Shown: positions 1-37,174 of the stretch, one piece after another
Layout: the number at the start of each line of letters is the position of its first letter
Position numbering within the stretch: the first letter of the stretch is position 1
Source of the DNA: a virus
Reading direction: 5' to 3' (one strand)
Virus record (IMG/VR): IMGVR_UViG_3300030102_003612
Coordinates: 1 to 37,174 of that record
Length of the DNA stretch: 37,174 nucleotides
Notes under the pieces: generated by a model
The model's input: the letters and a program-made list of their open reading frames with translations, nothing else
Database searches by the model: none
Told to the model about the DNA's origin: nothing
Program-made: the position numbers and the translations under genes

Positions 1-342
1 ATGACTGTTGACTTTGGAGGGACCACTGTTCTAAACTCTCAGATAAGCCAAGGAACTGCAAGCGTTCACTATGCCTATGAGATCAATATAAAGATTACTA
101 GGATGGGGACTAATAAGCAGTTTATAACAGCAAACTTTGTAGAGGGTGGAGGTTTCAACTCAGCGGCTGGACACGGAGGGTGGAGTTCTCTTCACCGAGA
201 GGGATTCATGTATGAGGAATCTTCCGCAACTGAAAGTTCGGACAATGCTTTAGACTTCAACGTTCAGCATAGTGCTAATTCTAGTGGTGAAAACTTCCTA
301 CTTGATAGTATCGTAGCTCGGGTAATCCCAACTGCTTCCTAG
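1..342 (+). CDS. Possible virion protein, probably 3' part of a longer gene
   Basis: An open frame of 113 codons begins at the first base of the window and ends with TAG at 340-342. An ATG lies at base 1, but no upstream sequence is visible, so no ribosome site can be judged and the frame may be the end of a longer gene. The protein is Gly/Ser/Asn-rich and beta-like, and it ends in an alternating hydrophobic stretch (FLLDSIVARVIPTAS), a style common at C-termini of phage fibre and head-decoration proteins. The family is not recognised. Its stop codon overlaps the stop of the convergent 81-aa minus-strand gene by two bases. A virion role is inferred from composition and neighbourhood only. Confidence 0.55.
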   Translation: MTVDFGGTTVLNSQISQGTASVHYAYEINIKITRMGTNKQFITANFVEGGGFNSAAGHGGWSSLHREGFMYEESSATESSDNALDFNVQHSANSSGENFLLDSIVARVIPTAS

Positions 343-584
343 CCTAAAAGCATATCACCACGCTTAAGTGAGTTGAACAGGCGAGTGTAGAACAATTCAC
401 GAAGAGAATCTAATTCTCTCATCACGCTCGTCAGATTCCTAAGGGTGTTCTCGTTTATCTTCTTCTCATCTTTGACGGTTTTAAGAACATCAATACAGCT
501 ATCGATCATGTTTTGCTGATCTTTCGTAACCTTGTTGATTGTATCAACTTGTGCTTCTTTCGTAATAATCTCAGAATCGGACAT
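339..584 (-). CDS. Small helical protein of unknown function downstream of uvsW
   Basis: This 81-aa protein is charged and almost entirely helix-forming, with heptad-like spacing of Leu and Ile between residues 10 and 70 (for example LRNLTSVMRELDSLRELF). No signal peptide, membrane segment or Cys pair is seen. Its ATG at 584 lies 14 bases inside the end of the UvsW-like helicase gene on the same strand, which suggests one transcript and translational coupling. T4 also has small genes after uvsW (uvsW.1, uvsY), but I see no convincing match to the 137-aa UvsY. A role in recombination or replication is a guess from position. The 3' end just overlaps the convergent plus-strand gene at 340-342. 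Confidence 0.65.
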   Translation of the reverse strand: MSDSEIITKEAQVDTINKVTKDQQNMIDSCIDVLKTVKDEKKINENTLRNLTSVMRELDSLRELFYTRLFNSLKRGDMLLG

Positions 585-1956
585 TGTGTACCTCGAACTT
601 TAGTCTTTTATAGTGTTGTATCCTTTGCTTTGAGTGGTTTTCCAGATAAGGTATGCGATCATAGAAGTCATAGAAATACATCTTATCTTTACCGTCTGCT
701 TTACGAATACCTCTACCTAATCCCTGTAGTGTGGGAACCTCACCTGATAAACCCCTAGCGTTGATCATATGAGTGATCTCATCAATGCTAATACCAGTTT
801 GCATGACGTTAGTGCCAATGATTGTAGCGGCCTTATCGTCCTTTACAAACTTGTTGATGATATCGTATCTACTATCGATATCATCCTTACCCTCGATAGT
901 GTAACAATTATCAACCCTTTCTTGTAAGTTCTCAATGTGCTGCAAGTTCTTTACAAGAATTAAGATCTTTGCTTTAGGGTTAGACTGATATATCTTTGAT
1001 ACAATTGTCTTAATCTTGTCGTTACGCCTGTCACAGTTTACTACGTATTGGTCGTAAATATCAAGATAAGATAATCCGTCTTTCACAGATGATTCAGGAG
1101 TGTTATCCACTACCTGAATGATTGGTCTAGCAAGAGCACCGTCTTTGATAAGGTCTTCTGCTGTGCGAGTCGTGTAGACAGCCCCGAAGGAGCCCTCTAG
1201 AACCATCCTAGCGTTGATATCTTTTGCCTTCTCCCTTGGAGGGGTAGCAGTAAATGCAAGCCTGTAGGAGGCGTTAGGGAAGCTCTCAATGGCTGCTATC
1301 GTGGTCTCACCTCTACAAAACTGATGGGCTTCATCAACCATAAGCAACTCAGTCTCATGCAAGTGCGTGTCAATTATACGCTCGATACTTTGAACTGTGG
1401 ATAACATCACCTTACCAGGAACGTAACCCTCACCTGAATTGTACCCTAGATCTCGAATACCACACTTTTTAAAGAACTCATAGGTTTGGTTTAGAATCCC
1501 TTTCTCACGAAATAGGACGACGGCTGTGATATCTTGATCGTGTTGTAACGAAGCAATACACCCAGCCATAATAAGGGTCTTACCGGATCCCGTAGGACTG
1601 TCTACAATAGCCCTGCGTTTTTTAAGGCATTGATATATTGCTTTCTCTTGATATTCACGGTATTCAAAATTACCGACCGAGGGAATATAAGGCTCTTGCT
1701 CTTCGAGTCTGTTTTCCCACTCAATATCTGTTGCTCCTATTTCTTTCAGGTCGGCTACGATGCGGTTAAGAAGGCCAGTCTTAAACTTTCCATTAGCTCC
1801 AAAGTATCGCTTCTTACCATCCCAACGCCTCTTTTTGTAAGCTTGTGAGTACTCGTGCCCAGGGACAGGGAAAGAGTACTTCTCTTTTAGTGCCGAAATT
1901 ATCTTTGGATTGTCGGTTTCTAACGTGGACGTTAAATTACCTACTACTATTCGCAT
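571..1956 (-). CDS. uvsW: UvsW-like superfamily 2 DNA helicase
   Basis: A 461-aa helicase close in length to T4 UvsW (about 500 aa). In T4, UvsW unwinds branched DNA and R-loops and drives the switch from origin-dependent to recombination-dependent replication. Visible motifs are a Q-motif-like region near residues 99-105 (YREYQEK), Walker A PTGSGKT at 121-127, DEAH at 208-211, motif III-like FTATPP at 235-240, and an Arg-finger motif VI QGLGRGIRK at 411-419. The first 100 residues form an N-terminal domain like that of UvsW (KKRRWDGKKRYF at 41-52). It lies on the minus strand, opposite to the late genes, and shares a 36-base divergent region with the gp26-like gene. No clear Shine-Dalgarno sequence is seen before the ATG. 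Family assignment is strong, and the exact name rests on context plus architecture. Confidence 0.9.
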   Translation of the reverse strand: MRIVVGNLTSTLETDNPKIISALKEKYSFPVPGHEYSQAYKKRRWDGKKRYFGANGKFKTGLLNRIVADLKEIGATDIEWENRLEEQEPYIPSVGNFEYREYQEKAIYQCLKKRRAIVDSPTGSGKTLIMAGCIASLQHDQDITAVVLFREKGILNQTYEFFKKCGIRDLGYNSGEGYVPGKVMLSTVQSIERIIDTHLHETELLMVDEAHQFCRGETTIAAIESFPNASYRLAFTATPPREKAKDINARMVLEGSFGAVYTTRTAEDLIKDGALARPIIQVVDNTPESSVKDGLSYLDIYDQYVVNCDRRNDKIKTIVSKIYQSNPKAKILILVKNLQHIENLQERVDNCYTIEGKDDIDSRYDIINKFVKDDKAATIIGTNVMQTGISIDEITHMINARGLSGEVPTLQGLGRGIRKADGKDKMYFYDFYDRIPYLENHSKQRIQHYKRLKFEVHNVRF

Positions 1957-1957
1957 A

Positions 1958-1970
1958 TACTATAATAGTA
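1958..1970. promoter_or_regulatory. AT-rich inverted repeat in divergent promoter region
   Basis: TACTATAATAGTA is a perfect 6+1+6 inverted repeat centred between uvsW (minus) and the gp26-like gene (plus). It contains TATAAT/TATAATA on the plus strand, which resembles a sigma-70 -10 box or a T4 late box lacking one A. No good -35 hexamer is visible at the right distance. The intergenic gap is only 36 bases, so this is the likely place for a shared or divergent promoter. Confidence 0.35.
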
Positions 1971-1992
1971 ATTGTTACATGCGAGGTAATTT

Positions 1993-2748
1993 ATGAGTCA
2001 GAATAGGAAAATAAAAGAAAGCTCGGGAGATGCTAGGGATGACGCTTTGGATGCGTTGTTTAAAGATTATCAGAACGAGCCCGTAACCATTACAAATCTA
2101 CCCTCCAAAGGTAAGTTTTATTCAGGATACCAGGGTATAGAGTTAAAGCCGTTGACCTTCCTTGATGAGCAGAAAATACTGAGTTCAAAAGGTGCGAACG
2201 TAGATATTGTCTCTAAGTTGTTAGAAAAGACAGTTGAGGGTGTGGATATTGAAGAACTTTTATCCATGGATAAAATGTTCCTCCTGATGAAGGTCCGTGA
2301 GCTTTCTTACGGTGATAAGTATGATTTCAATATTACTTGTCCAAATTGCACCTCTGAGATTCAAACATCTCTTAATTTATCTGAGAATTTAAATATGACT
2401 CAGGTGCCTGATGACCTGTCGGATCCCAGAGAAATTATGCTTCCGAGGCTGAAGGTAAAGGCTGAAGTGAGATTTCCTAGAAGCCGGGAGGAGGTTCTCC
2501 TGTCTAGTCCAGAGGAAGTTTACAAAAATATGTATAGGTTTGTGGTATCCGTTGATGATAATCCAGACCCGGTATTTATCTCTAAAGCCCTGAAAAGAAT
2601 GCACATTCAGGATGTAAAAACCATTATGGCCGAGCTAAACAAGGGCGAATACGGTGTGAACCCCCGATTCATCTTTGAGTGCCCAGAGTGCTCGCACACG
2701 GAGACCATGGCAATCCCGATGGATGTCAATTTTTTTTCAGTGAGCTAA
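1993..2748 (+). CDS. 26: gp26-like baseplate hub assembly protein (0-frame product)
   Basis: This 251-aa protein resembles the T4 gp26 baseplate family, which is needed to assemble the baseplate hub. It has a charged N-terminal tail (1-30), a conserved-looking block VTITNLPSKGKFY at 31-43 followed by LKPLTFLDEQ, and two Cys pairs, C116-PN-C119 and C230-PE-C233. The pairs could form one zinc ribbon interrupted by about 110 residues. It ends in PMDVNFFSVS. A GAGG ribosome site at 1983-1986 precedes the ATG. The last codons cross a run of eight T (2730-2737), which can shift ribosomes into the -1 frame and add 55 residues (separate entry). T4 is about 208 aa for gp26. Confidence is good for the family, with the precise role taken from T4. 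Confidence 0.82.
   Translation: MSQNRKIKESSGDARDDALDALFKDYQNEPVTITNLPSKGKFYSGYQGIELKPLTFLDEQKILSSKGANVDIVSKLLEKTVEGVDIEELLSMDKMFLLMKVRELSYGDKYDFNITCPNCTSEIQTSLNLSENLNMTQVPDDLSDPREIMLPRLKVKAEVRFPRSREEVLLSSPEEVYKNMYRFVVSVDDNPDPVFISKALKRMHIQDVKTIMAELNKGEYGVNPRFIFECPECSHTETMAIPMDVNFFSVS
2730..2736 (+). promoter_or_regulatory. Candidate -1 programmed ribosomal frameshift site (T TTT TTT)
   Basis: In the gp26 reading frame the codons here are AAT TTT TTT TCA. The heptamer T TTT TTT fits the X XXY YYZ rule for tandem -1 slippage exactly, inside an 8-T run at 2730-2737. The 0 frame stops ten bases downstream, at TAA 2746-2748. The -1 frame stays open to 2903. A small inverted repeat, ATCCT-CAG-AGGAT at 2759-2771, lies about 22 bases downstream; it may help, though that spacing is long for a stimulator. 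The site is inferred from sequence only. Confidence 0.6.
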
Positions 2749-2903
2749 CTAACAGTTTATCCTCAGAGGATCTTCTTTATCAAGCGTATATATTAGTAAA
2801 TAAGGTAGGCTTATCCTATTCGGACGTTAAATCCATGAACCAGAGAGAACGCTTATCCTTCATTAATTTTTATACAGAAGAATTAAAGAAGCTGGAGAGT
2901 TAG
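2736..2903 (+). CDS. Frameshift extension of gp26, gp51/tail-chaperone-like helical module
   Basis: These 55 codons follow in the -1 frame from the slippery site. They encode FSELTNSLSSEDLLYQAYIL onward, with YSDVKSM then RERLSFINFYTEELKKLE at the end. The segment is short, helical and charged. It recalls the small helical proteins, with a Glu-Arg then aromatic signature, that follow gp26-like genes in many contractile-tail loci; T4 places gene 51 directly after gene 26. The only in-frame initiator is a GTG at 2679, buried in the zinc-ribbon codons of gp26 with no clear ribosome site. Expression as a 303-aa gp26 fusion (248 + 55 residues) is therefore the simplest reading. The next gene starts two bases after its stop. 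Confidence 0.6.
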   Translation, partial: FSELTNSLSSEDLLYQAYILVNKVGLSYSDVKSMNQRERLSFINFYTEELKKLES

Positions 2904-2904
2904 C

Positions 2905-3849
2905 ATGAAAATCAACGGAAATCAAGTTACTACGCGGCACGAGAGGCCCACTGTCCAGGGTCCTACGGCCCTGTTATTATACTTCATAAATGATGGTCAA
3001 TACGCTGATCCTTATGATATCAGTGGAGTCTCCATTTTCGCAGCTTCGGACAATCAGTCCCCTAGCTCAGTCATTACTGCTGATGGGGAGATAAAAAGCA
3101 CGGCTTCGGATGATGTCCTCATGCACTTCTCTAATAGTGCAACCAGGACAACTAACGCCGCGTTTGACGCATCGAATTACAATGCTAACTCAGACTCGTC
3201 CGGTATCTACAAACTTTCGACGGGCAAGTTTGCATGTGTTTTAAATCAGGCCTCAGTTCTCCCTAGCGGTGTTTTCAACCTCTCGGGCACCAGTACAATC
3301 GCTAACAGAGTTTCTTCTACGGGGGACTATATTGACGTTTGGACAGTAAAGAGAGTTGCGGGATCTGACCTCGATACCATCATAAATGAGTTCACTTTGA
3401 CGGAGGATAGGTTCTTTGGTGTGACCGAGCCACTCCTCTTTAGGGTTGCCACTAGGCTTGAGAATAATTACTTGGTGCTTGGTTCAAAGGTAGATTTGAA
3501 GTTTACTAATGAGTTCACTCTTGAGAATGCAAATATTGATCGGAGTATCGTAAATCTATTTAAACAATCTCTGGTCACTGACCCTATGATTGAGATTTAC
3601 AAGAAAAATCAAGACAGGAATTTACCTGCAAGGGTTACCGTTTCTGGGTATTCAGACACCTCGGGTTACGCGGATACGACCTCCGAAAACACTGTTGTTC
3701 TCACATTCAACACTGAGGACTTAAAAACTCACTCGGAGTTACTCGCTGGTAACTTGGGGTCGGTGACTGGTACTTACGTTGCTAGGCTGAAATTTACAGC
3801 CTTGGACCAAACCATTGTATCAAATGATATGGCCTTTATTATACGCTAG
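2905..3849 (+). CDS. Virion-type structural protein, family not recognised
   Basis: This 314-aa protein has the Ser/Thr/Asn-rich, beta-strand-rich make-up of phage virion proteins. No catalytic motif, membrane segment or signal peptide is seen. The segment LLYFINDGQYADPYDISGV at 24-42 looks like a conserved N-terminal beta module, and ARLKFTALDQTIVSNDMAFIIR closes the protein. Its ATG follows the stop of the gp26 extension by one base, with GGAGAG at 2894-2899 as ribosome site, so it is in the gp26 operon. The 3' end overlaps the convergent primase gene by 30 bases. A baseplate or tail-associated role is inferred from operon position only. Confidence 0.7.
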   Translation: MKINGNQVTTRHERPTVQGPTALLLYFINDGQYADPYDISGVSIFAASDNQSPSSVITADGEIKSTASDDVLMHFSNSATRTTNAAFDASNYNANSDSSGIYKLSTGKFACVLNQASVLPSGVFNLSGTSTIANRVSSTGDYIDVWTVKRVAGSDLDTIINEFTLTEDRFFGVTEPLLFRVATRLENNYLVLGSKVDLKFTNEFTLENANIDRSIVNLFKQSLVTDPMIEIYKKNQDRNLPARVTVSGYSDTSGYADTTSENTVVLTFNTEDLKTHSELLAGNLGSVTGTYVARLKFTALDQTIVSNDMAFIIR

Positions 3850-4770
3850 ATACATTAAATGAAGTGCATCTAGCTTACCGATCTTCTCAGCCTCTGTTTT
3901 TAGGAAGTCTGAACCCTTCTTGACGAGCATCTCATTCCAGTCTTTGTAAGGAGTGGAGGGCACAACTGAGAAGAGATCATCTCTACGGATCCAGTGGGCA
4001 AGGTCCATAAACTTCTTTCGGCCCTTTGTACCTGCTTCATCATTATCAAATGCACACACGAGAGGACCGGTGTATTGGCTGAGTTGAAGGATTTGCTCAC
4101 GGCTTGTAAAGCAGCTTAGAGTCGTCGTAGCATTCAACCCTACCGCCTGTAGGCTAAGGCAATCAAAGACGCCCTCAGTGATGTATAGCGGCTCCTGAGA
4201 ACCATAATCAAAGGGGTATAGAACCTGAGAACTTTTGAGGTTCTTGCAGTTGAGATACTTGGGCTGCTCATCGCCAAGAGCCCTTGCTTGGAAGTAAAAA
4301 AGCTTACCGTTGCGATTAATAAACGGGATGATCAGTCTACCTCGATACTTGCCATCCGTAGCGATATAGAACTTAAACTGATCTACGCCACGAGACTGAA
4401 CAAAAGGATGATCCTCTACAACCTTAAAGTTATCAGCTTCATCAAGGTCAGATTCAATCTGATTTGGGTCAAACTCCTCGATAGGACGCCGACCCTTATA
4501 ACCAGCCATGAAGTCTTCAAAGACAAACTTCTCGTAGGCCTCACGGTAGCTGCACTTCTCTAGGATAGCGTAAAGCTTGAGAAAGTTCCCTACCTCGCCA
4601 GTCTTGAAGCATCTCCATAACCCAGTTTCAGTGTTAATGGACATGTGACGCTTATAGTCATTATCTACAAAGATAGATGGAACTACTAACTCAGTATCGT
4701 CGCTCTGAAGTCTATAATTAGACTGGAACTTGTTCAAGCAATACTTTCTAATGAAGGAATCAGAGCCCAT
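3820..4770 (-). CDS. 61: DNA primase, T4 gp61-like, with degenerate zinc-binding domain
   Basis: The 316-aa product matches T4 gp61 (342 aa) in size and order of parts. T4 gp61 makes RNA primers with the gp41 helicase. A TOPRIM core is clear: the Glu motif YITEG at 196-200, and the Asp motif FDNDEAG at 241-247. RGRLIIPFINRNGKLFYFQAR (144-163 region) and PYKDWNEML are also primase-like. The N-terminal zinc domain keeps its shape (HMSINTETGLWRCFKTGEVGNF at 42-63) but only one Cys (C54) of the four in T4 gp61. I chose the ATG at 4770, giving MGSDSFIRKY, because longer starts (4809, 4845) lie inside the divergent nuclease gene and add unlikely residues. No strong ribosome site precedes 4770. Confidence 0.85.
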   Translation of the reverse strand: MGSDSFIRKYCLNKFQSNYRLQSDDTELVVPSIFVDNDYKRHMSINTETGLWRCFKTGEVGNFLKLYAILEKCSYREAYEKFVFEDFMAGYKGRRPIEEFDPNQIESDLDEADNFKVVEDHPFVQSRGVDQFKFYIATDGKYRGRLIIPFINRNGKLFYFQARALGDEQPKYLNCKNLKSSQVLYPFDYGSQEPLYITEGVFDCLSLQAVGLNATTTLSCFTSREQILQLSQYTGPLVCAFDNDEAGTKGRKKFMDLAHWIRRDDLFSVVPSTPYKDWNEMLVKKGSDFLKTEAEKIGKLDALHLMYLAYNKGHII

Positions 4771-5557
4771 GTTTATAAATAGTATTAGTGCCTCTAAGAG
4801 TGACATCATAGACCAGTGCCTGTGGAAATACAGACTGAAATACATCTTGAAGCTGCCGGGATTCGGCTCGAAGAATGAGGATGCTTTGAACTTCGGATCT
4901 TTTATTCACAAGATATTTGAACTGGGCTACAAAGAGAGGGACATGAAGTCCTTGTTGAGAATTGCGGAACAAGAGCGTGCGACCTACAAGGTCCCCTTCC
5001 GTGATAATGATAGGATGAAGTCCTGTCTAGAAAACTTCATAATTTGGAATCAGGGTCTGGGCGAGACCATGTCCACTGAACAAGTTGTGAACGTCCCTAT
5101 GGATGAGAAACACGACATTAACTTTATAGGTGTCATTGACCGCGTTATCAAGGGGAGCGATGGAGGTTATCTTGTTGTTGACTACAAGACATCTAAGAGA
5201 GAGAAGAAGAAAAAGACTCTCATGGATGACAATCAATTAAAAGGATACGCTTGGGCTATCCACAAACTTTATGATGTGCCATACAATAAGATTTACTGCG
5301 CTCACTACTACCCGGTAACCGGTAACTTTGTTGCTGTAAAGTTTAGTAAGTTTCAGATCGATCGCTGGAAGAAGCAACAGATTGAAAAGGTATGGCGCAT
5401 TCGAAAAAAGAAGAAGGATGAGTTCTGGGCTCAGGAAAACATCTTCTGTGATTGGTGTGAATACAAAGATGCTTGCCCGAGGTTTAATTCAGAGTCTATT
5501 GTCTGTCAAAGAATTGACGAACAGAAAGAGCTTAAAAAGCAACTAAACAACAAATAA
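4769..5557 (+). CDS. PD-(D/E)XK nuclease with probable 4Fe-4S cluster (Cas4/RecB-like)
   Basis: The 262-aa protein carries the RecB-family motif set: GSFIH with H47, GVIDR with D124, VVDYKTSK with D138 and K140, and QLKGYAW with Q156 and Y160. These form the metal and active site of single-strand DNA exonucleases of this family. One N-terminal Cys (C17, in IIDQCLWKYRL) and a C-terminal cluster C227-x2-C230-x5-C236 match the four-Cys 4Fe-4S pattern of Cas4 and AddB. AAGGA at 4754-4758 supports the ATG at 4769 rather than 4730. It diverges from the primase gene and is the only plus-strand replication-type gene here. A DNA end-processing role in recombination is inferred. No CRISPR genes are nearby, so a CRISPR role is not supported. 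Confidence 0.85.
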   Translation: MFINSISASKSDIIDQCLWKYRLKYILKLPGFGSKNEDALNFGSFIHKIFELGYKERDMKSLLRIAEQERATYKVPFRDNDRMKSCLENFIIWNQGLGETMSTEQVVNVPMDEKHDINFIGVIDRVIKGSDGGYLVVDYKTSKREKKKKTLMDDNQLKGYAWAIHKLYDVPYNKIYCAHYYPVTGNFVAVKFSKFQIDRWKKQQIEKVWRIRKKKKDEFWAQENIFCDWCEYKDACPRFNSESIVCQRIDEQKELKKQLNNK

Positions 5558-5690
5558 GGATTGCGGCAAACACCATAACGATGAGAATCTCCAGGCCCTC
5601 ATCGTCATCTCGAATTAATTTGTCTTTAGCACTTCTTTTCGACTGTGTGTGGACAAGGCTGGAGATGAGGTGCTTCGTGAGATCGTTCAT
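5532..5690 (-). CDS. Small membrane protein, 52 aa
   Basis: A 52-codon frame begins at ATG 5690 and ends at TAA 5532-5534. Residues 1-31 are polar and basic (MNDLTKHLISSLVHTQSKRS). Residues 32-52 form one hydrophobic helix, GLEILIVMVFAAILICCLVAF, running to the C-terminus, so a tail-anchored or single-pass membrane protein is likely. Its ATG overlaps the TGA of the upstream 96-aa gene as ATGA, a usual sign of translational coupling and the main support that it is real. It overlaps the convergent nuclease gene by 26 bases. The function is unknown. A membrane role in lysis control or replication attachment is possible but not shown. Confidence 0.65.
   Translation of the reverse strand: MNDLTKHLISSLVHTQSKRSAKDKLIRDDDEGLEILIVMVFAAILICCLVAF
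5578..5605. repeat. Inverted repeat, possible stem-loop downstream of nuclease gene
   Basis: ACGATGAG (5578-5585) and CTCATCGT (5598-5605) form a perfect 8-bp stem with a 12-base loop, 20 bases past the nuclease stop. No T run follows at once, so it is a weak terminator at best. It also lies inside the 52-aa minus-strand gene, so it may be chance. Confidence 0.3.
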
Positions 5691-5977
5691 AGTTCTTTAA
5701 TCTTTCCTTTGATTATAGGAAAGTAGATCTCGTAGTCAATATCCTCTAGAAAAGTTTTTATCACTTCCTCGTTAAATCCCGAATCAACAACTAGAAACTT
5801 ATACACAGTTTGTAGCTTTAAGGGTTTACGAGTATCTAGCGACTTAAGAAGTTTAAGTTGATAGAGGCTAGGTAATCTTTTACCATACTTAAAACTCCAT
5901 TTATCTACAAAGTCACTAGAGAACGTAAAGTTCAGTAAATCGATAGTTTCAACTAAATCCTCTTCTAATGTGCTCAT
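5687..5977 (-). CDS. Hypothetical 96-aa protein
   Basis: A 96-aa, mixed charged and aromatic, largely helical protein with no Cys pairs, membrane segment or known motif that I recognise. A middle segment, LPSLYQLKLLKSLDTRKPLK (36-55), is basic, while the ends are acidic (MSTLEEDLVET; EDIDYEIYFPII). It heads a two-gene minus-strand unit with the 52-aa membrane protein, joined by ATGA. Upstream of its ATG the minus strand reads TATAGGAT then ATG, so the AGGA is only one base away, a poor ribosome site. It diverges from the late promoter at 5982. An early or middle gene role is inferred from strand and company only. Confidence 0.65.
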   Translation of the reverse strand: MSTLEEDLVETIDLLNFTFSSDFVDKWSFKYGKRLPSLYQLKLLKSLDTRKPLKLQTVYKFLVVDSGFNEEVIKTFLEDIDYEIYFPIIKGKIKEL

Positions 5978-5979
5978 AT

Positions 5980-5997
5980 CCTATAAATAGTTATAGG
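5980..5997 (+). promoter_or_regulatory. T4-type late promoter TATAAATA inside a perfect inverted repeat
   Basis: TATAAATA at 5982-5989 equals the T4 late promoter box read by the gp55/gp33 late sigma system. Transcription would start a few bases beyond 5989 and run into the tail gene cluster that begins at 6051. The box sits in CCTATAA-ATAG-TTATAGG, a perfect 7+4+7 inverted repeat. A second, weaker box-like CTAAATA lies at about 6020. The location, between a minus-strand early-type unit and the plus-strand late cluster, fits well. Confidence 0.6.
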
Positions 5998-6050
5998 GGT
6001 AAGGTGGTCTAGAAAAGCACTAAATATCTTAGATTTACTAAATTATTACA

Positions 6051-6476
6051 ATGAGTTCTAGATTGACTGGTGAGTTTGCTGAGAGATTAACTCCGTTCTC
6101 AAATAAGAGAGATCCAGATACCGGCAATCCCCTACCCCCTAACGCCCCAGAAACAAGTTACCTGGGTCTAAGGCCAGGAGATCTGATTCAAGTAACTTAT
6201 TCAGGATCTGTTAGGTATGGGCTGATTTTATCCTCTAGGAGAACTAGCAGTGGTATATTCCTCTCCACAAGAGGTAATGACTTGATAAATTTTATGGACA
6301 TTGGAGGCTTATCTGACGCCATGTTTTCCTTAATGATAAATAACCTATACAACAACCAGAGTGCTTGTAGGTATCGGTCCAGGATGATTCTCAGTGCTTT
6401 TTTGGGCAAACAAAACTTTAGAACCTTAAATCAAGATAAAATGACGAATATACTGAAGGTGAAGTTAGGTGGTTGA
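6051..6476 (+). CDS. Hypothetical tail-cluster protein, possible SH3-like fold
   Basis: A 141-aa protein opening the tail gene cluster. Residues 38-60 (LRPGDLIQVTYSGSVRYGLI) read like a small beta-barrel, and GIFLSTRGNDLINFMD is followed by helical NNLYNNQSACRYRSRM with a basic patch. The family is not recognised, though the style matches small conserved proteins in T4-like tail modules. The start at 6051 lies about 60 bases after the late promoter; upstream sequence is AT-rich and shows no strong ribosome site. It overlaps the next gene by 8 bases, so the two are likely translated together. A role beside the tape measure or baseplate is inferred from position. Confidence 0.7.
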   Translation: MSSRLTGEFAERLTPFSNKRDPDTGNPLPPNAPETSYLGLRPGDLIQVTYSGSVRYGLILSSRRTSSGIFLSTRGNDLINFMDIGGLSDAMFSLMINNLYNNQSACRYRSRMILSAFLGKQNFRTLNQDKMTNILKVKLGG

Positions 6477-8118
6477 TCCTAATAATAATGCGGCAGATAG
6501 GTTCGTAACGGATCTTCTGAACCAACAAAGTGAGCTTATTGTCCAGCAGACAAGGGCGACAAGGGATCTTAATGGTAGTATACTCCAGGCTAGTCGAGAA
6601 CTAGGCACAAGATTCGCCGCTTTTGTAAACCCGTTAAAGAGATTTGAAGACTCCCTGATGAGGTTGGATCAGACCAATCGAAGAGCACTTCAAATGGGTG
6701 TCACTACTCAAAAGCTCCGAGATGCAGTATCCAAAAACTCAGATGTAATTAATCGAGGCAGGGTAAGCAATCAAAAGCTTATAGACGCGATCCAACAGAA
6801 CTTTGGGGAGGGTGTTAGAACACAGAACGAGTCCATGTTGAATCTCACTGAGGAGATGATTGCTACTGGGCAAAATACTGCTGGGCTAACTCAGATGAAC
6901 TCTGATCTCTTACTTTTTACTGGAGATAACATTAAAGCTCTGGATAGGGCTAATAAGGCAAATAAGCAAATTAGTGACAAGTACGGTGTCACCAATGAAA
7001 AGTTAATCAACTCGGTTAATTCCCTTAGAGATACATTTGAACAAGCGTCCTTCTTTGGACCAGACACAACAGCCTCCCTCACCGAGTTATCACAAGAGTT
7101 AAAGGCCAGGACTGGCGGAAAAGCTGTTGAAGGTTCGATAAGGACCTTGTTCAGCTTATTCACTGGAGGTATGGATACCTTAGACCCGGCTATGCGATTG
7201 GGCGCTGATAGGTCTTTACTGGGCGGTGAGATTGGGATGGGGGATGTTACTGGTGTCCTTCAGCGTCTGGCAGACATAGCAGACCAATCGGGTGGAGGTA
7301 ACCTTGGGCTGGGGGCAGATATTGCTGCCATGAGAACTGGGTTACAGAAACAGCAAGTAAATCAATTACTGGCGCTCCACGAACAGCTTAAACAGAATTA
7401 TGAGTTAGACTCCAATGTTGCGGCTACCGAAGATGACAGATTCAATAGTCTTCAAAACATAAATGACAGGGCTCGTAATTTCTATGACAATACCGCAATA
7501 GAATCGCTTGGTGTTTTAGGTAAGATTGATACAAATTTACTGATACTTGGTTCCAATATGGCGATGACCTTTGGTATTCTAAAAGGATTCATGCCAACTG
7601 CTGGGGGAGGAGCAGGCATTGGCGCAGGCATTGGCGGTCGTATGGGAATGATTGGCTCGTTCCTTAAGGGCCGTGGTGGTGGAGCATTACTCGCTGGTGG
7701 TGGTGCCGCCCTCCTTGCAGGCACTGATAATAATGAGGCGGGAACGACAGGGGGGTTCCTCTCTAATATTCTTACTGGAGCCTCCATGGGAGCGATGGGA
7801 GGTGGTCTTATAGGTGCCGGTATAGGGGCGGTAGGAGGCCTCGTTTACTCGTTCTTTGAGGATACCGCTGACGCCTCAAAGAAGACCGCTGAGAATACCG
7901 GGGAGCAACTTAAGATAGCACAACAGCAACAACGTGAAGAACAACGCCGCCGCGCAGCATTAGAGGTTGAGAGAGTAAGTGTGCTCGCAAACTATGTTAG
8001 ATCACGCTTAGACCCACGAGTTGGCGCTGAGACAGTCAGACTACTTTCTCAGCAAGTTCAAAGTCTTGAGCGAATGCGTAAAGAAAACAATAGGAACGGA
8101 ACAACGGTAACTAGGTAA
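6469..8118 (+). CDS. Candidate tape measure protein (gp29-like position and architecture)
   Basis: The 549-aa protein starts with GTG at 6469, inside the end of the previous gene. Residues 1-190 are rich in Gln, Asn and Leu with coiled-coil character. A central helical part follows (190-350). A Gly-rich hydrophobic stretch spans about 365-465 (GAGIGAGIGGRMG; GGGALLAGGGAALLAG; GGGLIGAGIGAVGGLVYSFF). A basic/Gln-rich helix closes it (QQQQREEQRRRAALEVERV). Helical length plus membrane-like Gly/Ala segments is the hallmark of tape measures. T4 gp29 is 590 aa and occupies the same kind of place between hub assembly and tube initiator genes. At about 1.5 angstroms per residue it would span near 80 nm. 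No sequence match to gp29 was made. Confidence 0.6.
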   Translation: MVDPNNNAADRFVTDLLNQQSELIVQQTRATRDLNGSILQASRELGTRFAAFVNPLKRFEDSLMRLDQTNRRALQMGVTTQKLRDAVSKNSDVINRGRVSNQKLIDAIQQNFGEGVRTQNESMLNLTEEMIATGQNTAGLTQMNSDLLLFTGDNIKALDRANKANKQISDKYGVTNEKLINSVNSLRDTFEQASFFGPDTTASLTELSQELKARTGGKAVEGSIRTLFSLFTGGMDTLDPAMRLGADRSLLGGEIGMGDVTGVLQRLADIADQSGGGNLGLGADIAAMRTGLQKQQVNQLLALHEQLKQNYELDSNVAATEDDRFNSLQNINDRARNFYDNTAIESLGVLGKIDTNLLILGSNMAMTFGILKGFMPTAGGGAGIGAGIGGRMGMIGSFLKGRGGGALLAGGGAALLAGTDNNEAGTTGGFLSNILTGASMGAMGGGLIGAGIGAVGGLVYSFFEDTADASKKTAENTGEQLKIAQQQQREEQRRRAALEVERVSVLANYVRSRLDPRVGAETVRLLSQQVQSLERMRKENNRNGTTVTR

Positions 8119-8119
8119 C

Positions 8120-9232
8120 ATGGTAGACTCAATTGTAAAACAAGCTTTTGGAATAAATACACTGGCAGATATCTTTAAAGGGTTTGACGGTAGGTTTAGA
8201 AAAACCAAACGAGCCCTTCACGATCGATCACATCTAGCCATTGAGTTCCCTCAAACTGATAATAGAGTTGTGAGGGCTTATGTGCCTTTTTTAGAGAATC
8301 CTCAAATAGAAGAGAGAGGTGCTGCCCGCCTTAATACTTATGACCTTGTGGGTCGAGCGGGTCAGTTATTCTCATACGCGGGTGCGGAGTCTAGAGGTAT
8401 CAATATAACCTTTAATATTAGCTTGTTACATGTGATTGAAACTAACATTACAGAAGGTATCAAGCCGATGTTTAAAAGAAGCTTCTTACCCTTCTTTACT
8501 GATCGAGCTAGGTCGAAACAGTTGTTTGAATTAAGGAGTGAGCTTGATGAGAAGGTGCGGACCGCCGAAGGTATTGTGGCTACACAGATTGCTGAAAAGG
8601 TGCGCGAACTTAAATTGAAGAACTTTGTAGGCAACCCCGACCAAAAAGTTAACGAGGTAGGTAAGAACCATGCTTCTATCCACAGAGAATATTACAGAGA
8701 GGCTGTAGGTGCTCTTACTGGTTTGCAATTGCAGGAGTCAGAAAAGAAGCAATTACTGGCACCCCTTGCTCAATCTTTAGGTATACCTAGCGCCTCTCAA
8801 GCATTTCAGGAGTTGGACGAAAATATTAATTTGGTTTATTGCTGGATAAATTTAATTAGAGGATCCGTAATGAACAATGCTAAAAGCTCCTTGTATGGTC
8901 CTCCGATTGTTCGAGTGACTCATGGTCCCATGTTTAATAATGTTCCCTGCTTATTGCAAGACTATTCAATACGTATTGAAGATGATGCTGGGTATGACGT
9001 TCAAACTTTAACTCCAAAGAGAGTAAACATTAGCTTAAATCTAGTTGAAGCCAGGACAGGAACCTTTGGAGAGTACGACGAGGGGTTCATCGCTGATGGA
9101 GACAACTTGGCTGGGTGGGAGTCTATTATAGAGAATAATAATGCTGATCCTTATAACGGCTTAATCGGTCAGTCTAGAGAATTTACAGCACAGGATCTGG
9201 TCGTTAACCAACCAGCCTTTTCACTGTTCTAA
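8120..9232 (+). CDS. Baseplate tail-tube initiator-like protein (gp48/gp54-like)
   Basis: A 370-aa protein with a block near residues 53-97, VPFLENPQIEERGAARLNTY then LVGRAGQLFSYAGAESRGI, followed by beta-strand ITFNISLL. This pattern (Pro-x-x-Glu-Asn-Pro, then Gly-Arg, then Tyr-Ala-Gly-Ala-x-Ser-Arg) recalls tube-cap and tube-initiator proteins of contractile tails that link hub to tail tube. The middle (about 130-260) is helical. The C-terminal third returns to beta-type (PPIVRVTHGPMFNNVPCLLQ; VQTLTPKRVNISLNL). It lies directly after the tape measure and before the gp53-like gene, as expected. In T4, gp48 and gp54 do this job; which one this matches cannot be told. Confidence 0.6.
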   Translation: MVDSIVKQAFGINTLADIFKGFDGRFRKTKRALHDRSHLAIEFPQTDNRVVRAYVPFLENPQIEERGAARLNTYDLVGRAGQLFSYAGAESRGINITFNISLLHVIETNITEGIKPMFKRSFLPFFTDRARSKQLFELRSELDEKVRTAEGIVATQIAEKVRELKLKNFVGNPDQKVNEVGKNHASIHREYYREAVGALTGLQLQESEKKQLLAPLAQSLGIPSASQAFQELDENINLVYCWINLIRGSVMNNAKSSLYGPPIVRVTHGPMFNNVPCLLQDYSIRIEDDAGYDVQTLTPKRVNISLNLVEARTGTFGEYDEGFIADGDNLAGWESIIENNNADPYNGLIGQSREFTAQDLVVNQPAFSLF

Positions 9233-9250
9233 TTAATTTAAGGAAGATCA

Positions 9251-9538
9251 ATGAATTATAATAATCATTTAAAAGTTGGATATACCCTGGAGGATCACAA
9301 AGGGAAAAAAGTGGCAACATCCTTGAATTCTCTGGACTTCCGACAATTTATAAACTCTTTAAAAGACAGCGACTATCAGGTCGGTAGAATACCCCCAGGT
9401 TTTGAACACAGAGCAGATAAAATTGCAGATTTATTTTATGAAGATCCAGGATTAGATTGGCTCGTGTGTTGGACTAATAACATATCAGATCCTTTTCAAC
9501 AATTAAATGTAGGGGATAGAATAAGAATTCTTGCATAA
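9251..9538 (+). CDS. 53: gp53-like baseplate wedge protein, LysM-like
   Basis: A 95-aa protein whose second half, VGRIPPGFEHRADKIADLFY then DPGLDWLVCWTNNISDPFQQ and LNVGDRIRIL, matches the LysM-like pattern of T4 gp53 and related short baseplate proteins: entry Pro, Asp-x-Ile, Trp-Leu, Asn-x-Ile-x-Asp-Pro, Gly-x-x-Ile-x-Ile. T4 gp53 (196 aa) helps close the six baseplate wedges around the hub; this is a short form. AAGGA at 9240-9244 precedes the ATG. The stop TAA overlaps the next ATG (TAATG). Its place beside the hub gene supports the call. Confidence 0.7.
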   Translation: MNYNNHLKVGYTLEDHKGKKVATSLNSLDFRQFINSLKDSDYQVGRIPPGFEHRADKIADLFYEDPGLDWLVCWTNNISDPFQQLNVGDRIRILA

Positions 9539-12444
9539 TGTCCAAATCGTTTACATACAATATAGTCGTAAGCAGATCCGCAGAGTCTATAGGTAGAATC
9601 TTTTTTGATGAAACTTATACTCCTGGGAGCACTACCACCCGACGACAGCGGCGTCTTACATTGGATCTTCTTGAAAATTTAGGAGAAGACATAGATGGCA
9701 ACTCTTATGCCGATGATTTAATTCTGACTCCTTTTAATAACAGCGAGTTCATCAGTTTTGAAACTTCCATTCCTGGTGCGGGCGGTGTGAGGTTTAGCAC
9801 ACTTAGGTTATTGGAGAGCAGGAGGATTCTGGAGAAGTTTATCATACCTACTGAAGGGGTGAGTGATGCTATAGGCCGCAGGTATAGGCGGGAGGTGGCA
9901 GAGTTAGCAACCTTAAATGCTGACATTCTCAAAAAGATGAAGAATATACGCCCGAGGTACTACATTGCTTTTGGTGTGGGGGATGATGTTTCAAAATGGG
10001 CAGGTCCTTTCTGTGTGGATTTGATTGATGCAAATTTATCCATAAGAGAAGATGGTACTAGGGAGATAGAACTAGGCTTCACGCCCACACTAGAATCTCT
10101 CAAAATTTTCACTAACAAGCTTGTATACGACGAGAGTCTTGTCAGTCAAAAGAATATAGAGGAGGCTAAGGGGACCAATTACAGAATCCTAGAAGTTGCT
10201 ACGGATATTACTTGCCCTCTTGATGGAGCCTCTCCTACTTTAATTCGAGGCCAAACAGTTGAAATTAAGGCACCGAGTGATCCGCGTTCTGCACGCCGAG
10301 CCGCGCCCAAGATAGAAGAGTCCAATCTTAGTGTAAGAACATACCCAAAGAGTTTGAAATCTAACTCTAATGGAGATCGTTGGAATTTTTATATAAGAGC
10401 ACTCATTAAAAAGTTTGCGGCTGAACGAGTTCAGTCTATCTCCGCAGGGAATGTGTTGGTATTATTCCCACACGATTTGGATATGAAGGGTGAGGATTCT
10501 CCCCTGGATGTGAAGATTGCAGGTGCCAATCGCTTCAAAGATATTATAAGTCTTTATCGAACGAAGCTAGGTGAATACGGAATTACCATTTCCGCCGCAG
10601 ACCCTTTAGATAACAATTACAAGTTGGCTATTGAACCTAGCACGACCGATGAACAGTTATCTGAAATCTATTCGAATGAATCAATCAGAAAACGGTTGGA
10701 AGCCCTACGGAATGGCATTAAAGGAAATCTTCAATATGTAGATCGTAATGGTGCTTTGCGGCGCGCTGATTCTGTTGTGCAACTTTTAAAGGCTGCTGAG
10801 AGGGGTGACTTAACTGAGGAGGATGTGGAACAACGAAGGCAAAATATTAATAAGTTTAAGGCGGAGCAGTTTAAGTTACAGAGGCAGAGTGCGACAATTA
10901 GAAGGGCGGAGCGTCAGCGCGTTAAAACAATTACAGACTTTAAGGAAAGAGCAGCCGATAACTACACAGTTCCAACATTCAGGATTGAAGATGGCAACCC
11001 TCGAAAATTAGATTTTAAATTTGTAAGAGATGAAGATATCCTTGAAGTGTTCCCTGTGGATAGGGAGTCAGTATTAAGGAGGGCTAAAAATTCTAACCCT
11101 GATAGATCCGCTGAAGAACCGCAGAGCGACCAGTTAACAGAGGTAAAGCTTGGATTTTATAATAGAATAAAAATTGCAGAAGGGGGAACCGCTAGCCTTA
11201 ATGATAGGAGTGAAGTTCTTTTTTCTCTTAGAAAGTTCTTTAGAGTTTTGAATGAAAAAACTTCTCAACCAATACAGCCAGCGTACTTTGAAGAAAATGA
11301 TTTACGAGTCACTAAGTTGCTTGAGAAGCATGGCCTTATAAAGCATGGTGACCAGCCAGTGCTGATGGTGGGTCACTTACCCTTAATACAGGATTTAATC
11401 TACTCAAAGAAATCAGAATTACCTGCTAGTTTAGGTAAGACTTTTTCTTATGCCAAATTGTATTTTACTAATTACGAGGGCGAGCGTGGTGGTGGGGCTA
11501 GGGACGTAACTATTGCAGAGCCTAGACAATTAGCTCAGAAGTGGCTTGATTTTAAGAAGGAGTCTAGCATCCTTGACAGGGACCGCCGTGGTCGGGAGAC
11601 GGGTCTCACATCTTCATTTCAAGAGAAGATTGATTTTGGACCGTATGATAGTGAGGTAAATATTAAAGGTGATACTGTAACTCCTGACACATTTATTTTC
11701 ATGCATAATATGAAAAATGCAAATGTGCTAGATGTCAGCTTCGATAGTAGCCCTTATAAAGGGGAACTGTTATCACTTGCTAACGAACCTTTGTTTAATC
11801 TGATAGATAAGAGTCTTGTTGGTAATCAAACGGTTCGCGATAATACATTTAAATTTAATTTTGAACAATACCTGGAGACTGGTGATCTGGACAAGCTGAA
11901 GAGTGCAAAGGAAAATCCTTTATTACTTCTTCAAACGTTAGGCGGCAATAGGGGGTTTCTAAAAGCTGTTAAAAATGAATTAAGGGATGTTAAGGTTATA
12001 GACTTTCTCGATGTAATGATGATTAAAATCTCAGGAAACTTAGGAGGTAATAAATTTGATGACATCGTGAACCGAAGTAACTCTGTCAGTAGGATGAAAA
12101 TGACCGCCGAGACAGTTAGGAGAGTAAATGAATTTGTTATAAATGTAAACATTAGAACAATTCCATTCTTTAATACGAGCTATTATTTAGGTAGATCTGC
12201 TACTCTTGTTGGTGCCCCTAATGAAATTTTAGGATCTACTATTTTTGAGAGTGGTAAGCAACCTCCTGCGATATTCACAGGTAAGTATAAGGTGTTTGGA
12301 TACAAGCACGTAATGACACCTAATGATGCATATTCTGAGTTCACACTACTTAAGGACGGATTTTCCCCTGGTAATTACTTGGATATTACTCTAGTTGAAT
12401 ATTACGAGAAGGAGCTTGCAGGATTAAATGAAGAGGATGAGTAA
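9538..12444 (+). CDS. Large baseplate hub protein (gp27/gpD-like ends, long insert)
   Basis: The 968-aa protein has hub-like ends. Residues about 150-190 (GPFCVDLIDANLSIREDGTR then EIELGFTP) look like the first barrel domain. The C-terminus, NIRTIPFFNTSYYLGRSATL then FTGKYKVFGYKHVMTPNDAY and SEFTLLKDG, matches the closing beta block of tail hub proteins. Between them lies a long insert with a highly charged helix at about 420-475 (LTEEDVEQRRQNINKFKAEQ, RRAERQRVK). T4 gp27 is only 391 aa, so this hub is about 2.5 times longer. It is followed by the OB-fold spike, its usual partner. Hub identity is inferred from pattern and order; no enzymatic motif was recognised in the insert. Confidence 0.65.
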   Translation: MSKSFTYNIVVSRSAESIGRIFFDETYTPGSTTTRRQRRLTLDLLENLGEDIDGNSYADDLILTPFNNSEFISFETSIPGAGGVRFSTLRLLESRRILEKFIIPTEGVSDAIGRRYRREVAELATLNADILKKMKNIRPRYYIAFGVGDDVSKWAGPFCVDLIDANLSIREDGTREIELGFTPTLESLKIFTNKLVYDESLVSQKNIEEAKGTNYRILEVATDITCPLDGASPTLIRGQTVEIKAPSDPRSARRAAPKIEESNLSVRTYPKSLKSNSNGDRWNFYIRALIKKFAAERVQSISAGNVLVLFPHDLDMKGEDSPLDVKIAGANRFKDIISLYRTKLGEYGITISAADPLDNNYKLAIEPSTTDEQLSEIYSNESIRKRLEALRNGIKGNLQYVDRNGALRRADSVVQLLKAAERGDLTEEDVEQRRQNINKFKAEQFKLQRQSATIRRAERQRVKTITDFKERAADNYTVPTFRIEDGNPRKLDFKFVRDEDILEVFPVDRESVLRRAKNSNPDRSAEEPQSDQLTEVKLGFYNRIKIAEGGTASLNDRSEVLFSLRKFFRVLNEKTSQPIQPAYFEENDLRVTKLLEKHGLIKHGDQPVLMVGHLPLIQDLIYSKKSELPASLGKTFSYAKLYFTNYEGERGGGARDVTIAEPRQLAQKWLDFKKESSILDRDRRGRETGLTSSFQEKIDFGPYDSEVNIKGDTVTPDTFIFMHNMKNANVLDVSFDSSPYKGELLSLANEPLFNLIDKSLVGNQTVRDNTFKFNFEQYLETGDLDKLKSAKENPLLLLQTLGGNRGFLKAVKNELRDVKVIDFLDVMMIKISGNLGGNKFDDIVNRSNSVSRMKMTAETVRRVNEFVINVNIRTIPFFNTSYYLGRSATLVGAPNEILGSTIFESGKQPPAIFTGKYKVFGYKHVMTPNDAYSEFTLLKDGFSPGNYLDITLVEYYEKELAGLNEEDE

Positions 12445-12450
12445 TAAGAA

Positions 12451-13653
12451 ATGGAAATTTACATAGGGACAGTTGTGCAGAATGAAGATCTCAGTAAGTC
12501 GGGAGAGTTACTGGTGACCTTTCCTAAAATATATCAAAACCAACCTCAGTTAGTTACGTATACGTCTCCATACTGTAAGGCCAATGCAGGTGGGTTTATT
12601 GCTGTTCCAAACGTAGGGGATGATATTCTGGCTTTCCACGACCCTGACGCGGGTTCTAAGGGTTCTGCGTTTTACTATCTCTCTACTGTTCTTAAGAGTG
12701 ATTTGGATATTGGGGACAAGGACACGGTTGAAAACCCTAACTTTGAGCTTCTCAAGAGCAATGATCCTAAGGCTCAGATCTACGGTAAAAGAAATAGACC
12801 AGTAACGCAAACATTTACAAATGATGCCGGGGCTGGGTTATATATTCAAAGAGAGTTTAACGAGGACAGTATTAGTAATAATGTTACTATGAAGTCGGAG
12901 GGTGGTGAAGAGGTTAACGTAAGCCCCTTAGGTGTTCAGATTAGAAACGCGGACGGCGATTCTATTGTCCTTAATGGTGCCGAGCCTAATGCGGCTTACG
13001 GGGCTAGAACTTTGGCTATTGAAACTCAAGCTGCTCAGGAATACAAGTGCATAAACTCTGATATCAGTATGAGAATATTGGATGGCGGAGACATAAACAT
13101 AGAGAACAATTCAGTAGGCTTCCACGCAATTCCTCCTTTCTTTGGAAATATTAGATTGAAGAGTAGATACCGGGGTATCACTCTCGCTGCTTTAGGACCG
13201 CCCCCTTTTGTAAGTGATATACATATAGTTACAAACACGGGTAAATTACACATAAACGGAGCAACAGGTCAGATGACGATATACAGCCCCACAACAATTG
13301 ATATTAATAGCTTAGGTAGTATTAATCTTAATGCTGGTGTTGATTTAAATCTTAAAGCAGGTGGTACCGCCACGATGAACAGTGCAGGTATTACAACTGT
13401 AAAAGGTGGAGGTGCCGTTAATATTCAATCTGCTGGGCTTGTAAGCCAAAACGGCAGCACTCTTTCTTTTAATGACATTCCCCTGGCAACTATTAACCCG
13501 CCACAGACCTGGGGATCGAATGGCGGTGCTTCTGTTCCGGTAGTTTCTTCGCCTGTACCTCAGTCGCCACTTGATGTACCTACGCCAACCCCGCCTTTAC
13601 CAAACGAGTATGGGGACGGAGTCCCTGGTGCTGAAGGAGGTAATGCAATCTAA
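12451..13653 (+). CDS. Baseplate central spike, gp5/VgrG-like without lysozyme domain
   Basis: A 400-aa protein. Residues 1-90 form an OB-fold-like domain (MEIYIGTVVQNEDLSKSGEL, then GGFIAVPNVGDDILAFHDPD), as in T4 gp5, P2 gpV and VgrG. Residues about 130-345 are short repeating beta strands, ending in regular units (TIDINSLGSINLNAGVDLNL KAGGTATMNSAGITTVKGGG AVNIQSAGLV), the style of the trimeric spike beta-helix. A Pro-rich tail follows (PVPQSPLDVPTPTPPLP). No lysozyme domain is present, unlike T4 gp5. It follows the hub by 6 bases, and its stop overlaps the next start as TAATG. The central spike would pierce the outer membrane or cell surface. Confidence 0.82.
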   Translation: MEIYIGTVVQNEDLSKSGELLVTFPKIYQNQPQLVTYTSPYCKANAGGFIAVPNVGDDILAFHDPDAGSKGSAFYYLSTVLKSDLDIGDKDTVENPNFELLKSNDPKAQIYGKRNRPVTQTFTNDAGAGLYIQREFNEDSISNNVTMKSEGGEEVNVSPLGVQIRNADGDSIVLNGAEPNAAYGARTLAIETQAAQEYKCINSDISMRILDGGDINIENNSVGFHAIPPFFGNIRLKSRYRGITLAALGPPPFVSDIHIVTNTGKLHINGATGQMTIYSPTTIDINSLGSINLNAGVDLNLKAGGTATMNSAGITTVKGGGAVNIQSAGLVSQNGSTLSFNDIPLATINPPQTWGSNGGASVPVVSSPVPQSPLDVPTPTPPLPNEYGDGVPGAEGGNAI

Positions 13654-16268
13654 TGGCTTTTGACGCGGCAACCTTCTTACAGTCCAATAGTTTGGCGGGT
13701 ATCACCTCTTCTTTTGGTATACCTAGCTGCATGTTGAATTTAGCCTCTGACCTTTTGGGGCTTATACCCACCCCTATTTTGGTTGCGATGAGGGAGGCTA
13801 TTAGGAGAGCTAGGGCAATCGCTGACGCAATCATTAAAAGAATTAACTCTTACATTAGAGATCTTTTAGGGATTTCATTATTCCCCGACAGGGATGGATT
13901 TTTCGGTTACTTCTCAGATGCTTCAAGATTTGGACTAGACCTTCTTAGTGGAATTACTGCCGCGATTGGAACGTTCATTGGATTCGCTCAATCGATCGCT
14001 GCCGCCGCCGCCGAACTTAAGGCGAGGTATGAGGAGATTATTAAGTGTCTACAGTCGTTTAAAGATTACTTAGATTACACGAACGGTGACGCCTCTCAAA
14101 GAAGAGAGGAGTTAGCCAATTTAAATACTACTGACTATGAGCAACTGATTCAATCCCAATTTGGGCCTTACCTCAGACAGGCTGAACAGGCTACTCAGTT
14201 TGTTAGCGAGTGTGATGCTCAATTAGAGACGATTGATGGTATCTTATTAGCTAGAACTCTTGATCCTTCTTTGGAGCCAATTGAAGCTGATCCTGTAACC
14301 GAGTCGGTCTTCCGTCTTGAGGCTGGTCCTCCCAAGTCCAAGAGTGGCAAGTTCATTCTTTCGGTTGACGGCTTATACTACGACTCTCAGACTAGCGGTA
14401 TTGAGCCTGCTCTCTTAGAACTTGCCGCCAGAGAGCAGGACTTACAATTTAGAGAGCGAGGCTTCACCAACTCTGATCTCTGGAGATTGGAGTTCGAACC
14501 AAGTCTTGGTGGTAGAGGTGTGCCTACCACATCTGAAGATTTAAAATATTACTTTAACACAATACTAGACCCTAAGATAATTGATAATAGGCCATCTATT
14601 ACAAAGTTTTATGATAAGGATGAGTTACTCCTGTCACTGGAAGGTCAGAAGGATAGGAAAGTATTCGATGTTTCCTCGGAACTTCAAGATTTAATTGATG
14701 CAGGATCTTCAATTGCCGTTACTGATAACATGCGTCAGGTAATGATATCGGAAACAGCCCAATTCCAGCAAAAAATTGATAAACGCAAAAAACAAATTGA
14801 GCTTGCTGTGAAGGTTCCCGCCTTCTTGGGTAAAGGCCCTCAATTCACTCCAGGCAATGTTCCGGTAAATGACTTCTCCTACTTAGATGGTTCCAACTTC
14901 TTGTTGGATTTAGATAAGCAGCGAAGTATTGTAATAGACCAAGCGGATGTTACGGGTGTCGTTCTACCTTTAGAGGTAAAGTTTACCGATAAGATAGAGA
15001 CGAATGACACGGTGTTCCTTAATCATATTCTCCTTGCAAACGTTGCTAAAGGGGAGATTATCGACAACGCCCCAGCCTCTTCTGCACCAAGCATCCAAAT
15101 CAATACTAGAATTTCAGAGGATGGCTTGATTGGGCTTTACAACTACCTAACCGCTGAGACAACTGCAACATCTAGCGTAGACTTCAAACTTCGCAATAGT
15201 AGTCGTTTTGGAGATTCGCATGATGCACAGATTGTAGGGACCACTTCATCTATTTTTGATAGAGGCCTAGGCGTAGCTAAGTTAGATGGTATTTGTGAAT
15301 TAAACACAGCCGACAATTCTGTTTTATCCTCGGTGGGTAGCTACGTAAGGCTCCCCGAAGTTTCCGAGTTCCAAGATATGTTCTACCGCAGCCAGGGAGC
15401 TTCGGTGGAAACATGGATTCAGGTTCCTAATTTAAGTGCTGTTTCAGGGTATGAGGTTGGTGACTCTGCTACATCAGCACTATACAGATTAATTCTTTCT
15501 AATGAGAATACTGGTATAAGTGACTCTAAAGTCGCTCAGGACGATATAAACAACCTCAGTAAGGACAATGGAACTGGCATAACGCGAGGTATTATTTACG
15601 GATTTACTAGAGATAGAAGATTTACTCAAGGTGAAACTCCTAGCAACTCAAGCTCTGACAATCCAACTTCGGATCTCCAACTTGTATTAGCCCCAACTCA
15701 ATCATATGACTCTTCAAGCGTAGGGTTCATCGCAGACAGAACAACAAATTGTAATAATGACGGATGGAGGGGCATGACAGTCCCGGTATTTGAAAAGTTA
15801 AATGGAGTTTCTCTCTCTAGTTGCGAGGATGAGTTCTGTCAGTTATCACTTACGGTTGACCCTCTTAATGACTTAATTACGGTTTACTTAGATGGTGTTA
15901 ATGTCGCTGCGTCTAGTTATCAACAGGTCTTTGGAACTAGTAGGGCTAAAGAAGTGTATAAAGCTCCATCGGTCTTTCAGAATAACTCCTTCCGTTATGA
16001 TGGGAGCAGCGTAGGTGTTAGCTCCGTTGCCGATCTTTCAGGGGGTCCTCGATTAGACACTTACTTCACTCCTTGGATTCTTGGAGGAGGTTACACTGAT
16101 GGTAATCCTAATGGCAACTTTATGGGTGGTGAATACAATGGTAAGGTGAGTGGTCTTAGAGGCTACTTAGGGTGTACTAGATTTTACGCAAGGCCATTGT
16201 CCGAATCTGAGGTTAAGAGTAATTATGCTGCTACTCAGAAATTCTTCAAAAATATAGATTTAAGTTAA
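13653..16268 (+). CDS. Tail/baseplate protein with C-terminal LamG (concanavalin-like) domain
   Basis: The 871-aa protein lies between spike and gp25. Residues about 20-130 are hydrophobic and amphipathic (LLGLIPTPILVAMREAIRRA; LDLLSGITAAIGTFIGFAQS IAAAAAELKARYEEI) and could contact the spike, tape measure or a membrane. The middle is mixed helix and strand. From about residue 575 to the end there is a LamG-like beta sandwich: VETWIQVPNL, then LSLTVDPLNDLITVYLDGVN, then GLRGYLGCTRFYARPLSESE with final VKSNYAATQKFF. Such domains bind sugars or serve as structural jelly rolls. I infer a virion protein, maybe involved in surface binding. No known T4 counterpart is recognised. Confidence 0.65.
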   Translation: MAFDAATFLQSNSLAGITSSFGIPSCMLNLASDLLGLIPTPILVAMREAIRRARAIADAIIKRINSYIRDLLGISLFPDRDGFFGYFSDASRFGLDLLSGITAAIGTFIGFAQSIAAAAAELKARYEEIIKCLQSFKDYLDYTNGDASQRREELANLNTTDYEQLIQSQFGPYLRQAEQATQFVSECDAQLETIDGILLARTLDPSLEPIEADPVTESVFRLEAGPPKSKSGKFILSVDGLYYDSQTSGIEPALLELAAREQDLQFRERGFTNSDLWRLEFEPSLGGRGVPTTSEDLKYYFNTILDPKIIDNRPSITKFYDKDELLLSLEGQKDRKVFDVSSELQDLIDAGSSIAVTDNMRQVMISETAQFQQKIDKRKKQIELAVKVPAFLGKGPQFTPGNVPVNDFSYLDGSNFLLDLDKQRSIVIDQADVTGVVLPLEVKFTDKIETNDTVFLNHILLANVAKGEIIDNAPASSAPSIQINTRISEDGLIGLYNYLTAETTATSSVDFKLRNSSRFGDSHDAQIVGTTSSIFDRGLGVAKLDGICELNTADNSVLSSVGSYVRLPEVSEFQDMFYRSQGASVETWIQVPNLSAVSGYEVGDSATSALYRLILSNENTGISDSKVAQDDINNLSKDNGTGITRGIIYGFTRDRRFTQGETPSNSSSDNPTSDLQLVLAPTQSYDSSSVGFIADRTTNCNNDGWRGMTVPVFEKLNGVSLSSCEDEFCQLSLTVDPLNDLITVYLDGVNVAASSYQQVFGTSRAKEVYKAPSVFQNNSFRYDGSSVGVSSVADLSGGPRLDTYFTPWILGGGYTDGNPNGNFMGGEYNGKVSGLRGYLGCTRFYARPLSESEVKSNYAATQKFFKNIDLS

Positions 16269-16269
16269 A

Positions 16270-16713
16270 ATGGCAATTGCTACCTCTGTAACTGTTTATG
16301 GGACTGTAACTCCTGAGACCATACAAAGACCGACAGTCTTAAAAGATCCCAGCCTGACTGGGCTTAACTATCCCATCCCCAAGACGCCTAAAAATGGTTA
16401 TTTTAGTAAGTCCTCAAACTTGCAATTAATAAAGTCTAACCTTAGATCGCTGCTTAGAACTACTAGGGGTGAAAGATTTATGCGAACAGATTATGGTTGT
16501 GATCTTCGTAAATTCTTGATGGAGCCCTTAGATGAGGGGACTTTTAATGCGATAAAAGAAGAGGTGTCTATCTCCATACGTAGATACATTAGCACAGTTT
16601 CCCTCGGGAAAATACAAGTATTTGAGACTAAGACAGGCCAGTTGAAAGTGAATCTCTTCTGTACGCTTAGGGACTCTTCTACGACAGCATTCGAAATTGG
16701 AGTTAGAGTATAA
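16270..16713 (+). CDS. 25: gp25-like baseplate wedge protein
   Basis: A 147-aa protein with the gp25/gpW family core: SNLRSLLRTTRGERFMRTDY at 57-75 then GCDLRKFLMEPLDE, including the Gly-Glu-Arg, Asp-Tyr-Gly and Glu-Pro landmarks. Gp25 is the most conserved wedge protein of contractile systems and nucleates sheath polymerisation by handshake strands. Length is close to T4 gp25 (132 aa). The N-terminal 45 residues form an extra Pro/Thr-rich arm. The stop TAA overlaps the gp6 start (TAATG). The gp25-gp6-gp7 order matches the W-J-I order of P2, which strengthens all three calls. Confidence 0.9.
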   Translation: MAIATSVTVYGTVTPETIQRPTVLKDPSLTGLNYPIPKTPKNGYFSKSSNLQLIKSNLRSLLRTTRGERFMRTDYGCDLRKFLMEPLDEGTFNAIKEEVSISIRRYISTVSLGKIQVFETKTGQLKVNLFCTLRDSSTTAFEIGVRV

Positions 16714-18323
16714 TGGTAGTTTTTTCAGGTACAGTTGAATCAGACTTTTTAAAATTATTACCTAAACCATTACAGGATAAGGAAAAGTTGATTGATTTCA
16801 GCGCCTCCGACTTCGAAACGCTTAAAGCTAACTTAGTAAAATACATTCAAGCTACCTTTCCGCTGGACTACAACAACTTTGAAAGTTCTGACTTTGGTGT
16901 TTTGCTCCTAGAGATGATGGCGGCGATTGGACACATACAGTCTAATAAATCCGATTATCTTGTAAATGAAAACTTTATAGGAACCGCTCGTAGCAGAGAT
17001 AGTGTAAAAAGGCTTCTTGAGATAGTTGGTGTTCGAATGAAGGGGCCTATCTCTGCTGCCGCTAATGCGTCGTTAACCTACACTACGAACGTTATTGACG
17101 CCCCAAGCTCCCTAGAGGTTGCCGCTAGCCAGCGAGTGATAAGCATCACTTCTCCAGAGGATGGAGGCACACTATCGTATACGCTTTACAAAGTTAATTC
17201 GGACGGAACTGTAGATCTTAACGATCTTTCTGAAGATTTGGTATTCTCTACCCAAGATCAAACGGGCACCATAGAAATAACTGACGCCGTGCTTTTGGAG
17301 GGTGCTTTGGTGGTCGAGCAAGGAACGTTCACTTCCCCCGAGCAGATCAAGACTATTAATTTATCTAGGTCCCCGTATGTTGAGAAAAGTGCTCAGGTAT
17401 TTATTAGAGGCACTGCTGAAACACAAGGCATCTACGCAGAGGAAGAGAATATTTATTTTGCATCTGGGCCTACGGATAAAGTCTTTCAAGTATCGACAGA
17501 CGAAGACTTCACAGCCTCCATATTGTTTGGAGATGATAGCGTAGGCAGATCTCCCGCTGTTGGTGATGAGTATGTTGTTACTTATAGAGTCGGTGGAGGC
17601 ACTAGGGGTAATTTGGATTCGGGAGCTATAAATACCCTTATCACAGGCACCTCCGTACAAGATGCAGAAAATCGGGAAACAATTTCAAATGTTCGTGTAG
17701 AGAATACTAGTTTGGCGACGGGCGGTCGAAATGCTGAATCTGTTGATCAAGCGAAAAGATATGCTCCGTTATATTTTAGATCTCAGGATAGGCTAGTCAC
17801 TTTGGAGGACTTTAAAGGATTTGCGAATAATTTTGCATCAAACTATGGATCCACCGGTAAAGCCACTGCTAGCGTTCGGCGTGCTTTTTCGTCTGCCAAT
17901 ATAATTGATCTTTTTGTTCTTGAAAGAGCGTCTGATTCACAACTTAGAAGAGCCACTCAGGAGTATAAGCGTCAATTATTACAAGCAATTCTGCCGAAGA
18001 AAATGCTGACTGACGAGGTAGTTGTAGTAGACGGATTGATTAGAACCTTGGATTTAGTTGTAACCTTAAACATTGATGAGAATCTCAGAAGAGACGAGGC
18101 AAAAATTATCCAAAATGCCAGAGAATCAATACTTAGGTATATGGGTATGGACAATACAGACTTCGGTGACCCCTTTCAGCCTCAAGACTTAATAAGAGTC
18201 TTATTGAAAGATGTGCAAAATATTAGATTTGCCACTGTAAGCAATGTTGATTCGCCAATTCAAATTGGTTTCAACGAAATAGTTCAGCTAAATAATTTAG
18301 CCATACGAGTAGAGTACATCTAA
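16713..18323 (+). CDS. 6: gp6-like baseplate wedge protein (baseplate J family)
   Basis: This 536-aa protein resembles T4 gp6 (660 aa), a member of the baseplate J family that forms the wedge ring of the baseplate. Visible features are an N-terminal helical block with YIQATFPLDYNNF (44-56) and DFGVLLLEMMAAIGHIQSNK (60-79), the SRDSVKRLLEIVGVRM segment (94-109), central beta repeats of the J core, and a C-terminal helical domain (RRATQEYKRQLLQAILPKKM). It is joined to gp25 and gp7 by TAATG overlaps. Being shorter than T4 gp6 is usual outside close T4 relatives. Confidence 0.85.
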   Translation: MVVFSGTVESDFLKLLPKPLQDKEKLIDFSASDFETLKANLVKYIQATFPLDYNNFESSDFGVLLLEMMAAIGHIQSNKSDYLVNENFIGTARSRDSVKRLLEIVGVRMKGPISAAANASLTYTTNVIDAPSSLEVAASQRVISITSPEDGGTLSYTLYKVNSDGTVDLNDLSEDLVFSTQDQTGTIEITDAVLLEGALVVEQGTFTSPEQIKTINLSRSPYVEKSAQVFIRGTAETQGIYAEEENIYFASGPTDKVFQVSTDEDFTASILFGDDSVGRSPAVGDEYVVTYRVGGGTRGNLDSGAINTLITGTSVQDAENRETISNVRVENTSLATGGRNAESVDQAKRYAPLYFRSQDRLVTLEDFKGFANNFASNYGSTGKATASVRRAFSSANIIDLFVLERASDSQLRRATQEYKRQLLQAILPKKMLTDEVVVVDGLIRTLDLVVTLNIDENLRRDEAKIIQNARESILRYMGMDNTDFGDPFQPQDLIRVLLKDVQNIRFATVSNVDSPIQIGFNEIVQLNNLAIRVEYI

Positions 18324-21300
18324 TGTCTGGTAAGACTTACTTAAGAAATCCAAACTTTTTTAAAAGGAATTACTTTGAGGCGCTCAAGTACATTCTACCC
18401 GCCTACCTGTATGACGATGATCGCGAGGATCACCCCAAAGTTGATGATACAATAGACTTAATTATCAATAACCATATTGACGTTGCTGATAATTTTTCAT
18501 CTATATTGAATGTAAGCGCAGTTCCCAACTCATCCTTCAGCGCGATTAATACTTTCGAGGGTATAGCTCCTTATTTTGTTAAGCAAAACGAGTTAACTAA
18601 TATAACGACTCAAGAGTTTCAGGATAACGTTTTATCCTATTTTAATGTTAAATTTCAAGACTTTGGGAGTGACTTAGAGTTTTCATCGTATCTCAATAAT
18701 ACGTTATTAAAAGCTATAAATCTAAATGATCCTGATACCACTGTCTTTGGGGATCTAGGCGAAGCGTCTGCGATTCATAATTACCTAATATCCAACTTAT
18801 CCTGGGTGTATTTCCTGAACACTTCTGGCCCTTCGTATGATCCTTCGTCTTACGTTCGGGACCTTTTAGTGAGCAGCGTATACATAGGGAAGCCTATACG
18901 GATCGATGATGGTATTAAGGGATTATCAGAAAACATTTGGAGAAATGGCTCAGGTGCTTACTACCCATCTGCGCTGTTTGCAAGTGGTTCTCGGGAAGAT
19001 TTGAGTGGAACTCAGCAATTAGAAAAACTCCAAACTTGGAACGAGGTAATCTATTCTCCACTTTTCGCGGATTCTTCCGACTTTAGAGTTAGAGATAAGT
19101 TTGAAACATATAGAGAGAGCACTCTCAAGTCCACCCAAAAAGTGGAAGATGGTCCTTTTGCTAGACTTATTAGGGCCTTATCATTCTTTGCCTTTGACAT
19201 CAACAATGATTCTGAAAAGATATCAACCTTGTATGATATTGAAGATTGTCCAGATGAGTTCCTACCTCTAGTTGCTCAACTTATTGGGTGGGACTTGTTT
19301 GGGAATAACCCTGATAAATGGAGGTTGCAACTTAGAAATGCGGCAGCTATTTATAAAACAGTTGGTACGAAAAAATCAATTCAGAGCACCGTAAATAGTA
19401 TATTTCCTAAAAATAAATTTCCTATCGAGAGTAGGTTAACGGAGTTGTGGGAGTCTTATGTCCCTTACTTAATTTACTATTCTTTAGCTACTGAGTCTCC
19501 TAAATTTAAGAGTTTTAAAACTTACACCCCTGCTGATGCTGCTGCTCTGAAGATTGAAAAATACTCTATTTCAAGCATGGATGATAACATCCGATTGGCA
19601 GTTGATCAAATACTTTTAGAGATTATAAGAGAATTTCCAGATAACTTCCCTATAAACAGTTGGTTATCTGAGTTTGATGGCAAGTTTAATTACAGGGGTA
19701 GGGATTTTTCTATCCCTCCATTTGAAGAATACCCATACTACGTTAATACTGAACTAGACGCTGCTATGGTTACCTTCATAGCAGATAGGTTAGCTTGCTA
19801 TGGTGTTGATAATGATTTTGCGTTAGATGTTAGTTCTTACATAACATCTAAAGCTCTATCGAATGATGATGAGCCTAAATTAGGGTCCTGGCTTATTTTT
19901 ACATCCGGTTATAATGAGCCGCCAAATATCGATAAACTGCTTAGGAATCTTAATGATAATAGATTTGATTACGCCTCCTTGTGGTCAGGTAAATCGTCTC
20001 ACTTTAAATTAGTCCTCGATGCTTCAGAGTTTGATTTTAACAAGACTGGATTTGGTGAGGCTGATACTGGAGATGCCGTTAAATTTGTTTCAAAAGCTGC
20101 TAATAAGTTTGCCCCAGCACACGCTATACCCTTAATTTCATTAGAGGTCTCGGCTGATCCCGACTATCTGCCTGGGTTTGAGGCTAGCTGTTTGCCTCAT
20201 GTATACTTTGATTATGAGGAAATTGACGTAGCAGCAGGGGATAATCATTTTACATCTGGCATTTACTTAAATACTTATAAGCGAGGCTTAAATACGTCGC
20301 CTGCGGTCGGAAGATCTGCGACAAACTCGCTCGCGTCACCAGAGTTACAGAACGTATCCTCTATTGGCTCTGTCCCTAGGAACTCATCTAGGAGAAGATC
20401 CTATGAGAAGGTAATGCCATTTAATGGTTACTACGATCGAACTGGCTTTAATATGCCTGTTTCATTTAATTCGGCGTCTAGTTTGAGTGGAATTCCTTTA
20501 GGGCTAACTCCTAGCTCCTTAACTTACACGCCAGTTACTAGTGTGATTAACTTACCTCCGATATGGGCTCAGTGCGAGGGTTTAAACTCTGACAACACCT
20601 ACTATGAGTATGATGTAAGCAATACTCAAAACATTCGAGGCCAGTCTGCTAATTTCCAAGCAAACACCGATAGAACCACGGATAGGGGCCAGCTTCCAGG
20701 CATCTATGCAGCAATGCACAGGATTAAAGAAAATCACAAGATTCTAGTTGCGGAATCGGCAGTTAGTAGCACTCTTGAAAATGATAAAGATTTAGTATTG
20801 TCCTATGTGGCCAGTGCAAATAATGGACTCTTGCCTGACTCAGACACTGTGTTCTCTTTCCCTAGAAGCACGCAAGACTATTACAATTTTGAATTTGGCA
20901 GGGATTTACATAGGCTATATCGAACATATCAGCAAACCTTTAACTGGCATCGTCTAAGTGAAGAAGTTCAAGATCAAGATGGGGCCAATATATTCTCTCA
21001 CGTTTTTGGTCCAATATTATATAACCACAATTTACAAAAGTTAAATACAGATAATAACGTGGCTTCTTCATTTAGTAGCCCAAAACTTTTGACTGTAGGG
21101 GACGATCTCTTCACAGGTCCAAGATCATTTGCTGCCTCTGCTGATACTGACATGTATCTCAACACTCCTGAGAGGGTAGTGTCAGGACTCGTCGAGGGAG
21201 TTGAATTAGTTTTAGCTTCTGGGGCGGGAGCCGATAGTTCATTCTCCGTTATAAACGTTCCAGGAAGCACCAGAGCGTCATTCGAAGACAAGTTCCTTTT

Positions 21301-22249
21301 TGATAGAACTCTCTTAATTATGCGCTCGGGTGTCGGTAATGCTGCGACTAGGGTTAGATTTGATATTTCGAAATATGCCGCTGATTCCTTCCATCCGATC
21401 TCTAATAACTTCTTAATGCCAGAGCATGAGTTCGAGGTATCCTTAAGTAGTCTTGTTAGTGAGGACTCAGGCCAGACCTTGGGAGGTAGGGGTATAGGTG
21501 TCTGGATTCACACCAAACCTGAAAGTGGTAAAATGTGGAGTTTTACTCAGCAAGGATCCTGGGTACAACATGATCAATTGATATCGAGGCTAGATATGAT
21601 TTCTAAATTTTCTCATATCAACTCGACCCCTTTCATACAGAAGGGTTCCGTAAATTCATCAAACTCTAATTTAGTTTGCTTATCTCAAACGCCTGCTAAC
21701 AGGACCTCGCCTGTTATTGGACTGTCCTCAACTGACTTCAATAACTTTACTATTAATTTCAATACTAAGAATCACTCACAGAAATTGCCAGACGACTACC
21801 AGAGGCAGTACGATCAACTACACCGATTAGATCAGAATTATGTAGTTGAAGTCTTTGTACTGCCTGGAGGTAGCCCTGATAGTTTCATGCTAGTAGACTC
21901 CATAGCCATTCAAGATAAAACACTCAAAAAGCTTTCAGAGATATTCTTAACTGGCACCAGGAATAATCCTTTGTGTGTGTTTAAGAAGGACTGTGTTGAA
22001 AATAGAATGGAACTCTCAAAAGCAGATTTATTTGATATTTTCAAACACTTTAACAATATCGCAGGTAAGAACGCGGCTACGGCCTACGCTAGTCGAGACA
22101 AATATAAAACTGAGACTATAATGGAATCTGAAGGTGGTTCCAGGATCGATTATAGATATGTTAACGAATTAGCAACAATTCTGTTTGCTACTGATGGAGG
22201 GGGCACTCCTAAAAATCTTGCTGTCAATATCGTAGGCTTTGATGTTTAA
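18323..22249 (+). CDS. 7: gp7-like baseplate wedge protein with gpI-type domain
   Basis: At 1308 aa this is larger than T4 gp7 (1032 aa). The N-terminus (NFFKRNYFEALKYILPAYLY) and residues about 300-360 (CPDEFLPLVAQLIGWDLFGN, DKWRLQLRNAAAIYKTVGTK, KSIQSTVNSIF) match the P2 gpI / tail protein I pattern that in T4 is part of gp7. In T4, gp7 binds gp6 dimers and gp10 and clamps the wedge. After about residue 600 the sequence turns to Ser/Asn-rich beta-type domains, which may be where fibre proteins attach. It follows gp6 by a TAATG overlap. Family placement is good for the first 400 residues; the rest is not recognised. Confidence 0.8.
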   Translation: MSGKTYLRNPNFFKRNYFEALKYILPAYLYDDDREDHPKVDDTIDLIINNHIDVADNFSSILNVSAVPNSSFSAINTFEGIAPYFVKQNELTNITTQEFQDNVLSYFNVKFQDFGSDLEFSSYLNNTLLKAINLNDPDTTVFGDLGEASAIHNYLISNLSWVYFLNTSGPSYDPSSYVRDLLVSSVYIGKPIRIDDGIKGLSENIWRNGSGAYYPSALFASGSREDLSGTQQLEKLQTWNEVIYSPLFADSSDFRVRDKFETYRESTLKSTQKVEDGPFARLIRALSFFAFDINNDSEKISTLYDIEDCPDEFLPLVAQLIGWDLFGNNPDKWRLQLRNAAAIYKTVGTKKSIQSTVNSIFPKNKFPIESRLTELWESYVPYLIYYSLATESPKFKSFKTYTPADAAALKIEKYSISSMDDNIRLAVDQILLEIIREFPDNFPINSWLSEFDGKFNYRGRDFSIPPFEEYPYYVNTELDAAMVTFIADRLACYGVDNDFALDVSSYITSKALSNDDEPKLGSWLIFTSGYNEPPNIDKLLRNLNDNRFDYASLWSGKSSHFKLVLDASEFDFNKTGFGEADTGDAVKFVSKAANKFAPAHAIPLISLEVSADPDYLPGFEASCLPHVYFDYEEIDVAAGDNHFTSGIYLNTYKRGLNTSPAVGRSATNSLASPELQNVSSIGSVPRNSSRRRSYEKVMPFNGYYDRTGFNMPVSFNSASSLSGIPLGLTPSSLTYTPVTSVINLPPIWAQCEGLNSDNTYYEYDVSNTQNIRGQSANFQANTDRTTDRGQLPGIYAAMHRIKENHKILVAESAVSSTLENDKDLVLSYVASANNGLLPDSDTVFSFPRSTQDYYNFEFGRDLHRLYRTYQQTFNWHRLSEEVQDQDGANIFSHVFGPILYNHNLQKLNTDNNVASSFSSPKLLTVGDDLFTGPRSFAASADTDMYLNTPERVVSGLVEGVELVLASGAGADSSFSVINVPGSTRASFEDKFLFDRTLLIMRSGVGNAATRVRFDISKYAADSFHPISNNFLMPEHEFEVSLSSLVSEDSGQTLGGRGIGVWIHTKPESGKMWSFTQQGSWVQHDQLISRLDMISKFSHINSTPFIQKGSVNSSNSNLVCLSQTPANRTSPVIGLSSTDFNNFTINFNTKNHSQKLPDDYQRQYDQLHRLDQNYVVEVFVLPGGSPDSFMLVDSIAIQDKTLKKLSEIFLTGTRNNPLCVFKKDCVENRMELSKADLFDIFKHFNNIAGKNAATAYASRDKYKTETIMESEGGSRIDYRYVNELATILFATDGGGTPKNLAVNIVGFDV

Positions 22250-23295
22250 TGTTACTTAAGGGATTTGGAGAAGTATTAACAAGTGTTATGACGGTAAACC
22301 CGGCTTTAGGGGATTTACCTTCTGCTAGCTCTATTCTAGATACTTCTAATTATACGTTTCAAGCAGTAACCCTAGGTAAAGACGCCGAAGGATTCACTCA
22401 ACACGCCCATGTGGTTTCCTCGACACAATACGTTGATGGCGTCTTAGCTTCTGGAGCTAGTTCCTACGACTCTGGCACATTCTTGGTGCTTAATTATGGA
22501 TCTACCTTAGATGGCGGTGCATCCTCTTATGTGACCTCAGCAACATATCTTCAATTTTTAGAAACCTATAAATCGGTTCCAAATGACCCATCCCCGTTGG
22601 ACACAAGATTGGAGAGGGGGTCCACTCTATCAACCCAACTCTTAGATTATCAGTATGCCAGCGCACTCCCTAATTTAGGTCATTACGCTAACCCCGCGAT
22701 AGACTCACAGCTTAGTGCTATTTGGAATAAGGTTGGAGGATTTGGCCCTTCTTCCTTAGAAAACTACCACTTCTATAGCTCCACGGGTCACGCGAGTTCA
22801 TTTGTTTTTTCAGGGCAAATACAGAGTTTTTTCAACACCAATGCCATCATGGATAAGGACGGTTACCTAACGGTTAACCCTAAAGCAGTTGTAAACCCAA
22901 CTCAAATTGCGACTGAAAGCACAGATGGGGCGGTATTGGTATCTTCGCTTACTACCCCTGTTTCATCCGCTAAGGTAGGGGTGAGTGTCACCGTTTCTGC
23001 GGGGGATGCATGTACTGTCGCTGCCTTTGGGGGTATTAAGCATGTTGGCGTCTATTGTCTGGACTTAGACGATATGCTGTCCTCCGGTTTATTACCTCCG
23101 TATAGTTGGGACGCTCTAAATAATACTAGGAAATATAAGTTGGTCGCCAAGATTACAACCTTGGATGACCCATTATTTCATAGAGACTTTACTGCTCTTA
23201 CTTTATCGGGTTTCCAAAAAATTCTAAATGAAAATACTGGCTCTGCGTTTACTTATGGAGGGCCAAACATCACTTTAAATTTCGATTTCAAATGA
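22249..23295 (+). CDS. Tail appendage/baseplate-periphery structural protein
   Basis: A 348-aa protein, Ser/Gly/Ala/Thr-rich with few charges, typical of trimeric tail or baseplate appendages. FTQHAHVVSSTQYVDG (49-64) and the beta-rich end (GSAFTYGGPNITLNFDF) are noted but not assigned to a family. It is coupled upstream to the gp7-like gene by TAATG and downstream to the 205-aa gene by ATGA, so the three are probably made together. In T4 the genes after 7 code for gp8, gp9 and gp10, which form the outer wedge and fibre sockets; this protein may fill such a role. That is inference from order. Confidence 0.68.
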   Translation: MLLKGFGEVLTSVMTVNPALGDLPSASSILDTSNYTFQAVTLGKDAEGFTQHAHVVSSTQYVDGVLASGASSYDSGTFLVLNYGSTLDGGASSYVTSATYLQFLETYKSVPNDPSPLDTRLERGSTLSTQLLDYQYASALPNLGHYANPAIDSQLSAIWNKVGGFGPSSLENYHFYSSTGHASSFVFSGQIQSFFNTNAIMDKDGYLTVNPKAVVNPTQIATESTDGAVLVSSLTTPVSSAKVGVSVTVSAGDACTVAAFGGIKHVGVYCLDLDDMLSSGLLPPYSWDALNNTRKYKLVAKITTLDDPLFHRDFTALTLSGFQKILNENTGSAFTYGGPNITLNFDFK

Positions 23296-23909
23296 TTAAA
23301 TCACTGACAAGTCAATTAGGCATTAAAGGCCACCTAACGGTTCACAAGGTCGTTGATGGTCAGGAGGAGCTAGTATATGACGAGGACAACGTCATTGTCT
23401 CTGGCTTTGGGTGGGCACTCTCTCACCTCTACGGGAAAGTTGGTTCCGACAATATCGCAGACTATCAAATAGATAGGTTCAAATTAGGTGTTAGTGGTGG
23501 ATCTGAACTACAAGTAAGCAGCACAACCGACTTATCAGGCCCATTATCCTCACAGGCTGAGTACGTTGGCACGGCTGATAGCAATCTCGCGGTGGCCTCT
23601 GGCTTTAGGTGGGAAAATAATGTTGCTGGCACAACTGGTGAGTTCTTTGCAAAAATACCTTTCAGCAAGGTGACAAGGGTCGATGATACAACGGTTAGGT
23701 ATACAATATTTGTTGATGAGGATTCTTGTAATAACTTATCAAGACCAGGGAGTTCTGAGTCTCCTTTAAATGAAATTGGATTGTTTATTAAGAATCCAAA
23801 AGCAAGTGCTACTGAAACATCTGTTCTAGCTGCGTATAGATATTTTAGTAATATTACAAAAACATCGGACTTTGGTCTAGTGTTTAGATGGACAATATCA
23901 TTCGGATAA
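23292..23909 (+). CDS. Small virion protein, beta-rich, tail appendage cluster
   Basis: A 205-aa protein with a beta-rich pattern: GHLTVHKVVDGQEELVYDED (13-32), then NVIVSGFGWALSHLYG, a region with FKLGVSGG, and an ending SDFGLVFRWTISFG. This arrangement (strand, acidic turn, Val-x-Ser-Gly-x-Gly-x-x-x-x-x-x-Leu) resembles small conserved tail proteins of T4-like environmental phages, but I cannot name the family. It starts inside the previous gene (ATGA overlap) and is separated by one base from the next. A connector between baseplate and fibre is one reading. Confidence 0.68.
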   Translation: MIKSLTSQLGIKGHLTVHKVVDGQEELVYDEDNVIVSGFGWALSHLYGKVGSDNIADYQIDRFKLGVSGGSELQVSSTTDLSGPLSSQAEYVGTADSNLAVASGFRWENNVAGTTGEFFAKIPFSKVTRVDDTTVRYTIFVDEDSCNNLSRPGSSESPLNEIGLFIKNPKASATETSVLAAYRYFSNITKTSDFGLVFRWTISFG

Positions 23910-23910
23910 A

Positions 23911-26900
23911 ATGTTAAACCCAAGCGACGTATACGTATCAGGTGGATCTAACAATCTTTTAGTCTGTTGGACTGATAAGGTTACTAAATATGATGCCAGT
24001 TCATTCTACAACTGGGAGCAGGATAATTTACCGCTTCACGATTTAGATGAAAGAACAGAGTTTCTTTGGGATAAGTTAGGACACCCGACATCTTCCTTGA
24101 ACGGATTCTCGTTTGTTGTTTCCGCTGATGCCACCTCGTCTTGTAATCCCTTATATTTTACTTCCTTAAGTGCTTGTGTCAATGCTCTTCCTGAAGTAAT
24201 TAATTACCCCATACTTATCGAGGTTGCGAGCTTTGGAAACCTAGGTGGCCTGAATATATCTAATAAATCTTTCGGACCTGATGGGGCGTTGGAGATCGTT
24301 AATAGAAATTGCGGGTTTGCGTCTCCTTTTGATTTGTCGGCAAAAGGGTTTCATACGAATGAGCAAGACACAGGAGCAGCCACACCCGCTTACGGTTTAG
24401 CAGATGCGGTTGCCCCTAATGGTAATTTAGTCACCGCAGGTGCGGTCACTGCTGATTCCGGCAGTTCTGTCCCCATCCTTAATTACGATATTTTTAGGGC
24501 TAAACTATTCACAAAAGATTCAGATGGTAATGATATATTCGTAGCCTCTAGCGTCAAAGGTTACCCTGATGTGCGTTATGACGTTAGTAGGAACAAGCCT
24601 TACATATTTACTCGCAGAGTAGATACTTCGAAAACAAGTAGGTTAACGGCTGCTCTTGAAAGTTCAATATCTCCTTGGGATATTACAGCCGCAAACATTG
24701 GCGGTGATCTTGCTAAGTTTAAGCTTAGAGCTTTTGATAGAGCCCCTGACGGGACTGAGATGGCGACCTACGATGTGAGCACTCTAAATACTTTATCAAA
24801 TGCTGAAATAACCTGGGGAGATACAACGGAAGCGACTAATGACAATCTCTCTGTGGCCGCTAATGCTTACTTTAATAACTTAGAATACATCATAGTTAAT
24901 AACTGTAATGGTCCGATCCATTTAAGAAACTTTAATGTCGATGCTCGTCACAGCATTGATAGGGGGATCGAGATTAAAAACTCCAAAGTTCACTTAGAGA
25001 GATGTTCTGTCTCCAGATCTAACAAGGCTGGGCTGTACGTTGAAGATTCTGAGTTAACTTTAACAAAAGGTCTTGTGGCATACAGGAACTATGAGGTAGT
25101 GAACGATACTAGAACTGGTGTGCCTTTTGCAAGTAAGAGACTTGCTTACGATACACAATCCTCATACGGCGCGGGACTTTACGCCCTCAATTCAACTGTA
25201 AACTTAAGTTCCACGTACTTTAAAGATATCGATACTTACTTAAATGCTTCGGCCAACTTCCTGTATACAGCTTGGTCTGGCACGGCAGGAGTCACTGAAG
25301 CATCAGCTTTTGTGCCTAATCCTGAAGCTGAAAACTTATATTGTTTCTCAAGAAATGATATAGGTATCCACGCTGTTAATTCTAATATTTTTGGAGGAAG
25401 AACTCAAATAGCGGGGGTTAACCAACTTGCGAGGCGGCGCATTGATGGTAACAACTTATTCTCTGAGCTTAACACTGAAGCCGGTGTGAAGTTGGATAAC
25501 AGTGTGTTCTCCCATAGCGGTAGGTTACTACTTGAAGGTAATTATCTTGGACTTGATGCCACCAACTCCAAAGTTAATATTGACACTGTAACTTCTAGAT
25601 ACAATCAATCCACTGCGTTAAAGCTTAGTAATTCAAAGTTTATATACAACAAGGATCTCTACGCCAATGCCGCCTATTCTGATGTAGCGGAATTTGAGGG
25701 TGGTAATCAGTCGCAAGTAGTTGGCATTGAGAATGGGCAAGATATTTTATGTGACAAATCTGTTATTGCGCCTCTCTACACTAGCGCGATGCCGTCCATT
25801 TATGGCATGGTCTACACTAGTGGTTGCTTTGGGATTGAGAATAACGTTTCAGATAAGCTAAAGCCAGCTATCTCCATTAACAATGGATCTGATGTGGATT
25901 TAATTCACGCTCACTTGCTCAGGGAGCCAACAGCTAAAACACAAAGCTCTCAGTATGGGCTTCTGGCCAAGGTAGACGATAATTCAACGCTAACCATGCG
26001 CGGATCCTCTAAATTCTCTAACATGGTTGTAGGCCCAGCCGCTAGGGTGGATAACCTAAAGGTTGCGGGCATTTACGCTAAAAACAATTCTAGCGTAAAG
26101 ATTCAAGGGCCAACCTCAATGTATCGGTTAGGTGTTGACGTACTTGCCGATGACAATTCAAATATTGAGTTTACCCCACACCAGGGTTGTAATGGGGATC
26201 TGTTAGTTTCCTCCTTCGATTTAACTGATGTTGACAACCATACCATGGTGGAATTACACTCAACCAGAGCATGTCTGGTTGCTAATGATTCTAATATTGT
26301 ATTAAAAAACTTAGGCGATCACCGGGCTCGTTGGCTAACAAGCCCTTACGCATCTGGTACAATTTCAACAGGGTTGGCTGGTCAATACGTCGACTACAAC
26401 TTATACACAAGTGCAGGGTATATGCAATTCTACCCTAATGGCAACACCACCCTCCTCCCGACTGCCAACGCCGCTGCTGGTAACGCGCCAGTTCGAGGTA
26501 CGCAAGCTTACAACTTTGCTGCTGGCACCGCGCCGATGCAGGCTGATTTCTTACATGCAACCGAGGTATCTACCGTGTCAACGGGGGGTATGTGTGTTCG
26601 TGCTTTAGGTAACAGTGTTGTACATGCCGACAACGTTCACTTCCCTCAGGTTGGCTTTGATAATTGTTCTGCTGTTGTGTATGACTTTGAGGGAACCTCA
26701 CCGTTGCCGGGTCCGAAATGCACAAGATTCGGTATTTGGAACATAGCAGACAACTCATTACTCAAAGCTTCTTACTTAAGTATTAGCGGTACTCACCCGA
26801 GAGATGCCGGATTCTTTGGACCTTCGGGTGATTATGGAGGTAGTGGTGCTCCGATCGGCACGCCGGATACCAGCAGCCTTTCTCTGCTTGATTATTATGG

Positions 26901-27408
26901 TCGTTCAACGGGGAATCCTTTTGGAAAGTCTGTTAGCGGTGAAAACTTTGGAGCGTTCAGACTCTACTTCTCGGTTGATCCTGCAACAAACGTTTTAGTT
27001 CAAGATGTACCAACTTTAGGTCTTCCAGGGTTTGTTAGGCAGGTGTTTGCACAGGGTTATAATTTCTCTGGAGATTTAGTAGCATCAAGCACAATCTCAA
27101 CGCAGCCTGTGACCGGCCAATATACAACATTGCTTCAGAGGAATGATAATAATGTTGTTTCTGGGGGAGGTTTTTACTATGCCTCCTCGATGCTAGCTAG
27201 CCCTGACACTCTCAAAGCTGTTCTTGAGGATTCTGCAATGAACACCTTTGCGAATGCGAAGCATAATACTGTCGGCAAGTCTGGGTTAGGCAAAGTTGTG
27301 GGAGCCTATTATGATATTACTTCGAACGGTGGAGATTCATACAACAATTATCCATACTCAAAGGGCATTGCATCTATAAATAATTTTGATCTTAACAAGG
27401 ATAACTAA
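23911..27408 (+). CDS. Large tail spike/fibre with right-handed beta-helix
   Basis: The 1165-aa protein starts with a short arm, then a motif at 33-56, YNWEQDNLPLHDLDERTEFL and WDKL, shared with the next protein (likely baseplate anchor). From about residue 325 to 830 it has repeating units of the pectate-lyase/parallel beta-helix kind: RGIEIKNSKVHLERCSVSRS, NKAGLYVEDSELTLTKG, then similar NSNIFGGRTQIAG and NSKVNIDTVTSRYNQSTALK units. Such helices form receptor-binding or polysaccharide-degrading spikes. Catalytic residues cannot be assigned. The C-terminal part (900-1165) is mixed and may be receptor-facing. A TATAAATA box near its 3' end may drive the next gene. Confidence 0.78.
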   Translation: MLNPSDVYVSGGSNNLLVCWTDKVTKYDASSFYNWEQDNLPLHDLDERTEFLWDKLGHPTSSLNGFSFVVSADATSSCNPLYFTSLSACVNALPEVINYPILIEVASFGNLGGLNISNKSFGPDGALEIVNRNCGFASPFDLSAKGFHTNEQDTGAATPAYGLADAVAPNGNLVTAGAVTADSGSSVPILNYDIFRAKLFTKDSDGNDIFVASSVKGYPDVRYDVSRNKPYIFTRRVDTSKTSRLTAALESSISPWDITAANIGGDLAKFKLRAFDRAPDGTEMATYDVSTLNTLSNAEITWGDTTEATNDNLSVAANAYFNNLEYIIVNNCNGPIHLRNFNVDARHSIDRGIEIKNSKVHLERCSVSRSNKAGLYVEDSELTLTKGLVAYRNYEVVNDTRTGVPFASKRLAYDTQSSYGAGLYALNSTVNLSSTYFKDIDTYLNASANFLYTAWSGTAGVTEASAFVPNPEAENLYCFSRNDIGIHAVNSNIFGGRTQIAGVNQLARRRIDGNNLFSELNTEAGVKLDNSVFSHSGRLLLEGNYLGLDATNSKVNIDTVTSRYNQSTALKLSNSKFIYNKDLYANAAYSDVAEFEGGNQSQVVGIENGQDILCDKSVIAPLYTSAMPSIYGMVYTSGCFGIENNVSDKLKPAISINNGSDVDLIHAHLLREPTAKTQSSQYGLLAKVDDNSTLTMRGSSKFSNMVVGPAARVDNLKVAGIYAKNNSSVKIQGPTSMYRLGVDVLADDNSNIEFTPHQGCNGDLLVSSFDLTDVDNHTMVELHSTRACLVANDSNIVLKNLGDHRARWLTSPYASGTISTGLAGQYVDYNLYTSAGYMQFYPNGNTTLLPTANAAAGNAPVRGTQAYNFAAGTAPMQADFLHATEVSTVSTGGMCVRALGNSVVHADNVHFPQVGFDNCSAVVYDFEGTSPLPGPKCTRFGIWNIADNSLLKASYLSISGTHPRDAGFFGPSGDYGGSGAPIGTPDTSSLSLLDYYGRSTGNPFGKSVSGENFGAFRLYFSVDPATNVLVQDVPTLGLPGFVRQVFAQGYNFSGDLVASSTISTQPVTGQYTTLLQRNDNNVVSGGGFYYASSMLASPDTLKAVLEDSAMNTFANAKHNTVGKSGLGKVVGAYYDITSNGGDSYNNYPYSKGIASINNFDLNKDN
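27375..27382 (+). promoter_or_regulatory. Candidate T4-type late promoter box within a gene end
   Basis: TATAAATA lies 25 bases before the ATG of the 936-aa gene, inside the last codons of the beta-helix gene. A start a few bases past the box would leave a short leader holding AAGGA at 27397-27401. The match is exact, but about two such 8-mers are expected by chance per strand in a window of this size and composition. Confidence 0.4.
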
Positions 27409-30218
27409 TGGCTAACGAAATAAGATATTACAATACTCCCTTCAGCTTTGTCAGTCCGGTAAGGCATTTTAAGGCGAATGACCCTTACTACTATGAGGTT
27501 GATAATATCCCGATCAAGCAACTTGAGGAGTCTCAGAACTTTCTCAAGGATCAGGTTGATGGTATAATTACGAAACAAAATAATAAGAAAGAAATAGAAA
27601 TTGATAGGTCTAACTTTTCGGAGTTGAAGCCCTTTGCAACTGGCAATGATCGTAAGGTTAGAGTTAATCCTGGTAGGTATACAGCAAGAATTAACAATGC
27701 GTACACCTTAACCCCTCTCCAAGTAGTGGAGCAAGTCGCTGGCTTTACTAACACTCAATCATCTACAGAGTCTAGCCCTGTGAATACTTATTCAGTTGGG
27801 ACTAATAGAAAATTAGACTTGCAGCCTGTTTTGAATGCTTTTGCCTCAGGCCTTGAGGGTCAAGTTTTAAATATGAATGGCTTGGCGGAACGAGCTTTTG
27901 TGTGGCCTGTTGATACTGAGGACGGGCAAAGTTCTTCAGGTGCTCCAGACCTATTGAATGTCGTTAGTAAAGGTTACGCTCAGTTTGATGATGACTTTGA
28001 TACTGATGGTAGACCCACTTACCCTAACGTAATAGGTTCACTATTAAAGCATACCACAGGCAACGATAATATAAATTTATCTCTGATTAGGAATCTTTTT
28101 TCAACCGAGGACAGACCTAGCGGTAGTGAGCAAGGTAGGTTAGAATCCGCATTTATTAAAAGGTGGAGAGGTGCAATTAGAACGTCTATCGTTGATGTAA
28201 AGGAAGAGTTGGTTATTGATGTTCCCGACTTTGATGGTGAGGATGGTAGTGACTTCTTTGTGGTCAACGAGGACGGCGAATCAGAGGCAGTAAGGGCAAA
28301 TCAAAGAATTGATTTGTTATTCATCTATTCTAAAGCTGTTGATGAAGAGTCTACAACACTTTCAAGATTTGAAGGAGGAGATACTCCTAAAACAATAACC
28401 GTCCCCACTTTAGGTATTCTTAAAGGTGCAGGCATAGGTATTAGTAGGCAACTTGGTGTTAATAATAACAACGCTGATGATAGGGTAAGTCTTCAAGATG
28501 AGTTAGGAACTCCTCTTATGCTAGCCCACCCTGGTGACGAAGGTACAGTAAATACAACGACGAATGGGTTTATGACTTCGGCGGGCGCAATTCAAGGGTC
28601 ATTCCCGTCGCCGGATGACTTAATGAACTTGGCCCCTCTTTTATCTGAAAATCTTGAGTCTACTGCTTTCCCATTAATAGGGCAATCAATTCTACCCATT
28701 GCATACATTCGTGTTCAATCGGATACCGGCATTATTAGTGATTTGATTACTGATGATGATATAATCGATATCCGTCCCTTCTTCAGAACCACAGAATTAG
28801 CATATAATGAGAGAGCGGGTATCGCAGCCGCAACTCCTCAAGTCTCAATTGCTAACCCCGTTGTGACCGAGGCTCATTTAGAGAAGGTTAGAAAAGAAGT
28901 ATACGACGATCTTAGTTCTAGAATTGCTACAGCAACAGTAACAACACCGTCAGCCGCCGGAGGGGGAGGCTTTGGACCCGGCACTAGGATTATTGCGGCT
29001 GGCACAGTTCTTGGAGGTTTCTACGGCCCAGAGGGTGCTCTCATGAGGCTGGTTGACGATACCAACATAGAGAATATCACTCTCAATAATCTGGCGGACA
29101 CCGTTGAGTCTAACTTTGGGTATAAGGCTGGTTCTATAGGTTACTTACCTAACTGGGACAAGGCTAGATGGTATAATAAGTCAGGTGCTACTGACGATGG
29201 GATATGTGACTATATTAATATTGGAGATCCGGCGCTCACTGATTTCGGGCCAGGGCATGGCAAGTATCTGCCCCCTTACAAGGTTGACCCTGAAACAAGG
29301 GATTCTTCCTTAAGTCCCTTGGAGGAAAAGTCGGCTGCTCAGGTTAACTCTGTATTCGGGAATGAACCAGCCGCGATGTATAACTGGGGACCGCCTACGC
29401 TAAAAGGCCCTTATGTCGCTGACGTAACGACCACCAGCGTCGCGATGGTTGCGGCTGACGTAGAAGACTCCTCGATGGGAGACTACGCGCAGCAGCAGGG
29501 TCCTTCATTGCAGATTGTCACGACAAATGCCGCAGGGTTGCTAGGTGAGCTTGGTCGAAATTTAGGTCAGACTGTCCTTAATCAACTTAACGCTAGGCAG
29601 ATTCAATTAAATTATGTGACCAAGAGAATTCAACTTGATTTCACAAACACACCTTGGGTATCCGATTACCATGTGAATGTTAATCTTTTAAACTGTGTGC
29701 CCTTGGTTGATAGCACTGGTGACTTCCTTGGGTACAGCAAAAGAAATGCCGCAGGTGTGTTTGTTCAGAAGTTCAAGGATCACTTTATAATCTGTGTTGC
29801 TTGGGCAGGGACTAATCAAGCCGCCGCCGCGCCCGGTGTTAATGGGTATCAGCCGTGGAAATTTTCTTACAGAAATAGGCCAGAGATATTTGCTGGATTT
29901 GTACAACCTACAATGGAAGTTTTAGCAGGGGGTAGTCCTATAACCACCCCAGATTCGACTCGTCTTACTACTTCACTAAACTTGGATACAATAAATGCTC
30001 AAGGAGTATACAATGCCCTCAACGATGGCCTTGGCCCAGCGTTTGGCAGCCCCAACGGCCCTCTTTCCACTCCTGATTTTTTCCCAGGAACTCAACCCAT
30101 ATTATACCCGTCAGTTAGCTACGAGGTCATAGGTGTTACAGGAAGTGCAAATGAAGCGTCTCACGGTGGTGATGGCAGATTGATGTATCAAAAAGATCCT
30201 ACACTCATCACTCGATAG
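27408..30218 (+). CDS. Large tail fibre/baseplate appendage protein sharing the anchor motif
   Basis: A 936-aa protein. Residues 28-51, YYYEVDNIPIKQLEESQNFL then KDQV, align without gaps to residues 33-56 of the preceding spike, suggesting a common docking site on the baseplate. The body alternates helical and beta regions with Gly-rich joints (SAAGGGGFGPGTRIIAAGTV LGGFYGPEG at about 515-545) and Asn/Gln-rich blocks (LGELGRNLGQTVLNQLNARQ at about 705-725). No enzyme motif is recognised. AAGGA at 27397-27401 is the ribosome site. A fibre or wedge-peripheral protein is inferred from the anchor and the position. Confidence 0.7.
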   Translation: MANEIRYYNTPFSFVSPVRHFKANDPYYYEVDNIPIKQLEESQNFLKDQVDGIITKQNNKKEIEIDRSNFSELKPFATGNDRKVRVNPGRYTARINNAYTLTPLQVVEQVAGFTNTQSSTESSPVNTYSVGTNRKLDLQPVLNAFASGLEGQVLNMNGLAERAFVWPVDTEDGQSSSGAPDLLNVVSKGYAQFDDDFDTDGRPTYPNVIGSLLKHTTGNDNINLSLIRNLFSTEDRPSGSEQGRLESAFIKRWRGAIRTSIVDVKEELVIDVPDFDGEDGSDFFVVNEDGESEAVRANQRIDLLFIYSKAVDEESTTLSRFEGGDTPKTITVPTLGILKGAGIGISRQLGVNNNNADDRVSLQDELGTPLMLAHPGDEGTVNTTTNGFMTSAGAIQGSFPSPDDLMNLAPLLSENLESTAFPLIGQSILPIAYIRVQSDTGIISDLITDDDIIDIRPFFRTTELAYNERAGIAAATPQVSIANPVVTEAHLEKVRKEVYDDLSSRIATATVTTPSAAGGGGFGPGTRIIAAGTVLGGFYGPEGALMRLVDDTNIENITLNNLADTVESNFGYKAGSIGYLPNWDKARWYNKSGATDDGICDYINIGDPALTDFGPGHGKYLPPYKVDPETRDSSLSPLEEKSAAQVNSVFGNEPAAMYNWGPPTLKGPYVADVTTTSVAMVAADVEDSSMGDYAQQQGPSLQIVTTNAAGLLGELGRNLGQTVLNQLNARQIQLNYVTKRIQLDFTNTPWVSDYHVNVNLLNCVPLVDSTGDFLGYSKRNAAGVFVQKFKDHFIICVAWAGTNQAAAAPGVNGYQPWKFSYRNRPEIFAGFVQPTMEVLAGGSPITTPDSTRLTTSLNLDTINAQGVYNALNDGLGPAFGSPNGPLSTPDFFPGTQPILYPSVSYEVIGVTGSANEASHGGDGRLMYQKDPTLITR

Positions 30219-30227
30219 AGGGGCAGT

Positions 30228-33020
30228 ATGCCTAGAAATCCAAATCCAACAGTATTCCCTTGTGGGAGAGGCACTCAACCGGGAACTCAGTGGGGTGGCG
30301 CGGGCGGACAGCAGCCAACAACATCGCCCGCCATCCTTGTTCCAGAACCTACAAGAGATCCTGACCCTCCTTTCTTACCGCCATTAATTCCGCCGAGGAA
30401 ACCGCGTCCTAGTGGGCCGGGACCAGCAGGTCCAGGAGCAGGCCGTCCAGGTCGCGGCTCCAGTGGGCGACCATCAGGCCCAACAGCAGCCCCACCCGCA
30501 GGGCCAGCGAGGCCGGGAGCCACAGGCAGACCAGCAGGTCCAACAGCAGCACCACCCGCAAGACCCGGCCAAACAGGTAGGCCAGGAGGCCCTACTACAG
30601 GAGGCCCGTCTAATTCTCACTTTAAGTGTATAACTACTTTTTTTGGATTTTGCCAGGGTGATGAGGGTAAGCTTTTCTCAGAGGCAACTCTTACTACCGT
30701 TATTACTAGGTGTGTTCCCTGTACCCCCAACCTTAAATTGCCCAATGGCGAGGTTGTACCAGACTCCGAATGCATTTATAGATCTTTCACGGAGTGTAAG
30801 AGCAGGTGTACATCCCCTACATTTACAAATTTGCCTTGCCAGACGGTACCTCAGATTCCCTCTACTCAACCCACAGGAGATCCCGAGCCAGGGCAGACTT
30901 CAGATGTTCAACAAACTGACCCTGTTATAACTTCGACAAGTTTAGAGCCTGGGTTAGTGACCCCCTTAGGCGATCCAGTCTTTTTAGTGCCAGCATCTGT
31001 TATAACCTCCACCTCAAATAATAATCCGGTATTAACATCGACCCCCACTACTGTCCCCTTATCTCCCGGTCAAGTGGTTACCCCTCCTACTAGTCCGTCT
31101 CTTGTAACTAATGTTACAAATCAAGCAAATCAGATACTTAAAAATCAAGAATCTTCAAACGCTACAAGAATATCTGTCGATGACATCGAGAAGAGAGAGG
31201 AGGCTGCAAATATTAATCTGGGTATTGAAAAGCCGACTGTGTTTGATCCTAATTTAAATTTCTTTAAGGCTGAGGTTGATGCCACCAGTGATTTAAGGTC
31301 AAACAACAAACGCCTTGATGTTTTTAAAGATAAGATAGAGAAAGACATATCAGACATTCTTAGAATAAGCAATACGAATGCGTCTTGGAATGAGGTCACC
31401 CTTCAAAACATCTCAGATGAGAAGCTTTTGAGAAGTCTAAAGCCCTCTCTTATTAATGCCTTTGAATTTATCAGGCACCCTGGGGGTGAGCCAATAGGGG
31501 TGACTACCCTCTTACGAGTCGTTAGGAAACACATTTTACAAGGCACTCTTGATGAGTTCGACCCATCCTACTACACAAGAGTTGCAAATGCACAATTAAA
31601 TACTAATTTTGATATATTAGAAACTCCTGCTCGTGAGCAGGAAGCGAATAAGCTAGCTATAAGTTATTTGCAAAAAACACTCAATACTTATCAGACTAAT
31701 AAACCAACTGAGTGGAGGAACTTTCAAATAAACAGAGTTCGTCCTCTTAATGAAGATTTAAATCTTGAAGTCCCTGTTACTTCTTTGGATGGGGAATCGA
31801 AAGATATAGAGATCACGAATGTAGGCTTTGATGTTACAAAACTTAATGGAGATCTTTTTGGTAAGTTAAATATTGGAGACGGCGGTGGTTACTATGTGAG
31901 CGCCGAAGATACAACCGGCGAAGGAGTTCCGGTGTATGCTAATAGCATAATCGATAAGGCCTTCTATGCCCCGGCATCGGTTAGGTTGAAAGTCTTGAAT
32001 ATGTTGGATATTGACCCAGCAATCAAAATTACTGCGACCTCTCAAGTAAATCAACATGAGTTTACGGCATCTGATTCGGGCGCTTCTGCCATAAAGCCTT
32101 TGTTTTTTAAGATAGATATTTCTTCTGTTTCAGGAACTTACACTGAAAATACCTTAGTAGAAAATTACAGCGCCACTTATTCACTATTAACTGAAAGTTC
32201 AGATATTCAAACGCACTTGAATAATAATGCTTTAAACACCCCGATGTTATCAATAGATTATCGAGATCCAATTTATCGATACATACTTGATACGTCATCC
32301 TTCACAGCGTCTCTAAATGACTTTGATTTAAAAGGTTTTGAGAATAAAGGTCTATCATCTGTAGGCGCTAGGTTTGTAAGGAATATTCCTTTTGGATTTG
32401 TAGTAACTCCAGTTGCAGGGGGTAAATACAATCCTTTCAATGGTAACTCAACTTTAGATAGTCACGGCAGTCAGCATACCAGGACGTTATCAGTAATACC
32501 CGCTGTTGACACTAGTGTTGATGAGGATCAAACAACAATGTTTAATTTCTACTTCTTGAACACTGAGGATGGGGTTGATCGTGTAGGGATTGGGGAAGGT
32601 AAAAGCACTCAGAATATTGGATACAGGTATAATGAAAGCGATTTCACTTCTACTTTTTACTCGGCTAGTGCTGGTGCGTATGGCCTGAGTTCGTTGCCGC
32701 CCTCTGCTCAAGGGACTGCTTATTTGCTGAGGGAGTCCATTGATTATCTCTCGTCCACGTATAGTTCTACAACACTAACTTGGTATGACGTATTTAGTAG
32801 AATGCCAGTTACTCGAATTTGCGAGACATTTTACGACAGCGATCAAGATCTAATTTTAGAGATAGCTAATGGGCTACGCGGAGGGGTTAAAGTTCAAAAT
32901 ATAGAGAATTTAAAAAATATACAGAATCAAAGTGTATCAAATTTACAGATTATTGACGAAGATGCTAGGACGATAATTACTGAGAGCGATAGAACAGGCA
33001 TCACAACGTCTAGGCTATAA
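30228..33020 (+). CDS. Tail fibre-like protein with Pro/Gly repeats and Cys-rich segment
   Basis: A 930-aa protein in three parts. Residues 1-130 are low-complexity Pro/Gly/Arg, with two near-identical units GRPSGPTAAPPAGPARPGAT and GRPAGPTAAPPARPGQT at 80-116 and a third partial one. Residues 131-210 hold eight Cys (134, 142, 162, 165, 182, 190, 194, 204). The rest is Thr/Ser-rich linker (about 210-300) followed by mixed helix and beta domains to the end, where VKVQNIENLKNIQNQSVSNL is coiled-coil-like. Collagen-like fibre stalks occur in phages, but strict Gly-x-y periodicity is not kept here. It is the last gene before the head module. Function is inferred as host-contact or decoration; the family is not recognised. 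Confidence 0.68.
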   Translation: MPRNPNPTVFPCGRGTQPGTQWGGAGGQQPTTSPAILVPEPTRDPDPPFLPPLIPPRKPRPSGPGPAGPGAGRPGRGSSGRPSGPTAAPPAGPARPGATGRPAGPTAAPPARPGQTGRPGGPTTGGPSNSHFKCITTFFGFCQGDEGKLFSEATLTTVITRCVPCTPNLKLPNGEVVPDSECIYRSFTECKSRCTSPTFTNLPCQTVPQIPSTQPTGDPEPGQTSDVQQTDPVITSTSLEPGLVTPLGDPVFLVPASVITSTSNNNPVLTSTPTTVPLSPGQVVTPPTSPSLVTNVTNQANQILKNQESSNATRISVDDIEKREEAANINLGIEKPTVFDPNLNFFKAEVDATSDLRSNNKRLDVFKDKIEKDISDILRISNTNASWNEVTLQNISDEKLLRSLKPSLINAFEFIRHPGGEPIGVTTLLRVVRKHILQGTLDEFDPSYYTRVANAQLNTNFDILETPAREQEANKLAISYLQKTLNTYQTNKPTEWRNFQINRVRPLNEDLNLEVPVTSLDGESKDIEITNVGFDVTKLNGDLFGKLNIGDGGGYYVSAEDTTGEGVPVYANSIIDKAFYAPASVRLKVLNMLDIDPAIKITATSQVNQHEFTASDSGASAIKPLFFKIDISSVSGTYTENTLVENYSATYSLLTESSDIQTHLNNNALNTPMLSIDYRDPIYRYILDTSSFTASLNDFDLKGFENKGLSSVGARFVRNIPFGFVVTPVAGGKYNPFNGNSTLDSHGSQHTRTLSVIPAVDTSVDEDQTTMFNFYFLNTEDGVDRVGIGEGKSTQNIGYRYNESDFTSTFYSASAGAYGLSSLPPSAQGTAYLLRESIDYLSSTYSSTTLTWYDVFSRMPVTRICETFYDSDQDLILEIANGLRGGVKVQNIENLKNIQNQSVSNLQIIDEDARTIITESDRTGITTSRL
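30465..30608 (+). repeat. GC-rich imperfect tandem repeat coding for Pro/Gly/Ala units
   Basis: This stretch codes for repeated GRPxGPTAAPP units of about 17-20 residues in the 930-aa fibre gene. It is clearly richer in G and C than the flanking sequence. It also produces long shadow frames on both strands, which are not genes. Confidence 0.7.
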
Positions 33021-33043
33021 TTTTATCGCCATTATTTATACGA

Positions 33044-33051
33044 ATTAAATA
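33044..33051 (+). promoter_or_regulatory. Weak late-promoter-like box before head module
   Basis: ATTAAATA lies in the 53-base gap between the fibre gene and the acidic head gene, 22 bases before the ATG. It keeps the TAAATA core of the T4 late box. AGGAG at 33063-33067 serves as ribosome site. A promoter here would start the head module, but the match is partial. Confidence 0.3.
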
Positions 33052-33073
33052 CATATACATACAGGAGTTTATT

Positions 33074-33427
33074 ATGCGTTACATTAATGTTGATGACGAT
33101 TTCGTTGGCCAAATCTTGGCCGCTAACCAACTGGCCGAGTCGAAGGATCTGAATGAGTCCCAAGAGGTCGAAGTTGTTGAGGAGGCCTGTGAAGAAGGTC
33201 ATGTCTGCCCGCTCTGTGAGTCGGAGTTAGATGAGCCGATCTCTGAGGAGTCGATGCAAGAGTGTGTTGATTTCATCCTGGGCACCATCAATGAGGCCCT
33301 TGAGCAAGATGGCGAGTTCCTTGAAGAGTCGGAAGACGATCTCAGCGAAGCTGAAGATGAGGACGAAGACGAAGAGGACGAAGAAGACGAAGACGAAGAC
33401 GACAAAAAGAAAGCCGATAAGAAATGA
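33074..33427 (+). CDS. Acidic prohead core protein, gp67-like
   Basis: A 117-aa protein ending in a run of 17 Asp/Glu residues (94-110) and a Lys tail. T4 gp67, a small prohead core protein encoded near gene 21, is likewise very acidic, and the gene order here (acidic protein, small protein, protease) mirrors T4 67-68-21. It has Cys at 39, 45, 48 and 64; CPLC at 45-48 could be half of a metal site. Several (L/I)-X-E sites, such as INE-A at 72-75 and LSE-A at 90-93, fit the cleavage rule of T4 gp21. AGGAG lies 6 bases before the ATG. Assignment is by composition and synteny. Confidence 0.65.
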   Translation: MRYINVDDDFVGQILAANQLAESKDLNESQEVEVVEEACEEGHVCPLCESELDEPISEESMQECVDFILGTINEALEQDGEFLEESEDDLSEAEDEDEDEEDEEDEDEDDKKKADKK

Positions 33428-33436
33428 GGTTAAAAG

Positions 33437-33844
33437 ATGAGTGCTAGCACTAAAAATCTTTTAGCCCTTACTGAAGGCATTCTAGCTGAGACCCCTCCCG
33501 TGAAGGAGGTTGTCACTAAAACAGATCCAATCGTTGATGACGGCCTTAAGGCGGTTGTTGTTCCAGATGCATTTGTTAATCAAATCGTCGGGTTCAATGG
33601 TGCTTTAAACGAGTCTTCTGATCCTGATAAAAAACAAGAACTCATGCCAGACTTTGAGCCTATTACTGAGGCGACAGTCCTTAAGGAAAGACTCGAATCT
33701 TTGGTTGAGAATTTAAAGTCCTTACTTAGGGAAGCCAAGGAGGTCATGGAAGAAATGACAACCCCTGGCATGATTGGCGTAAATTTAGCTCCTGCGAAGA
33801 AACATGGATCTCGTAAACGTAATAAAAGAAGCAAGAGCCGCTAA
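33437..33844 (+). CDS. Prohead core-type protein, gp68-like position
   Basis: A 135-aa protein with three parts: an acidic/hydrophobic N-terminal 60 residues, a helical coiled-coil segment at 79-107 (TVLKERLESLVENLKSLLRE), and a strongly basic tail (KKHGSRKRNKRSKSR). LTE-G at 11-14 and ITE-A at 76-79 fit T4 gp21 cleavage sites, and cutting at the second would free the coiled coil and basic end. GAGG at 33426-33429 precedes the start. It overlaps the next gene by 41 bases in another frame. It is called gp68-like only from its place between the acidic protein and the protease. Confidence 0.6.
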   Translation: MSASTKNLLALTEGILAETPPVKEVVTKTDPIVDDGLKAVVVPDAFVNQIVGFNGALNESSDPDKKQELMPDFEPITEATVLKERLESLVENLKSLLREAKEVMEEMTTPGMIGVNLAPAKKHGSRKRNKRSKSR

Positions 33845-34202
33845 GGCTCGTGGCTCTGCTGAAGGTAGAGCTAAGATGAGGAAGAGCGGGTCTAAGACGA
33901 AAGCGTCTAAGTCCCGTGTTAAAGTTTATGATTCCATTACAAATGCCTTAAAAAAAGGTTACGTCGGTCAAATATTCTCCACTAAAAATTCAAATCGTCT
34001 TTATGTGATCACTAAACGAAAGTGGGGTAAGGATGATGAGCAAGAAGTGGGGGGTCGCGTCGCTAAGGGATTTTCCCCTGGCACTATCCCCTCTAAGTTT
34101 TCAGATGTAAAAAAATATGCCGTCAGAACCCTGGTAAGGCATGGTAAGCAAAAGTCCAGTAAGTTTAAGAGCAAAAAGTACTGGTCACGTAAACAAAAGT
34201 AG
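33804..34202 (+). CDS. Basic protein, probable internal head or DNA-binding protein
   Basis: A 132-aa, Lys/Arg/Ser-rich protein (MDLVNVIKEARAAKARGSAE at the start, KQKSSKFKSKKYWSRKQK at the end). A central folded-looking segment, GYVGQIFSTKNSNRLYVITK (52-71), is the only hydrophobic part. The start at 33804 lies 41 bases inside the previous gene; the upstream GAAG is a weak ribosome site, so translation may depend on coupling. It is within the prohead module. Packaging with DNA inside the head, as for T4 internal proteins, is inferred. The family is not recognised. Confidence 0.65.
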   Translation: MDLVNVIKEARAAKARGSAEGRAKMRKSGSKTKASKSRVKVYDSITNALKKGYVGQIFSTKNSNRLYVITKRKWGKDDEQEVGGRVAKGFSPGTIPSKFSDVKKYAVRTLVRHGKQKSSKFKSKKYWSRKQK

Positions 34203-34210
34203 GATTTATT

Positions 34211-35707
34211 ATGTTACTCGTCGAGTGCAATGTTTTAGAAAAGGTAGAAGTTATCAATGAAGGCAAAGAGGGTAACACTCGCCTTCGCCTGAGAGGTAAA
34301 TTCCAACAGTGCGACGAGCAGAACAACAATGGTAGAATCTACCCTCGTAAGATTCTGGAGGCTCAAGTTCAAGCTATTCAGGAGAAGATTGGTGATCGTT
34401 CTTTAGTTGGTGCTCTCGACCACCCAGCTAACGATGCCATTCACCTTTCACAAGCGTCCCACCTTATCACTGGGCTGAGTGTTGGTAAGGACGGCTCCGT
34501 GATTGGTGAGTGTGAGATTCTTTCGACCCCTAACGGTAAAATCGTTGAAGCTCTTATTAATGACGGTGTAAAGATTGGCATCTCCAGCCGTGGTGTTGGC
34601 AGTGTTACGGAAGGCATCAAAGGTAAGATCGTCAACGAAGATTTTAAACTTATTACGTTTGATCTTGTATCAGATCCTTCGACAAGAGGCGCTTTCCCTG
34701 AGCTTTCGGAGTCGATGCGTGAAAATAGTGAGCGTGCTCAAGCCATCGTTTCTAAGCACAAGAAAGATCGAGTTCTACTCACCATGCTTGAGAGTAAAAT
34801 TAGTGAGGCCTTAAAGGGCAAGCAAAAGAAGCTTGATAAGAATAAGAACAACAAGATCGATGCGGAAGACTTCGAGATGCTTAGGGGTGAGAAGAAAAGC
34901 ATGGGTGAGAAAACATTCCCTGATCTAAGTGGTGACGGCAAAGTCACTAAGAAAGACATTCTTATTGGTAGGGGTGTCATCAAGGGCAAGAAGAAGGGCA
35001 AGAAAGTTGAAGAAGGTGAGGATAACGATCCTTTATACTTAAAGCTTTTAGCTGGTCAAAGGCCTGCGGGCACTAAGAAACCGAAACCGAAACCGAAGAA
35101 AGTTTATGAGGGCGAGGTCAAACAAAAGAACAAAGCGAGGATGAGGAGTGCGTTAGCGAAACTCGGTGCTGGGGCATTAGCCAAGGAGAAAACCTTCACG
35201 CCTGCTGAAAGAGCCGGGTCGTATGAAACCTACCGCAAGAGCGGTGGAAAAGAGCAAACCGGCAATGTCGTTGGCAAAGGTCGAGCAAAGTTACGTAAGA
35301 AGTTTGGCTCTGCTAATGAAGCTGTCATTGAGGGCTTGAAAAAGATTTGCTGGGGTAACCACTACAATGAGGCAACGAGATTGAGAAAAATGAGTAAGGG
35401 TACACCCGAAGAACAAAAGCGTGCCCGCCAGGAAGGTGCTGAAACGGCTCGTAGGGTAGGGTCACATAGAAAAATTAGTCGTGCGCTTAAGAAGGGTAAA
35501 GAAGTTACCGACTCACGTTTCGCCAAACAAGTCGTTGAGGGTAAAATCAAGAATGACCCAGAGGCTTTCAAAAGAGCCAAGAAATCATACGTCCAACGAG
35601 ATCAAGAAAGGCAGGCGAGACTTCAGCAAGTCATAGCTGATAATGAAAGACGACGCATCGCTGCCGGTGGTGCTGGTCGAGATCAATCCAAGCCTAAAAA
35701 GAAATAA
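34211..35707 (+). CDS. 21: Prohead protease, gp21-like, with EF-hand-like loops and basic tail
   Basis: The first 190 residues resemble T4 gp21, the serine protease that cleaves the prohead core and capsid precursors. Landmarks are NNNGRIYPRKILE (38-50), VGALDHP with H71, and GISSRGVGS with S125/S126, the likely catalytic His and Ser. T4 gp21 is 212 aa; this protein is 498. After the protease lies ISE-A (197-200), a fitting self-cleavage site, then two EF-hand-like loops, DKNKNNKIDAED (209-220) and DLSGDGKVTKKD (238-249), then about 240 residues rich in Lys/Arg with Lys-Pro repeats (KPKPKPKK). The tail may be released as DNA-binding peptides. AGGA at 34201-34204 supports the start. Confidence 0.82.
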   Translation: MLLVECNVLEKVEVINEGKEGNTRLRLRGKFQQCDEQNNNGRIYPRKILEAQVQAIQEKIGDRSLVGALDHPANDAIHLSQASHLITGLSVGKDGSVIGECEILSTPNGKIVEALINDGVKIGISSRGVGSVTEGIKGKIVNEDFKLITFDLVSDPSTRGAFPELSESMRENSERAQAIVSKHKKDRVLLTMLESKISEALKGKQKKLDKNKNNKIDAEDFEMLRGEKKSMGEKTFPDLSGDGKVTKKDILIGRGVIKGKKKGKKVEEGEDNDPLYLKLLAGQRPAGTKKPKPKPKKVYEGEVKQKNKARMRSALAKLGAGALAKEKTFTPAERAGSYETYRKSGGKEQTGNVVGKGRAKLRKKFGSANEAVIEGLKKICWGNHYNEATRLRKMSKGTPEEQKRARQEGAETARRVGSHRKISRALKKGKEVTDSRFAKQVVEGKIKNDPEAFKRAKKSYVQRDQERQARLQQVIADNERRRIAAGGAGRDQSKPKKK

Positions 35708-35727
35708 TTAAACCCAAGGAATGAACC

Positions 35728-36213
35728 ATGCCACAACATGAAGACTATGAAGATATAAGCAACAGCAAACAGACAATCATCGTGAAAGACGAAAAATCGG
35801 CAATTAAAATGAAACGAGAAGAGGCTAAGGCCGCTCGTGAAAAATATAAAGCCGTGGTAGCTCGTGAAAGAGAAGAGAAGGCTGCTGAACGTGCGATCAA
35901 GAAAGACCAGATCCAGCTTGAATTAACTAAGCTGAAACTGTCTCAGAGTGCAAGTGAAAAAGCTCGTACTAACATCGCTCTTACAACTCCTGCTCTTCTT
36001 GTTTTACTTGTAGGTGGTTTCATTGTCATGCTTGGCACTGGTGCTATCCCTGATGAACAGGTATCCGTTGCTTCTGCTCTGCTTACGCTCGTTAGCACAG
36101 CTTTGATGCAAAACTTACGATCTATCGTGTCTGAAGGTGCTGCTGATGCGTCCGATGCTAATGGCAACGGAAACGGACACGATAAGAAGAAATCTGAAGC
36201 TACTAAGAAATGA
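35728..36213 (+). CDS. Coiled-coil protein with two membrane helices, role unknown
   Basis: A 161-aa protein. Residues 20-78 are charged helix (KMKREEAKAAREKYKAVVAR; KDQIQLELTKLKLSQ), likely coiled coil. Two hydrophobic helices follow, about 84-105 (TTPALLVLLVGGFIVMLGTG) and 113-130 (SVASALLTLVSTALMQNL), joined by a short acidic turn. The tail is polar with DANGNGNGHDKKK. Candidate roles are a holin-type lysis protein or a membrane factor for prohead initiation, since T4 proheads assemble at the inner membrane; the head-module location favours the second slightly. AAGGA at 35716-35720 is a good ribosome site. It is joined to the next gene by ATGA. Confidence 0.6.
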   Translation: MPQHEDYEDISNSKQTIIVKDEKSAIKMKREEAKAAREKYKAVVAREREEKAAERAIKKDQIQLELTKLKLSQSASEKARTNIALTTPALLVLLVGGFIVMLGTGAIPDEQVSVASALLTLVSTALMQNLRSIVSEGAADASDANGNGNGHDKKKSEATKK

Positions 36214-37076
36214 CTGACAAGACTGACAGCAAATCAAAAAAAGGTTTAAAGACTATTGCCAAACAATTGGCAAAGTCTGCGAAGCTTCATGCTGCTCAGT
36301 CTAAGAAGGTAATGTCGTTTGTGCCCAAAGATAAGGTAGAGGAAATCTCTGCCGGGACTGCAATGAATGCAGCGAGGTTAAGGAATAAACGTGCAGGGCA
36401 CGCAGCTAAGGCTGCTGCCTTGGCGGCTGAGGCTTTAATTGATGCGAAGAAGGGAGGGATGAAAAAATTAAATCCCAAAGGCTACAAGGACATTGAGAAG
36501 TCCGCTGACTATGTTTTCTCTGATGCTATCCGTCAGAGAATACAAGCTAATAAAAATAAACATCGAGCCGATAAAAAACTCGATGCTGAGACTAAAAGAT
36601 TTTTTAGGAATCAGTATGAATCTGTCAGTGAGAGTCTTCGCACAATGTTGGTTGAAGATCTACGTAAGTGGGTTCAGCAACGCTGGGTTGATATCGGCGC
36701 TCCTAAAAAGGGTGGCGGTTTCAAACCCTGTGGTCGTTCGAAAGGTGAGAAACGCAAGGGGTATCCTAAGTGTGTGCCCGCTGCGAAAGCTGCTCGCATG
36801 AGCAAGAGTCAGAGAAAGTCTGCTGTCAAACGTAAGAGAGCAGCAGGTAATCCAGGAGGTAAACCTACCATGGTTTCTACATTTAAGAAAGCTAACAAGA
36901 AAAGAGAAGCCTTTGAAAGGCTTGGTCAAATAATTGAAGGTAAGTTATGTCCGAAGGGCAAAGCTGCTGCGAAGCGTAAGTTCGATGTTTACCCTTCGGC
37001 TTATGCTAACATGTACGCCTCTGCTGTTTGCAGTGGTAAGGTAACTCCTGGCGGTAAAAAGGGTAAGAAAAAATAA
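36210..37076 (+). CDS. Lys-rich protein with two Cys-containing conserved-style modules
   Basis: The 288-aa protein is very basic. Residues 1-130 are helical, Ala/Lys-rich (GHAAKAAALAAEALIDAKKG). Two compact modules follow. The first, about 153-218, includes WVDIGAPKKGGGFKPCGR and GYPKCVPAAKAARMSKSQRK with C174 and C188. The second, 247-277, is CPKGKAAAKRKFDVYPSAYA then NMYASAVCSGK with C247 and C274. I recall similar modules in proteins of environmental viruses, but have no verified family name. Each is preceded by a gp21-like site, LVE-D (147-150) and IIE-G (241-244). A packaged, DNA-binding head protein is inferred. It starts in the previous gene (ATGA). Confidence 0.65.
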   Translation: MTDKTDSKSKKGLKTIAKQLAKSAKLHAAQSKKVMSFVPKDKVEEISAGTAMNAARLRNKRAGHAAKAAALAAEALIDAKKGGMKKLNPKGYKDIEKSADYVFSDAIRQRIQANKNKHRADKKLDAETKRFFRNQYESVSESLRTMLVEDLRKWVQQRWVDIGAPKKGGGFKPCGRSKGEKRKGYPKCVPAAKAARMSKSQRKSAVKRKRAAGNPGGKPTMVSTFKKANKKREAFERLGQIIEGKLCPKGKAAAKRKFDVYPSAYANMYASAVCSGKVTPGGKKGKKK

Positions 37077-37126
37077 TCTGTATTAAAAATACGCAACTAC
37101 CCTACATACCTACATAGAGGTTTAAA

Positions 37127-37174
37127 ATGTCGCAAAGCAAAGAAATTTTAGATTCGGTTGCTGAGTACCTCCCT
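37127..37174 (+). CDS. Start of next gene in head module (cut by window end)
   Basis: ATG at 37127 is preceded by AGAGG at 37116-37120, a good ribosome site. Only 16 codons are present (MSQSKEILDSVAEYLP) before the window ends. In T4 the scaffold gene 22 and major capsid gene 23 follow gene 21, so one of these, more likely a scaffold protein, could begin here. The visible residues cannot decide. The 50-base gap before it holds a weak AT hairpin, GTATT-AAA-AATAC. Confidence 0.55.
   Translation, partial: MSQSKEILDSVAEYLP

Follow-up and report, generated by a model that had tools for sequence, protein, structure and literature searches.

In phage lambda the tail assembly chaperones gpG and gpGT are a pair of short and long forms; a single gene yields both through a −1 shift close to its 3′ end, and the tail of the long form recruits the tube subunits (PMC5009743). 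The hub assembly chaperones listed for phage T4 include gp26 and gp51 (PMC3004832). The gp26 and gp51 forms are encoded by separate, divergent genes in T4 and in 44RR. Such frameshifting is familiar from other phages, and for the T4-like ones it has apparently been reported already: Vladimirov et al. 2022 is the work that PMC10885494 and PMC12846349 cite for frameshifting in T4-like chaperone genes, and both the gp26/gp51-type chaperones and the poly-T signals of T4-like phages are cited as published. According to PMC10885494, some T4-like phages do without a frameshift and carry two genes, one short and the other a longer fusion. Furthermore, the tail assembly chaperone (TAC) gene of the Vandenendeviridae and Andersonviridae, described for phage Adele, contains a poly-T −1 shift that is conserved, and its −1 frame is open in every genome (PMC12846349).

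Here we describe a locus of this kind in a stretch of viral DNA of 37,174 nucleotides (IMG/VR record IMGVR_UViG_3300030102_003612, hereafter the window), which comes from an uncultured T4-like phage, probably a marine one. An initial annotation, made from the letters of the window, had suggested that a −1 programmed frameshift probably fuses gp26 with a gp51/chaperone-like module, which, if real, would link gp26/gp51 to the frameshifting theme; the novelty of that link is lost to the 2022 work cited in the two papers above. The comparisons reported below indicate that the locus is very probably a TAC gene of the T4 superfamily, whose short and long forms would be made by a −1 ribosomal slip on T TTT TTT. 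It would share with lambda gpG/gpGT the production of both forms from one gene by a −1 shift near the 3′ end, but its N-terminal protein is longer and belongs to PF12322 and its slippery sequence is T TTT TTT; the two are likened here by arrangement. The TAC gene of phage Adele resembles it in coming from contractile-tailed phages and in its poly-T −1 shift, whereas the Adele motif is GTTTTT.

Results and discussion

Organization of the junction

The features of the locus are collected in Table 1. The T run is made of eight Ts (2730-2737), and the 0 frame reads through it as AAT (2728), TTT (2731), TTT (2734), TCA, GTG, AGC and TAA. Both the phased heptamer and the stop that follows it had been placed correctly to the base in the initial annotation. 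The −1 frame, open from position 2679 and closed by a stop at 2901-2903, has the length originally assigned to it, and the product lengths given there agree with translation: 251 aa for the unshifted frame and, for a tandem slip, a predicted 248 + 55 = 303 aa. The ATG of the next gene (2905) lies one base after the −1 stop, and a GGAG stretch resembling a ribosome site for that gene is found within the end of the module (2893-2904); this stretch may be the cause of the invariance of the last module codons. Among the roughly 12,000 codons of the window, two phased copies of T TTT TTT are present, so that in a single genome the heptamer is weak evidence and its conservation decides.

Table 1. 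Positions of the features of the gp26-like locus in the window
Feature	Position	Strand	Basis or remarks
gp26-like 0-frame gene, short tail assembly chaperone form (putative)	1993..2748	+	251 aa, PF12322, phrog_150
Slippery heptamer T TTT TTT, phased in the 0 frame	2730..2736	+	sequence; 34/34 relatives
Near-invariant 20-mer TTTTTTTTCAGTGAGCTAAC	2730..2749	+	coding in both frames; contains the 0-frame stop
0-frame stop TAA	2746..2748	+	ten bases past the heptamer
−1 frame extension, 55 codons and stop	2736..2903	+	corresponds to the gp51 C-terminal module; would complete the 303-aa long form
Stretch with reduced synonymous variation, −1 codons 7-24	2751..2804	+	after the overlap; possible cis-acting element

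Conservation of the proposed slip site

Relatives were collected with peptide patterns taken from the upstream gp26-like protein that do not touch the junction. Thirty-six IMG/VR viral loci were obtained in this way, 34 of which reach the junction. TTTTTTTTCAGTGAGCTAA is kept in every one of these 34 (59-80% identical), and TTT TTT TCA GTG AGC TAA appears in all of them in the same phase and with the same order of frames, the pattern that the initial annotation had named as support if found in related phages. The 34 junction-spanning loci and the window reduce to 24 distinct sequences at 2%; the 20-mer is invariant among them, and the T run has exactly eight Ts throughout. When the module was used as the query, 42 loci were found, 41 with the full 20-mer and one differing from it at a single base outside the T run. 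A search with the exact 20-mer gave 54 viral contigs, all with a long 0 frame upstream and the −1 module downstream, the module being diverged in 13 of them; since these loci were selected on the 20-mer, they show its spread and context rather than its conservation.

The codon that precedes TTT TTT was analyzed in 43 distinct loci. The residue encoded is G, S, N, D, T or H, and the codon ends in T in all cases; in the upstream sequence the T-ending share of the codons for these residues ranges from 19% (Gly) to 69% (Asp). Seven codons are used at this position in the set of 43, and five (AAT, AGT, TCT, GGT and ACT) in the 24 distinct sequences, which were found without use of the T run and follow the same always-T pattern. 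An invariant T before TTT TTT is the requirement of the X position in X XXY YYZ for a tandem slip.

Homopolymer runs are prone to indel errors, and the initial annotation had itself raised an error in the T count that would hide one continuous gene. The same run of eight Ts, however, is found in the 54 contigs, which were separately assembled, and a sequencing error is consequently ruled out. The wider form of this reading, in which an assembly error or a decayed gene end would leave one continuous gene or no module, is hardly credible either, given that the 0-frame stop is conserved and the module is under purifying selection.

Coding evidence and start codons in the −1 module

Variability at the three −1 codon positions of the module is 0.09/0.04/0.26, and dN/dS is about 0.10. 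These values show that the module is under purifying selection and is selected as a protein. The other two forward frames contain stops across the module, and conservation begins with its first codons. Phased T run and constrained −1 module together support, on sequence grounds, the programmed −1 frameshift that had been proposed.

After the slip, the first −1-frame ATG of the window is at 2835, 35 codons in, and in 34 of 42 loci there is no ATG, GTG or TTG between the upstream stop of the −1 frame and 20 codons past the slip. A GTG at 2679, upstream of the slip, was considered as a module start and rejected, as it is not conserved in the relatives. A separate start for the module is therefore not a general option, and where the module has no start codon the only evident way of translating it is a frameshift or the transcriptional counterpart of one.

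Relationship to T4 gp26 and gp51

The 0-frame protein matches PF12322 in Pfam (E 3e-17; 63.5 bits, with a cut-off of 24.5) and the baseplate hub family phrog_150 in PHROGs (E 7e-20). These matches firmly identify it as a homologue of T4 gp26, the name already given to it in the initial annotation. PF12322 matches two T4 genes, gp26 and gp51, and in gp51 the match covers the first 201 residues, which are followed by about 48 more. In profile comparisons, T4-type gp26 and gp51 match each other with an E of 5e-19, the frameshift fusions of other T4-like phages match gp51 over its whole length (E 1.2e-20), and the fusion of the window clade matches those other fusions from the N-terminal part through the module (E 2.6e-14). 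The module of the window clade alone matches the T4 gp51 tail in the same register (E 2e-4), whereas five column-shuffled module controls gave an E of about 0.1 or worse. The direct full-length match between the window clade and gp51 is weak (E 0.016), and the link between them consequently rests on the chain through the other T4-like phages. The distant homologues taken together gave a profile too diverse for scanning.

By these profile comparisons the −1 module corresponds to the C-terminal tail of T4 gp51, that is, its last 48-55 residues or so, and gp26 and gp51 are paralogues, the short and long forms of one tail assembly chaperone pair. The gp51/chaperone-like module of the initial annotation thus holds in a more precise form, as the gp51 tail, the N-terminal 200 residues or so of gp51 being gp26-like. 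T4 gp26 is homologous to the 0-frame protein and T4 gp51 to the long form (about 200 gp26-like residues plus the tail), but T4 has two separate and divergently transcribed genes for them, whereas in the window there is one gene with a predicted −1 shift.

The same locus in other phages

Thirteen other T4-like phages were inspected. In 12 of them (P-SSM2, S-SM2, S-BM1, S-SM1, S-N03, Melnitz, Astolliot, ACP17, Aeh1, VH7D, LG08 and AS-yj) gp26 closes with a phased T TTT TTC or T TTT TTT, and a module of the same kind follows in the −1 frame; the exception, Vibrio phage D533, has a TAATG stop-start overlap. The view that T4-like phages have separate genes 26 and 51 was consequently right for the T-even phages and wrong for most of the other T4-like phages examined, where the gp51-like tail lies in the −1 frame. 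In the stretches examined, this module is unannotated in Aeromonas phages AS-yj (3381-3569) and Aeh1 (after 2217) and in Vibrio phage VH7D (after 2331).

The arrangement was analyzed further in the viral loci of P-SSM2 type. T TTT TTC stands one codon before the stop in 68/68 distinct loci, and a Shine-Dalgarno-like GAGGG is found upstream of nearly all slip sites. A stem-loop of 11 pairs begins 5 nt after the heptamer, with a mean of −13.1 kcal/mol and, in five examples, z values of about −4 to −6 against mononucleotide shuffles; most of its pairs are present in 34-36 of 36 distinct stretches, and the two weakest in 28 and 21. The GAGGG and the predicted stem-loop are the classical marks of −1 frameshifting. 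There is also a conserved ATG three codons after the slip, which makes two routes to the module possible in this type. In this type the cassette lies at the gp26 end (7180-7240 of one stretch examined), and in P-SSM2 the module is annotated as a separate gene, gp51. Cyanophages of P-SSM2 type and the window clade share the in-phase T run at the end of gp26 and the gp51-like module in the −1 frame; they differ in that the window clade has T TTT TTT and is without the GAGGG, the stem-loop and the nearby ATG.

Two further arrangements were observed. The TAATG overlap joins the two modules in jumbo phage LR756511 (~3784-3790) and in D533 (~2221-2225 of the stretches examined), where the same protein pair could consequently come from coupled genes. 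The gp26-like gene of SP-15, LIS04 and Streptococcus phage GXN1 is followed by a second module in the +1 frame (4590-4913, 4575-4883 and 4635-5003 of the stretches examined, listed in order), and so is that of one IMG/VR contig. In SP-15 and LIS04 the conserved sequence begins before the first suitable start past the 0-frame stop, and the pattern suggests a +1 (or −2) frameshift near a conserved CC [CA]GA TT[CT].

The TAATG overlaps at this same junction in LR756511 and D533, as well as the ATG past the slip and the gp51 annotation in the P-SSM2 type, might be taken to mean that the module is in general a separate small gene, translated from its own start or by coupling after the 0-frame stop, with the T run incidental. 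We consider this very improbable for the window clade, because the module is conserved from its first codons in a clade where 34/42 loci have no ATG, GTG or TTG, and because the invariance of the T run would have no reason. Homologues with their own start and no slippery run, which the initial annotation had regarded as evidence against its proposal, are not what the relatives present, since their downstream frame is usually without a start.

Search for a stimulator and transcriptional slippage

No convincing conserved stimulatory RNA structure was found in the window clade by RNAalifold, by single-sequence folds with shuffles or by a conserved-helix search. The helix search, through which alone pseudoknots were screened, gave no conserved helix of at least 6 pairs in this clade, and the z-score of the window is about 0. 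A Shine-Dalgarno-like element was likewise not found in the window clade. Two candidates were set aside: a 5-bp TCAGT/ACTGA stem adjoining the slip is present in some relatives only, and an AAGC...GCTT hairpin lies about 46 nt downstream, far for that role.

Synonymous variation is reduced after the overlap. The median ratio of observed to expected variation is 0.56 over about 18 codons, compared with 0.79 in the remaining module (p 3e-4; Mann-Whitney, −1 codons 7-24 against 25-54) and 0.92 upstream (p 5e-7), in a test whose codon columns are partly dependent on one another and whose loci were in part selected through the 20-mer. A smaller locus set shows the same pattern of reduction, and more strongly. 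Furthermore, across 44 distinct loci the codons TTA, CAA, ATA and GTA at −1 positions 9, 17, 20 and 22 are never replaced by a synonym. This conserved stretch of about 18 codons might be a new kind of stimulator that replaces the hairpin and the Shine-Dalgarno-like signal of the P-SSM2 type, an idea that we regard as unlikely.

The main rival to a ribosomal slip is slippage of RNA polymerase on the T run, by which one U would be added and part of the mRNA would encode the fusion in one frame. In its favour, the run never departs from eight Ts among the 24 distinct sequences, transcriptional slippage in bacteria may be possible on a run of that length, and no 3′ RNA structure was found in the window clade. 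However, the homologous site of the P-SSM2 type has six Ts followed by C in 68/68 loci, with a hairpin and GAGGG, which makes transcriptional slippage less likely, and one mechanism across the family is simpler. We therefore attribute a small probability to slippage of the polymerase and retain a −1 slip of the ribosome as the preferred reading.

Predicted structure, gene neighbourhood and proposed mechanism

A Foldseek search against the PDB gave nothing significant by E-value. The two best solved matches of the modelled N-terminal domain were YqbN (3klu, Z 4.3), which we take to be a prophage tail chaperone, and the HK97 tail assembly chaperone (2ob9, Z 4.0); these matches to the TAC fold are weak (Z about 4), concern the N-terminal domain only and surfaced only on realignment. 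Structure prediction gives the module four helices, two of them short. Its own structural matches were generic small helical domains and were set aside.

The gene neighbourhood was also analyzed. The LIS04 homologue lies between the tail tube and the tape measure, the usual position of the chaperone, and the SP-15 homologue is flanked by the tail tube and by a putative tail protein of large size. Profile searches with PHROGs and Pfam identified no tape measure gene in the window, and most of the neighbouring genes, where tape measure and hub genes were looked for, gave no match to either collection. The 37-kb virus record contains T4-like baseplate wedge genes (phrog_261/43 and phrog_219) and, on the other strand, a DNA helicase of the phrog_16 family. 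The product of 34211-35707 looks by eye like a putative T4 gp21-like prohead protease with a long basic tail.

The proposed mechanism is as follows. Most ribosomes would read the 0 frame to its stop and make the short form, the equivalent of gp26. In a minority, the two tRNA-Phe on the heptamer would slip simultaneously backward by one base; these ribosomes would bypass the stop and make the long form, the equivalent of gp51, which ends in the small helical module. If the two forms act as lambda gpG and gpGT do, the tape measure protein would be bound through the N-terminal part that they share, and tube subunits would be recruited through the additional module of the long form, both forms then leaving. 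The ribosomal nature of the slippage, its rate and the chaperone roles are what we infer for this locus.

Conclusions

The window clade is, in its sequence, a variant of the reported T4-like arrangement, with T TTT TTT, no visible stimulator and no alternative start. It extends the theme of frameshifting tail chaperones to an uncultured T4-like lineage and, as its module is without a start codon, provides a clean example. Together with the wider survey it suggests that most of the T4 superfamily may use a single frameshifted gene, with separate gp26 and gp51 genes as a special case, and the locus explains why 'gp51' goes unnoticed in many T4-like phages or appears in their annotation as a very small gene of its own.
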